Shown here: one piece after another, positions 1 to 64,000 of the stretch | Numbering within the stretch: position 1 is the stretch's first letter | Layout: each line of letters opens with the position of its first letter | Assembly: GCA_902568975.1 (NCBI GenBank) | Contig: CACFSO010000003.1 | Coordinates: forward strand, 1-64,000 | Source of the DNA: an uncultured Pelagibacteraceae bacterium | GTDB taxonomy: Bacteria; Pseudomonadota; Alphaproteobacteria; Pelagibacterales; Pelagibacteraceae | Reading direction: 5' to 3' | Length of the DNA stretch: 64,000 nucleotides | Position numbers and translations under genes: made by a program | Notes under the pieces: generated by a model | Databases searched by the model: none | What the model was told of the DNA's origin: nothing | What the model saw: the letters and a program-made list of their open reading frames with translations, nothing else

Positions 1-314
1 AATATAATGAAAAATTTATAAATAAAAAAATCAATATTGTCTTAATGTTTGACCCTATAAGATCAAGAATTTACTATCCAAATCAGAATACATGTGAATA
101 TGAAAGCTTTGCTTCAGAAATAAGAAATTACTCAATTAATAAAAATAAAAAAAAAGGAATTTATACTTTGGATTTAAATCCTTACTTTTTAAAAGCTTAT
201 AATAAAGATAAAAAAAAATTTGAATTCGAAATTGATTTTCATTGGAATGAATATGGACATAAAATAGCCGCAGAATCTTTAATTGATTATTTAGAAAAAA
301 AAATTAACTATTAA
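1..314 (+). CDS. C-terminal fragment of a larger protein, possibly SGNH/GDSL-hydrolase-like (DxHWNxxGH-type end); truncated by window edge
   Basis: Frame of the 45..314 ORF is open back to the window start; terminal motif 'IDFHWNEYGHKIAAESL' resembles the catalytic D-x-x-H block of SGNH hydrolases. Confidence 0.5.
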   Translation, partial: YNEKFINKKINIVLMFDPIRSRIYYPNQNTCEYESFASEIRNYSINKNKKKGIYTLDLNPYFLKAYNKDKKKFEFEIDFHWNEYGHKIAAESLIDYLEKKINY

Positions 315-316
315 AA

Positions 317-844
317 TTAATGTCCTGGAAATTCAATCAAATTTTCAACTTTATAACCCTTTTTGATCAATTGATTACAACCATTTAAGTCAAATAGGTT
401 TATAACAAATATAAATCCAGAAACGTTGCCATCAGCAATTTCAATTATTTTAGCAGCAGCTTCGGCAGTTCCACCTGTTGCTATTAAATCATCTATCAAT
501 AGAACGTTGTCATTATTATCAATCGAGTCTTTATGCATTTCCATAGTTGCAGTTCCATATTCTAATTCAAAATCTACAGAATATGAATCTGCAGGTAATT
601 TATTTTTTTTTCTTAAAAGAATAAAAGGCTTCTTTAAAATATAAGACACTGCAGATGCAAAAACAAATCCTCTAGACTCAACTGCTGCAATTTTATTAAA
701 ATTGAATTTTTTTGATTTTTCAACTATTTGATCTATGCAACTACAAAAAGCTTTTTCATTTTTTATTAAAGTTGTTATGTCCCTAAAAAGTATCCCTTTT
801 TTTGGATAGTCTGGAATTGATCTAATATATTCTTTTAAATTCAT
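317..844 (-). CDS. apt: adenine phosphoribosyltransferase
   Basis: IPDYPKKGILFRDITTL start and PRPP motif 'VLLIDDLIATGGTAEAA'. Confidence 0.95.
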   Translation of the reverse strand: MNLKEYIRSIPDYPKKGILFRDITTLIKNEKAFCSCIDQIVEKSKKFNFNKIAAVESRGFVFASAVSYILKKPFILLRKKNKLPADSYSVDFELEYGTATMEMHKDSIDNNDNVLLIDDLIATGGTAEAAAKIIEIADGNVSGFIFVINLFDLNGCNQLIKKGYKVENLIEFPGH

Positions 845-887
845 ATTTGTTTAAGTTATAAATACATAAATAAATTATTTTTTTTAT

Positions 888-1760
888 ATGGCAAATAATA
901 AATTAGCTATAATTGGAGGAAGTGGCCTTTATGACGTTGAAGAATTTAAGGAAAGAGAGTTAATTAATGTAAATACTCCATGGGGCAAACCATCTGATGA
1001 TATTTTAAAAACAAAATATAATAGTAAAGAAGTATATTTTTTACCAAGACATGGAAGAGGTCATTTTATTTCACCTTCTAATATAAATTTTAGGGCAAAT
1101 ATTGATGCTTTAAAACAACTAGGTGTTACAGATATTGTTTCTGTATCAGCCGTTGGATCACTAAAGGAGCAATTAGCACCGGGAAAGTTTGTTATCGTAG
1201 ATCAATTTATTGATAGAACTTTTGCAAGAAATAAAACTTTTTTTGAAGATGAAATTGTTGCGCATGTTTCAATGGCACATCCAACTTCTAAAGGATTAAT
1301 GAATGCTTGTGAAGAATCTATAAAGAAAGAAAAAATTGAATATCAAAGAGGTGGAACTTATGTAGTAATGGAAGGACCACAATTTTCAACATTAGCAGAA
1401 TCTAATTTATATAGATCTTGGAAAGCTGATGTAATTGGAATGACGAATATGCCTGAAGCAAAATTAGCTAGAGAGGCCGAAATTAGATATGCATCTGTTT
1501 CAATGGTAACCGATTATGATTGTTGGCATCCAGACCATGAAAATGTTGATGTTCAGCAAGTAATAAAAGTTCTTTTAGGAAACGCCGCAAAAGCAAAAAA
1601 TATGATCAAAAATCTTATAGATAATTTTGAAAATTATATTGATCCAAAAGATCCAACAAATAATTGTTTAGATGTAGCAATTATAACTGCTCCAGAAAAA
1701 AGAACTCAAAAAACTAAAGATAAATTAAAAACAGTAGCCGGTAGGGTTTTAAATAAGTAA
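888..1760 (+). CDS. mtaP: S-methyl-5'-thioadenosine phosphorylase
   Basis: 'AIIGGSGLYD', 'LPRHGRGH..SPSNINFRANI', 'GTYVVMEGPQFST' and 'IGMTNMPEAKLAREAEI' motifs of MTAP. Confidence 0.95.
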   Translation: MANNKLAIIGGSGLYDVEEFKERELINVNTPWGKPSDDILKTKYNSKEVYFLPRHGRGHFISPSNINFRANIDALKQLGVTDIVSVSAVGSLKEQLAPGKFVIVDQFIDRTFARNKTFFEDEIVAHVSMAHPTSKGLMNACEESIKKEKIEYQRGGTYVVMEGPQFSTLAESNLYRSWKADVIGMTNMPEAKLAREAEIRYASVSMVTDYDCWHPDHENVDVQQVIKVLLGNAAKAKNMIKNLIDNFENYIDPKDPTNNCLDVAIITAPEKRTQKTKDKLKTVAGRVLNK

Positions 1761-1796
1761 TGAAAAAATTAAATATCTTGGAGAGATTTACTAAAA

Positions 1797-2873
1797 ATGA
1801 AAATTGAAGGTAAAGAATATCGTACAATTTGGTTTGATAATGAAAAGCAAGTTGTAAAGATTATAGATCAAACTAAACTTCCACATCAATTTATTATTAA
1901 AGATCTTAAGTCAGTCAAAGATGCAATTAATGCTATTAAAACTATGGAGGTTAGAGGAGCTCCACTTATAGGTGGAACAGCAGCTTATGGTATAGTTTTG
2001 GCAATTTTAGAAAATAATGATCTTGAATTTATAAAAAAAAGTTCAGAAGAATTAATTCAATGTAGGCCTACAGCAATTAATCTACAATGGGCAGTTCATA
2101 GGATGAATAACAAACTATCAATGATAAATAGCAATGATCTTTTTGATGTTGCTTTAAAAGAAGCTAAAGAAATTTGCGATGAAGATGTTAAATTTTGTGA
2201 AAATATAGGAATTAATGGGTTTAAAATTATCGAAGAAATTTATAATAAAAAAAAAGATACCGTAAATATATTAACACATTGCAATGCAGGTTGGCTCGCA
2301 ACAATTAATTGGGGCACAGCAACTTCTCCAATTTATCATGCACATAAAAAAGGAATTCCAGTTCATGTTTGGGTAGATGAGACAAGACCAAGAAATCAAG
2401 GGGCTAATTTAACTTCATATGAATTAAATGAAGAAGAAATTCCCAATACAATTATTGCAGATAATACAGGAGGAATATTAATGCAAAGAGGAGAGGTTGA
2501 TATGTGTATTGTAGGCACAGATAGAACTTTATCAACAGGCGATGTATGCAATAAAATCGGTACTTACTTGAAAGCTCTAGCTGCTCATGACAACAATGTT
2601 CCTTTTTATGTTGCATTACCAAGCTCAACAATAGATTGGAATATTAAAGATTTTAAAAATATTCCAATAGAAGAAAGAGATTCAGATGAATTATCACACA
2701 TAGAAGGAAAAGATGAGCAGGGCAATGTTAAAAAAATATTAATATATCCAAATAAAAGCAAAGCAATGAATTTAGCTTTTGACGTAACTCCAGCAAAATA
2801 TGTAACTGGTTTGATCACAGAAAAAGGAATTTGTGAAGCTTCTTCTAATGGATTAAAATCATTATTTAAATGA
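1797..2873 (+). CDS. mtnA: S-methyl-5-thioribose-1-phosphate isomerase
   Basis: 'MEVRGAPLIGGTAAYG', 'ILTHCNAGWLAT', 'VDETRPRNQGANLTSYEL', 'VGTDR' motifs. Confidence 0.95.
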   Translation: MKIEGKEYRTIWFDNEKQVVKIIDQTKLPHQFIIKDLKSVKDAINAIKTMEVRGAPLIGGTAAYGIVLAILENNDLEFIKKSSEELIQCRPTAINLQWAVHRMNNKLSMINSNDLFDVALKEAKEICDEDVKFCENIGINGFKIIEEIYNKKKDTVNILTHCNAGWLATINWGTATSPIYHAHKKGIPVHVWVDETRPRNQGANLTSYELNEEEIPNTIIADNTGGILMQRGEVDMCIVGTDRTLSTGDVCNKIGTYLKALAAHDNNVPFYVALPSSTIDWNIKDFKNIPIEERDSDELSHIEGKDEQGNVKKILIYPNKSKAMNLAFDVTPAKYVTGLITEKGICEASSNGLKSLFK

Positions 2874-3070
2874 AAAACAAAATTATAACTGTTCTTTTAA
2901 TTCTGGTAGGTATATTTGTTCTTTTTTTTATTAGATCAAATTATAGTGAACACAACTTAAAAAGAACAATTGAAGCATGTATATTAGCTCAAAAACAAAC
3001 CTCAAAAAATTTTAACAAAAAAGAATCTAGGAAATATTGTGAAGAAGAAATTAAAAAAAGGATTAAATAA
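2870..3070 (+). CDS. small single-TM hypothetical protein, overlapping the mtnA stop by 4 nt
   Basis: ATGA overlap with mtnA; N-terminal hydrophobic segment then charged tail. Confidence 0.55.
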   Translation: MKNKIITVLLILVGIFVLFFIRSNYSEHNLKRTIEACILAQKQTSKNFNKKESRKYCEEEIKKRIK

Positions 3071-3079
3071 GTTGTTTAA

Positions 3080-3421
3080 ATGAGCCCATTAATTTTATCA
3101 CTAGTATGTTTAATTTTGGTAATTATATCTGCTAATTTCTTAAGTATTGTAAAAAATAATAAAACTCTTTTGTTAATATCTTTAATTCCATGCAGCTACC
3201 TAGTTATTTACGGAATATATTTAATATTAGGTCCTGATGATTTATATGAAGATGGTAAGACAAATTTTTTCTTGGGGAACCCCAAAGAAAAAGAGTTACC
3301 AATAGTATTTATAATATTAAAATTTTATGAATATATATTGATATTAGTTGGTGCAATATTTGGTTATTTATTTTTAAAATTTATAAAAAATTTATCAATA
3401 AACAAATCAGACAGTGTTTAA
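3080..3421 (+). CDS. small multi-TM hypothetical membrane protein
   Basis: ORF with about three hydrophobic stretches; no family recognised. Confidence 0.5.
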   Translation: MSPLILSLVCLILVIISANFLSIVKNNKTLLLISLIPCSYLVIYGIYLILGPDDLYEDGKTNFFLGNPKEKELPIVFIILKFYEYILILVGAIFGYLFLKFIKNLSINKSDSV

Positions 3422-4342
3422 TTTTTTACCAGATAATAAAAAATCAGAAATTTGATTAGCCACCATTTCAGCAACCACTATTGAAGCTTCACTGGTAGAT
3501 GCTGCTATATGAGGAGTCAATATAGCTTTTGGATTATTAAACAAAATATTTTCTTTAGCTGGTTCTTTTGAAAAGACATCAACTGCGGCTCCAGCAATTA
3601 AATTTTCATTTAATGCATCATTTAAATCGCTTTCATCAACTATATTTCCACGTGCTGCATTAATTATATATGCAGTCGGTTTCATTTTTTTGTAGTGTTC
3701 TTTAGTTATTAGTGGTTTTCCATCAGCTGTCGATTTACAGTGAAAACTAATTATATCGCTTTTACTAATTAATTCTTCAAAACTTACATCATTTACGTTA
3801 GGAAAATCTTTTTTTCTTGAAGAAAGTGATTTTGAATTAACTAATATTTTCATATCAAAACCCTTTACTAAATGACTTAATCTAACACCAACATTTCCAA
3901 AACCAACTATTCCAAGTGTTTTTTTAGAAAGTTCAGTTCCTTTAATATTTTTTTTCTCCCATTGTCCTTTGTGAGTTGTTTCATTTGCAAAAGGAGTTTT
4001 TCTTAATACTGACATTATTAATGCAAAAGCATGCTCGGCTGTGGCATTGGTATTTCCACCAGGAGTATTCATAACAATTATATTTTTTTCTTTTGCAGTT
4101 ACTACATCAATATTATCAACTCCCGCACCAGCTCTTCCTATAACTTTTAAATTTTTTGCTGCTTCAATAATATTTTTTGTTACTTTAGTAGCAGATCTAA
4201 CAACCATTCCATTATATTCAGGAATTATTTTTATTATTTCTTCTTCAGACAAACCTGTTTTTACGTCTACGTTAATATTATTTTTTTCAAATATTTTTTG
4301 AGCAATATTGTTCATTGCATCTGAAATCAAAACTTTAGGCAT
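3407..4342 (-). CDS. serA: D-3-phosphoglycerate dehydrogenase / D-2-hydroxyacid dehydrogenase, short form without ACT domain
   Basis: 'VIGRAGAGVDNIDV', 'LGIVGFGNVG', 'INAARGNIVDE', 'LTPHIAASTSEA'; next to serC. Confidence 0.85.
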   Translation of the reverse strand: MPKVLISDAMNNIAQKIFEKNNINVDVKTGLSEEEIIKIIPEYNGMVVRSATKVTKNIIEAAKNLKVIGRAGAGVDNIDVVTAKEKNIIVMNTPGGNTNATAEHAFALIMSVLRKTPFANETTHKGQWEKKNIKGTELSKKTLGIVGFGNVGVRLSHLVKGFDMKILVNSKSLSSRKKDFPNVNDVSFEELISKSDIISFHCKSTADGKPLITKEHYKKMKPTAYIINAARGNIVDESDLNDALNENLIAGAAVDVFSKEPAKENILFNNPKAILTPHIAASTSEASIVVAEMVANQISDFLLSGKKLNTV

Positions 4343-5489
4343 TGTTTTTTGTTGAGTTATAAGCCCAGTCTAACCAAGGTAAAAGTGACTTCATATCACT
4401 ATTTTGCACTGTTGATCCTCCCCATATCCTAATGCTTGGTGGTGCTTTAGGATATCCATTAATGTCGTTTGCTACATTTTCTTTATCCAGCATTGATAAC
4501 ATTTTTTTTAACATCCCTCTTTGTTCATCTTCACTAAATTTATTAAACCATTCATCTTTTATTAACAATGTAATACTTGTTGAAGATCTGTAATTTTTAC
4601 TTTCACACATAAATTTAGCCCAATTACTATTGTCGACCCATTCTTCAACAATTTTTAAATTTTCATTTGAAATATTAACCAATTCTTTGGTACCACCTAT
4701 AGAATCTATCCAATTTAGAGCATCAAGAGCATCCTCAACACAAATCATCGAGGGGGTATTTATTGTACTTCCTTCAAATATACCTTTGATTAATTTTTTT
4801 TTCTCAGCCAATCTAAATAATTTAGGAATTGGCCATGAAGGCACATGTGTTTCTAATCTTTTTACGGCACGTGGAGATAGTGCTAGCATTCCATGAGCTC
4901 CTTCTGCTCCCAAAACTTTTTGCCACGACCAAGTAATCACATCAAGTTTGCTATAATCCATTTCCATTGCAAAAATACCTGATGTTGCATCACAAATTGT
5001 TAATCCTTCTCTATCATCAGGTATCCAATTTGCATTTGGAACTTTCACTCCTGCGGTTGTTCCATTCCAAGTAAAAATCACATCATTTTTAAAATTTATT
5101 TTAGCAAAGTCTGGAATTTGACCATATTCATATATATAGCTATTAACATCTTTTATTTTTAACTGATCTAGTATGTCTTTTACCCAATCTTTTCCAAAAT
5201 TTTCCCATGCCATAACATCCACTCCCCTGCAGCCAAGCAAAGACCAAAGTGAAGCTTCTAAAGCACCTGTGTTCGATCCAGTCATTATTCCTAACAAATA
5301 ATCTTCTGGTAAATCTAGTATTCTTTTTGATTTCATAATTACATCTTGAAGTTTTTCTTTACATTCTTTAGATCTATGTGATCTACCAATCGATGAGTTT
5401 TTTAATGCATCAATATTCCAACCAGGTCTTTTAGCACATGGTCCACTTGAAAAATTTGTATTTTTGGGCTTGATAATTGGTTTTTCCAT
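4335..5489 (-). CDS. serC: phosphoserine aminotransferase
   Basis: 'NFSSGPCAKRPGWN', 'CDATSGIFAM', PLP lysine context 'TWSWQKVLGAEGAHGMLALSPRA'. Confidence 0.93.
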   Translation of the reverse strand: MEKPIIKPKNTNFSSGPCAKRPGWNIDALKNSSIGRSHRSKECKEKLQDVIMKSKRILDLPEDYLLGIMTGSNTGALEASLWSLLGCRGVDVMAWENFGKDWVKDILDQLKIKDVNSYIYEYGQIPDFAKINFKNDVIFTWNGTTAGVKVPNANWIPDDREGLTICDATSGIFAMEMDYSKLDVITWSWQKVLGAEGAHGMLALSPRAVKRLETHVPSWPIPKLFRLAEKKKLIKGIFEGSTINTPSMICVEDALDALNWIDSIGGTKELVNISNENLKIVEEWVDNSNWAKFMCESKNYRSSTSITLLIKDEWFNKFSEDEQRGMLKKMLSMLDKENVANDINGYPKAPPSIRIWGGSTVQNSDMKSLLPWLDWAYNSTKNNA

Positions 5490-5540
5490 AAATAAATTTT
5501 AACGTATAACGATAATAAAACTTTTTAAAAGCTTAAATTT

Positions 5541-6743
5541 TTATTCAAAATCATATGCGACTAAACCATCCAGTGGTTTTGGATCAAACCATGTGGATTT
5601 AGGAGGCATAGTCAATTTTTTGTCAGCAAAACTTATAATATTGTCCATTTGAGTAGCATATAAAGCAAAACCAACTTTAGCTTCTTCTGAATTTACTTTT
5701 TTTTCAATTGATTCTAAACCGTGAAATCCAGCAATAAAATCAATTCTGTCATCATATCTTGGATCTCCAATACCCAAGATAGGTTCCAACAAATAATAAT
5801 GTAACAAATTAATATCCAAATTAATAATGTGGAATAAATTTGGATGAGGTTTCTCTTTTAGTTCTAATGAATACCATTCTTTTCCTAGATACATTCCAAA
5901 ACTTTGAGGTTTTTGTGGTTTAAATGGAGAATTATGTTTTTCTAAATTAAATATTTTTTTAACTTGTTTTATAAAATCTTTAGTAGAGTAACCATATAAA
6001 TCTTTTATAAGTCTGTTATAATCTAGTATTCTAGCTTGACTTTTTGGGAATATAGATAGCATAAAAAAATTATATGCTTCTTCACCAGTATGGTTTGGAT
6101 TTTGATGTTTTTTAAAATCTGATAATTTGGATAGAGCTTCCATCCTATGATGTCCGTCAGCAATATAAATTCTATTTATCGAATTAAACAAATCAGATAT
6201 TTTTTTTATCTTTTCTTTTTCAGTTACAGCCCACATTTCATGCTTACAACCATCTATTGCTTCAAATGAATAAATAGGTTTTACCAAAGTTTCCTTTTTA
6301 ACTAATTTATTAAGTTCTTCATTATCAGGATAAATTGCATAAATTGGACCAATTTGAGCATTTAAATTATCCATTTGTTTAAGTCTTTTTTGAGCTCTCT
6401 CAAAAAAAATTTCTTCATGACCGCGAATATGCATATTGTCATAAGCTGATAGCTTTGCTGTACCTACAATTCCAGTTTGTTCGCAATTCTCTCCTGTTAT
6501 CCTGTATATATAGAAACAATGATTTTCTTCTTTTTTTAAAATTGATTTTTTTTTCATCAATTCAAATTGTTCTTTTGATTTATAATTGTTTTCTGCATTA
6601 AAAACATTAAGATAACTCCATGGATTATTCTTCTTAAGATTTTTAATAATTTCTTTTGATAAATGATCTGTGCTGGCAATAGCTACTGATGAAGCAACTT
6701 CTTTTATAGGTCTTAATGCTTTAAAAGGATTTATAAAATACAT
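5541..6743 (-). CDS. DUF1015 family protein
   Basis: 'INPFKALRPIKEVASSVA' N-terminus and 'IADGHHRMEAL' motif. Confidence 0.85.
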   Translation of the reverse strand: MYFINPFKALRPIKEVASSVAIASTDHLSKEIIKNLKKNNPWSYLNVFNAENNYKSKEQFELMKKKSILKKEENHCFYIYRITGENCEQTGIVGTAKLSAYDNMHIRGHEEIFFERAQKRLKQMDNLNAQIGPIYAIYPDNEELNKLVKKETLVKPIYSFEAIDGCKHEMWAVTEKEKIKKISDLFNSINRIYIADGHHRMEALSKLSDFKKHQNPNHTGEEAYNFFMLSIFPKSQARILDYNRLIKDLYGYSTKDFIKQVKKIFNLEKHNSPFKPQKPQSFGMYLGKEWYSLELKEKPHPNLFHIINLDINLLHYYLLEPILGIGDPRYDDRIDFIAGFHGLESIEKKVNSEEAKVGFALYATQMDNIISFADKKLTMPPKSTWFDPKPLDGLVAYDFE

Positions 6744-6779
6744 AAAAAAATTAATTTAATTTAAATAATTAAATTTTTA

Positions 6780-8141
6780 CTATGCGATTTTTGGTAATTT
6801 TTCGAGAGCTTTATTAACTGCAGCTTCATCATAACTATCATCCGAAAGCTTATTATCAAAATAATCACCGTAGGCTTGCATATCAAAATGGCCATGACCA
6901 CATAAGTTGAAAAGAATAGTTTTTTTCTGACCATTTTTTTTACACTCAAGAGCGGCGTCTATAGCACCCTTAACAGCATGAGTTGCTTCAGGCGCTGGTA
7001 CGATACCTTCGGCATTTGCAAATTTTACCCCTGCTTCAAAACATTCTTTTTGTCCAAAAGCTTTTGCCTCAATAGCTCCTATATCAACTAAATGACTAAA
7101 CATTGGTGCCATACCATGATATCTTAAACCACCAGAATGAGTTGATGGAGGCATAAAAGATGATCCCAATGTATGCATTTTTACTAATGGAGTAAAGTTA
7201 CCGGTGTCACCAAAATCATATGCAAACTTACCTTTTGTTAAAGAAGGACATGATTTAGGTTCACAACCAATTACTCTTATATCTTTTTTGTCACGAAATT
7301 TTTTTCCTAAAAAAGGGAAAGCTAAACCAGAAAAATTACTTCCTCCACCAGTGCATCCAACTAATATATCAGGGTAATCATCAGCCATTTCCATTTGCAA
7401 TAATGCTTCATTTCCAACTATAGTTTGATGCATCAAAACATGGTTTAAAACACTCCCTAAAGAATATTTTGTAGTATCACTTTGAGCAGCCATTTCAACA
7501 GCTTCAGATATAGCTATACCAAGACTACCAGAATTGTTTGGATCTTTTTCTAAAATTGCTTTACCAGTTTTTGTACGATTTGAAGGACTGGCAAAACAAT
7601 TTGCGCCAAATGTTTGCATAAGCATTTTTCTGTATGGTTTTTGTTCGTAGCTAACTTTAACCATGTAAACATCTAGCTCAATTTTAAAAATAGAACATGC
7701 GAACGCAAGAGAACTGCCCCACTGACCAGCACCTGTTTCTGTTGTTATTTTTTTTGTGCCTTCTTCTTTATTATAAAATGCTTGAGCTACAGCTGTATTT
7801 GGTTTGTGACTTCCTGTTGGACTTACTCCTTCATATTTAAAATATATTTTAGCTGGTGTATCCAAAACTTTTTCAAGTTTTGTTGCTCTATATAGAGGAG
7901 ATGGCCTCCATTGTTTATAAATTTCCCTAACAGGCCCAGGTATTTCAATTTCTCTATCTTGAGAAACTTCCTGGCCAATTAGAGCCATTGGGAATAGCGG
8001 AGCCAAATCATCCGGACCCACTGGTTTTAGGGTTCCTGGATGTAGTACTGGAGATAAAGGTTTTGGAAGATCTGCCGAAATATTATACCAAGTTTTCGGC
8101 ATTTTGCTTTCTTCTAAAAAAAATTTAACTCTATCAACCAT
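6780..8141 (-). CDS. trpB: tryptophan synthase beta chain, TrpB2 type
   Basis: PLP-lysine motif 'PTGSHKPNTAVAQAFYN', 'TETGAGQWGSSLA', 'GCTGGGSNFSGLAFPF'; long N-terminus typical of TrpB2. Confidence 0.9.
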   Translation of the reverse strand: MVDRVKFFLEESKMPKTWYNISADLPKPLSPVLHPGTLKPVGPDDLAPLFPMALIGQEVSQDREIEIPGPVREIYKQWRPSPLYRATKLEKVLDTPAKIYFKYEGVSPTGSHKPNTAVAQAFYNKEEGTKKITTETGAGQWGSSLAFACSIFKIELDVYMVKVSYEQKPYRKMLMQTFGANCFASPSNRTKTGKAILEKDPNNSGSLGIAISEAVEMAAQSDTTKYSLGSVLNHVLMHQTIVGNEALLQMEMADDYPDILVGCTGGGSNFSGLAFPFLGKKFRDKKDIRVIGCEPKSCPSLTKGKFAYDFGDTGNFTPLVKMHTLGSSFMPPSTHSGGLRYHGMAPMFSHLVDIGAIEAKAFGQKECFEAGVKFANAEGIVPAPEATHAVKGAIDAALECKKNGQKKTILFNLCGHGHFDMQAYGDYFDNKLSDDSYDEAAVNKALEKLPKIA

Positions 8142-8205
8142 CTTCCACTCTTTTATTTTTCTGATAGTTTGTTATTTAAATTAATTAAAATCAAGTATTA
8201 ATTAA

Positions 8206-8865
8206 ATGATAGAATTAAAAAAAGAGGTAATAAAATACGCACAGAAGTTGAATAGTACAAATTTATCACCATTAAGATCAGGTAATGTGTCAGTAAGAGC
8301 TACACATGAAAATGTAGAAGGATTTCTTCTTACTCCGTCAGGCAAAAGATATGAGGATCTTGTTCCAGAAGACATTGTTTTTCTTAAATTAAAAGAGCAA
8401 TATGATAACCTTAAATTGTTCAATTCTTCATTAAACCCTTCCTCAGAGTGGAGATTTCATCAAGATATATATTTAAAAAAAAATGAAGCTAAAGCAATTG
8501 TTCATGCACATTCACCTCATGCTACAGCAGTTTCTGCTCACGGAAAACCAATTCCAGCATTTCATTATATGGTAGCTCTTGCTGGAGGTGATGATATAAA
8601 ATGTGCAGAATATGCAACTTTTGGTACAACCGAGTTGTCAAAAAATATTATTAAAGCTTTAGAAAAAAGAAAAGCTTGTTTAATGTCGAATCACGGACAA
8701 ATAGCTTTTGGAGTAAATTTAAAACAAGCTTTTGAACTTGCAGAAGAAGTAGAAAATATTTGCAACCAGTACATAATTGCTTTAAAAATTGGAGATCCAA
8801 AGATTCTTTCATATGCTGATATGCAAAAAATTTTGGAGAAAATAAAACTTTATAAAAAGGCTTAA
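8206..8865 (+). CDS. class II aldolase/adducin family protein; candidate 5-methylthioribulose-1-phosphate aldolase (Ald2-like) or MtnB-like dehydratase
   Basis: 'SGNVSVR', 'LTPSGKRYEDL', 'HAHSPHATAVSAHGKPIP', 'SNHGQIAFG' metal-binding motifs of the class II aldolase family; shares region with mtaP/mtnA. Confidence 0.8.
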   Translation: MIELKKEVIKYAQKLNSTNLSPLRSGNVSVRATHENVEGFLLTPSGKRYEDLVPEDIVFLKLKEQYDNLKLFNSSLNPSSEWRFHQDIYLKKNEAKAIVHAHSPHATAVSAHGKPIPAFHYMVALAGGDDIKCAEYATFGTTELSKNIIKALEKRKACLMSNHGQIAFGVNLKQAFELAEEVENICNQYIIALKIGDPKILSYADMQKILEKIKLYKKA

Positions 8866-8871
8866 CTTTTT

Positions 8872-9912
8872 ATGACAAAAGTAGGGGAGCACATAACTCT
8901 AGATATTATTGGAACTAAGAGAGAGTATCCTCCTTCTTTTTTTGAAAAATTAGTTTATAAAATTGCAAAAAAAGCAAAAGTAACAGTATTAGAAATTTCT
9001 CAACATAAATTTGAGCCACAAGGATTTACATTAGTAGCTCTATTAGCCGAAAGTCACATTAGCTTTCACACTTTTCCAGAAAATGGAATTATAAGTTTTG
9101 ATTTTTTTACTTGTGCTAAAATATCACCTTCTGTTGCTTTAGAAATTATAAAAAAAGAAATTGAACATAAAAGAATAGTAAAAAAAGAATTTAACAGAGA
9201 CTCATTCGGACTTTATGATGATATTTATAGCTCACCTGGTCAAAAAAAATATTATGTAGTTAAAAACATATTAGAAGATTTTACATCAAAAGTAGGTCAA
9301 CACATTGAGATTATAGATCTTGAGCAATTTGGTAAATCTTTATTTATTGATAATGAATTACAAGTAGCTGAAAAAGATGAACATATTTATAGTTCGACAT
9401 TTGTAAATTCAGGATTAAAATTAAACAAAAGTAATGACAAAGCTGCAATTATAGGTGGGGGAGATGGTGGAGTAGCTCGTGAATGCATTAATCAAAAATT
9501 TAATTTTATTGATTGGTATGAGCTCGATCCTGAAGTAGTAACTGTATGCGATAAACATCTATCTAAAGTTGGACAAAAAGCTACTACAAAAAATTCTGTA
9601 AAATGCATATGGGGAGATGCATTTGAAAGTATTAAAAAAGTTGAAGATAATAAATATGATAAAATTTTTGTTGATTTAAACGATGATCAATATTGCATTG
9701 ATTTAGCTGCTAAAAATATAAAATCTTTAAAAAGAATATTAAAATTAAATGGTACAATTACTGCCCAAGTAGGCAGCCAAGATAAAAAACCAAAACAAGT
9801 TAAAAATTGGCTAAAATTATTAAACAAAAATTTTGGTAATACGGAATTAGACAGGGTCTATATACCTAGTTTTGATTGTTCTTGGAATTTTGCCTCATCA
9901 ATAAACAATTAA
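8872..9912 (+). CDS. bifunctional S-adenosylmethionine decarboxylase - spermidine synthase fusion (SpeD-SpeE)
   Basis: N-terminal AdoMetDC with self-processing motif 'AESHISFHTFPE' (putative pyruvoyl serine Ser61); C-terminal SpeE 'AAIIGGGDGGVARE', 'WYELDPEVVTVCDKHL', 'YDKIFVDLNDD'. Confidence 0.9.
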   Translation: MTKVGEHITLDIIGTKREYPPSFFEKLVYKIAKKAKVTVLEISQHKFEPQGFTLVALLAESHISFHTFPENGIISFDFFTCAKISPSVALEIIKKEIEHKRIVKKEFNRDSFGLYDDIYSSPGQKKYYVVKNILEDFTSKVGQHIEIIDLEQFGKSLFIDNELQVAEKDEHIYSSTFVNSGLKLNKSNDKAAIIGGGDGGVARECINQKFNFIDWYELDPEVVTVCDKHLSKVGQKATTKNSVKCIWGDAFESIKKVEDNKYDKIFVDLNDDQYCIDLAAKNIKSLKRILKLNGTITAQVGSQDKKPKQVKNWLKLLNKNFGNTELDRVYIPSFDCSWNFASSINN

Positions 9913-9971
9913 TATATCTTTTTAAATCCCTAAAATTGTGAAATAATCATTAATATATTTTTGGAGGGAAA

Positions 9972-10799
9972 ATGATAAAACTTAAAAAATTTGGATTAGG
10001 ATTGATTATATCTCTATTCCTATCATTAGCTGCAAATGCTGATCAAATAAAAATTGGAACTGAAGGTGCATACCCACCTTGGAATTCAAAAGATGCATCT
10101 GGAAATTTGATTGGTTTTGAAGTTGATCTTGCAAAAGAACTTTGCAAAATAATGAAACATGATTGTACTATTGTTGAACAAGATTGGGATGGAATGATTC
10201 CTGCTCTTATGTCGAGAAAATTTGATGCAATAATGGCCGGCATGTCAATTACTGATGAAAGAAAAAAGAAAATTAATTTTTCTCAAGGTTATGCAGATGA
10301 AGTAGCTTCTTTAGCGGTAATGAAAGGTTCAAAAAATGAAGGGCTGAGTACTCTTAGTGCAGTAAATTTGTCTGAAATTAGTGCAGATGAACAAGCTACA
10401 TTAGATGTTTTGACAAAAGCATTTAAAGGAAAGACAATTGGTGTTCAAACTGCAACAATTCACCAAAACTTTTTAGAGTCAGGTTTAATGGGAGATGTTA
10501 AAGTTAGAACATATAAAACACAAGATGAAGTTAATCTTGATTTAACAGCTGGAAGAATTGATGCTGCTCTAGCAGCTGCGGTTGCGTTTTCTGACTATGC
10601 AGAAAAATCTGGAAAAGCTGTAGTGTTAACCGGACCAACATTTGCAGGCGGAGATTTTGGTAATGGAGTTGGAGTTGGAATTAGAAAATCTGACCAAAAA
10701 CTTATCAATGATTTTAATGCAGCAATAGATAAAGCAAGAGACGAAGGTATTATTAGCAAGTTAGCAATAAAACATTTTGGTTTTGACGCTTCTATGTAA
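9972..10799 (+). CDS. polar amino-acid (lysine/arginine/ornithine/octopine-type) ABC transporter substrate-binding protein
   Basis: Signal peptide; 'IKIGTEGAYPPWNSKDASGNLIGFEVDLAKELC', 'DWDGMIPALMSRKFDAIMAGMSITDERKKKINFS'. Confidence 0.9.
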   Translation: MIKLKKFGLGLIISLFLSLAANADQIKIGTEGAYPPWNSKDASGNLIGFEVDLAKELCKIMKHDCTIVEQDWDGMIPALMSRKFDAIMAGMSITDERKKKINFSQGYADEVASLAVMKGSKNEGLSTLSAVNLSEISADEQATLDVLTKAFKGKTIGVQTATIHQNFLESGLMGDVKVRTYKTQDEVNLDLTAGRIDAALAAAVAFSDYAEKSGKAVVLTGPTFAGGDFGNGVGVGIRKSDQKLINDFNAAIDKARDEGIISKLAIKHFGFDASM

Positions 10800-10806
10800 G
10801 TATTTA

Positions 10807-10840
10807 AGAATCGGCGACTATATATTATAGTCGCCATTCT
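10807..10840 (+). promoter_or_regulatory. Strong RNA hairpin between the binding-protein gene and the first permease
   Basis: agaat-C-ggcgactata-TAT-tatagtcgcc-attct: perfect 10-bp inner stem plus 5-bp outer stem with one bulged C. Confidence 0.8.
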
Positions 10841-10842
10841 AT

Positions 10843-11535
10843 ATGGAACTTCTAGCATTTGGAGATACTGGATGGGGTGATGAGTTATTTTATGCCACTC
10901 TAATGACTGTTGCTGTATCTGTTACAGCAATGTTTATAGGTTTTATATTTGCACTAATATTTACCCCGTTAAAATTATCAAAAAACAAATTCTTAAATTT
11001 AATAGGAAATTTTTATACCACTGTAATCAGAGGTGTGCCTGAACTATTAGTAATATATTTATTTTTTTTTGGAGGAAGTGGGGCAATCATGTATGTTGCT
11101 TCTATATTTGGATATAATGAATATATTGAAATTAATGCATTTATTACGGGTTCCTTTTCTATAGGAATTATATCTGGAGCTTATTCTACTGAAGTTTTTC
11201 GTGGAGCCATTCAATCGATTGATAAAGGTCAATTTGAAGCTAGTAAAGTACTGGGATTAAAAAAAAAAATACAATTTTTTAAAGTAATAATGCCCCAAAT
11301 GTTAAGATTGGCCGTTCCAAATTTAAGTAATGTTTGGCAAATTACTTTAAAAGATACATCTTTAATTTCAGTAACAGGTTTAGTTGAAATAATGAGACAA
11401 TCTTATATTGCAGCAGGATCCACAAGAGATCCTTTATTCTTTTATTCTTTTGCTGCGATTTTATATTTATTACTAACTTTTTTCAGCATGAAACTAATTA
11501 ATAAACTAGAAATAAAATATAGTAGGGGGTTTTAA
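10843..11535 (+). CDS. amino-acid ABC transporter permease (HisQ/OccQ-like)
   Basis: Multi-TM; 'VIRGVPELLVIYLFFFG' and 'EVFRGAIQSIDKGQFEASKVLGL' EAA-loop motif. Confidence 0.88.
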   Translation: MELLAFGDTGWGDELFYATLMTVAVSVTAMFIGFIFALIFTPLKLSKNKFLNLIGNFYTTVIRGVPELLVIYLFFFGGSGAIMYVASIFGYNEYIEINAFITGSFSIGIISGAYSTEVFRGAIQSIDKGQFEASKVLGLKKKIQFFKVIMPQMLRLAVPNLSNVWQITLKDTSLISVTGLVEIMRQSYIAAGSTRDPLFFYSFAAILYLLLTFFSMKLINKLEIKYSRGF

Positions 11536-12212
11536 TGGATATTGAATTGATGATAAATAGCTTTCCCAAACTATTAATAGCCACTATTACAACTTTAAAA
11601 CTTTTATCCCTGTCTCTATTCTTCGGGTTATTTATTGGTCTATTATTTGCTATAATGCGATTAAGTAATAATATTTTTTTAAATAAATTTTCTTATTGCT
11701 ATTCATATGTATTTAGAGGCACACCTTTATTAGTTCAAATTTTCATTATTTATTTTGGATTAGGACAAATTGAATATTTAAGATCCACTATTTTTTGGAT
11801 TATTTTAAGAGAACCCTATTGGTGTGCTATAATCGCTTTTTCGTTAAATACAGGTGCTTATACTTCTGAAATTCTTAGATCAGCATTTCAAACTATAAAA
11901 CCTGGATTTATTGAAGCGGGAAAGAGTTTGGGCATACCTAAAAAAATAATTTTTTACAAAATTCAAATTCCTATTGCAATTAAACAATCTCTTCCTGCTT
12001 ATGGGAATGAGATAATTTTAATGCTCAAAGGAACATCATTAGCTAGCACTGTTACACTTATGGACTTAACTGGAGTTGCGAAATATATAATTTCTACCAC
12101 TTTTAGCCCTATAGAAGTTTTTATAGTAGCAGGTGGAATTTATTTATTTATGACTTTTATAGTTCACAACTTGATAAAACTTTTAGAAAAGAAATTTGGA
12201 TATCAAATTTAA
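11535..12212 (+). CDS. amino-acid ABC transporter permease (HisM/OccM-like)
   Basis: 'VFRGTPLLVQIFIIYFGL', 'SEILRSAFQTIKPGFIEAGKSLGI'. Confidence 0.88.
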   Translation: MDIELMINSFPKLLIATITTLKLLSLSLFFGLFIGLLFAIMRLSNNIFLNKFSYCYSYVFRGTPLLVQIFIIYFGLGQIEYLRSTIFWIILREPYWCAIIAFSLNTGAYTSEILRSAFQTIKPGFIEAGKSLGIPKKIIFYKIQIPIAIKQSLPAYGNEIILMLKGTSLASTVTLMDLTGVAKYIISTTFSPIEVFIVAGGIYLFMTFIVHNLIKLLEKKFGYQI

Positions 12213-12219
12213 TGTTATT

Positions 12220-12609
12220 TTAGTAAGAAGTGTATTCTTTAATCTCCTTTATTTTTGAACCAGTATGATTGTTGATTTCTAATTTAATTTTAGCTCTTTT
12301 GTCATTAAAAAAATGTACATCCCTTGAGAGTTTTATAAAATTTTCACCAAATTCTGAATTTTTTTCACATAATCTCTTGTTATTTTCAATATCCCAAAGC
12401 TTTAAATTTATATCTTTTAAGTCAATAAACAATTTTTTTATTACTTCATCAGAAACTATGTGGCTATTTAATTGATTTTTTAAGATATCATACTCATTAT
12501 CGATAAATTTTAGTTTTTCAGTTTCTTTAATTTTTTCTTTCTTTATTTCCAGTATTGAGATTTTATCTAAAAGCTCACCTATTGATACTTCGACTAGAAT
12601 TTTATTCAT
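12220..12609 (-). CDS. DUF6165-like protein
   Basis: 'ILVEVSIGELLDKISILEIK' N-terminus; recognised from memory, not searched. Confidence 0.6.
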   Translation of the reverse strand: MNKILVEVSIGELLDKISILEIKKEKIKETEKLKFIDNEYDILKNQLNSHIVSDEVIKKLFIDLKDINLKLWDIENNKRLCEKNSEFGENFIKLSRDVHFFNDKRAKIKLEINNHTGSKIKEIKEYTSY

Positions 12610-12641
12610 AATTTTTTATACTATGTTAAATTGTTAAAAAT

Positions 12642-13577
12642 ATGTCTAATATATTAATAATTAAACATGGTTCACTAGGAGATATAGCTCAAGTTAGTGG
12701 CGCAATTCAAGATATATATGATAATCATATAAATGATCGTATATACATTTTAACGACAAAACCATATTTGGAACTACTTAAAAAAAATCCATTTATTCAT
12801 GAGGTAATTGTAGATAAAAGACTTTCAAAGTTTAATCTAATATACCTCTATTCATTGATGAGAAATTTAAAAAAATTAAAATTAAAAAAAGTTTACGATT
12901 TACAAAATTCATCTAGAACAACCTTTTATAAGAAAATTTTATTTCCTAGTTCGAATTATAATGTTTGGTCTAGTTCTATTACAACATTATCTTTCGGAGA
13001 AAAAAAAGAAGATTTTGATATGAAGCCTGTTTTAAACAGATTTGATTATCAGCTTAAAACTTCAGGTCTTAAAACTAATCATACATTAAAGCCTGACTTT
13101 TCTTGGTCGTGCACAGATATAGAAGAAATTAAAAAAAAATATGATCTAGAAAATTATATAGTTTTATTTCCATTTTGCTCACCGCATTTAAATAAAAAAA
13201 AATGGCCTTACTTCAACGAGTTAATAAATTTACTAAATAATAAATATAAAAGTAAATATAAAATAGTTATAGCTCCAGGACCTTCAGAAATAAAAGATGC
13301 AAAAGATATTGATGCTATATGTGTATTGAATAAAGAAAAATCATTAAATCTTCCAGAACTTTCATCTTTAATAAAAGATAGTTTGTTTGTAGTAGCAAAT
13401 GATACTGGCCCAGCACATATAGCTGCACATCTTAATAAAAGAGGTATAACTTTATTTGGTGAACATATTTCTGCCTCTAGACAAAGTATTGAAACAGAAA
13501 AGTTTAAGGCAATTCAAGTATCAAATTTAATGAATTTAACACCAAATAAAGTTTTAGAATATATTAATTTAGATTAA
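12642..13577 (+). CDS. glycosyltransferase family 9 (ADP-heptose:LPS heptosyltransferase-like)
   Basis: 'ILIIKHGSLGDIAQ', 'VFPFCSPHLNKKKWP', 'VANDTGPAHIAAHL' motifs. Confidence 0.85.
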   Translation: MSNILIIKHGSLGDIAQVSGAIQDIYDNHINDRIYILTTKPYLELLKKNPFIHEVIVDKRLSKFNLIYLYSLMRNLKKLKLKKVYDLQNSSRTTFYKKILFPSSNYNVWSSSITTLSFGEKKEDFDMKPVLNRFDYQLKTSGLKTNHTLKPDFSWSCTDIEEIKKKYDLENYIVLFPFCSPHLNKKKWPYFNELINLLNNKYKSKYKIVIAPGPSEIKDAKDIDAICVLNKEKSLNLPELSSLIKDSLFVVANDTGPAHIAAHLNKRGITLFGEHISASRQSIETEKFKAIQVSNLMNLTPNKVLEYINLD

Positions 13578-13586
13578 AATTTTTAA

Positions 13587-14723
13587 ATGAAAAATCATGA
13601 TTTATTAAATCCAAGAATTAAAAAATATTCGAATTTAAAAATTTTACTTAGAAACTTTGAATTTGTTATAAAAAATATAATTTATATTTTTTTTTTAATA
13701 GTTAATTTAATTTATAACTCTAAAAAAAATAAATACATTGATTTAAATGACTATGAAGACACAAGATATATTAACTTTTTAATTTATAGTTTAAAAAAAA
13801 AATTTGGTTTTTCATATAATTTAAATTTTCAAGTACTTAGGTTGATAAAAAAAATAGGAATTAAAAATTTTTTGAATCATTGCGCACCTAATTTCAGAGT
13901 TAAAAATATTATAAAAAAGAGAGCTTTATTTAATACTTCTAAAAAAACAAATGAATGTATTAACTTTGACACTAATTATTTTAAATATGTTTATAATAGC
14001 ACTAATTCTAAGGATATAATTATGCCTTATTACTTATATCCAAGAACTTATAATAACAATTATAAAAAAGCTGATGATTTAAAAAATAATTTAAAAAAAA
14101 TAAAAATTTTCTTTTCAGGATCTGTAAACGAAGAAGTCTATAGCAATTTTAATTGGAAAGATATTAATGGAAAAAAAATGTTAAATAGAGTTGAAATAAT
14201 AGATTTTATTATAAATAATTTTAAAGAAAAAATTTTTTTTATTAATTCAATAGAAGATCTAAAAAAAGGCATAGAGTCTAAAAAAGAAATATTTTTATCA
14301 ATAAATGATCGGTTAATAAAAAAAACAAAAACGAATTTATCCAATTTAGATCATTTGTACTTAATTTCTATAAGTAATTTTTTTATTACAGCCCCAGGGG
14401 CAGATATGCCTTTGTGCCATCATTTAATAGAATCGATTAAAATGAAAACTATACCAATTACATCTTATAATGAATTTATGATACCTTCTTTAAGCCCGCA
14501 AAATTATTTGAACTTTTCAGGTTATGATGATCTTAAACACTGTATCAATTCAGCATTAAACATGAATGAAGAAAAAAAAATAAATATTCAAAATAATCTA
14601 AATGTATTTTATGAAAATTTTTTATCTCCAGCGAGTTTTTGTAAAAAATTTGAATTAAATAATTACAATAATATTATTGCTTGTAATGATATTGAGTCTG
14701 TTGAGAGATTTTATTCTAAATAA
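13587..14723 (+). CDS. hypothetical protein, possibly glycosyltransferase-like (exostosin-like C-terminal block)
   Basis: Long ORF following a GT9 gene; 'FFITAPGADMPLCHHLIESIKMKTIPI' resembles the C-terminal block of exostosin-type transferases. Confidence 0.5.
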   Translation: MKNHDLLNPRIKKYSNLKILLRNFEFVIKNIIYIFFLIVNLIYNSKKNKYIDLNDYEDTRYINFLIYSLKKKFGFSYNLNFQVLRLIKKIGIKNFLNHCAPNFRVKNIIKKRALFNTSKKTNECINFDTNYFKYVYNSTNSKDIIMPYYLYPRTYNNNYKKADDLKNNLKKIKIFFSGSVNEEVYSNFNWKDINGKKMLNRVEIIDFIINNFKEKIFFINSIEDLKKGIESKKEIFLSINDRLIKKTKTNLSNLDHLYLISISNFFITAPGADMPLCHHLIESIKMKTIPITSYNEFMIPSLSPQNYLNFSGYDDLKHCINSALNMNEEKKINIQNNLNVFYENFLSPASFCKKFELNNYNNIIACNDIESVERFYSK

Positions 14724-15390
14724 ACTTTTTGATTTTATTTAAAAGATATAACATTTTTTTTTCATTTATCCTTTTGGTATTAACGTTTCTAGGACTTGGG
14801 TGATAACATCCTACTAATTTTTTATTTTCAGGAATATCATATATTTTATTATGGCCAAATTTAATTTTTTCTTTAAAGTTATAGTTTTTTTTGTAAAAAT
14901 AAACACATACATCAAAAGCAATTTTTCCTAGGGCAACTATTACTTTTACATTCTTTAAAAGATTAATTTCTTGATTAAAATAATTAAAACAATTATGTAT
15001 TTCTTCTTTCAGTGGTTTATCTTCAGGCGGAACACATTTTAGGGCAGCTGTTATATAAGCATCATTTAACTTCAAACCATCATTCTTATGATCAGAATTT
15101 TTTTGATTAGATATGTTTGCTTTGAATAAACATTTATATAAAAAATCAGAAGATTTATCTCCAGTAAAAACTCTACCAGTTCTTGTTCCTCCATGTGCAG
15201 CTGGAGCCAATCCAACTAAAAGAATTTTTCCATTTTTATCACCAAATCCTGTTATTGGTTTGCCCCAATATTTTTGGTTTTGATATTGTTTTCTTTTTTC
15301 TATAGAAATTTTTTTTCTGAAATTAACTAATCTTTTACACTTATTACAGTTAACTATTTTCGAATTTAATTTAATTAATTTTGCACTCAC
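14716..15390 (-). CDS. uracil-DNA glycosylase, family 5-like (UDGb)
   Basis: 'CNKCKRLV' Fe-S cysteines, motif A 'GLAPAAHGGTRTGRVFTGD', motif B 'CYHPSPRNV'. Confidence 0.88.
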   Translation of the reverse strand: MSAKLIKLNSKIVNCNKCKRLVNFRKKISIEKRKQYQNQKYWGKPITGFGDKNGKILLVGLAPAAHGGTRTGRVFTGDKSSDFLYKCLFKANISNQKNSDHKNDGLKLNDAYITAALKCVPPEDKPLKEEIHNCFNYFNQEINLLKNVKVIVALGKIAFDVCVYFYKKNYNFKEKIKFGHNKIYDIPENKKLVGCYHPSPRNVNTKRINEKKMLYLLNKIKKFI

Positions 15391-15410
15391 AAAAAAAAGG
15401 CTTAATTATC

Positions 15411-15659
15411 TCATTTTAAGTTATTTTTTTTAAACAAAGAAATACCTTTTTTGATTTTATGTTCATACGATTCCTTGAAGCTTTCTAATTGCCACCCATG
15501 GAGTCTTTTTTGAATTTCTTTGATATTTTCTTTTTTCCACTCATCAGTGGTAGATAAATCTTTCCAAATTTTTTTTTCTTCATTGCTTCTACCACAACCA
15601 TAACAATAACCTGTCACAGGATCACTTTTACAAATACTTATACAAGGTGAAATAATCAT
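15411..15659 (-). CDS. DUF1289 family Cys-rich protein
   Basis: 'SPCISICKSDPVTGYCYGCGRSNEE' cysteine pattern. Confidence 0.8.
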   Translation of the reverse strand: MIISPCISICKSDPVTGYCYGCGRSNEEKKIWKDLSTTDEWKKENIKEIQKRLHGWQLESFKESYEHKIKKGISLFKKNNLK

Positions 15660-15697
15660 TTTTTCTAATATTTATTATATATACACAATTATTCTAT

Positions 15698-15726
15698 TTG
15701 GACAAAATAGAACAATAATATATAAA
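15698..15726 (+). promoter_or_regulatory. Putative sigma-70-type promoter for tRNA-Leu/tig
   Basis: TTGGAC (15698-15703), 17-nt spacer, TATAAA (15721-15726), 14 nt before the tRNA 5' end. Confidence 0.6.
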
Positions 15727-15739
15727 ACTGCAATAATTG

Positions 15740-15824
15740 GGGCAAGTGGCGGAATTGGTATACGCGCTAGTCTTAGGAACTAGTACCGCAAGGTTTAAGA
15801 GTTCGAGTCTCTTCTTGCCCACCA
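15740..15824 (+). tRNA. tRNA-Leu(UAG), CCA encoded
   Basis: Acceptor gggcaag/cttgccc, anticodon stem ctagt-CTTAGGA-actag with anticodon TAG, GTTCGAG T-loop, 3' ACCA. Confidence 0.95.
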
Positions 15825-15830
15825 AAATTT

Positions 15831-17279
15831 ATGAAAGTAACAGTAGAAAATAAAAAAGGTTTAAATAAAGACTTCAAGGTTATAGTTGATAAAAAAACTA
15901 TAAATGCACATTTAGAAGAAAAGTATGAAGAAGTAAAATCAAAAGTCGTTTTAAAAGGATTTAGACCTGGAAAAGTTCCTAGAGAAATATTGAAGAGACA
16001 GTTTGGTGACTCTATAATGGGAGAGGTGCTAGACAAAGTTTTAAAAGATACTAGTTCAAAAGTACTTGAAGAAAACAAAATAAGACCTGCAGGACAACCT
16101 AAAATAGATTTAAAATCTTACGGTGAAGATAAAGATTTAGAATACATTATTTCTGTAACTGAATTGCCAAAAGTTGAACTAAAATCTATTGAAAATATAA
16201 AATTTGATGAATATTCAGTAAAAATTAATAAAGAAGAAGCTGATAAAAGAATTAAAGAAATAGCAAAAAATCAAAAAAATTACAAAAAAAGCGAAGGAGA
16301 AAGAAAAGCATCAAATGGTGACTTGGTTGTTTTTAATTATAACGCAACAGTAGAAGGTCAAGAATTCAAGGGTAGTGAGGGAAAAAATACTCAGTTAGTT
16401 TTAGGAAAAGATTTGTTTATAAAAGGATTTGATCATCAATTAATAGGTTTAAAAGAAGGTCAGAAAAAAAATGTTGAAGTAACTCTACCTGAAAATTTTC
16501 CTGAAAAAGAAGTTGCAAATAAAAAAGCAATTTTTAATTGTCTTATTAATGAAGTTAAAATTCCCGAAGAAGTTAAAATCAACGATGAATTTGCAAAAAA
16601 TTTAGGAGCAAAAGATTTAAAAGATTTAAAAGAGATTATTTCTAAACAGATAAATGAAGAATATAAAAATTCTTTAAATATGTTATCAAAAAAACAAATA
16701 CTTAAACAAATAGAAAATTTCAAAGTCGATGAAATTCCCGAAAATCTTATCGAGCAAGAAATAAATATTTTAACTCAAGGAATGAAAGACGAGGATAAAA
16801 ATAAAAATAAAAAAAATTTTAAAGAACAAGCAAAGAAAAGAATAAAAACAGGTTTAATTTTAAATGAATTTGGTGAAAAAAATAATATTAAAATTTCTGA
16901 TAAAGATATTCAGTCTGAAATCCAAAAACAATTAAGTATGATGCCAGGACAAGAAAAAATTATAAAAGAGTATTATGAAAAAAATCCATCAGCGCTAAAT
17001 AGTTTGAAAGGAACTTTATACGAAGAAAAAATAATTGAATTAATTAAATCCAAAGCAAAGGTTAATAAAAAAGAGATCAGCCAAGATGAGGCTACAAAAA
17101 TTTTAAAAGAAGAAAATAATAAAAATTTACAAGAAGAGGAAAATTATTCTATAGACAATAAGAAAAGACCAGTGGAGAAAAAGAAAAAAATTTCTAATAA
17201 AAAAAAAGAAAAACCTACAAAAGAAAGTAAAACTTCATCAAAGAATCAAAAAAAAGTAAAAAAAGTTAGCAAAAAGTAA
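15831..17279 (+). CDS. tig: trigger factor, with Lys-rich C-terminal tail
   Basis: '[28 protein letters not shown]' ribosome-binding motif, FKBP-like domain. Confidence 0.95.
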
Positions 17280-17311
17280 TCACAAGTTGTATAAAGGGTA
17301 CGAATCAACTT

Positions 17312-17923
17312 ATGACAATAAAAATACCTGAGCAATTAAATACACTTATACCAATGGTTGTTGAACAATCCAACAGAGGCGAAAGAGCCTATGATATCTT
17401 TTCCCGACTTTTAAAAGAGAGAATTGTTTTCGTGGTTGGACCAATAAATGACAATGTTGCATCTTTAGTTACCGCCCAGTTACTATTTTTAGAATCTGAA
17501 AATCCAAAAAAAGAAATATCTTTATATATTAACACACCTGGTGGTCTCGTAACTGCTGGATTAGGAATTTATGATACAATGCAATATATAAAGCCTGAAG
17601 TTTCAACTCTTTGCATAGGCCAAGCTGCAAGTATGGGTTCTTTTTTACTGGCTGCTGGAGCAAAAGGAAAAAGATTATCATTACCGAATTCAAGAATTAT
17701 GGTCCATCAACCTTCGGCTGGCTTTCAAGGTCAAGCAACTGATATCGAAATTCATGCAAATGAAGTTTTATCTTTAAAAAAAAGATTAAATGAAATTTAC
17801 TCTAAACATACAGGTAAAAATGTTGAAGAAGTAAAATCTGCTTTAGAAAGAGATAATTTTATGACACCTGAAGATGCTAAAGATTTTGGTTTGATAGATA
17901 AAGTAGTAGATAGAAGAGAATAA
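17312..17923 (+). CDS. clpP: ATP-dependent Clp protease proteolytic subunit
   Basis: '[19 protein letters not shown]' and '[23 protein letters not shown]'. Confidence 0.97.
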
Positions 17924-18012
17924 TTCACAACATATAGTTTTTAAATCAACCTATGCTTGATTAAAATTAGATTAATGTATTAAAGTGTTTTAACTGATTC
18001 GAAATAAATTTT

Positions 18013-19269
18013 ATGAGTAATAATAAAAATATTCTTTACTGTTCTTTTTGTGGCAAAAGCCAGCACGAAGTTAGAAAACTGATCGCTGGACCTACCGTAT
18101 TCATATGTGATGAGTGTGTAGAACTTTGTATGGATATTATTAAAGAAGAAAGCAAAGATACTTTTGTTAAACATAAAGATGGATTGCCATCACCAAAAGA
18201 AATTTGTACAGTTCTTGATGATTATGTAATAGGACAAGATCATGCTAAAAAAGTTTTATCTGTAGCAGTTCACAATCATTACAAAAGATTAAATTACGAA
18301 AATAAAACTAGCAAGACAGTTGAATTAGCCAAATCAAATATTTTGTTAGTTGGCCCAACAGGATGTGGTAAAACCTTGTTGGCACAAACTCTAGCCAGAA
18401 TATTAGATGTTCCTTTCACAATGGCAGATGCTACGACTTTAACCGAAGCAGGATATGTTGGTGAAGATGTTGAAAATATTATTTTAAAACTTTTACAATC
18501 TGCAGATTATAATGTTGAAAAAGCACAAAGAGGAATAGTATATATTGATGAAGTTGACAAGATAAGTAGAAAATCTGAAAATCCTTCTATCACAAGAGAT
18601 GTTTCTGGAGAAGGTGTTCAACAAGCTCTATTAAAAATAATGGAGGGAACTATAGCTAGCGTTCCACCTCAAGGAGGCAGAAAACATCCACAACAAGAGT
18701 TTTTACAAGTTGATACTACAAATATATTATTTATTTGCGGAGGAGCTTTTGCAGGACTTGATAAAATTATTTCTCAGAGGGATAAAGGATCATCAATAGG
18801 TTTTGGAGCCGAAGTAAAGAGCATTGAAGATAAAAAAAGTGGTGAATGGATGAAGATCCTAGAACCTGAAGATTTATTAAAATATGGATTAATACCAGAA
18901 TTTATTGGAAGATTGCCTATTACAGCTACCTTAGAGGATTTGGACGAAAAGTCCTTGATAAAAATCTTAAAAGAGCCAAAAAACTCTTTAATAAAACAGT
19001 ATCAAGAACTATTTAAACTAGAAGGAGTTAGACTTACATTTAAAGAACAGGCTCTAAAAGAAATAGCTACTAAAGCAATTAATAAAAAAACTGGCGCAAG
19101 AGGTCTTAGGTCTATACTGGAAAACATTTTGTTAAAAACCATGTTTGATTTACCTAGTCAAAATAATGTTGAAGAGGTAATTGTTGATTCAGGCACAGTA
19201 AATAACCAGTCGCAACCTATAATCGTTCATTCTAAGAACAAAAAATCGGAAAAAACAACTGCGGCATAG
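18013..19269 (+). CDS. clpX: ATP-dependent Clp protease ATP-binding subunit ClpX
   Basis: Zn finger '[27 protein letters not shown]', Walker A '[15 protein letters not shown]'. Confidence 0.97.
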
Positions 19270-19330
19270 AATTATTTAACAATTTATATTTATCTGTTGC
19301 AAATTTACATTTTATATCCATATTTAGAAT

Positions 19331-21721
19331 ATGGAAATTAAATATAATTTACCTTTATTACCTTTAAGAGATATTGTCGTATTTCCTAGTATGGTGGTTC
19401 CTCTTTTTGTTGGAAGAGATAAATCTATCTCAGCTCTTAATAATGTAATGGAAGGCAATAAAAAAATTGTTTTAGTTACACAAAAAAATTCTGAAGTTGA
19501 TGATCCAAAAAAAAACGATGTATTTTTAAATGGATGTGAAAGCGATATTTTACAATTACTTAAATTACCCGATGGAACAGTAAAAGTCCTTGTAGAAGGA
19601 AAAAGAAGGGTAAAAATTAATGATTTTGTAAATGATAAAGAATTTATTATTTGTTCATTTGAACATATTGACGATGTCTTTTCAAAAGATGAAGATTTGA
19701 TGCCTTTAGCCGGTGCAGCTATAAGAAGACTAGAGAAACTAAACTCTATTAATAAAAAAATTTCAAGTGAAACAATTAGCAATATAAAACAACTTAAAGA
19801 AGCTTCAAAAATTGCTGATAATATTGCATCACATCTAAATGCAACAATTTCTGAAAAACAACAAATTTTTGAGACAATTGATGTAAAAGCTAGATTAAAC
19901 AGCATCATTAAAGTAATGGAAAACGAAACAAGCATTATAGGAGTAGAAAAAAGAATAAGAGGTAGAGTAAAAACCCAAATGGAAAAAACACAGAGAGAAT
20001 ACTATTTGAATGAACAATTAAAGGCTATTCAAAAAGAATTAGGAGAAATTGAAGATGGCAAGGATGAAACATCAAATTTAAATAAATCTATTTTAAAAGC
20101 TAAAATGCCAAAAGAAGTCCAAAAAAAATGTATGGCAGAATTGAAAAAACTTAAAAATATGAGTCCAATGTCAGCTGAAGCGACGGTTGTTAGAAATTAT
20201 TTAGATTGGATGATCGATATTCCTTGGATCAAAAAAGATAAAGTCGATATTGATTTAAATAAAGCTCTAAAAGTTTTAGATGAGGATCACTTTGGTCTAG
20301 AAAAAGTTAAAGAAAGAATAATCGAATTTCTTGCAGTTCAAAAAAGAATGGAAAAAATTAAAGGACCTATTTTATGTCTAGTTGGTCCTCCTGGAGTTGG
20401 AAAAACATCATTAGGCAAATCCATTGCCAAAGCTATAAATAGACAGTTTGTAAGGATGTCTTTAGGAGGCATAAGAGATGAAGCTGAAATTAGAGGACAT
20501 AGAAGAACTTATATAGGATCTTTGCCTGGAAAAATTATTCAAATGATGAAAAAAGCTGGAACTAAAAATCCTTTAATTCTACTGGATGAAATAGATAAAG
20601 TAGGAAATGACTACAGAGGAGATCCTTCATCAGCTTTATTAGAAGCCTTGGATCCAGAACAAAATACTACTTTTAATGATCACTATTTAGAAGTTGATTA
20701 TGATTTGTCAGATGTTCTATTTGTTACAACAGCAAATACTTTAAATATTCTTCCTCCATTATTAGATAGAATGGAAGTTATAAGAATCCCAGGATATACA
20801 GAAGATGAAAAAGTTAATATTGCAAATAAATTTTTACTTCCAAAACAAGTGAAAGAAAATGGTGTTAAAGATGGAGAACTTGAGTTACTTGATGGAACAG
20901 TTAAAGAAATTATAAGATGTTATACTAGAGAGTCTGGTGTAAGAAATTTAGAGCGAGAAATATCAAAAGTAACGCGAAAAGTTGTTAAAAAGGTTGTAAA
21001 TAATGAAGAAAAAAAAGTTACTATAAACAAAAATAACTTACAAGATTTTTTAGGTGTTAAAAAATTTAAATATGGAGAAGTGGAAAACGAAGATAAAGTT
21101 GGAGTAGTTACTGGACTTGCTTGGACTGAATTTGGTGGTGAAATTCTTAAAATTGAAACAGTAAATATGCCTGGAAAAGGCAAAATGCAAATTACGGGTA
21201 AGCTTGGTGAGGTTATGCAAGAATCCGTTAAGGCTGCAAAATCATTTGTTAGATCAAAAAGTCTTGAATATGGAATTATTCCTCCAATTTTTGAAAAAAA
21301 AGATTTTCATATTCATGTTCCCGAGGGGGCAACACCTAAAGATGGACCTTCGGCAGGAATAGCAATGGTTACATCTATAGTTTCTTCAATAACCAAAATT
21401 CCAACAAATAGAAAAATAGCAATGACAGGAGAAGTCACTATAACCGGACAGGTCTTACCTATAGGTGGATTAAAAGAAAAATTATTAGCTGCTCACAGAG
21501 CTGGTATAGAACATGTTTTAATTCCAAAAGAAAATGAAAAAGATTTAATAGATATACCTAAAAAAGTAAAAGAAGATATTAAAATAACCCCGGTTGAACT
21601 TGTAGATGATGTTTTAAAAATAGCTCTTACAAAAGAATTAAAAAAAGTTGAATGGGTTGAAGTAGAAAATATTTCTAAGTCTGAAAAAGACGAAAAATCT
21701 CAGCAAGTATTAACTAACTAA
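19331..21721 (+). CDS. lon: Lon protease
   Basis: 'LPLLPLRDIVVFP', Walker A 'GPPGVGKTSLGKSIA', catalytic 'PKDGPSAGIAMVTS'. Confidence 0.97.
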   Translation: MEIKYNLPLLPLRDIVVFPSMVVPLFVGRDKSISALNNVMEGNKKIVLVTQKNSEVDDPKKNDVFLNGCESDILQLLKLPDGTVKVLVEGKRRVKINDFVNDKEFIICSFEHIDDVFSKDEDLMPLAGAAIRRLEKLNSINKKISSETISNIKQLKEASKIADNIASHLNATISEKQQIFETIDVKARLNSIIKVMENETSIIGVEKRIRGRVKTQMEKTQREYYLNEQLKAIQKELGEIEDGKDETSNLNKSILKAKMPKEVQKKCMAELKKLKNMSPMSAEATVVRNYLDWMIDIPWIKKDKVDIDLNKALKVLDEDHFGLEKVKERIIEFLAVQKRMEKIKGPILCLVGPPGVGKTSLGKSIAKAINRQFVRMSLGGIRDEAEIRGHRRTYIGSLPGKIIQMMKKAGTKNPLILLDEIDKVGNDYRGDPSSALLEALDPEQNTTFNDHYLEVDYDLSDVLFVTTANTLNILPPLLDRMEVIRIPGYTEDEKVNIANKFLLPKQVKENGVKDGELELLDGTVKEIIRCYTRESGVRNLEREISKVTRKVVKKVVNNEEKKVTINKNNLQDFLGVKKFKYGEVENEDKVGVVTGLAWTEFGGEILKIETVNMPGKGKMQITGKLGEVMQESVKAAKSFVRSKSLEYGIIPPIFEKKDFHIHVPEGATPKDGPSAGIAMVTSIVSSITKIPTNRKIAMTGEVTITGQVLPIGGLKEKLLAAHRAGIEHVLIPKENEKDLIDIPKKVKEDIKITPVELVDDVLKIALTKELKKVEWVEVENISKSEKDEKSQQVLTN

Positions 21722-21777
21722 TATATTTTAACAATTTACATTATAATTTCATTGATGTAAAAGTACGCATTGTTTTG

Positions 21778-21853
21778 GGGCGGTTAGCTCAGTTGGTAGA
21801 GCATCTCGTTTACACCGAGGGGGTCAAAGGTTCGAGTCCTTTACTGCCCACCA
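21778..21853 (+). tRNA. tRNA-Val(UAC), CCA encoded
   Basis: gggcggt/actgccc acceptor, loop TTTACAC with anticodon TAC, GGTTCGAGTCC T-arm, ACCA. Confidence 0.95.
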
Positions 21854-21858
21854 AAACT

Positions 21859-21935
21859 GGGGGTGTAGCTCAGTTGGTTAGAGCGCCTGCCTGTCACGCA
21901 GGAGGTCGCGGGTTCGAGTCCCGTCACTCCCGCCA
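21859..21935 (+). tRNA. tRNA-Asp(GUC), CCA encoded
   Basis: gggggtg/cactccc acceptor, cctgc-CTGTCAC-gcagg with anticodon GTC, GCCA 3' end. Confidence 0.96.
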
Positions 21936-22021
21936 TTGCTGTGTTTTTTAATAAAAAATACTAAATAAATGTGACCTAACTTCACTTTCAGTTGTCATAA
22001 TAGCTGATATATAGATAAATA

Positions 22022-22390
22022 ATGCTAGTAGATTATTTAAAAGATTATTTTCCAATTATTTTGTTTTTAATAATTGCTTTTGGTTTAAGTTGTGGTTTTA
22101 TAATTCTCAACTATTTACTTTCTCCAAAAAAACCAGACCCTGAAAAACTATCTGCTTATGAATGCGGATTTGAACCTTTTAATGACTCAAGGATGGAATT
22201 TGATGTAAGATTTTATTTAGTTGCTATTTTATTTATAATTTTTGATCTAGAAATTGCCTTCCTATTTCCTTGGGCCATATCTCTAGGAGCAATAGGTATT
22301 TTGGGTTTTGCATCGATGATGATTTTTTTATTTATTCTTACAATTGGATTTGTTTATGAATGGAAAAAGGGAGCTTTAGATTGGGAATAA
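22022..22390 (+). CDS. nuoA: NADH-quinone oxidoreductase subunit A
   Basis: '[44 protein letters not shown]'. Confidence 0.97.
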
Positions 22391-22394
22391 TAAA

Positions 22395-22910
22395 ATGAAT
22401 ATAGAAGAAAAAAAAATTCCAGATGAGTTTAAACAGCTAGCTAAAGATTTTAGCGAAAATGGTTTTATAACAACATCTTTTGAAAATTTAGTAAATTGGT
22501 CTCGTTCTGGATCTTTACATTGGATGACTTTTGGTCTTGCCTGTTGCGCAGTTGAGATGATGCAAACATCAATGCCTAGATATGATTTAGAAAGATTTGG
22601 TGCAGCTCCCCGAGCTTCTCCAAGGCAATCTGATGTTATGATTGTTGCAGGAACTTTAACAAACAAAATGGCGCCAGCATTAAGAAAGGTATACGATCAA
22701 ATGCCAGAACCAAGGTATGTAATTTCAATGGGTAGCTGTGCTAATGGAGGAGGTTATTACCATTATTCTTATTCAGTTGTTAGAGGATGTGATAGAATAG
22801 TTCCTGTAGACGTTTATGTTCCTGGATGTCCACCTTCAGCGGAAGCACTTTTATACGGTATTTTACAATTACAAAAGAAAATTAGAAAAAAAGGTTCATT
22901 AGAAAGATAA
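22395..22910 (+). CDS. nuoB: NADH-quinone oxidoreductase subunit B
   Basis: '[14 protein letters not shown]', '[20 protein letters not shown]'. Confidence 0.97.
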
Positions 22911-22916
22911 TTTATA

Positions 22917-23510
22917 ATGACATGTGCGGATTTAGAAAAAAAAATAAATTCTGAACTAACAACTAAAATAAATAGTTCTAAAATTAATCACGGACAAGTG
23001 TATTTAAATATAGATGGTGAAGATTTATTAGATGTTATGTTATTTTTAAAAACAAATGTTGAAACTAAATTACAACAATTAATAGACATTACCGCAGTAG
23101 ATTACCCAGAAAGTGAAAAAAGGTTTAAACTAGTTTATCTTCTTTTAAGCCATGAGTTAAATAAAAGAGTATTAATTGAATATGAAATAAAAGAAAATGA
23201 ACATGTTCAATCATTGGTTTCAATTTTTCCTTCTGCAAATTGGATGGAAAGAGAAGTTTTTGATATGTACGGTATAAAATTTAAAAATCATCCTGACCTA
23301 AGAAGAATTTTAACTGATTATAATTTTGAAGGTTATCCTTTAAGAAAAGACTTTCCACTAACGGGTCATAATGAAGTTCGATATAGCGAAGATAACAAAA
23401 AAGTGATTTATGAACCGGTAAAACTAGAACAAAACTATAGGAACTTTGACTATGAAAGTCCATGGGAAGGAACAAAATATATAGAAAAACAGTCAAAAAA
23501 AGATGAATAA
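22917..23510 (+). CDS. nuoC: NADH-quinone oxidoreductase subunit C
   Basis: '[42 protein letters not shown]'. Confidence 0.96.
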
Positions 23511-24678
23511 AAAAAATAAAACTTTAAATTTAAATTTCGGACCACAACATCCTGCAGCACATGGTGTTTTAAGACTTATTTTAGAACTCGATGGTGAAGT
23601 AGTAGAGAAAGCAGACCCTCATATTGGATTACTACACAGAGGTACAGAAAAACTTATTGAAAATAAGACCTATATGCAAGCAGTTCCGTATTTTGATAGA
23701 TTAGATTATGTAGCGCCAATGAATCAAGAGCATGCGTTCGCTTTAGCAATTGAAAAAATTTTAAAAATTAATGTCCCAATTAGAGCCCAATTTATAAGAG
23801 TTATGTTTTGCGAAATTGGGAGAATCTTAAGTCATATATTAAATATTACTACCCAAGCTTTAGATGTTGGAGCACTAACACCTTCCCTATGGGGATTTGA
23901 AGAAAGAGAAACTTTAATGACCTTTTATGAAAGAGCCTCTGGATCAAGATTGCATGCTAATTATTTTAGAGCTGGTGGAGTTCATCAAGATCTACCACTA
24001 GGTTTAACAGATGATATATCTAAATTTACAAAAAAATTTCCAAAAATAATAGATGATTTAGAAACTCTTTTAACAGAAAATAGAATTTTCAAACAAAGAA
24101 ATGTTGATATAGGAATAGTGACTAAACAAGATGCTTTAGACTATTCTTTTTCAGGAGTAATGATAAGAGGATCTGGAATACCATGGGATCTAAGGAAATC
24201 ACAACCTTATGATTGTTATGAACAATTAGATTTTAAAATTCCGATAGGAAAAAATGGGGATTGTTACGATCGATATCTTTGTCGAATAGATGAAATGAGA
24301 GAAAGTTTAAAAATTATAGATCAATGTTTAGATAAAATGCCAAAAGGACCAATTAAAACTTTAGATGGTAAAATTAGCCCTCCGACAAAAAAAGAAATTA
24401 AAGAATCCATGGAGGCTTTGATCCACCACTTTAAATTATTTACAGAGGGTTTTAGAGTGAATAAAGATGAAATATATACAGCAGTAGAGGCCCCCAAAGG
24501 AGAATTTGGTGTTTATTTAATTTCAGATGGAACTAGCAAACCTTATAAATGCAAAATAAGAGCACCGGGTTTTTCACATTTGCAAGCGATGGATTATCTA
24601 ATAAAAGGCCATATGTTGGCAGATGTACCAGCAGTTTTAGGTTCTTTAGACATAGTTTTTGGAGAAATTGATAGATGA
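23503..24678 (+). CDS. nuoD: NADH-quinone oxidoreductase subunit D
   Basis: '[15 protein letters not shown]', '[13 protein letters not shown]'. Confidence 0.97.
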
Positions 24679-25283
24679 CAATAAAAAAAGTATCAAAAGA
24701 TCAGCCAAATAATTTTAAATTTAATTCTCAAAACATAGAAATTGCTGAAAAAATAATTTCTAAATATCCCCAAGGAAAACAACAAAGCGCAGTTATGTCT
24801 TTGCTTTACTTAGCTCAAAGACAAAATGATAACTGGATACCTTTAGCTGCAATGAAATATATAGCTAATTTTTTGAAAATGCCTTACATAAAAGTTTATG
24901 AGGTAGCAACTTTTTATACAATGTACAATTTATCACCAGTTGGTAAATATTACTTTCAAGTTTGCACAACAACTCCATGTATGATTAGAGGAGCTTATAA
25001 ATTGGTTGAAGCTTGTAAAGAAAAAATTTCTGATCAACAAAACAATCTATCTGAAAACAAGCTATGTTCATGGACAGAAGTTGAATGTTTAGGAGCATGT
25101 GTTAATGCACCAATGATACAAATTAACGATGATTACTTTGAGGATTTAGATAAAGAAAAAACAATTAAAATTATAGATCAGATTATTAACGGTGAAATTC
25201 CAAAACCAGGTTCTTACAAAGGAAGAATAAATTCTGAACCAGAAAATAATAGAAAAACTTTAACAAATTTTAAAAATGCTTAA
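24675..25283 (+). CDS. nuoE: NADH-quinone oxidoreductase subunit E
   Basis: '[12 protein letters not shown]', '[16 protein letters not shown]'. Confidence 0.96.
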
Positions 25284-26607
25284 GGATAAGGATAGAATAT
25301 TTCAAAATTTATATAATGATATTGGTTCAGATTTAGAATCTGCGATGTCTATGGGTGATTGGATAGACACTAAAAAAATTTGCTCCAAGGGTAGAGATTG
25401 GATTATAAATGAAATTAAAGCCTCAGAGCTTAGAGGAAGAGGTGGGGCAGGTTTTCCTACTGGATTAAAATGGTCTTTTGTACCAAAAGAAGTCGGATCG
25501 CGCCCACATTATCTTGTAATTAATGCAGATGAATCTGAACCAGGCACTTGTAAAGATAGAGACATTTTACGTTTTGAACCTCATAAACTTATAGAAGGAT
25601 GTTTAATTTCAGCTTTCGCAGTAAATGCTCGCAAATGTTATATTTATATAAGAGGAGAATATTTTAAAGAAGGTCAGAAACTTCAAAAAGCTATAGATGA
25701 AGCATATGAAAAAAAGCTTATTGGAAAAAATGCTTCAGATACAGGCTGGGATTTAGATATTTATCTTCATTATGGAGCAGGTGCTTATATTTGTGGAGAA
25801 GAAACAGCATTACTTGAAAGTTTAGAAGGAAAAAAAGGTCAACCAAGATTAAAACCTCCTTTTCCAGCATTGATAGGATTGTATGGATGCCCAACAATAA
25901 TTAACAATGTTGAAACTATAGCTATAGTTCCAACGATTTTAAAACGTGGATCTAAGTGGTTTTCATCATTAGGAAAACCAAAAAATAGAGGTTCAAAGAT
26001 TTTTTGTATTTCAGGAGATGTAAATTCACCTTGTAATGTTGAGGAGGAAATGGGAATTCCTCTTAAAGATTTAATCGAAAAACATGCGGGAGGTGTAATT
26101 GGAGGATGGGAAAATCTAAAAGCAGTAATACCCGGTGGTTCATCAATGCCTCTCTTATCAAAAAAAGCATGTGATACTATAAATATGGATTTTGATTCAT
26201 TGGTGCAGCAAAAAAGTGGATTAGGAACTGCAGGAGTTGTTGTTATTAGCAAAGATCAAGACATCATAAAATGTATGGCCAGAATTGCAAGATTTTACAA
26301 ACATGAAAGTTGTGGACAATGCACTCCATGCAGAGAAGGTACTGGATGGATGTGGAGAATGCTGGAAAGAATGGCAAAAGGCGAAGCATCAAGAGATGAA
26401 ATTGATATGTTAATGGATGTAACCAAACAAATCGAGGGTCATACTATTTGTGCTTTTGGAGAAGGTTCTGCTTGGCCGGTCCAAGGCTTATTAAGGAATT
26501 TCAAAAAAGAAATAGTGAAAAGAAATAATTTTGATCCATTAATAGATAAAAATAAAAATATTCCATACCTTGTTGATCAACACTTACTAGAAAAAGAAAA
26601 TGCTTAA
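25276..26607 (+). CDS. nuoF: NADH-quinone oxidoreductase subunit F
   Basis: '[16 protein letters not shown]', '[17 protein letters not shown]'. Confidence 0.97.
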
Positions 26608-28633
26608 ATTAAAAGTAAATGATATAGAAATAGAAGTAGAAGAGGGTTTGACTGTACTACAAGCTTGCGAGCAAGCTGGTTTTGAAATTCCAAGATTTTG
26701 TTATCATGAAAAGCTTTCAATAGCAGGAAATTGTAGAATGTGCTTAGTAGAACTAGAAAAATCTCCTAAACCAATTGCTTCTTGCGCTATGCCTGCTGCA
26801 GAAGGTATGAATATAAAAACAAACACACCTTTTGTAGAGAAGTCAAGAAAAGGAATTATGGAATTTTTATTAGCTAACCATCCTCTAGATTGCCCTGTTT
26901 GTGATCAAGGTGGAGAGTGTGATCTTCAAGATCAATCTATGTTTTATGGGATCGATAAATCCAGGTACAAGGAAAATAAAAGATATGTACCTGAAAAATA
27001 TATGGGTCCACTTATAAAAACCCAAATGACAAGATGTATACACTGCACTAGGTGTATAAGATTTGCAACTGAAGTAGCTGGAGTTCCTGAATTAGGAGCA
27101 ATTGGACGTGGTGAAGATATGCAAATAACTACATATTTAGAGAAAGCAATGGAGTCGGAACTTTCTGCAAATGTAATTGATTTGTGTCCTGTAGGGGCGC
27201 TAACTTCAAAACCCTATGTTTTTGAGGCAAGACCATGGGAGTTAAAAAAAACTGAAACAATTGATGTAATGGACGCTGTAGGTTCTAATATTAGAGTCGA
27301 TACTTATGGATGGGAAGTAAAAAGAGTCTTACCAAGAATAAATGAAGATATAAATGAGGAGTGGATTTCAGATAAAACAAGATATGCATGTGATGGACTT
27401 AAAAAACAAAGAATAGACGTACCATATATAAAAAGTAATGGAGTATTTAAAAAAACAAGTTGGAAAGAAGCATATAAAAAAATTTTAGAAAAAATTTACT
27501 CAACACCATCTCATGAAATAGCAGGATTAACTGGAGATTTGACAAATATGGAAACACTTTTTTCAATAAAAGAATTTTTTTCCAAAATTATAAAATCTCC
27601 TTTTTTAGAATCTAGATCTGAACATATCTATTTTAATAATTCAAAAAGAAGCAACTATTTATTTAATTCTAAAATAAATGGTATTGAGGATAGTGATTTT
27701 ATATTATTAATAGGATGCAATCCCCGATACGAATCAACAATTTTAAATTCTAGAATAAGAAAGTCATATTTAAAAAATAATTCAGAAATATACTCAATGG
27801 GAAACGTTGGTGATTTAACTTATCCATATAAGGTAGTAGAAAATAAAACAGAAGTAGTAAAAAAAATAATTGAAAATAAACATGAAATTTCACAAAAAAT
27901 AAAGGAGTCGAATAAACCCATAATTATAGTTGGTCAATCAGTCCTCAAATTAGAATCTGCAGAATATATTGTTGAAAATATTATAGAATTTTTAGAAAAT
28001 AATAATAAAATTAATGATGAATGGAATTCATTCAATATTTTGTCAAATGATGCCTCTACAGTTGGTTCATACGATCTAGGTATAGTAACTTCTAATGATA
28101 GAAGTAATAAAGTTATTGAAGGAATCAAAAAAAATAATTTTAAAATTTTATTTTTATTAGGACAGGATAATTTTAATTTTAAAAAAAAGGGTGAATTTGT
28201 AATATATATAGGAACTCATGGTGATAGAGGAGCTGAAATATCTGATGTGATATTGCCTGGAGCTGCATATACAGAACAAGATGGTTATTATACAAATTTA
28301 GAAGGCAAATTACAAAAAGCTTATAAGGCATCTTATCCACCAGGTGAGTCAAAAGAAGACTGGTCCATAATTAATGAATTAGCTAGTAAAATTAAAAGAA
28401 AAAAACTTTTTATTGATAGAGATGAATTAGAAAATAATATGATTAACTTTCTTAAGTTAGTTAAAAATGGAAACAAAAAAAATGATTTAAAAGAATTAAA
28501 TTTTTTAGATCAAAATATTAATTTTAAAGATATTGATTATTATTATTCAAATGTAATAGCGCGATCTTCTAAGACAATGACTGAATGTAGAAATAAAAAA
28601 AATTATTTAACTCAAAATTCGATTGAAGGTTAG
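26600..28633 (+). CDS. nuoG: NADH-quinone oxidoreductase subunit G
   Basis: '[23 protein letters not shown]', '[19 protein letters not shown]'. Confidence 0.96.
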
Positions 28634-29635
28634 ATGTTAGAATATTTAAATTTTTTATTTTCCGAAACTTATAAAATACTATTTTTACTAATTCCAATAC
28701 TAGTGTCTGTTGCCATGATAGTTTGGCTTGATAGAAGAGTTTGGGCATTTGTTCAAAAAAGAAGAGGACCAAATGTAGTTGGACCTTTTGGATTATTACA
28801 ATCTTTAGCAGATGCTTTAAAATATATTTTTAAAGAAATAATAATTCCTGCAAGCTCAAATAAAACAATTTTTATACTAGCTCCAATTGTTACTATGACA
28901 CTTGCTTTAGTAGCTTGGGCAGTTATCCCATTTGGAAAAAATATAGTATTATCTGATATAAATGTTGGTATTCTTTACCTTTTCGCAATCTCTTCATTAG
29001 GTGTTTATGGAATAATAATGGGTGGATGGGCATCTAATTCAAAATATCCGTTTTTAGGATCAATAAGATCAGCAGCTCAAATGGTATCATATGAAGTATC
29101 AATAGGAGTAATCATAATTAACGTTTTACTATGCGTTGGTTCATTAAATTTAAATGATATCGTATTAGCTCAACAAAAGATCTGGTTTATTGTTCCTTTA
29201 TTTCCAATGTTTATCATTTTCTTTATATCTGCGTTAGCAGAAACAAATAGACCTCCTTTTGATTTACCGGAAGCAGAGGCTGAACTTGTAGCAGGATATC
29301 AAACAGAATATTCAGGAATGATGTATGCAATGTTCTGGCTCGGTGAGTATGCAAATATTTTACTTATGTGTGCAATGGGATCTATATTATTTTTAGGAGG
29401 CTGGTTGTCTCCTATAGAAGCATATCCATTTAATTTAATACCAAGCCCACTTTGGTTAATATTTAAAATTTTATTTTTGTTTTTATTATTTTCTTTAGTT
29501 AAAGCTATAGTTCCACGATATAGATACGACCAACTTATGAGACTTGGGTGGAAAATATTCTTACCTTTGTCACTTGCTTGGGTTGTATTAACATCAAGTT
29601 ATTTGTTTTATTTTGATTTACTACCAGTTAATTAA
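28634..29635 (+). CDS. nuoH: NADH-quinone oxidoreductase subunit H
   Basis: '[21 protein letters not shown]', '[26 protein letters not shown]'. Confidence 0.97.
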
Positions 29636-29637
29636 AT

Positions 29638-30123
29638 ATGAAAATAGTTAGATTATTAAAAACAATATTTATGATAGATTTTTTAACAGGTCTATTTATA
29701 GCTATAAAAGAGTCTTTTAAATCAAAAAAAACAATTAATTATCCTTTTGAAAAAGGTGAAATAAGTCCAAGATTTAGAGGCGAACATGCTCTAAGAAGAT
29801 ATCCTAATGGCGAAGAGAGATGTATCGCATGTAAGTTATGTGAAGCTGTATGTCCTGCTCAAGCAATTACAATTGAGTCTACTGAAAGAGAAGATGGAAG
29901 TAGAAAAACTACAAGATATGATATTGATATGATGAAATGTATATATTGTGGTTTGTGTGAAGAGTCTTGTCCTGTTGATGCAATAGTACAAGGGCCAAAT
30001 TTTGAGTTTGCAACAGAAACAAGAGAAGAACTTTATTATAACAAAGAAAAATTATTAGATAATGGTGATAGATGGGAAAGTTTATTAGCAGCAAATATTA
30101 AAGCAGACAAACCTTATAGATAA
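29638..30123 (+). CDS. nuoI: NADH-quinone oxidoreductase subunit I
   Basis: Two 4Fe-4S motifs '[13 protein letters not shown]' and '[16 protein letters not shown]'. Confidence 0.97.
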
Positions 30124-30127
30124 TTAA

Positions 30128-30760
30128 ATGATAACTCACGCAATATTCTTTTATACATTTGCATTAGTTGCAATAATTTCAGCTTTAATGGTAACTATAT
30201 CTAAAAATACGGTTCATTCTGTTTTTTTTTTAATTTTAGATTTTATAAGCATATCTTGTCTATTTATCATGATTGGTGCTGAATTTTTAGGGATGATAAT
30301 GCTAATAGTATATGTAGGTGCTGTAGCAGTTTTATTTTTATTTGTTGTAATGATGTTAAATGTTGCTCAACAAAAAAATCAATGGTTCGCTGCTGAAAAA
30401 GGCTCTACTCATATTCCTGTTGGATTGATAGTTAGTCTAATTATTTTTTTTGAGATAATAATTGTAGTTGGTGGATGGAAGTATAAACCTGAGTTATTAG
30501 ATTCTTCAAAACTATCTAATACAATGGATTTATCCAATACACATTCTATTGGCAGCGTTCTATACACTGATTATATACTTCTTTTCCAGTTGGCTGGTAT
30601 GATTTTATTAGTTTCAATGATTGGAGCAATAGTTTTAACATTTAGAAAAAGAATTGGCGTAAAAAAACAAAGCTACATTAAGCAAATTTCTAGAGAAAGA
30701 AATGAAGGAGTTGAATTAGTTGATGTAGAAAAAAATAAAGGAGTTAAAATTGATGTTTGA
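30128..30760 (+). CDS. nuoJ: NADH-quinone oxidoreductase subunit J
   Basis: '[26 protein letters not shown]'; position in operon. Confidence 0.95.
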
Positions 30761-31064
30761 TATAGGATTAGGTCATTATTTAACTTTGAGTGCGGTTATT
30801 TTTACAATTGGAGTTGTTGGAATTTTTTTAAATAGAAAAAATATAATAGTAATATTAATGAGTATCGAGCTAATTTTATTGGCTGTTAATATAAATTTAG
30901 TTTCGTTTTCTATTTATTTAAATGATTTAACTGGCCAAATTTTTACATTATTTATATTAACAATTGCAGCAGCAGAAGCAGCAATTGGTCTAGCGATTAT
31001 TGTTGTGTACTATAGAAATACAGGAACAATAAGAGTTGAGGAAATTGATAAATTAAAGGGATAA
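30750..31064 (+). CDS. nuoK: NADH-quinone oxidoreductase subunit K
   Basis: '[19 protein letters not shown]', '[13 protein letters not shown]'. Confidence 0.95.
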
Positions 31065-31065
31065 G

Positions 31066-32979
31066 ATGGAATATTTTTTAATTTTTTTACCTCTTATCGG
31101 CGCAATTATATCAGGTTTCTTTGGTAAAATAATTGGTCATAGAAATTCTGAAATAATAACTAGTGCATTTGTTTCAATATCTACGATTTTATCAATATTT
31201 ATTTTTTATAATGTTATTGAAAATAATTATGAAAATAATTTAATTATTTCAACATGGATTAATTCAGGATCATTAAATGTCAATTGGGCAATTAAAATTG
31301 ATACATTGTCTTCAGTAATGTTAGTTGTTGTTACCTTAATATCTTCACTAGTACATATTTATTCGATTGGCTACATGTCTCATGACCCTCACAGATCGCG
31401 ATTTATGTCTTATTTATCATTATTTACTTTTGCAATGTTAACTTTAGTAACTTCAGATAATTTCTTACAATTATTTTTTGGATGGGAAGGTGTTGGTCTT
31501 TGTTCATATTTTTTAATTGGATTTTGGTATAAAAAAAAAAGTGCAAATGCTGCAGCTATAAAAGCATTTATTGTTAATAGAGTAGGGGATTTTGGTTTTG
31601 CCTTAGGGATTTTTTTAATTTTTTACATATTTGGATCCGTTAATTACAACGAAGTTTTTGATCAAATACCAAAATTTTTAGATAATAAAATTAAATTTTT
31701 AGGGCTAGACTTTAATTCTATAGACTTAATTTGCATTTTACTTTTTGTTGGTGCAATGGGTAAATCAGCACAGTTTCTTCTTCACACTTGGTTACCAGAT
31801 GCAATGGAAGGGCCAACACCTGTTTCTGCATTAATTCATGCAGCAACAATGGTTACCGCAGGTGTTTTTTTAGTTGTAAGATGTTCGTATATTTTTGAAT
31901 ATTCTAATCTAGCTTTAAATTTAATAACAATAGTAGGAATGACTACAGCCTTTTTTGCAGCTTCAGTAGCATTAGTTCAAAACGATATAAAAAAAATCAT
32001 TGCTTACTCAACCTGTAGTCAACTTGGTTATATGTTTTTTGCTACTGGAGTTGGAGCTTATAATGTTGCAATTTTTCATTTATTTACTCATGCATTTTTT
32101 AAAGCATTATTATTTTTAGGTTCAGGATCAGTAATTCATTCTTTTAAAAATGAACAAGATATTACAAATATGGGTGGCTCATGGAGAAAAATGCCTTACA
32201 CATGGATTTTAATGATAATAGGAACTTTAGCTTTGACGGGCTTCCCATTTTTATCAGGATATTATTCTAAAGATGCAATAATTGAATTTGCATATCTTAA
32301 AGGTAACACATCTGGATATTTTGCTGCCGGAGTAGGAATATTAACAGCTTTTTTAACTTCAATTTATTCATGGAGATTAATTTTTAAAACTTTCCATGGC
32401 AACTATAATAATAAAAACGTTGATATTAACTCAATTCATGAGTCACCATCGATTATGTTGATTCCATTAATTTTATTATCTATTGGAGCAATTTTAGCTG
32501 GTATAATATTTAAGGATCTTTTCATCGGGAATAACAGCAGTTATTTATTTTGGCAAGAATCTATAAAATTTTTAGAACCTTTGAGTAAAGACCATCCACC
32601 TTTTTGGATTTTATATTTTACTCCATTTTTAGTCGTTATTTCAATTCCTATCTCACATTATGTTTTTTTAAAAAATACAAAAATTTTAGATTCATTAATT
32701 GAGTCAAATAAATCACTTTATAAATTTTTACAAAATAAATGGTATTTTGATGAGGCATATGACTTTATGTTTGTAAAACCTGCAAAAAAAATCGGTATAT
32801 TTTTTTGGAAAATAATTGATGAAAAAACTATAAATAAATTTGGCCCGGATGGAATTTCAAAAGTAATAAAGAATTTTTCAATTAGAGCAGTTAAATTACA
32901 AAGCGGATTTATTTATCAATATGCTTTTATTATGCTGCTTGGTTTTTCTATATTACTAACTTTTTTTATCATTCAATAA
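31066..32979 (+). CDS. nuoL: NADH-quinone oxidoreductase subunit L
   Basis: 'WEGVGLCSYFLIGFWY', 'LPDAMEGPTPVSALIHAATMVTAGV'. Confidence 0.97.
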   Translation: MEYFLIFLPLIGAIISGFFGKIIGHRNSEIITSAFVSISTILSIFIFYNVIENNYENNLIISTWINSGSLNVNWAIKIDTLSSVMLVVVTLISSLVHIYSIGYMSHDPHRSRFMSYLSLFTFAMLTLVTSDNFLQLFFGWEGVGLCSYFLIGFWYKKKSANAAAIKAFIVNRVGDFGFALGIFLIFYIFGSVNYNEVFDQIPKFLDNKIKFLGLDFNSIDLICILLFVGAMGKSAQFLLHTWLPDAMEGPTPVSALIHAATMVTAGVFLVVRCSYIFEYSNLALNLITIVGMTTAFFAASVALVQNDIKKIIAYSTCSQLGYMFFATGVGAYNVAIFHLFTHAFFKALLFLGSGSVIHSFKNEQDITNMGGSWRKMPYTWILMIIGTLALTGFPFLSGYYSKDAIIEFAYLKGNTSGYFAAGVGILTAFLTSIYSWRLIFKTFHGNYNNKNVDINSIHESPSIMLIPLILLSIGAILAGIIFKDLFIGNNSSYLFWQESIKFLEPLSKDHPPFWILYFTPFLVVISIPISHYVFLKNTKILDSLIESNKSLYKFLQNKWYFDEAYDFMFVKPAKKIGIFFWKIIDEKTINKFGPDGISKVIKNFSIRAVKLQSGFIYQYAFIMLLGFSILLTFFIIQ

Positions 32980-32980
32980 T

Positions 32981-34474
32981 ATGAACTTTCCAATTCTTTC
33001 ATCATTAATTTTACTTCCAGCAATAGGTTCTTTTTTTATTTTTTTTCAAAAATCTAATCAAAATCAATATCAAAGTAGCAAGTATGTAGCTTTATTTATT
33101 TCATTGGCAAATTTTTTATTATCTTTATATCTTTGGTATATTTTTGATCCATCTATACATAGTTTCCAATTTGTAGAAGATAGACAATGGATAATTGGAC
33201 TTGTTAATTATAAAATAGGCATAGATGGTATTTCAATTCTTTTTATTCTTTTAACTACTTTTATTACTCCACTATGTATTATTTCTGTAAACAGAACTGT
33301 TAAAATTAAACTTAAGGATTTTTTAATTGCAATTTTAATTTCGGAGTCTTTAATGATTGGTGTTTTTTGTTCTTTGGATCTTGTTATTTTTTATCTTTTC
33401 TTTGAAGGCGGACTAATTCCAATGTTTTTAATTATTGGAATTTGGGGTGGAGATAGAAGAGTATATTCAGCATTTAAATTTTTCTTATACACTCTATTAG
33501 GTTCTGTTTTAATGTTGATAGCAATTATATCTATTTATTGGATTGCTGGCACTACTGATGTAATAAAATTATATGAAATTGGTATTGATGCTAAGTTTCA
33601 AAATTTACTTTGGCTTGCTTTTTTTAGCTCTTTTGCAGTAAAAACTCCTATGTGGCCAGTGCATACTTGGCTTCCTGATGCGCATGTTGAAGCACCTACT
33701 GCTGGATCAGTGTTATTAGCTGCAATACTTTTGAAAATGGCTGGATATGGATTTATAAGATTTTCAATTGGACTATTTCCTTTTGCCTCTGAATATTTTG
33801 TTCCATTGATATTTATTTTAAGCTTAATTGCAATTGTTTACACTTCTTTAGTTGCTTTGATGCAAGAGGATATAAAAAAATTAATTGCATATTCATCAGT
33901 TGCTCATATGGGATTTGTAACTCTTGGAATATTCACTTTTACACAACAAGGTATTGAAGGAAGCATTTTTCAAATGCTTAGCCATGGTCTAGTATCTGCA
34001 GCTTTATTTTTTTGCGTAGGTGTAATTTATGATAGAATGAACACAAGACTTATTGATAAATATGGTGGCGTTGTTTCAATAATGCCTAAATATGCAATAG
34101 TTTTCATGATTTTTACTTTAGGTGCTGTTGGTCTTCCAGGGACAAGCGGCTTTGTTGGAGAATTTCTAATTTTACTAGGAACATTTAAAAAAAATTTTTT
34201 AGTTGCAGTTATAGCTTCTACTGGTGTTATTTTAGCTGCCGCTTATATGCTATGGCTTTACAAAAGAGTAATCTTTGGAAAAATAATTAATGATGATGTT
34301 AAAAAAATGATCGATTTAAATAAATCTGAGTCTATAATATTATGGTCCTTGGCATTTCCAATTATTTTTTTTGGTTTTTATCCCGATCCTTTATTAAACA
34401 CAACTGAAGTTTCAGTAAATAATTTAATTGATATGTATAATAATAATTTAGCGATAAACACAGAAAATAACTAA
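32981..34474 (+). CDS. nuoM: NADH-quinone oxidoreductase subunit M
   Basis: 'EGGLIPMFLIIGIWG', 'LPDAHVEAPTAGSVLLAAILLKMAGYG'. Confidence 0.97.
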   Translation: MNFPILSSLILLPAIGSFFIFFQKSNQNQYQSSKYVALFISLANFLLSLYLWYIFDPSIHSFQFVEDRQWIIGLVNYKIGIDGISILFILLTTFITPLCIISVNRTVKIKLKDFLIAILISESLMIGVFCSLDLVIFYLFFEGGLIPMFLIIGIWGGDRRVYSAFKFFLYTLLGSVLMLIAIISIYWIAGTTDVIKLYEIGIDAKFQNLLWLAFFSSFAVKTPMWPVHTWLPDAHVEAPTAGSVLLAAILLKMAGYGFIRFSIGLFPFASEYFVPLIFILSLIAIVYTSLVALMQEDIKKLIAYSSVAHMGFVTLGIFTFTQQGIEGSIFQMLSHGLVSAALFFCVGVIYDRMNTRLIDKYGGVVSIMPKYAIVFMIFTLGAVGLPGTSGFVGEFLILLGTFKKNFLVAVIASTGVILAAAYMLWLYKRVIFGKIINDDVKKMIDLNKSESIILWSLAFPIIFFGFYPDPLLNTTEVSVNNLIDMYNNNLAINTENN

Positions 34475-35889
34475 TGGAAAATTTAAATTTAGTATTTCCT
34501 GAAATCTTTATATCAATAACGTTGATGTTTTTATTAATTCTTGGTGTTTTTAAAAAAAAAAGCACTTCAATTGTTTTTAATTTATCAATTGTAACATTGT
34601 TTATATCAATAGCTTTAATTATTAATAATCCTTTTGATACATATAAAGAATTATTTAATGGTAGTTTTAAAATAGACCAACTTTCTACTTTTATGAAAAT
34701 TATAACATTAGCATCAGGAATTTTTGTAATGTTAACTTCTTCGAATTATTTAAAAAATTTAAAAATATATAAAATTGAATATCCTATTTTATTACTTAGT
34801 TCTATTTTAGGAATGTTGATAATGATAAGTTCAAACGATCTAATTGTTTTTTATATGGGTTTAGAACTTCAATCTTTAGCCTTATATGTTTTGGCGGCAT
34901 TTAATAGAGATAACGCTTCTTCTTCAGAGTCCGGATTAAAATATTTTGTTCTAAGCGCTCTATCTTCTGGTCTCCTACTATATGGATGTTCTTTAATTTA
35001 TGGATTTTCAGGTTCAACAAATTTTAATTTAATAGCACAAAACTTAACATCTACTAATTATGCATTAACCTCAGGTATAGTTTTTATACTTGTTGGACTT
35101 GCGTTTAAAATATCTGCTGTTCCATTTCATATGTGGGCTCCTGATGTCTATGAAGGTTCGCCAACTTCTGTAACAGCTTTTTTTGCAATATTGCCAAAAA
35201 TTGCTGCTTTGACAGTTTTTATAAGATTTTTATATGTGCCATTTATAAATGTCTTCGATCAGTGGCAAATGATTATAATTTTCATATCAATCTCTTCTAT
35301 GATATTTGGTGCTATAGCAGCTATAGGACAAAAAAATTTAAAAAGACTTATTGCATACAGTTCAATAGGACACATGGGGTATGCTTTGGCAGGTTTATGT
35401 GTTGGTACAAATGAAGGAATACAAAGTTCAATAATTTATATTTCAATTTATTTAGTTATGAATTTGGGATTTTTTAGTTGTTTATTTATGATTAAAAAAA
35501 ATGGAATTTATTATGAGAAAATTCAAGATTTGTCAGGATTGTCTAAAAACCATCCAATATTATCTTTTTGTTTGTTAATAATTTTGTTTTCACTAGCAGG
35601 CATACCTCCTTTAGCCGGTTTTTTTGCCAAGTTTTACATATTTTTAGCAGTTTTAGAAAAGTCAATGTATATCCTGGCTATTTTAGGACTTTTATCAACA
35701 GTTGTAGCTGCCTTCTATTATTTAAGAATAATTAAAATTATTTATTTCGATCCAGAAATAGAAGAATATGACAGAGATCATAATCCAGGTTTGAAATTAA
35801 CATTAGCATTTTCAACTATTACAATTTTATTATTTTTTATATACCCAAGTGTATTAACTGAAATAATAAGTAAAATTAATTTAATTTAA
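34474..35889 (+). CDS. nuoN: NADH-quinone oxidoreductase subunit N
   Basis: 'GLELQSLALYVLAAF', 'APDVYEGSPTSVTAFFA'. Confidence 0.96.
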   Translation: MENLNLVFPEIFISITLMFLLILGVFKKKSTSIVFNLSIVTLFISIALIINNPFDTYKELFNGSFKIDQLSTFMKIITLASGIFVMLTSSNYLKNLKIYKIEYPILLLSSILGMLIMISSNDLIVFYMGLELQSLALYVLAAFNRDNASSSESGLKYFVLSALSSGLLLYGCSLIYGFSGSTNFNLIAQNLTSTNYALTSGIVFILVGLAFKISAVPFHMWAPDVYEGSPTSVTAFFAILPKIAALTVFIRFLYVPFINVFDQWQMIIIFISISSMIFGAIAAIGQKNLKRLIAYSSIGHMGYALAGLCVGTNEGIQSSIIYISIYLVMNLGFFSCLFMIKKNGIYYEKIQDLSGLSKNHPILSFCLLIILFSLAGIPPLAGFFAKFYIFLAVLEKSMYILAILGLLSTVVAAFYYLRIIKIIYFDPEIEEYDRDHNPGLKLTLAFSTITILLFFIYPSVLTEIISKINLI

Positions 35890-36413
35890 TGAAACTAAGG
35901 ACATTTAACTATAAAAAAACAAATAGCACAAATGACACAGCAATAAATAAAATTAAAAAAGGTTTTGTTAGTGGAATTGTTTGCTCGGAAACACAAAAAA
36001 ATGGAAGAGGCCAATATGGTAAAAAATGGATATCTATTAAAGGTAACTTGTTTTTAAGTATTTTTTTTGAGATAAATAAAAAAATAACTTTAAAAAAAAT
36101 TACTAAATTTAATTGTTTGATTTTAAAAAAAATCCTATCAAAATATGTAAAACAAAGAATTTTTGTTAAATTACCTAATGATTTACTAATAAATAATAAA
36201 AAAATATGCGGTATATTACAAGAGTCTATTATCAGTAATAACAAAAAATATTTAATAGTAGGTATAGGTATAAATTTAACAAAAAGTCCAATTATAAAAA
36301 ATTATCCAACAACAAATCTGTTAAAGATAACAGGAAAAAAAATTGATAGGTATGTTTTATTTAATTATATTAAAAAAAATTACGAAAAAAATCTAAAATA
36401 TTTATGTATTTAG
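35889..36413 (+). CDS. birA: biotin--[acetyl-CoA-carboxylase] ligase
   Basis: 'TNSTNDTA', 'QKNGRGQYGKKWIS', 'KLPNDLLINNKKICGILQE'. Confidence 0.9.
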   Translation: MKLRTFNYKKTNSTNDTAINKIKKGFVSGIVCSETQKNGRGQYGKKWISIKGNLFLSIFFEINKKITLKKITKFNCLILKKILSKYVKQRIFVKLPNDLLINNKKICGILQESIISNNKKYLIVGIGINLTKSPIIKNYPTTNLLKITGKKIDRYVLFNYIKKNYEKNLKYLCI

Positions 36414-37150
36414 TTGGCGACATAGGTAACAGCGAAGTAAAAATTTGTTTATTTAGTTTAAAAAATAAACTTAAAAAAAAAATAATTATTAAAACTTGTT
36501 TAATTTCTACTAGATATGTTGAAAAAAAATTATCATTTTTAAAAAATAAAAAAATTAAAATTAATAAAATTTTATTTTGTAGCGTTGTACCAAATTCTTA
36601 TAAGATAATTAAAAACTATATTCAAAAAGTAACTAATGTTAAAAGCTTTGAGATAAAGGAAAAAAACTTAAGTAAATTTTTAAAAATTGAAGTTAATAAA
36701 AAACAAATTGGTTCTGATCGAGTTGCAAATGCTATAAGTGTTATAGATAATAAAAAAAATTATATTATTATCGATTTCGGTACAGCAACAACTTTTGATG
36801 TTGTTATTAAAAATAATTACATGGGTGGAATTATAGCGCCAGGTGTTAAACTATCTTTAAATACTTTAATATCAAAAGCTTCTCTAATACCTATTATTAA
36901 TTTAAAAAGAGTTAAAAATATTATTGGCAAAAATACTAAAAGTGCTGTTAGGTCGGGTTTCTTTTGGGGTTATACTGGGCTAATTAATAATATACTTAGT
37001 TTAATTTCTAAACAAACTAAAAAAAATTATAATATAATTTTAACGGGTGGTTTATCTTATTTATTTAAAAATTCACTATTCTGCAAAGTTTCAATAAATA
37101 AAGATTTGACTATCCAAGGTTTGTTAAAAATTATTAGGATATTAAAATGA
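36404..37150 (+). CDS. coaX: type III pantothenate kinase
   Basis: 'DIGNSEVK', 'GSDRVANAISV', 'IIDFGTATTFDVV', 'GGIIAPGVKLS'. Confidence 0.92.
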   Translation: MYLVGDIGNSEVKICLFSLKNKLKKKIIIKTCLISTRYVEKKLSFLKNKKIKINKILFCSVVPNSYKIIKNYIQKVTNVKSFEIKEKNLSKFLKIEVNKKQIGSDRVANAISVIDNKKNYIIIDFGTATTFDVVIKNNYMGGIIAPGVKLSLNTLISKASLIPIINLKRVKNIIGKNTKSAVRSGFFWGYTGLINNILSLISKQTKKNYNIILTGGLSYLFKNSLFCKVSINKDLTIQGLLKIIRILK

Positions 37151-38805
37151 AAAATGAATTATTATTTTGTCCATTAGGAGGATCTGGTGAAATTGGCATG
37201 AATATGAATTTATTTGCTTATGGTGAACCACAAAACCATAAATGGATTATTGTAGACATAGGTGTCACTTTTGCTGATGAAACCTCACCAGGTATTGATT
37301 TAATATATCCTGATCCTGGTTTTATTATAGATAAAAAAGATGATTTATTAGGAATTATTTTAACACATGCCCATGAAGATCATATTGGAGCAATTGCACA
37401 TATATGGCCTAAATTAAAATGCAAAATTTTTGCGACACCATTTACTGCTATTTTAATTTTAGAAAAATTTAAAGAAAAAAAAATTGACGTTTCTTCCTAC
37501 ATAAAAATAGTAGAGTTAAATGGAACATTAAACTTAAATCCTTTTAATATTGAATTCATTACATTAACTCATTCAATTTTGGAACCAAATGGTTTAAGAA
37601 TAGAAACTCCTGTAGGAAATATACTGCACACTGGCGATTGGAAATGTGACCCAAATCCATTAATCGGAGAACCAATTAATTCTAAAAGATTAAAAGCAAT
37701 TGGAGAAAAGGGTGTCCTAACTATGATTTGTGATTCAACAAATGTATTTAGTATTGGCAGAGCTGGATCAGAATTTGATGTGAGAAAAAATATAATAAAA
37801 ATCATGGAAAGGTTAAGTAAGAGGATAATAGTCACCTCTTTTGCATCTAATGTAGCTAGAATGGAAACCATCTTTTATTGTGCAAAAGCAACAGGAAGAC
37901 AAATATCATTAGTAGGTAGATCAATGCATAGAATTTTTAATGCTGCTAGAAAGTGTGGATATTTAAAAGATGTAATTGAGCCTACAGACCCCAGAGATGC
38001 GAAAAAAATTCCAAGAAATAAAATAGTTTATCTCTGCACAGGAAGCCAAGGTGAACCCATGGGAGCTATGACAAGAATAGCTAATTTTATTCATCCAGAT
38101 GTTAATATAGAAAAAGACGATGCTGTAATTTTTTCCTCAAAAATTATCCCAGGAAATGAAAAAAAATTATCTAAACTGCATAATAAATTAGTTAAAGAAG
38201 GTATTGAAGTTATTTCAGAAGAAAATGAATTTGTTCATGTGTCAGGACATCCAAATAGAGATGATTTAAAAGATATGTACAATTGGATAAAACCTAAATC
38301 AGTAATACCAGTTCATGGTGAACACAGACATATGTTAGAACATGTTGAATTTGCAAAGAAAATGCAAGTTCCAAATCCTATTAAAGTTGAAAATGGAGAC
38401 ATAGTTAGAATTTATCCCGGAAAGGTCCCAGAGGTTTATGACAAGGCACCTAGTGGAAGATTATATCTAGATGGCAATATTCCAGTGAATGAAGACTCAA
38501 TTTCACTCAAAGAAAGAAAAAATTTATCTTCAAATGGATTTATTGAAATTACAATTTTAATAACACCAAAAGGAAATATACATGATAAGCCCATTTTAAC
38601 TTTTAAAGGTTTACCTGTATTTGAATATGATGAGTTTATTTTAGGTTTAGAGGAAACAATAGATAAAACAACTAAAACATTCTCTTTGAATAATAAAAAA
38701 CAAGAGCCTAATATAATTAATGCTATTAAAATAGCATGTAGAAAATATGCAAAGGAAAAGACTGGAAAAAAACCAGTAACCAATATAAATCTAGTAAGAA
38801 TATAA
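37147..38805 (+). CDS. rnj: ribonuclease J
   Basis: 'LTHAHEDHIGAIAH' metallo-beta-lactamase motif, beta-CASP region 'GSQGEPMGAM', 'HVSGHPNRDDL'. Confidence 0.93.
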   Translation: MKNELLFCPLGGSGEIGMNMNLFAYGEPQNHKWIIVDIGVTFADETSPGIDLIYPDPGFIIDKKDDLLGIILTHAHEDHIGAIAHIWPKLKCKIFATPFTAILILEKFKEKKIDVSSYIKIVELNGTLNLNPFNIEFITLTHSILEPNGLRIETPVGNILHTGDWKCDPNPLIGEPINSKRLKAIGEKGVLTMICDSTNVFSIGRAGSEFDVRKNIIKIMERLSKRIIVTSFASNVARMETIFYCAKATGRQISLVGRSMHRIFNAARKCGYLKDVIEPTDPRDAKKIPRNKIVYLCTGSQGEPMGAMTRIANFIHPDVNIEKDDAVIFSSKIIPGNEKKLSKLHNKLVKEGIEVISEENEFVHVSGHPNRDDLKDMYNWIKPKSVIPVHGEHRHMLEHVEFAKKMQVPNPIKVENGDIVRIYPGKVPEVYDKAPSGRLYLDGNIPVNEDSISLKERKNLSSNGFIEITILITPKGNIHDKPILTFKGLPVFEYDEFILGLEETIDKTTKTFSLNNKKQEPNIINAIKIACRKYAKEKTGKKPVTNINLVRI

Positions 38806-38810
38806 TTTAA

Positions 38811-40137
38811 ATGTATTTTTCAAAATCACTAATTCCAATATTAAAAAACAATCCGGCAGAGGCAAAAATAAAATCACATCAATTAATGTTAAGAATAGGA
38901 ATGATAAAACAATCTTCAGCAGGAATTTATTCATGGCTCCCATTAGGATTTAAAGTGATGAAAAAAAATAGAACAAATAGTTAGAGAAGAACAAGATAGA
39001 GTAGGCGTTCAAGAGATTTTAATGCCGACAATTCAATCGAGTGATATTTGGAAAGAAAGTGGACGATATGAAGATTATGGTGAAGAAATGTTACGTATAA
39101 AAGACCGTCAAAATCGTGAAATGCTATATGGACCTACTAACGAAGAATTAGTTACAGAAATTTTTAGATCAAGTATTAAATCTTATAAATCCTTACCTCA
39201 ATTACTTTACCATATTCAATGGAAATTTAGAGATGAATTGAGACCTAGATTTGGAATAATGAGATGTAGAGAGTTTTATATGAAAGATGCATATTCTTTT
39301 GACGTAGATGATGACGAAGCATTATTTTCTTATAATAAATTTTTTTTATCATATTTAAAAACATTTAAACGTTTAGACCTTTCAGCAATACCGATGGCTG
39401 CTGACACCGGACCTATTGGCGGAAATCTATCTCATGAATTTGTTATTTTGGCTGATACAGGTGAAAGCAAAATATATACAGATAAAAGGATTTTTGAAGT
39501 AAGTAGTACAAAAACTAAATTAAACAAAGAATCTTTAAAAAAACTTAGAGATGAATATGAAAAATTTTATGCAGTAACTGATGAAAAATTTAACAAAAGT
39601 GAATTTGATAAAAAAGTACCAAAAGAATTTAGATTAAATACAAAGGGAATAGAAGTTGGTCATATATTTTATTTTGGAGACAAATATTCAAAACCAATGA
39701 ATGCCTCAGTAGATCATCAAGGTAAAAAAGTATTTGTAAAGATGGGCTCTTATGGCATTGGGGTATCACGACTAGTTGGTGCCATAATTGAAGCAAAATA
39801 TGATGATAAGAATGAAATAATGAAATGGCCTTTATCAGTAGCACCTTATGAATGTGCTGTAATTCCTTTAGTAAATAAAAATGATAATTCCAATTTAGAT
39901 AAAGCAAATAGAATATTAGAATTTTTAAAAAATAACAAAATTGAAACTATTATTGACGATACAGATGAAAATTTTTCATCTAAAATAAAAAAATTTAATT
40001 TAATTGGCATCCCATATCAGATTTTGATTGGAAAAAAAACTGAAGGTGATTATTTAGAATTTAGAGAAATTGGTAAAAATTCTGAAAATTTAAAGATTGA
40101 AAAAATCGTAGAAATTATCAATAAAAAGAAAAATTAA
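38811..40137 (+). pseudogene. proS: prolyl-tRNA synthetase with an apparent +1 frameshift in an A8 run (38961-38968)
   Basis: 5' part [52 protein letters not shown] in frame 1 runs to TAG at 38982-38984; deleting one A restores ...[33 protein letters not shown].. and joins the 39022..40137 ORF. Confidence 0.9.
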
Positions 40138-40138
40138 A

Positions 40139-41368
40139 TTGATTTCACAATTAGAAAAAGAAGTAGTAGTTAGATATTTAAAAGCTAGAAAAAAAGAAAG
40201 ATTTTTAAATCTAATATCAATTTTTTCATTTGTTGGGATAAGTTTAGGAGTAGCAGTTTTAATTATTGTTATGTCGGTGATGAATGGGTTTAGAACAGAA
40301 TTAATTGAAAAAATTGTTGGCTTTAATGCTCATGCGATAATTAAACCTTACGAAAATGCAATAAGTCAAAAAAAAATACAAAAATTATCATCTAAAAAAA
40401 TTTCAGATCAAGTAATACAAAGTAATAGCGGTGAAGGTGTTTTAATACACAAAGGTTACACAAAAGGATTACTTTTGAGAGGATATCTAGAAAATGAATT
40501 TTTAAATTTAAAAATTACTAAAAATAATAATTTTATAGGAGAAAAAAAATTGAATCCAAAATTTATATCTATAGGTAATGAATTAAGTTTGGATTTAAAT
40601 ATAGATATAGGAGATAAAGTTTTAATTATGTCTCCATCGGGAATACAGACAATTGTTGGCACTTTACCAAAGCAAGAAACATATATAGTTCAATCTATTT
40701 TTGATAGTGGTTTAGCTGACTTTAATCAAAATATTGCTTTTTTAAATATATATGATTTAGAAAATCTTTTTGAATTAGATAAAACGAAGAGATTTTATGA
40801 AATATATTTAAAAAATCCAAAAAATATTGAAGATACGAAAAAAATTCTACAAGATATTTTTAAAAACGAGTTTGTTTATACTTGGTCAGATTTAAATAGA
40901 CCATTATTTTCTGCGCTAAAGGTAGAAAGAAATGTAATGTTTATAATTTTATCATTAATCATAGTTGTTGCTGCATTCAATATAATTTCAGGTCTTACTA
41001 TATTAGTGAAAAACAAAACAAGAGAAATAGGTATTTTAAAATCTATTGGAGTTCAAAATAAATCTATTAAAAAAATATTTTTTTTAGTTGGTTTTTCAAT
41101 AGGTACTACAGCAACTTTTTTTGGTATTTTAATAGGTATTTTATTTTCTTATTATATAGAAGGTATAAGAAAATTTTTTAGTAATTTTTTTAATTTAAAT
41201 TTATTTCCAGAAGAAATTTATTTTTTAAGCAAAATGCCCTCTGAAATTAACATTAATTATATAATTTTAATTGGTATTTCATCTATAGCTATTACATCTA
41301 TAGTTTCAATATTTCCAGCTATAAAAGCTTCGAATTTAGATCCTGTTCAATCATTAAAATATGAATAA
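40139..41368 (+). CDS. lolC: lipoprotein-releasing ABC transporter permease (LolC/E family); TTG start
   Basis: 'RYLKARKKERFLNLISIFSFVGISLGVAVLIIVMSVMNGFR', 'FPAIKASNLDPVQSLKYE'. Confidence 0.9.
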   Translation: MISQLEKEVVVRYLKARKKERFLNLISIFSFVGISLGVAVLIIVMSVMNGFRTELIEKIVGFNAHAIIKPYENAISQKKIQKLSSKKISDQVIQSNSGEGVLIHKGYTKGLLLRGYLENEFLNLKITKNNNFIGEKKLNPKFISIGNELSLDLNIDIGDKVLIMSPSGIQTIVGTLPKQETYIVQSIFDSGLADFNQNIAFLNIYDLENLFELDKTKRFYEIYLKNPKNIEDTKKILQDIFKNEFVYTWSDLNRPLFSALKVERNVMFIILSLIIVVAAFNIISGLTILVKNKTREIGILKSIGVQNKSIKKIFFLVGFSIGTTATFFGILIGILFSYYIEGIRKFFSNFFNLNLFPEEIYFLSKMPSEININYIILIGISSIAITSIVSIFPAIKASNLDPVQSLKYE

Positions 41369-42044
41369 TTTCCTTGAATTAAAAAATATATCTAAAATTT
41401 ATAAAAAGAAAAAAAATATAATAGTATTAAATAAAATTAATTTTAAATTTCAAAAAGGTAAAAGTTATTCAATTATTGGACCTTCTGGTTCAGGCAAATC
41501 TACTCTACTGAACCTATTGTCATTAATAGATTATCCTTCAAATGGAAATATTATAATTAATAATAAAATTATTAATTATAAAAATAAATCAGCTAATGAC
41601 ATAATTAGAGCCAAAAGAATAGGAATAGTTTACCAGGATAAAAACTTACTTTCTGATTTTACTGCTTTAGAGAATGTATATTTAGCTCGTTTGTCAGTTG
41701 ATACAAATAAAACAAAAGCTGTTTATGATGCAAAAAATATATTAAAAAAAATGGGACTCATGAGCAGACTTGAACATTACCCTTCAGAACTTTCTGGGGG
41801 CGAATCCCAAAGAGTTGCTATTTCAAGAGCTCTAATTAATTATCCAGAGATAATATTAGCTGATGAACCTACTGGAAATCTAGATTATAAAAATGCCAAG
41901 GATGTGTTTAAAAAACTATTAAATCTTAAAGAGAAAAATAGAATTATAATTTTTGCAACTCATAATAGATATTTTGCTAATATGGCTGATTGTAAAATTG
42001 AAATGATTGATGGTAATATAAAAATTACTAATGCAAAAATCTAA
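41361..42044 (+). CDS. lolD: lipoprotein-releasing ABC transporter ATP-binding protein
   Basis: Walker A 'GPSGSGKSTLLN', 'LSGGESQRVAISRALINYPEIILADEPTGNLD'. Confidence 0.92.
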   Translation: MNNFLELKNISKIYKKKKNIIVLNKINFKFQKGKSYSIIGPSGSGKSTLLNLLSLIDYPSNGNIIINNKIINYKNKSANDIIRAKRIGIVYQDKNLLSDFTALENVYLARLSVDTNKTKAVYDAKNILKKMGLMSRLEHYPSELSGGESQRVAISRALINYPEIILADEPTGNLDYKNAKDVFKKLLNLKEKNRIIIFATHNRYFANMADCKIEMIDGNIKITNAKI

Positions 42045-45000
42045 TTTTAAGGAATTTAGTCATTTTAAAATTCATACACAGTATTCAATATGTGAAGGAG
42101 CTATTAAAATTGACGAACTTAAAGATTTTTGTAAAAAGAATAAAATCAGATCTGTTGGTATATCTGATACTTCAAATCTTTGCGGTGTGCTAGAATTTTC
42201 AGAAAATATAGCGAAATCTGGAACACAACCCATTATAGGCACTCAAATTAATTTTAAATATAAAGATATTACTGGTCTATTACCATTAATAGCTTTAAAC
42301 GAAAACGGATATAAAAACTTAGTCGAACTTTCTTCTAAATCTTATTTAGAGAACAATAATTTAATCGAACCATATTGTGATTTAGAAAAATTAATTGAAA
42401 AGAAAAATGGTATAATTGTTTTATCAGGATCTATAAATGGATTAATTGGAAAACTATTCAATCATGACAGATTAAAAGAAATTGAGGAAATATATAATAT
42501 TTTAAGCTTAAATTTTAAAGATTATTTTTATATTGAAATACAAAGGCATGATGATGAAAATGAAAAAATTTTTGAAAATTTTAATTTAAAATTATCAAAA
42601 AATATTAAAATACCATTAATTGCATCCAACGAAGTATATTATTTAGATAAGAATATGCACGAAGCGCATGATGCATTGATCTGTATTGGCTCAAAGACAT
42701 ATTTAAACGACAAAAATAGAAAAAAGTTTTCAAACCAACATTATTTTAAGACAAACGATGAAATGGCTAAAATTTTTTCTGATATTCCTGAAGCTTTAGA
42801 AAATAATTATAATTTACCATTTAGATGCAATTTTAGACCAATACCTTCAAAGCCAGTTTTGCCAAATATTGGAATAGAAAAAGGAATTAATGCTAATGTT
42901 TTTTTAAAAAAAGAATCAGAGGAAGGTCTGATAAATAAGTTTATTAATATTTTTAATATAGAAAAAAAAGAATTAGAAACTGATGATTTATATAAAAAGT
43001 ATAAAACTAGATTAAGCCACGAGTTAAAAATAATTCATGAGATGAATTATTCAAGTTATTTTTTGATTGTGTCAGATTATATTAAATGGGCAAAAAAAAA
43101 TAAAATTCCCGTTGGTCCAGGGAGAGGATCAGGTGCTGGATCACTTGTTGCTTGGTGTATATCTATTACAGATCTTGATCCAATAAAATTTGATCTTATT
43201 TTTGAAAGATTTTTAAATCCTGATAGAATTTCAATGCCTGATTTTGATATTGATTTTTGTGAAGAAAAAAGAGATTTAGTTTTTGAATATTTAAATAAAA
43301 AGTATAAAGATAGTGTAGCTCATATTGCTACATTTGGAAAATTAAAAGCTAGAATGGTAGTAAGAGATGTGGGTAGAGTTTTGGGAATCCCATATGGATT
43401 TGTTGATAGCATATGCAAAATGATTCCTTTTGATCCTTCAAGACCGATGAGCCTTTCCGAGTGCATTAATATAGAACCCAGACTTCAAAAATTAATTAAG
43501 GAGGATAAAAGAGTTAAAAAATTAATAGATTTGTCATTAAAACTAGAGGGATTAAATAGAAATTTTGCAACTCATGCTGCCGGTGTTGTTATAGCTGATA
43601 AAAAACTAACAGAATCTGTTCCTCTTTATAAAGATAGCTCAGCTAATTTATTATTACCATCTACTCAATTTGATATGTATTCAGCTGAAAATGCTGGATT
43701 AATAAAATTTGATTTTTTAGGATTAAAAACCTTAACTACAATTAATAAAACACAAGATCTTGTAAATGAAACAAATAAAAACTTCAAAATAGAAAATATA
43801 GATTACGAAGATCAAAAAGTTTTTGAATTTCTTGCAACAGGAAAAACTATCGGCTTATTTCAACTAGAAAGTTCTGGCATGAGAGAAGCAATAATTAAAA
43901 TGCAACCAAATAGACTTGAAGATATAATTGCTTTAGTAGCTTTATATAGACCCGGACCTATGAGCAATATTCCAATCTACAATGATTGTAAACATGGTAA
44001 AAAAGAACCAGATTATCTTCATCCTAAACTCGAAAAAATTTTAAAACCTACTTATGGAGTAATTATTTATCAAGAACAAGTTATGCAAATTGCACAAACT
44101 CTCTCAGGTTTTACAGCAGGAGAAGCTGATATTTTAAGAAGAGCAATGGGAAAGAAAAAAAGAGCAGAATTAGAAAAGCAAAAGCAAAGTTTTATTGATG
44201 GTGCTGAAAAAAATGGAATAAGTAGAGATATAGCAGCAGGTATTTTTTTAAAAATTGAACCATTTGCAGAGTATGGATTTAATAAGAGCCATGCAGCGGC
44301 ATATGCAATTATAGCTTACCAAACTGCGTACTTAAAAACATATTATCCTCACGAATTTTTTGCAGCTTCAATGTCAATGGAGCTATCTAATCAAAAAAAA
44401 CTAAGTGAATTTTATGAAGAACTTAGAAGACTGAAAATTAATATTGTAAGACCAAATATTAATCAGTGTTATGAAAATTTTTATTCTGACGGTAAGAATT
44501 TTTATTATGCTTTAGGTGCATTGAAAAATGTGGGCTATGAGGCGATTTCTAACGTTATTAAAGAAAGAAAAAAAAATGGTATATTTAAAAATTTAAATGA
44601 TTTTATTTTAAGAGTTAATCCCAAAGATATTAATAAATTACAACTAGAAGGTTTAGTTAAAGCAGGATCTTTTGATGAAATTAACAATAATAGAAGATCA
44701 CTTTATGAGTCAATACCAAATATTATTACTAAATCTAAGAGCAATTTTGAAAATAAATTATTAAATCAAATAGATTTGTTTGAAAACGATAAAAACCAAG
44801 AAAATACAGATTATTTAGAAAAAGTTGATGACTGGATTATAGAAGAAAGACTTTCTAAAGAATTTGAAACTTTAGGTTTTTTTATATCAGATCATCCATT
44901 AAATCAATTTAAAGAAATATACAATTTGTATAAAATTATTGATTACCAATTATTTATTAATGATAATAAATTAGAAAAAGTCAATGTAGCTGCAACCGTT

Positions 45001-45450
45001 ATAAAAATCCAAGAAAAAAAAAGTCAAAGTGGAACTTCATATGCAATAGTCAAGTTTTCTGATTTAAGTACAGTTTTTGAATTGTTTATTTTTTCTGATG
45101 TTTTAGAAAATAATAGAAAAAACTTGGTAGTAGGAAATTCTATAATGATAACTTTGCTAAAAAATTTAGAAAATGATGAAAATAGATTTAAAAAAATTAA
45201 TGTTTTGAAAATTACATCTTTAAAAGATGTATTAAACAAACCTATTAACTCAGTTAAACTTTACTCTTTTGATATAAATAAAATTAAAGACGTAAAAAAG
45301 ATAATTTCAAAAGAAGGTAACACTAATGTTGAATTAATAGTAAAAAATGGAGATAAAAAACTTATTTTCAATTTAAGGGAAAAACGTTTAATTGATAAAA
45401 AACTATTAAATACATTGAAAAATCAAGGTATCTCTGCAATTATTGAGTAA
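42031..45450 (+). CDS. dnaE: DNA polymerase III subunit alpha
   Basis: 'PVGPGRGSGAGSLVAW', 'MPDFDIDFCEEKRD', 'YGFNKSHAAAYAIIAYQTAYLKTYYP'. Confidence 0.97.
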   Translation: MQKSNFKEFSHFKIHTQYSICEGAIKIDELKDFCKKNKIRSVGISDTSNLCGVLEFSENIAKSGTQPIIGTQINFKYKDITGLLPLIALNENGYKNLVELSSKSYLENNNLIEPYCDLEKLIEKKNGIIVLSGSINGLIGKLFNHDRLKEIEEIYNILSLNFKDYFYIEIQRHDDENEKIFENFNLKLSKNIKIPLIASNEVYYLDKNMHEAHDALICIGSKTYLNDKNRKKFSNQHYFKTNDEMAKIFSDIPEALENNYNLPFRCNFRPIPSKPVLPNIGIEKGINANVFLKKESEEGLINKFINIFNIEKKELETDDLYKKYKTRLSHELKIIHEMNYSSYFLIVSDYIKWAKKNKIPVGPGRGSGAGSLVAWCISITDLDPIKFDLIFERFLNPDRISMPDFDIDFCEEKRDLVFEYLNKKYKDSVAHIATFGKLKARMVVRDVGRVLGIPYGFVDSICKMIPFDPSRPMSLSECINIEPRLQKLIKEDKRVKKLIDLSLKLEGLNRNFATHAAGVVIADKKLTESVPLYKDSSANLLLPSTQFDMYSAENAGLIKFDFLGLKTLTTINKTQDLVNETNKNFKIENIDYEDQKVFEFLATGKTIGLFQLESSGMREAIIKMQPNRLEDIIALVALYRPGPMSNIPIYNDCKHGKKEPDYLHPKLEKILKPTYGVIIYQEQVMQIAQTLSGFTAGEADILRRAMGKKKRAELEKQKQSFIDGAEKNGISRDIAAGIFLKIEPFAEYGFNKSHAAAYAIIAYQTAYLKTYYPHEFFAASMSMELSNQKKLSEFYEELRRLKINIVRPNINQCYENFYSDGKNFYYALGALKNVGYEAISNVIKERKKNGIFKNLNDFILRVNPKDINKLQLEGLVKAGSFDEINNNRRSLYESIPNIITKSKSNFENKLLNQIDLFENDKNQENTDYLEKVDDWIIEERLSKEFETLGFFISDHPLNQFKEIYNLYKIIDYQLFINDNKLEKVNVAATVIKIQEKKSQSGTSYAIVKFSDLSTVFELFIFSDVLENNRKNLVVGNSIMITLLKNLENDENRFKKINVLKITSLKDVLNKPINSVKLYSFDINKIKDVKKIISKEGNTNVELIVKNGDKKLIFNLREKRLIDKKLLNTLKNQGISAIIE

Positions 45451-45505
45451 AAAAAAACTTGTTTTATTTATAAAAAATTTGTAAATACCAACTTAAATTA
45501 ATACG

Positions 45506-45570
45506 CACACAATTTTTGGTTTAACAGCCTCCGGTCCTTAATTGGAATGAATTGTGGTGGTTTAACCGGG
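45506..45570 (+). promoter_or_regulatory. Candidate structured rpsB leader RNA with possible pseudoknot at the ribosome-binding region
   Basis: Stem CACAATT (45508-45514)/AATTGTG (45550-45556); loop CCGGT (45531-45535) complementary to ACCGG (45565-45569), 8 nt before the rpsB ATG. Confidence 0.65.
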
Positions 45571-45577
45571 AAAAAAT

Positions 45578-46342
45578 ATGAAAATACCAACTTTAACAAT
45601 ACAGCAACTTTTAGAAGCAGGAGTACACCTTGGTCATAAAACATTAAGGTGGAATCCGAAAATGAAAAAATATATTTTTGGAAAAAGAGAATCAATACAT
45701 ATAATCGATTTAACACAAACTTTAGAGCTGACAAATTTAGCTTTAGAAAAAGTTTATAAAACTATAGCTAGTAGTGGAAAAATATTATTTATATCAACAA
45801 AAAAACAGGCAGCTGAATCTATAGCTGAATTAGCAAAAAACACTGGCCAATACTATGTTAATTACAGATGGCTAGGTGGCATGCTTACAAACTGGGGAAC
45901 TATATCTAATTCAATAAAAAAATTAAATAAACTTAATTTAGATTTATCCTCTGAAAATAGAGGTTTCACAAAAAAAGAATTGTTAAAAATGAGCATGCAA
46001 AGAGATAAATTACAAAGATCATTGGGAGGAATTTCTGAAATGAAAAAAATTCCTGATTTAGTATTTATTATAGATACAAACTATGAATCTTTAGCAATTA
46101 AGGAGTCTATAAAACTTGGAATTCCTATAATAGCAATTTTAGATACAAATTCTAATCCTGATAGAATTGACTTTCCGATACCAGGAAACGATGATGCTAG
46201 AAGATCAATTGATTTATACTGTAATTTACTAAATGAAACTATTACTAATGCAAAAAAAGAAATTTCAAAAGATGAAGAGGTTTCCATTAAAAAAAACGGT
46301 TCTAAACAAGAAGAAAAAAAAAAAGAAATTACAGAAAAATAA
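45578..46342 (+). CDS. rpsB: 30S ribosomal protein S2
   Basis: '[25 protein letters not shown]', '[13 protein letters not shown]'. Confidence 0.97.
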
Positions 46343-46354
46343 ATCTAAACTTAA

Positions 46355-47206
46355 ATGAGCGATTTAGAGAAAATCAAACAGTTAAGACAAATTACAGGTG
46401 CAGGCTTTAAAGATTGTAGCAATGCTTTAAAAGAGTCAAATAGCGAAATAAACAAGGCAGTTGAAATATTAAGAGTAAAAGGAATATCAAAAGCATCAAA
46501 AAAAATGTCTAGAGAGGCTAAAGAGGGCGTTATAGCTCTTACTGGAGATAGTATAAAAACTTCAGTTTTAGAAATAAATTGTGAAACTGATTTTGTAGCA
46601 AAAAATGAAGATTTTATAAATTTTGTAAGAAATTTAAGTGAATTAAATCACAATGTGTCATCGGATTTAAATAAATTACAAAGCTCTCAAATGAATAATG
46701 GTAAAACTGTAGAAGAAAATTTAGTTCATTTGATTTCTAAAATTGGTGAAAAAATTACTATTGGTAGATCTAAAACCATAAACATCAATGGATCAAAAAA
46801 TTTTTCTTATAAACATACTGTGGTCAAAGACAACCTGTCAAAACTCGCTGTGATTGTTTCTTTGGAATCAAGTGAAAAATCTGACAAATTTGATTTGTTT
46901 GGAAAACAATTATCTATGCATATAGCAGCATTAAATCCATTAGCTCTAGAGCCCAAGGATATTGATCAAGAGATTTTAAAAAAAGAGCAAGAATTAATAT
47001 CTGAAGAGTTAAAAAATCTTGGAAAACCAGAAGAAGTTGCAAAAAAAATTAGCATTGGTAAACTAAATAAATTCAAAGAGGAAAATAGCTTAATTTCTCA
47101 AGCTTGGGTTATGGAACCAAAAAAAAAAGTAAAGGATATAATAAAAGAATTAAATATTCCTGGATTAATTATAAAAGAATTTTACAGACTTAAAATAGGT
47201 GAATAA
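46355..47206 (+). CDS. tsf: elongation factor Ts
   Basis: '[21 protein letters not shown]', '[17 protein letters not shown]'. Confidence 0.97.
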
Positions 47207-47757
47207 TGTTTGATGATAAAATATATGATCAAAAAATGGGAAAAACATTCGAAGTTTTTACCAAAGAGCTTTCTTCCTTAAGAACAGGTAGAGCTAACGC
47301 AAATATGTTGGATTTGGTTAAGGTCGATGTTTATGGTCAAAAAATGCCAATTAATCAACTTGGCAGTATTACAACGCCTGAGGCAAGAATGATTAATATA
47401 CAGGTTTGGGATTTAAATAACGTTAGTTTAATTGACTCAGCAATAAAAAAATCAGAACTAGGTTTAAACCCACAAATTGATGGTCAATTAATTAGATTAC
47501 CTGTGCCTGATTTAAGTGAAGAACGAAGGAATGAAATAAAAAAATTGATAAAGACAATGGGTGAGAAATGTAAAGTTTCAATTAGAAATATTAGAAGAGA
47601 AGGTAATGATGAACTAAAAAAATTACTTAAAACTAAAGAAATAAGCGAAGATGAAGAAAAAAAATTTGAAAAAAAAATTCAATATTCAACCGATCAACAT
47701 ATTAATAAAGTAGACGAAAAAGTCATTTTAAAAGAAAAAGAAATAATGACAATATGA
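47206..47757 (+). CDS. frr: ribosome recycling factor
   Basis: 'ELSSLRTGRANANMLD', 'PEARMINIQVWD', 'RLPVPDLSEERR'. Confidence 0.97.
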   Translation: MFDDKIYDQKMGKTFEVFTKELSSLRTGRANANMLDLVKVDVYGQKMPINQLGSITTPEARMINIQVWDLNNVSLIDSAIKKSELGLNPQIDGQLIRLPVPDLSEERRNEIKKLIKTMGEKCKVSIRNIRREGNDELKKLLKTKEISEDEEKKFEKKIQYSTDQHINKVDEKVILKEKEIMTI

Positions 47758-48428
47758 ATCCAATTAATCATGTAGCTATTATCATGGATGGTAATGGTCG
47801 TTGGGGTTTAAAAAAAAAAAAATCTAGAAATTTTGGACACGAAAAAGGACTTTTAACAGTAGAAAAAATTATTAAAGAATCGTTAAAAAATAAAATTAAA
47901 TATTTAACATTATTTGCCTTTTCTACTGAGAACTGGAAAAGACCAAAATATGAAATTAGTTTTTTATTTTCTTTATTGGAAAAATTTTTAAAAGAAAAAA
48001 TAAACGATTTAAATAAAAATAATATTAAATTAAAAATTATTGGAAAACGAAATTTTTCAAAAAGGTTAAATAAAATATTATATATTTCTGAAAAGAAAAC
48101 TATTGAAAATAAAAAATTACAAATTAATCTTGCATTAAATTATGGATCTAAAAGTGAGCTAGTTTATGCATTTAAGGGTTTAAAAAAAAAAAAACAAAGA
48201 ATCAATGAAACCAACATAAAAAAAAATTTAGAAACAAGCAATATACCAGATCCAGATTTATTAATAAGAACAGGCAATACAAATAGATTAAGCAATTTTT
48301 TACTATGGCAGTTAGCTTATTCTGAGATATTTTTTGAAAAAAAATTATGGCCTGATTTTAACGAAAAAGATTATAATAAAGTTCTAAAAAAATTTAAAAA
48401 AACAAAAAGGAATTTTGGTAATATTTAA
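47754..48428 (+). CDS. uppS: isoprenyl transferase (undecaprenyl diphosphate synthase)
   Basis: 'HVAIIMDGNGRWGLKKKK', 'TLFAFSTENWKRP', 'PDLLIRTGNTNRLSNFLLWQLAYSEIFF'. Confidence 0.96.
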   Translation: MNPINHVAIIMDGNGRWGLKKKKSRNFGHEKGLLTVEKIIKESLKNKIKYLTLFAFSTENWKRPKYEISFLFSLLEKFLKEKINDLNKNNIKLKIIGKRNFSKRLNKILYISEKKTIENKKLQINLALNYGSKSELVYAFKGLKKKKQRINETNIKKNLETSNIPDPDLLIRTGNTNRLSNFLLWQLAYSEIFFEKKLWPDFNEKDYNKVLKKFKKTKRNFGNI

Positions 48429-49069
48429 TGAATAAAGAAACAGAAAAAAGACTTTTAAGCTCCCTAGTTTTAATTCCTTTTGCTTTATTTTTTATAATAA
48501 AAGGTTCATTTTTTTTTAATTTTTTTATTTTTGTTTGTTTTTTAATTACTTTATTTGAATGGTATCAAATGAGTAAAAAAAAAACGTATTTTCTTTTAGG
48601 ATTTTTTTTTTTAATATTTTCATTTTATACTGTTTTTTTTTTAAGAAATGATTATTACGGTTTTTCATTATTTTTAATCGTATTGTTGACATGCGTATCT
48701 ACTGATATAGGAGGGTATGTCTTTGGAAAGGTTTTTAAAGGTCCTAAATTAATTAAAATAAGCCCAAATAAGACCTATGCTGGTATGCTTGGTGGTTTTT
48801 TTTTATCAATAATTTTAAATAATATTTTTTTAAGTTACGACCATTTATTAAAAATAAATAATTTGAATTTTACAACTGAAATTTTTATTCTAATAATTTT
48901 AATTTCTTTAGTAAGTCAAATAGGCGATTTAACAATATCTTATTTTAAAAGATTATCTAAAATTAAAAATACAGGTAAAATTATACCTGGACACGGTGGC
49001 TTATTAGATAGAATAGATGGAATGATTTTTGCTTTTCCATTTACATATTTTATATTTAAAATTTTTTAA
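48428..49069 (+). CDS. cdsA: phosphatidate cytidylyltransferase
   Basis: C-terminal CDS signature 'SQIGDLTISYFKRLSKIKNTGKIIPGHGGLLDRIDG'. Confidence 0.93.
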   Translation: MNKETEKRLLSSLVLIPFALFFIIKGSFFFNFFIFVCFLITLFEWYQMSKKKTYFLLGFFFLIFSFYTVFFLRNDYYGFSLFLIVLLTCVSTDIGGYVFGKVFKGPKLIKISPNKTYAGMLGGFFLSIILNNIFLSYDHLLKINNLNFTTEIFILIILISLVSQIGDLTISYFKRLSKIKNTGKIIPGHGGLLDRIDGMIFAFPFTYFIFKIF

Positions 49070-49070
49070 T

Positions 49071-50237
49071 ATGAAAAAAAAAATTGCAATACTCGGATCC
49101 ACAGGCTCAATAGGAAGATCAACAATTGATATTCTAAAAAAAGATAAAAAAAGTTTTGATCTTGTTTTAATTTCTACAAATAACAACTATAAAGAAATAT
49201 TAAATCAAGTCAGAGAATTTAGAGTTAGAAATATTGTTATTATAAATAAAAATTCTTACATTTATTTAAAAAAAAAATTAAAAAAAAAAAAAATTAATCT
49301 ATTTAATAATTTTGAAACTTTTTTTAAGAAAATTAATTTTAAAATTGATTTTACAATGTCAGCAATTTCTGGACTAGATGGATTAAAACCAACATTAAAT
49401 TCAATAGAAAATAGTAAAAAAATTGCTATAGCAAACAAAGAATCGTTAATTTGTGGATGGCATTTAATAAATAAAAAACTTAAAATTTATAAAACAAAAT
49501 TTATACCAATAGATTCAGAACATTTTTCAATTTGGAAATTAATTGAAAATAGCAAAAATGATTCAGTTAACAAAGTATATATTACTGCTTCAGGAGGACC
49601 ATTTTTAAATTACCCGATAAAAAAATTTAGCAAAATAACTCCGAAGATGGCGATAAAACATCCTAATTGGAAAATGGGAAAGAAAATCTCTGTAGACTCA
49701 TCAACATTAATGAATAAAATTTATGAAATTATAGAAGCTAGAAATATTTTTAATTTAAAATTATCTCAAATTAAAGCAATTATCCATCCAAAATCTTATA
49801 TTCACGCTATAGTTACATTTAACAATGGTCTTTCAAAATTCCTTATTCATGATACTGATATGAAAATTCCGATTTCTAATTCTATTTATGAAAAAAAAAA
49901 TATGCCTTTTAATAATTTGTTACTTGATATTGAAAAATTAAATAATTTAAATTTTAGATCGGTAGATACAAAAAGGTATCCTGCATACAAACTACTTAAA
50001 AACTTTTCTAATAAAAATTCACTTTTTGATACCATTTTAGTAAGTGCAAACGATGAATTAGTTGACCTGTTTTTAAATAAACAAATAAAGTTTACCGAAA
50101 TAATAATTAAACTTAACAAAATATTAAAATTAAAAGAATTTATTAAATATAAACATATAAAACCTTTTAATGTTGATGAAATTACAAATTTAAATAATTT
50201 AGTTAGATTGAAAACCAGATCTTTATGTATAATCTGA
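49071..50237 (+). CDS. dxr: 1-deoxy-D-xylulose-5-phosphate reductoisomerase
   Basis: 'KIAILGSTGSIGRSTIDIL', 'ANKESLICGW', 'PIDSEHFSIW', 'HPNWKMGKKISVDSSTLMNK'; ATG at 49071 chosen over 49029. Confidence 0.96.
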   Translation: MKKKIAILGSTGSIGRSTIDILKKDKKSFDLVLISTNNNYKEILNQVREFRVRNIVIINKNSYIYLKKKLKKKKINLFNNFETFFKKINFKIDFTMSAISGLDGLKPTLNSIENSKKIAIANKESLICGWHLINKKLKIYKTKFIPIDSEHFSIWKLIENSKNDSVNKVYITASGGPFLNYPIKKFSKITPKMAIKHPNWKMGKKISVDSSTLMNKIYEIIEARNIFNLKLSQIKAIIHPKSYIHAIVTFNNGLSKFLIHDTDMKIPISNSIYEKKNMPFNNLLLDIEKLNNLNFRSVDTKRYPAYKLLKNFSNKNSLFDTILVSANDELVDLFLNKQIKFTEIIIKLNKILKLKEFIKYKHIKPFNVDEITNLNNLVRLKTRSLCII

Positions 50238-50242
50238 AAGAA

Positions 50243-52480
50243 ATGATAAAAATTTTTTTTATTAATATTTTTGTATTTTTTGTTAGTTTATCAATAGCCG
50301 GTGCCGAAATTATTAAAAAAATTGATATAAAGGGAAATAACAGAATTTCGAAAGATACAATAATTCTATTTGGAGAAGTTCAAATTGACAAAGATTATAA
50401 TAATAATGATTTAAATTTAATAATTAAAAATTTATATGAAACAGATTTTTTTAAGGACGTTGAAGTTGAGCTATCAAACAACGTTCTTAAGATAAAAGTT
50501 TTAGAAAATCCCATAATTCAAAAAATTAATTATCAAGGAATAAAAGCTAAGAAAATATTAGCTTACGTTACATCTGAAGTAAGTTTAAAAAATAGAGGTC
50601 CGTACTTAGAATTTAAAGTTTTAGAAGATAAAAGAAAAATTCTTAATAAACTTCAAGATTTTGGATATTATTTTGCTCAAATCGAAGTTGAAAAAGTAGA
50701 CATTGATGATCAAAGTATTATTTTAAATTATAATATTAGCATGGGTAAAAAAGCTAAAATTGATACAATTAGATTTGTAGGAGACAAAAAAATAAAAGAT
50801 AGAAAATTAAGAAATATAATTGTTTCTGAGGAAAGCAAACCTTGGAAATTTATTTCAAGAAATAAATATTTAAATAAAGAAATACTTCAATTAGATAAAA
50901 AACTTTTAACAAATTATTATAAAAATAAAGGATTTTTTAATGTAAAAGTTAAAAGTTCATTCGCTGAACTAAGAGACGATGAAAGATTTAATCTTGTATT
51001 TAATATTGATGCAGGCAATAAATTATTTTTTAACGATGTTTCTTTAAATATACCAGATACTTATGATTCTACAAATTTTGATAATTTAAATAAAATTTTT
51101 TCAAAACTTAAGGGTGAGGCCTATTCAATAAATGCAATAAATAAAATTTTAAAAGAAATAAATAAAATTACACTTATGGATGAATACCAATTTATAAGTG
51201 CCTCAGTTATTGAAAGTTTTGTCGGTAATGATAAAATAGACATTTCATTTAATATTGAAGACACAGAAAAAATATATGTTGAAAGAATTAATATTTTTGG
51301 AAATAACGTAACAAGAGAGAGGGTAATAAGAGATAAATTAGTAATCAGCGAGGGTGATGGATTTAATACATTATTACACGCTAAATCAGTTAATAATTTA
51401 AAAAATACAAATTTTTTTAAAGATGTGAAGTCTAAAGTTAGCGATGGAACATCTGATAATACAAAAATAATTGATATTATGGTTGAAGAAAAACCTACTG
51501 GTGAAATATCTGCGGGCGCAGGAGTGGGAACAACTGGTGAGACTATAGGATTTTCAGTTAAAGAAAATAACTTTTTAGGAATGGGTATAAAATTTGCATC
51601 GAGTCTAGAATTAAGTTCTGAGGAAATAAGAGGTCTATTTAAAGTAGAAAATCCAAATTATAATTATACAAATAAATCTCTATACTTTTCAGTAGAGAGT
51701 TTAGAAAGAGATAAACTTACTACAAATGGATACAAGACAAACAAAACAGGCTTTACTATTGGTACGGGGTACGAAATATATGAAGATGTAAGATTTAATC
51801 CTGCTTTTTCTAGCTATGTTGAAAATATCAAAACTGATGAAACTGCATCGTCAGCAATGCAAAAACTTAAAGGAAATTTTTTTGATACAGATTTTGATTA
51901 TTCTCTAGTAATTGATAAGAGAGATCAAAAATTTCAAACCACAGATGGTCATAGAACTGTATTTTATCAATCATTACCTATTTTTAACGAAACAGATACA
52001 TTAGAAAATTCAATAAAATACGATGTTTATGAACAATTACAAAATGAAATTATTACCTCCTTAAGTTTTTATGCTAAAGCTTCAAATTCATTATCAGATG
52101 AAGATATAAGATTGTCAGATAGAAACTTTATTCCAGCAAGTAGATTAAGAGGTTTTGAAACAGGCAAAATAGGACCCAAGGATGGAAATGATTTTATTGG
52201 AGGTAATTATGCGGCATCATTAAATTTAAAAGCAACATTACCTACTATATTTCCAAATATGCAAAATGCTGATTTTAGTTTTTTTTATGATGCAGCTAAT
52301 TTATGGGGAGTTGATTATGATTCAAGTTTAGATAAAGATAAAATAAGAAGCTCAACAGGCATGATTATTGATTTATTTACTCCAATTGGACCATTAAATT
52401 TTAGTTTTGCTCTACCTATAAGCAAAGCAAATACTGATGAAACAGAAACTTTTAGATTTAGATTAGGAACAACTTTTTAA
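50243..52480 (+). CDS. bamA: outer membrane protein assembly factor BamA
   Basis: Signal peptide, POTRA repeats, 'RLRGFETGKIGP' C-terminal barrel; ATG 50243 gives the canonical signal peptide. Confidence 0.94.
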   Translation: MIKIFFINIFVFFVSLSIAGAEIIKKIDIKGNNRISKDTIILFGEVQIDKDYNNNDLNLIIKNLYETDFFKDVEVELSNNVLKIKVLENPIIQKINYQGIKAKKILAYVTSEVSLKNRGPYLEFKVLEDKRKILNKLQDFGYYFAQIEVEKVDIDDQSIILNYNISMGKKAKIDTIRFVGDKKIKDRKLRNIIVSEESKPWKFISRNKYLNKEILQLDKKLLTNYYKNKGFFNVKVKSSFAELRDDERFNLVFNIDAGNKLFFNDVSLNIPDTYDSTNFDNLNKIFSKLKGEAYSINAINKILKEINKITLMDEYQFISASVIESFVGNDKIDISFNIEDTEKIYVERINIFGNNVTRERVIRDKLVISEGDGFNTLLHAKSVNNLKNTNFFKDVKSKVSDGTSDNTKIIDIMVEEKPTGEISAGAGVGTTGETIGFSVKENNFLGMGIKFASSLELSSEEIRGLFKVENPNYNYTNKSLYFSVESLERDKLTTNGYKTNKTGFTIGTGYEIYEDVRFNPAFSSYVENIKTDETASSAMQKLKGNFFDTDFDYSLVIDKRDQKFQTTDGHRTVFYQSLPIFNETDTLENSIKYDVYEQLQNEIITSLSFYAKASNSLSDEDIRLSDRNFIPASRLRGFETGKIGPKDGNDFIGGNYAASLNLKATLPTIFPNMQNADFSFFYDAANLWGVDYDSSLDKDKIRSSTGMIIDLFTPIGPLNFSFALPISKANTDETETFRFRLGTTF

Positions 52481-52998
52481 TGAAGAAGTTTTTTTTCATC
52501 TTTATATTTGTTGTATATTTTTTTAATAATGTTAATGCTCAAAATTTAACAGTTTTTATAGATATGGATCAGGTTTTGAATCAATCTAAAGTCGGAAAAG
52601 ATTTAATAATTAAATTAGAACAAATACAAAAAAAGACTAGTTCTGATTTAAAAAAAGAAGAAGATAATTTAAAAAAAAAAGAAAAAAACATTTTATCAAA
52701 AAAAAATGTTATTAAAAAAGATGAATTTGAAAAAGAAATAACTAAACTTAGAGAAGAAGTTAATTTATATAGAAAAAAAAGGAAAAAATTATTAGATGAT
52801 TTAACACAAAAAAAATTAAATTATACATCTGAGTTGATCAAAAAGATCGATCCAATTCTTAATGATTATGCAAAAGAAAATAAAATTTCAATTATTTTGA
52901 ATAAAAAAAATGTATTATTAGGCAAATCTAATCTTGATATTACAAAAAAAATTATTGATTTAGTTGATGATAAAATAAAAAATTTAAAGATAAAGTAA
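52480..52998 (+). CDS. skp: OmpH/Skp family outer membrane chaperone
   Basis: Signal peptide, coiled-coil Lys/Glu-rich region, follows bamA. Confidence 0.85.
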   Translation: MKKFFFIFIFVVYFFNNVNAQNLTVFIDMDQVLNQSKVGKDLIIKLEQIQKKTSSDLKKEEDNLKKKEKNILSKKNVIKKDEFEKEITKLREEVNLYRKKRKKLLDDLTQKKLNYTSELIKKIDPILNDYAKENKISIILNKKNVLLGKSNLDITKKIIDLVDDKIKNLKIK

Positions 52999-53447
52999 TG
53001 GCAACTTCTTTGGATAAAAAACAAATTACTGATTTATTACCACATAGAGAACCTATGCTTTTAATAGACGAATTGTTGAATATAAAGAAGCTATTTTCAG
53101 CTACAGCTATAGTTAATGTAAGAAAAGATAGTTTTTTTGTTAAAGGTCATTTTCCAGGACAACCTGTTATGCCAGGAGTTTTGATAGTAGAAGCATTTGG
53201 TCAAGCTGCAGCAGCTTTAACGGCACATGGATTGGATAAGACAACCTATGAAAATAAGCTTGTTTTTCTTATGAGTATTGAAAAAGCACGATTTAGAAAT
53301 CCCGTTATACCAGATTGCAGACTTGAGCTTAAAATCGAAGCGATTAGATCTCACGGTAAAGTTTGGAAATATAAGGGAGAAGCCTTTGTTGACTCAAAAA
53401 AGATGGCCGACGCTATATGGTCTGCTACTATTGTAGATAGGAAATAA
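52998..53447 (+). CDS. fabZ: 3-hydroxyacyl-[ACP] dehydratase FabZ
   Basis: 'LLPHREPMLLIDE', 'VKGHFPGQPVMPGVLIVEAFGQAAA'. Confidence 0.96.
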   Translation: MATSLDKKQITDLLPHREPMLLIDELLNIKKLFSATAIVNVRKDSFFVKGHFPGQPVMPGVLIVEAFGQAAAALTAHGLDKTTYENKLVFLMSIEKARFRNPVIPDCRLELKIEAIRSHGKVWKYKGEAFVDSKKMADAIWSATIVDRK

Positions 53448-53500
53448 TTAGCAACAAATCTTGATACGCAAATTTAAAAAGTTTTGATAAGTAATATTTG

Positions 53501-54484
53501 ATGAACATCAATCCTTTTTTTAAAAGCATCGGTCCCATTGGAATCGATAAACTTTTAAGAATTTCAAAAATTAAAAACAAAGAAAAATTTAATAATCATA
53601 AAATTTTTGACATTAAAGACCTATACTCTGCTAGTAATAAAGATATTACTTTTTTTCATTCAAATAAATACAATGTTGTAGCTTCCAAAACAAAAGCCTC
53701 TTTTTGTGTTACAACGTCAGTGTTAGCTAATTTATTACCGAAATCTTGTAAAAAAATAATTGTTTCAAATGTTTTAATTTCTACTGCAAAAATTACTAGA
53801 ACACTTTATCCCAATTCTATTACAGATGATTTTGACTCTAATTTAAAAGATATTAAAAAAACTAAATATAAAAAAAATACAAAATATGGAAAAAATGTTT
53901 TAATTGGAAAAAATGTTAAAATAGGAAGAAATTTTTCTATAGGACATAATTCAATTATTGAAAGCAATGTTGTAATTGGCAACAATTGTTCAGTAGGTTC
54001 AAATGTTATTATTAGGAAAACTATAATTAAAAATAATGTTCATATTTTAGATGGATGTGTTATAGGAAAAAAAGGATTTGGTTTTTTTCCTGATAAAAAA
54101 AATAATATTAGATACCCACAAATTGGTTTAGTAATAATAAATGATAATTCTGAAATTGGTTGTGGCTCAACTATTGATCGTGGTTCTTTATCAAATACGA
54201 TTATAGGTAAAAATACATATTTGGATAATCAAATTCACATAGCTCATAATGTTAAAATTGGTAATAATTGTGTTATAGCAGGTCAAGTTGGTTTTGCAGG
54301 TAGTTCAATATTAGGAGATGAAGTGATGATAGGAGGACAAGCAGGCATATCTGGGCATTTAAATATTGGTAATAAAGTTCATATAGGGGGTGGAAGTGGA
54401 GTTATAAATGATATTCCAAGTAATTCAAAAGTTATGGGATATCCAGCAAAAGATTTAAGAAAGTTTATTAAAGAAAATAAATAA
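53501..54484 (+). CDS. lpxD: UDP-3-O-acylglucosamine N-acyltransferase
   Basis: Left-handed beta-helix hexapeptides, 'HIAHNVKIGNNCVIAGQVGFAGS'; ATG at 53501. Confidence 0.93.
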   Translation: MNINPFFKSIGPIGIDKLLRISKIKNKEKFNNHKIFDIKDLYSASNKDITFFHSNKYNVVASKTKASFCVTTSVLANLLPKSCKKIIVSNVLISTAKITRTLYPNSITDDFDSNLKDIKKTKYKKNTKYGKNVLIGKNVKIGRNFSIGHNSIIESNVVIGNNCSVGSNVIIRKTIIKNNVHILDGCVIGKKGFGFFPDKKNNIRYPQIGLVIINDNSEIGCGSTIDRGSLSNTIIGKNTYLDNQIHIAHNVKIGNNCVIAGQVGFAGSSILGDEVMIGGQAGISGHLNIGNKVHIGGGSGVINDIPSNSKVMGYPAKDLRKFIKENK

Positions 54485-55273
54485 ATGATAGACAAAACTG
54501 CAATTATAGATGGAAAAGCAAAAATATCTGAAACTGCAAACATTGGTCCTTTTGTGGTTATCGGACCAAATGTAAAGATTGGCGATAATGTTACTATTTT
54601 TTCACATGTAAATATATCTGGAAATACTGAAATTGGAGATAATAATAAAATTTTTCCTTTTGCTTCCTTAGGAGCCGAACCACAAGATTTAAAATACAAA
54701 GGTGAGGAAAATAAGTTAGTAATTGGAAATGATAATATATTTAGAGAATACGTTACTATTAATCCAGGAACAAAGGGTGGAGGAGGAGTTACAAAAATTG
54801 GTAATAATTGTTTATTTATGGTTCATTCTCATGTTGCACATGATTGCATTATTGGAAATAACATTGTTTTAGCAAATAGTGTTCAGGTAGGAGGCCACGT
54901 ACATATTAGAGATGAAGCTATTATCGGGGGCAGTTGTGCAATTCATCAGTATTCAAGAATTGGACAATTAGCTATGATAGGTGGAATGACAGGTATTATA
55001 AATGATGTTATTCCTTACGGATTATCTATGGGTAATAGAAATTATTTAAATGGTCTTAATTTAATAGGTTTAAGAAGGAAAAATATACCTAGAAAAGAAA
55101 TTAAAGAACTATCTGATGCATATAACATTATATTTAAAAATGAAAAAATTAATGAAAATATAAGTTTTTTAAGCGAAGATTTAAAAAATAATTTGTATGT
55201 AAAAAAAGTTTTAGAATTTATTAATGAAAATAAAAAAAGACCAATATGTACACCTTTTACAAAAAGAGATTGA
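54485..55273 (+). CDS. lpxA: acyl-[ACP]--UDP-N-acetylglucosamine O-acyltransferase
   Basis: Hexapeptide repeats, 'ASLGAEPQDLKYKGEENKLVIGNDNIFREYVTINPGT'. Confidence 0.96.
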   Translation: MIDKTAIIDGKAKISETANIGPFVVIGPNVKIGDNVTIFSHVNISGNTEIGDNNKIFPFASLGAEPQDLKYKGEENKLVIGNDNIFREYVTINPGTKGGGGVTKIGNNCLFMVHSHVAHDCIIGNNIVLANSVQVGGHVHIRDEAIIGGSCAIHQYSRIGQLAMIGGMTGIINDVIPYGLSMGNRNYLNGLNLIGLRRKNIPRKEIKELSDAYNIIFKNEKINENISFLSEDLKNNLYVKKVLEFINENKKRPICTPFTKRD

Positions 55274-55756
55274 ATGAAAATAATTGATAATTTTTTAGAA
55301 AAGGAAAACTTTTTAGAATTAGAAAAAGCTTTTTTTGGTACAGAATTTCCTTGGTATTATAATGATTCAAAATCTTTAAAAGGAGATGTAAATTTTCAAT
55401 TTATACACGCTATAGTTTGGGATAAAACTATTTTATCACCTTATTGGAAAATTGTTGAACCAATTTTAAAAAAATTAAATTATAAAGAAGTAATAAGAGT
55501 TAAAGCTAATTTAACAACAAAAAAAAATGAAATTATAAAATCACCAATGCATATTGATACAGGTGTTAAAAACAGTAAAACAGCAGTTTTTTATTGTAAC
55601 ACAAATAATGGATATACACTTTTTAATAGTGGTGAAAAAGTAGTTAGCAAAGCAAATAGGGCTGTTGTATTTGAGGGTAATGAATTTCATTGTGGCGTTG
55701 ATTCTACAGATGAAAAAATAAGAGTTGTTATAAACTTTAATTATTTTGAAAAGTAA
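55274..55756 (+). CDS. putative 2-oxoglutarate/Fe(II)-dependent oxygenase-like protein embedded in the lpx operon
   Basis: Candidate facial triad 'MHIDTG' and 'FHCGVDS' plus downstream Arg ('KIRVVINF'); start abuts the lpxA stop and stop overlaps the lpxI start. Confidence 0.65.
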   Translation: MKIIDNFLEKENFLELEKAFFGTEFPWYYNDSKSLKGDVNFQFIHAIVWDKTILSPYWKIVEPILKKLNYKEVIRVKANLTTKKNEIIKSPMHIDTGVKNSKTAVFYCNTNNGYTLFNSGEKVVSKANRAVVFEGNEFHCGVDSTDEKIRVVINFNYFEK

Positions 55757-56547
55757 TGATAGGCCTATTTCTTGGGGAAAAAAAGCTACCTACTGAAATA
55801 TTAAACAAATTAAAAAAAAAGAAAATTAAATATTTTATTATTGATTTAACAAAAAATAATAAATTCAAAAAAGATAAAAACAGTTTTTTTATAAGTATAG
55901 GGAAATTTGGGAAAATTTTAGATTTAATTAATTCTAAAAAATGTAAAAAAGTATTATTTGCCGGAAGCATATCAAAACCAAATATTTCATCTCTTAAATT
56001 TGATCTTAAGGGAATTTATTATATGCCCAGAGTTATAAAAGCATCTAAACTAGGTGATGCCGCTATATTAAAAGAATTAATTAATATATTAGCAGAACAT
56101 AAAATTAAAGTTATAAAATTAAATTTTTTTAATCCTGAATTAACACTAAAAAAAGGTAATTATTCTTTTTTAAAACCCAGCAAATACGAAATTTTAGAAA
56201 TTAAAAAAGGTATAAAATATTTAAATAAATTAAATGCTTATAATCATACCCAGGGTATAATTTTAAGAAATGGTAAAATAGCTGCTATAGAAACATCTAA
56301 AGGAACGAAAAAAATGCTTCAAAAATTAAAAAAAACAAAAATTCTTAATGGTATGCTGATTAAATATCCAAAGAAAAAACAAGACCTTAGAGCAGATTTG
56401 CCAACAATAGGCTTGGATACTTTAAAAGATTGTAAGAAAATTAACCTTAAAGGTATCGTATTAAAATCAAATGAAAATATCATATTAGATAAAAATAAAT
56501 GCATAAGTTTTGCTAATAAAAATAATATGTTTATAGCGGTAAAATGA
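55756..56547 (+). CDS. lpxI: UDP-2,3-diacylglucosamine pyrophosphatase LpxI (DUF1009 family)
   Basis: 'LKFDLKGIYYMPRVIKASKLGDAAILKELI', 'KKKQDLRADLPTIGLDTL'; between lpxA and lpxB. Confidence 0.9.
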   Translation: MIGLFLGEKKLPTEILNKLKKKKIKYFIIDLTKNNKFKKDKNSFFISIGKFGKILDLINSKKCKKVLFAGSISKPNISSLKFDLKGIYYMPRVIKASKLGDAAILKELINILAEHKIKVIKLNFFNPELTLKKGNYSFLKPSKYEILEIKKGIKYLNKLNAYNHTQGIILRNGKIAAIETSKGTKKMLQKLKKTKILNGMLIKYPKKKQDLRADLPTIGLDTLKDCKKINLKGIVLKSNENIILDKNKCISFANKNNMFIAVK

Positions 56548-57677
56548 AAAAAATTTTTATTATAACAGGCGAGCCATCTGGAGATAAATTGGCATCAACA
56601 GTTATTTCTAAGCTTAAACAAAATAATACAGATATTCAGTATTTATGCGTAGGTGGAATGCATTTAAATTCATTAGGGATAAAATCAATTTATGAATTAA
56701 AAGATATAACCTATATAGCTTTTACGAGCGTTATGATGAATATTTTGAAAATACGAAAAAAGATTAACGAAACAGTAAATAGAATTGTAGAATTTCAACC
56801 TGATATTTTGTTTAGCGTAGATAGTCCTGATTTTACTCTAAGAGTAGCCCAAAAAGTTAAAAAAATAAATCCAAGTATTAAAACTATTCATTTTATAGCA
56901 CCAAAAGTATGGGCATGGAGAGAAGGTAGGGTAAAAAAAATGAAAAAGTATTTAGATCATATTTTGTTATTATTTAAATTTGAAAAGAAATATTTTGATA
57001 AAGAAAATCTTTTAAATACTTTTGTTGGACATCCACTATTAGATGAAGAAGTTAAAGATAATATAAAGATTGATAATATTATAAATAATAAAAAAAAATA
57101 TATATCTTTATTTGCTGGTAGTAGAGAAAGTGAAATTAAAATCCATGCACCTATTCTTTTTCAGTTTATAAAAAAAATGAACCATAAAGAAAATGATTTT
57201 AATTTTATTTTTCATTCTACTGATAAATACAAAAGTTATTTATTAGATCTTCTCAATAAACAAAATATTTCAAATGTAGAAGTTATTTCAGACGATAAGA
57301 TAAAAAAAATAATGTTGAAAAAATCTATATTTGCAGTTGTAAAATCGGGAACAGTCTCTCTTGAAGTATGTAAACTTAATATTCCATCTATTGTTATTTA
57401 TAAGATGAGTTTTATTAATTATTTTTTAGCTAAATTATTTTTAAAAATTAAATATGCAAACATGTTAAATATTATTAATGATAAGGAAATTATTCCTGAA
57501 TTAATTCAAAAAGATTGTAATCCAGATGAAATATTTAAATCTGTGTATTATTTTTTAAAAAAACCCGCATTAGTTGAGGCACAACTTGCTGATGTTAAGT
57601 CTACAATAAATAATTTAAAATCATCATCTTCGTCATCAGAGGAAGCTTCAAAAATTTTACAAAATTATCTTGCTTAA
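56544..57677 (+). CDS. lpxB: lipid-A-disaccharide synthase
   Basis: 'ITGEPSGDKLAS', 'FIAPKVWAWREGRVKKMKKYLDHILLLF', 'FVGHPLLDE'. Confidence 0.95.
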   Translation: MKKIFIITGEPSGDKLASTVISKLKQNNTDIQYLCVGGMHLNSLGIKSIYELKDITYIAFTSVMMNILKIRKKINETVNRIVEFQPDILFSVDSPDFTLRVAQKVKKINPSIKTIHFIAPKVWAWREGRVKKMKKYLDHILLLFKFEKKYFDKENLLNTFVGHPLLDEEVKDNIKIDNIINNKKKYISLFAGSRESEIKIHAPILFQFIKKMNHKENDFNFIFHSTDKYKSYLLDLLNKQNISNVEVISDDKIKKIMLKKSIFAVVKSGTVSLEVCKLNIPSIVIYKMSFINYFLAKLFLKIKYANMLNIINDKEIIPELIQKDCNPDEIFKSVYYFLKKPALVEAQLADVKSTINNLKSSSSSSEEASKILQNYLA

Positions 57678-59054
57678 TCTTTTTTCTATATCCAACTTTT
57701 CTAAAGACATTATTATATCGTATATTCCAGGTCCAAATTTGGATCCGGTAATCGCTATTCTTAATGGTTGACCAACACCTTTAAAATTTGTTTCGTATTT
57801 ATTTATTAAATTATTAATTATTTCCTCAAGTGTATTTTTGTTTAATTCTTTTTGTTTAGATATTTCATTATTAAAATCTGCAATTATTTTTTTTGCTTTT
57901 TCATCTATAAGTTTTAAATCGTTATCATTGTAGTTTACTTCATCAAAAATTATATATTTCGAATTATTATAAATATCCTCCAAAGTTTTGGCTTTATTTT
58001 TAAGAAATAGTAATGATTTATTTATTTTATCTCTTTTATTTGTCCCAATTTTTTCTTTGTACTTATCACAGTATTCACTTAATCTATTGTATAGATCATG
58101 TTCATTCATGTTTTTTATATAATGTTCATTTATTGACAAAATTCGACTGATATCTAATTTTGATGGAGATTTGCCTATTCCTTCCAAATTAAAATGTTTT
58201 ATACTTTCATCTAAAGTAAATATTTCCTTATCTTTAAAAGACCAACCTAATCTTAATAAATAATTTCTTAGTGCTTCAGGCATTATTCCAATTTTAGAGT
58301 AGTCTTCAAGAGTTGAAGCTTTATCTCTTTTAGATAATTTTTTACCTTCTGTTGTATGAATCAATGGAATATGTGCAAAAGATGGAAGATCCCATTTCAT
58401 AGCTAGATATATTTGCATTTGTTTAAATGTATTAATTTTATGATCATCACCTCTAATTATGTGTGTCACTTTCATTTGTTGATCATCTACCGCAGCTGAC
58501 AAGTTGTAGGTTGGTGATCCATCGTTTCTCAAAATAATAAAATCTTCAATGGTATTATTATCAATTTGGACATTTCCTTGTACTAAATCTTTTAATATTG
58601 AGGATCCATCAATTTTACTTTTAAATCTTATAACTGGCTTAACACCGCTTGGAGCATCAGATTCTACCTTATCTCTCCATTTTCTATTATAAATGTAAGG
58701 AATCTTTTTTTGCTTCGCTCTTTTTTTTTGTTCTTCTATTTCTTCATTTGAACAATAACATTTATAAGCATGGCCATTTTTTAATAACTCATTAGCAACT
58801 TTAATATGATTATCAATTTTTTTTGATTGTATATATTCATCTCCATCGTATTCAATTCCTATCCATTTTAAAGATTTAATAATTTGTTCTTTGTATTCAT
58901 TTTTAGATCTTTCTTTATCGGTATCTTCTATTCGTAAATGAAAAGTACCACCTTGGTTTTTAGAAAATAACCAATTAAATAAGGCAGTTCTTATGCCTCC
59001 AATATGTAATGGACCAGTAGGCGATGGAGCAAATCTAGTTGCTACTTTAGACAT
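57657..59054 (-). CDS. gltX: glutamyl-tRNA synthetase
   Basis: 'TRFAPSPTGPLHIGGIRTALFNWLF', 'KLSKRDKASTLEDY'. Confidence 0.96.
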   Translation of the reverse strand: MSKVATRFAPSPTGPLHIGGIRTALFNWLFSKNQGGTFHLRIEDTDKERSKNEYKEQIIKSLKWIGIEYDGDEYIQSKKIDNHIKVANELLKNGHAYKCYCSNEEIEEQKKRAKQKKIPYIYNRKWRDKVESDAPSGVKPVIRFKSKIDGSSILKDLVQGNVQIDNNTIEDFIILRNDGSPTYNLSAAVDDQQMKVTHIIRGDDHKINTFKQMQIYLAMKWDLPSFAHIPLIHTTEGKKLSKRDKASTLEDYSKIGIMPEALRNYLLRLGWSFKDKEIFTLDESIKHFNLEGIGKSPSKLDISRILSINEHYIKNMNEHDLYNRLSEYCDKYKEKIGTNKRDKINKSLLFLKNKAKTLEDIYNNSKYIIFDEVNYNDNDLKLIDEKAKKIIADFNNEISKQKELNKNTLEEIINNLINKYETNFKGVGQPLRIAITGSKFGPGIYDIIMSLEKLDIEKRLSKIIL

Positions 59055-59073
59055 TTTAAATGTTTAGACTATT

Positions 59074-59755
59074 TTAGTTGAAGTTTCTATATAAAGATAC
59101 TAATACACCTTGGACTTTTACACGATCTGGGCCAAAGATTTTTGTTTCGTAGTTTTTATTCGCGCTTTCCAAAGCTACAGTTTTACCTTTTATTCTTATT
59201 CTTTTTAACATTGCTTCATGATCGTCTATTAAGGCTACTACAATTTTACCATTATCTGCTGTATTGGTTTTTTTTTATAATAACAGTATCACCATTATTT
59301 ATACCAGCTTCAATCATAGAATCACCTTGGACTTTAAGACCAAAATACTCACCATTTTTTTCAATATTGCTTGGAAGAGGTATTCTTGAAACTTCATTTT
59401 GTATAGCTTCAACAGGGGTTCCTGCTGCAATTTTACCTAACACAGAAACTTCAGAATTATTTTTTTTTATAGTACCTTCATCTAATCCACCTTTAATTAC
59501 GCTTGGAGAAAAATTATTAAAAATGTCATTAGCTGAAGCTGTTTCAGGCAATTTAATTACTTCAAGAGCTCTAGCTTTATGAGCTAGTTTTTTGATAAAA
59601 CCTCTTTCTTCTAGCGCACTTATTAATCTATGAATTCCAGATTTTGATTTTAGATTCAATGAATCTTTCATTTCTTCATATGAAGGTGAAACACCTGATG
59701 ACCTCAACTTCTTGTTGATAAATAAAAGTAGGTTTTTTTGTTTTTTAGTTAGCAT
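59074..59755 (-). pseudogene. lexA: LexA repressor with an apparent +1 frameshift in an A9 run (59268-59276, T on + strand)
   Basis: N-terminal wHTH 'MLTKKQKNLLLFINKKLRSSGVSPSYEEMK', cleavage region 'GKIAAGTPVEA', Ser region 'GDSMIEAGI'; removing one A continues [67 protein letters not shown] to TAA at 59074-59076. Confidence 0.9.
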
Positions 59756-59778
59756 AGAACAAATATCGTACAGATTCT

Positions 59779-59793
59779 GTTCTACAAAAGTTC
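59779..59793. promoter_or_regulatory. Alphaproteobacterial-type SOS/LexA box upstream of lexA
   Basis: GTTC-TACAAAA-GTTC matches GTTC-N7-GTTC exactly, 24 nt upstream of the lexA start. Confidence 0.8.
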
Positions 59794-59842
59794 TCTTAAA
59801 TAAACAATAGCTTAAAAATCAAGTAAATAGAAGGTTATTTGA

Positions 59843-60634
59843 CTACAAAACTGAGAAAATAGAATTTTTTTCTAAATTTTTTAAAAGCGATTCACCTATT
59901 AAAAAAGTATTAATTGATGTTTTGCTTTTTAACTCAAGCAACTCCTCTTTAGTTTTAATTCCACTTTCAGATATTAAAGGACCTTTATGATTTTTTAAAA
60001 CATCATAAATATCATAGGTTGTATGTATATTTGTTTTAAGAGTTTTTAAATCTCTATTGTTAATTCCGATTAGCGCTTCTTTAAAATTCGAAGCTTTTTT
60101 AGCCTCTTCAATTGTATGCACTTCAACGATTACTGACATATTAAACTTTAATGCTTCTTCATACAATTCGTTTGCAATATAATCCGAAACACCAGCTAAA
60201 ATAATTAAAATTGCATCTGCTCCATAGCTTTTTGCTAAAGGAACTTGAAATTTATCTACAAAAAAATCTTTACACAAAATTGGTAAATTTATTTTATCTT
60301 TTATTTTACTTATATGAATTAAATTTCCTAAAAAAAAATCTTCTTCAGTAAGTACCGATAAGCATGTTGCTTTATTATTATTATAAATTTTAGCTATTTC
60401 TAATGGGTTGTAATCTTTAACAATTACACCTGCTGAAGGACTAGCTTTTTTAATCTCAGCAATTATTGATATTTTATTATTTTTTGAATTGTTTTGGATT
60501 TTTTCCTTAAAGTCTTGATATGTATTATTTTTGTCGATTAATTCATTTAAATAGTTGAGATTGGTATTTTTTTTTAATTTAACTACTTTATCAATTTTTC
60601 TTTTAATTAATTTTTCAAGTATATTTTCAGACAT
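59843..60634 (-). CDS. trpC: indole-3-glycerol phosphate synthase
   Basis: 'IIAEIKKASPSAGVI', 'ILCKDFFVDKFQV', 'LIGINNRDLKT', 'LISESGIKT'. Confidence 0.96.
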   Translation of the reverse strand: MSENILEKLIKRKIDKVVKLKKNTNLNYLNELIDKNNTYQDFKEKIQNNSKNNKISIIAEIKKASPSAGVIVKDYNPLEIAKIYNNNKATCLSVLTEEDFFLGNLIHISKIKDKINLPILCKDFFVDKFQVPLAKSYGADAILIILAGVSDYIANELYEEALKFNMSVIVEVHTIEEAKKASNFKEALIGINNRDLKTLKTNIHTTYDIYDVLKNHKGPLISESGIKTKEELLELKSKTSINTFLIGESLLKNLEKNSIFSVL

Positions 60635-61619
60635 TTTGTATTTTTTCTAAATGAAAATATGGTTTACCAGATAGAATAAATTCTCTAGCATGATTATAGG
60701 CTTCTGAGAAATCAGAAAACTTTTCTCCAACAATTAAACCTGCTGCAGCATTTAAACAAACTGCCTTAGAAAAATCATTATCTTTTCCTTTGAATATTTC
60801 AATCATTTTATCTGCATTAAATTTTGCATCATGGCCAATTAAGTTTTCAAGTTTTTCTGCATTAACATCTAAAATATTAGGATCAATACTTATTTCAGAT
60901 ATTTGACCATCTTTTAATTGCATTACATTTGTTTTTGCGTAAGGTGATATTTCATCTAATCCATCTTCACTATTAACTATCCATGCAAATTTTATATTTA
61001 AATTTTTTAGACCTTGGGCAAAAATTTTTAATAACTTTTTATCAAAAACACCAACTACCTGTTTACTTACAAGAGCTGGGTTACTTAATGGACCAATCAT
61101 ATTAAATATAGTTCTTTTTCCAATTTTTTTTCTTACTGGACCAACAAATCTCATAGCGCTGTGATAATTAGGTGCAAACATAAAACCAAAATTATTATTG
61201 TTAATTTCTTTTTCAATATCTTGTGGTTCTAAATGAATTTTAATTTTTAAGGCCTCTAATACATCCCCCGATCCACACTTTGAGGAAACAGCTTTGTTAC
61301 CGTGCTTTGCTACTTTTGTTCCCATACTTGACAAAAGTAATGCTGATGCAGTTGATATATTAAGAGTATTCATGCCATCTCCACCTGTCCCACATGTATC
61401 AATACAATCACTTACATTAACTCTTTTTGATTTTTCTCTAAGCACATAAACACCACCAGCTATTTCATCTGAAACTTCTCCTTTATCTGATAATAATGTT
61501 AAAAAACTATAAATTTCCTCCTCATTAGCTTTACCAGTCATTAATACCTCAAATGCTGATTTACTTTCTTCAAATGTAAGATTTTGTTTGTTTTTAAGCT
61601 TTTCCAAAAATTGTTTCAT
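60627..61619 (-). CDS. trpD: anthranilate phosphoribosyltransferase
   Basis: 'DTCGTGGDGMNTLNISTASA', 'KHGNKAVSSKCGSGDVLEAL'. Confidence 0.96.
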   Translation of the reverse strand: MKQFLEKLKNKQNLTFEESKSAFEVLMTGKANEEEIYSFLTLLSDKGEVSDEIAGGVYVLREKSKRVNVSDCIDTCGTGGDGMNTLNISTASALLLSSMGTKVAKHGNKAVSSKCGSGDVLEALKIKIHLEPQDIEKEINNNNFGFMFAPNYHSAMRFVGPVRKKIGKRTIFNMIGPLSNPALVSKQVVGVFDKKLLKIFAQGLKNLNIKFAWIVNSEDGLDEISPYAKTNVMQLKDGQISEISIDPNILDVNAEKLENLIGHDAKFNADKMIEIFKGKDNDFSKAVCLNAAAGLIVGEKFSDFSEAYNHAREFILSGKPYFHLEKIQNV

Positions 61620-61623
61620 AATC

Positions 61624-62190
61624 TTAATAATTAATAAAATTTTTTAATATTTTCATCCCTAATTTAGTCTTGATGCTTTCAGGATGGAATTGTACGCCAT
61701 GAATATTGAATTTTTTGTGTTGAACACCCATTATTAATCCATCATGTGTTTCGGCTGTAATTATTAAGTCTTTTGATAAAGATTTTTTATCAATTATCAG
61801 ACTATGATATCTAGTAGCTTCAAAACTACTTGGAAGGTTTTTTAGAATACCAATTTTTCTAGATTTTATTTTACTAGTTTTTCCATGCATTAATTTTTTT
61901 GTTTGAATAATTTTTGATCCAAAAACTTGTCCAATAATTTGATGCCCGAGACATACTCCAAGGAATGGAATTTTTTGATGAAGAGATTTTAAAATATTTA
62001 TACAATTTCCAGATTGATTTGGATTCCCTGGTCCAGGTGAAATTACAATTTTGTCATATTTTTTTTTAATAATCTCTTTTGAATTAATTTTATCATTTCT
62101 TAAAACATCAACTTTTGTTTTCAAAGATGAAAGATAGTGATACAAATTAAATGTAAAGCTGTCATAATTATCAATTAAAAGTATTTTCAT
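61624..62190 (-). CDS. trpG: anthranilate synthase component II (glutamine amidotransferase)
   Basis: 'LLIDNYDSFTFNLYHYL', 'ISPGPGNP', 'GVCLGHQIIGQVFG', 'GVQFHPESI'. Confidence 0.95.
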   Translation of the reverse strand: MKILLIDNYDSFTFNLYHYLSSLKTKVDVLRNDKINSKEIIKKKYDKIVISPGPGNPNQSGNCINILKSLHQKIPFLGVCLGHQIIGQVFGSKIIQTKKLMHGKTSKIKSRKIGILKNLPSSFEATRYHSLIIDKKSLSKDLIITAETHDGLIMGVQHKKFNIHGVQFHPESIKTKLGMKILKNFINY

Positions 62191-62194
62191 AAAC

Positions 62195-63652
62195 TTATTG
62201 TAATGATTTTAATAGAGCTTTTGCTTTATTTACAGTCTCGATATATTCATTTATCGGTTTGCTATCTGCTACAATGCCTGCACCAGCCTGAGCATAAAAT
62301 TTATTATTTTTTGTTATAGCTGTTCTTAATGCAATACATGTATCAAAATCACCGTTAGCAGAAAAATATCCAATACCACCAGCGTATACCTTTCTTTTTG
62401 TTGATTCTAATTCATCAATTATTTCCATTGCTCTTATTTTTGGTGCTCCTGATACTGTTCCAGCTGGAAAACCTGATAAAAGTGTATCAAATTTGCTAAA
62501 TTTTTTATTAAATTTTCCTTCCACATTTGAAACGATATGCATAACATGTGAATATCTTTCTATTTTAAATTTTTCAGTTACCTTAACAGAGTTTATTTTT
62601 GAAACTTTTCCTGTATCATTTCTTCCTAAATCTAATAGCATTAAATGTTCAGAAAGTTCTTTTTTATCATTTAAAAGTTCTTTTTCTAAAAAAATATCTT
62701 CTTTTTTATTTTTTCCCCTACGTCTTGTTCCTGCAATAGGTCTTATAGTTATTTTAGAATCTCTTAATCTAACTAAAATTTCTGGACTTGCGCCTATTAT
62801 TTGAAAATCATGAAAATTAAAAAAATACATAAATGGTGATGGGTTAGTTATTCTTAATTTCTTGTATATATCTAAAGGTCTTTTATCGAGATCAGTTTCA
62901 AATCTTTGGCTTAAAACTACCTGGAAAATGTCACCTATTTCAATATATTTCTTAGCTATATTTATATTTGATAAAAATGTTTTTTTTGAAATATTTGATT
63001 TGATCTTGAATTTAATTTTTTTTTTATAAGTAAAAGAATTACTCCTATAATTAGCTAAAAATATTAAGTTTTGTAATTCTTTCTGAACATTAAAATATTT
63101 TTTATGATAGTTATTAATTTTTTCATCTGAAAAACAGTTAATTATAAAATATATTTTTTTTTTCAAATTATCATGAATTATTAATGTTTGAGGTCTAATT
63201 ATTCTAGCATCGGGGATTTTAAGGTCATCTTTACAATTATCAGGAATTTTTTCTACATATCTGACTATATCATAAGAAAAATATCCAGATAGAAGTGAAC
63301 TTATTGGAGGTAATTCATTTGGAATTTTGAATTTAAAATTTTCAATAATTTTTTCAATGATTATTTTTGGAGTTCCTTTAATCTTTTTTCTTTTATTATT
63401 TTTATATACAAAAAAAGATTTATTATTATTGAATTCCCATATTTTATCAGGATTTCTTCCAAAAATTGTGTATCTTCCTTTAATAACACCTTTTTCAACA
63501 GATTCAAAAATGAAACTGTTTTTTTCTATTAAAAAATTATCAATTAGATTGTTAATTTCATTTCCTTTTTTACTCTTGATAGAAAAATAAATTAATTGAT
63601 TTTTTTTTTCTTTGTGAAGTTTTTTAAATTTTTTAAAACTATAATTTAACAT
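62195..63652 (-). CDS. trpE: anthranilate synthase component I
   Basis: 'IFQVVLSQRFE', 'IRPIAGTRRRG', 'HLMLLDLGRNDTGKVS', 'FPAGTVSGAPKIRAMEIIDELE'. Confidence 0.95.
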   Translation of the reverse strand: MLNYSFKKFKKLHKEKKNQLIYFSIKSKKGNEINNLIDNFLIEKNSFIFESVEKGVIKGRYTIFGRNPDKIWEFNNNKSFFVYKNNKRKKIKGTPKIIIEKIIENFKFKIPNELPPISSLLSGYFSYDIVRYVEKIPDNCKDDLKIPDARIIRPQTLIIHDNLKKKIYFIINCFSDEKINNYHKKYFNVQKELQNLIFLANYRSNSFTYKKKIKFKIKSNISKKTFLSNINIAKKYIEIGDIFQVVLSQRFETDLDKRPLDIYKKLRITNPSPFMYFFNFHDFQIIGASPEILVRLRDSKITIRPIAGTRRRGKNKKEDIFLEKELLNDKKELSEHLMLLDLGRNDTGKVSKINSVKVTEKFKIERYSHVMHIVSNVEGKFNKKFSKFDTLLSGFPAGTVSGAPKIRAMEIIDELESTKRKVYAGGIGYFSANGDFDTCIALRTAITKNNKFYAQAGAGIVADSKPINEYIETVNKAKALLKSLQ

Positions 63653-64000
63653 TATCTAAAATGATTTTTAAAACGATCTAAAGTTTTTTGATTAACTACT
63701 ATTTTATATTTATCATTAAGCAGGTTATCATAAGAATTATATAATTCATTTTTTTGATCGGAATTTGTTTTTATAGAATTTTTTTTAATTAGATCATTAT
63801 TTGAAGCCAAATTTACTTTATAAATTTCTAATATTTTTACTAAATTAACGTTATTATTTTTATCTAACATAAATAAAAAACTTTTTTTAGGCAGTGAATA
63901 TAATAATTTAACCGAATCCTCTGTAAAAAATTCACTATTTTTTATAGAAGTAAGTTTTGTATTTTTGGATGGATTGTTATCACTTTTTAATTTATTGAAA
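63652..64000 (-). CDS. C-terminal part of a SurA/PpiD-like periplasmic peptidyl-prolyl isomerase/chaperone; truncated by window edge
   Basis: Frame open from the 63870 Met to the window end; C-terminal 'KYKIVVNQKTLDRFKNHFR' resembles PpiD C-termini. Confidence 0.55.
   Translation of the reverse strand, partial: FNKLKSDNNPSKNTKLTSIKNSEFFTEDSVKLLYSLPKKSFLFMLDKNNNVNLVKILEIYKVNLASNNDLIKKNSIKTNSDQKNELYNSYDNLLNDKYKIVVNQKTLDRFKNHFR

Follow-up and report, generated by a model that had tools for sequence, protein, structure and literature searches.

In the 64,000-nucleotide stretch of Pelagibacteraceae DNA analysed here (the window), dnaE (42031–45450) and rpsB are separated by a gap of 127 nt (45451–45577), and the question raised by this locus is whether the gap encodes a structured RNA and, if so, what that RNA does. 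rpsB (45578–46342, + strand; TIGR01011, 311 bits) is the presumed target of regulation, and its product, ribosomal protein S2 (uS2), the likely repressor; the second gene of the operon, tsf, encodes elongation factor Ts (46355–47206, + strand; TIGR00116, 233 bits). All three genes were identified with NCBIfam models at scores over their cut-offs. A first-pass annotation of the sequence had proposed that CACAATT (45508–45514) pairs with AATTGTG (45550–45556), that CCGGT (45531–45535) pairs with ACCGG (45565–45569), and that the two helices form a pseudoknot immediately before rpsB. Reading the sequence back placed both pairings, the rpsB ATG (45578) and the 127-nt gap exactly where they had been claimed, with the motif directly upstream of rpsB.

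Taken on its own, the window sequence carries a mildly unusual signal. Among 5,000 dinucleotide shuffles of the 127-nt gap, 103 contained a comparable pseudoknot (7 bp plus 5 bp), and among 503 tiles cut from the window a single one held an equally good structure. Folding energy lends no support (z = -0.26): the minimum-energy fold is another hairpin, at -15.7 kcal/mol, versus -7.8 kcal/mol for the three helices of the leader (P1, P2 and P3, below) without the pseudoknot. For these reasons the case rests on comparison with related leaders. The comparative evidence for the predicted structure is decisive.

A search of Rfam returned a match to the whole of model RF01815 (rpsB) at 45504–45586 on the + strand (36.3 bits, E 2.7e-5). 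The leader is the rpsB motif that Meyer et al. described in 2009 (PMC2704228); its structure is real and was already known, as the first-pass annotation had guessed in suggesting a known Pelagibacter motif. In 'Candidatus Pelagibacter ubique' the motif is described from the dnaE–rpsB gap, 129 nt long there versus 127 nt in the window, and consists of a long P1, a P2 of 3 bp, a P3 of 2 bp, and a pseudoknot in which the P2–P3 joiner pairs with a segment after P1 (PMC2704228). The small genome, the similar gap length and the nearly identical motif all point to an origin very probably within SAR11 (Pelagibacterales). The same paper reports it from most Alphaproteobacteria and beyond, linked to rpsB across distant bacteria, and strain HIMB5 yielded it once more in a subsequent screen. 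The window leader has the same gene, the same intergenic position, P1, a 3-bp P2, a 2-bp P3 and a 5-bp pseudoknot; it differs from the published family in that its score of 36.3 bits falls below the Rfam gathering cut-off of 40 bits.

Aligned to the model and to its relatives, the leader reveals several parts that the first-pass annotation had lacked, namely a 3-bp extension of P1 past a bulged A, P2 and P3. All lie on the + strand. P1 is a 10-bp stem interrupted by that bulged A. Its outer part joins CGC (45504–45506) to GUG (45557–45559), following the Rfam alignment (((-((((((( and the relatives, in which the C-G pairs are retained in 26 of 26 leaders and the G-U pair in 24 of 26. The bulged A (45507) is specified by the Rfam consensus structure and is A in all 26 relatives. 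The inner part joins CACAAUU (45508–45514) to AAUUGUG (45550–45556). P2 pairs GGU (45518–45520) with GCC (45527–45529), a 3-bp helix as in P. ubique, which reads GGU/ACC in relatives. P3 is a hairpin (45536–45545) closed by two pairs, CC (45536–45537) with GG (45544–45545), again as in P. ubique; it is invariant in the family alignment and shows one compensatory pair in the sister-family alignment. Between P2 and P3 lies the joiner UCCGGU (45530–45535), which pairs with ACCGGG (45565–45570), the segment 3' of P1, and the core of this second strand ends 8 nt upstream of the rpsB start codon. The P1 extension, P2 and P3 together mean that the stem is capped by a three-way junction, with a pseudoknot in addition; the "classic pseudoknot" of the first-pass annotation is thus right as to both helices, and a plain H-type fold is not what they form.

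Conservation was assessed in 26 leaders from the family of the window and in 16 distinct leaders from its sister family, and more widely in 45 leaders from the order (the group so assigned by the genome search resource) and 85 from other Alphaproteobacteria. Across the 26 family leaders, four of the seven inner pairs of P1 have changed on both sides, and none of 500 shuffles reached the covariation score of the stem; pairings shifted along the stem score far lower, and the 16 sister-family leaders agree. The pseudoknot is paired in 100% of cells in both alignments and hardly varies. Being invariant in all 45 leaders of the order, it is uninformative there and draws its support from outside: CUGGU/ACCAG replaces CCGGU/ACCGG in seven leaders from five families, and UCGGU/ACCGA does so in one. 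With the two strands located independently in other Alphaproteobacteria, the key pair reads C/G in 47 leaders, T/A in 6, and C/A or T/G in none (Fisher p 4e-8, kinship ignored); one further leader has A/A, unpaired. Upstream sequence perfectly complementary to the 3' strand is present in 45 of 45 leaders of the order, where 0.9 are expected, and in 79 of 85 other Alphaproteobacterial leaders, where 10.8 are expected. Covariation thus exists in both helices, for P1 within the order and for the pseudoknot beyond it, and the structure passes the comparative check that the first-pass annotation had set for it.

The shortfall against RF01815 extends well past the window. The gathering cut-off is passed by 0 of 61 genomes of the order and by 74 of 289 genomes across the class, a loss of some three in four Alphaproteobacterial genomes. 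With a model derived from the leaders of the order, 39 of the 61 genomes give a hit, each at a single site. Since the gathering score is an annotation threshold and not a structural feature, we file the leader under the published motif and not, by Rfam's own rule, as a member of RF01815. Rfam types RF01815, a cis-acting leader, as 'Gene; sRNA'.

These comparisons bear directly on two other accounts of the structure. If the pairing were chance complementarity in an AT-rich gap, as the comparable pseudoknots in 2% of shuffled gaps might encourage one to think, then neither the covariation nor the conservation in 45 of 45 leaders of the order and 79 of 85 others would follow; that account is refuted, and we assign it a negligible probability. 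The minimum-energy hairpin, UUUUUGGUU with AACCGGGAAAAA, could instead be what the RNA actually forms, or could alternate with the pseudoknot as a second state in which the ribosome site is masked. It has the lowest predicted energy for the window sequence and, among close relatives, for a minority, but it pairs in 73% of cells across the 26 relatives, no better than shuffles and with no excess of covariation, and sister-family leaders fold mostly into P1. We consider it very unlikely.

Two further features of the loop region were considered and set aside. The direct repeat GGTTTAAC is present, with its second copy at 45559 as reported and its first at 45518, one base earlier than reported. 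Copy 1 comprises the P2 strand and its loop, and copy 2 is the conserved segment GGNNNAACCGG. The molecular (rRNA) mimicry proposed for the repeat does not hold up: among 26 relatives it occurs twice in this genome only. A CCUCC in the loop, entertained as a decoy of the anti-Shine-Dalgarno sequence in 16S rRNA, is likewise not conserved; ahead of UCCGGU the sister family has GCUG, and the sequence varies elsewhere.

What, then, does the leader do? Its structure, conservation, covariation and place before rpsB–tsf are directly established. From E. coli we infer S2 as the ligand and translational repression as the outcome: there, uS2 in surplus represses translation of rpsB–tsf via the 5' UTR, with bS1 helping and details called unclear in a 2024 review (PMC10931766). 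The E. coli leader, which Rfam matches as t44 (RF00127, the Gammaproteobacterial rpsB leader), has a P1-like stem, CACGTATC/GATACGTG; its pseudoknot, also of 5 bp and also preceding rpsB, is GGGGU/ACCCC, read directly in the sequence at the matching place. That pseudoknot ends 24 nt upstream of the AUG, with a GAGG in the intervening stretch, whereas CCGGU/ACCGG in the window ends 8 nt upstream of it, and the t44 model itself finds no match in positions 45000–46000 at E up to 10. By homology with E. coli, the most likely function is that of a translational operator for S2 on rpsB–tsf. The first-pass view of a pseudoknotted rpsB leader, probably an S2 autoregulatory site, accords with both the RF01815 match and the motif of Meyer et al. 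The leader very probably acts in cis on the rpsB–tsf mRNA as follows: S2 in excess of what 30S subunits take up would bind the knotted leader; the S2-bound pseudoknot would keep the region before the AUG closed; and rpsB, and tsf along with it, would be translated less.

A leader conserved for mRNA stability or for recruiting ribosomes, as an S1 site might do, would also account for a structure before rpsB, and the requirement of E. coli uS2 for bS1 in effective repression (PMC10931766) is in keeping with such a role. However, leaders in E. coli that share this architecture respond when S2 is given in trans (PMC2704228, PMC10931766) and the motif is tied to rpsB even in distant bacteria (PMC2704228), which makes this alternative improbable, if somewhat less so than the energy-predicted hairpin. 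Attenuation was rejected: no terminator-like hairpin or site was found in the leader, which argues against it and fits translational control.

The 3' strand of the pseudoknot ends 7–10 nt before the AUG in 45 of 45 leaders of the order; the same distance has a median of 17 nt (range 9–31) in 83 other Alphaproteobacteria, and is 24 nt in E. coli, counted from the sequence. Within the stretch between pseudoknot and AUG, leaders in the family of the window match the Shine-Dalgarno consensus over at most 3–4 nt, versus mostly 5–6 nt or longer in other Alphaproteobacteria. The E. coli operator is reported not to include the ribosome binding site (PMC10931766), so that simple occlusion is not the mechanism established for that species. 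The shorter spacing makes direct blocking of ribosome binding more plausible in the order than in E. coli, and from the spacing alone we infer that a closed pseudoknot would cover the ribosome landing site. Tentatively, and with rather less than even confidence, we suggest that the motif of the order is a compact variant with a pseudoknot strand in the landing site itself and no strong Shine-Dalgarno before the AUG, through which S2 might repress by direct occlusion, unlike in E. coli. A non-exhaustive search of the literature found no prior statement of this spacing argument for the order.

Two observations concern the surroundings of the leader. Just 5' of P1, at about 45478–45502, a TTGTAAATA/TTGTATTTA-like string is followed by an AT-rich TTAA stretch, an arrangement that recurs in many family leaders and may be a promoter, in which case transcripts would start near the foot of P1. 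Downstream, tsf is followed directly by frr (46355–47757 for the two), without pyrH (UMP kinase) between them. Neither the 37 genomes searched from the window's genus nor four single-contig genomes of the family that are complete or nearly so have an above-cut-off match to the pyrH model TIGR02075; pyrH is present in 19 of 24 sister-family genomes, and lies near rpsB–tsf in most of those searched. A search for a substitute with a UMP/CMP-kinase model gave matches only below cut-off.

The analysis confirms a published ribosomal-protein leader in a further genome, very probably of the same marine lineage, and adds covariation of its pseudoknot across Alphaproteobacteria. In practical terms, the RF01815 cut-off misses the leaders of this order. 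These same compact leaders would provide a clean test case for S2 repression by simple occlusion; for E. coli, the 2024 review describes that mechanism as unclear.
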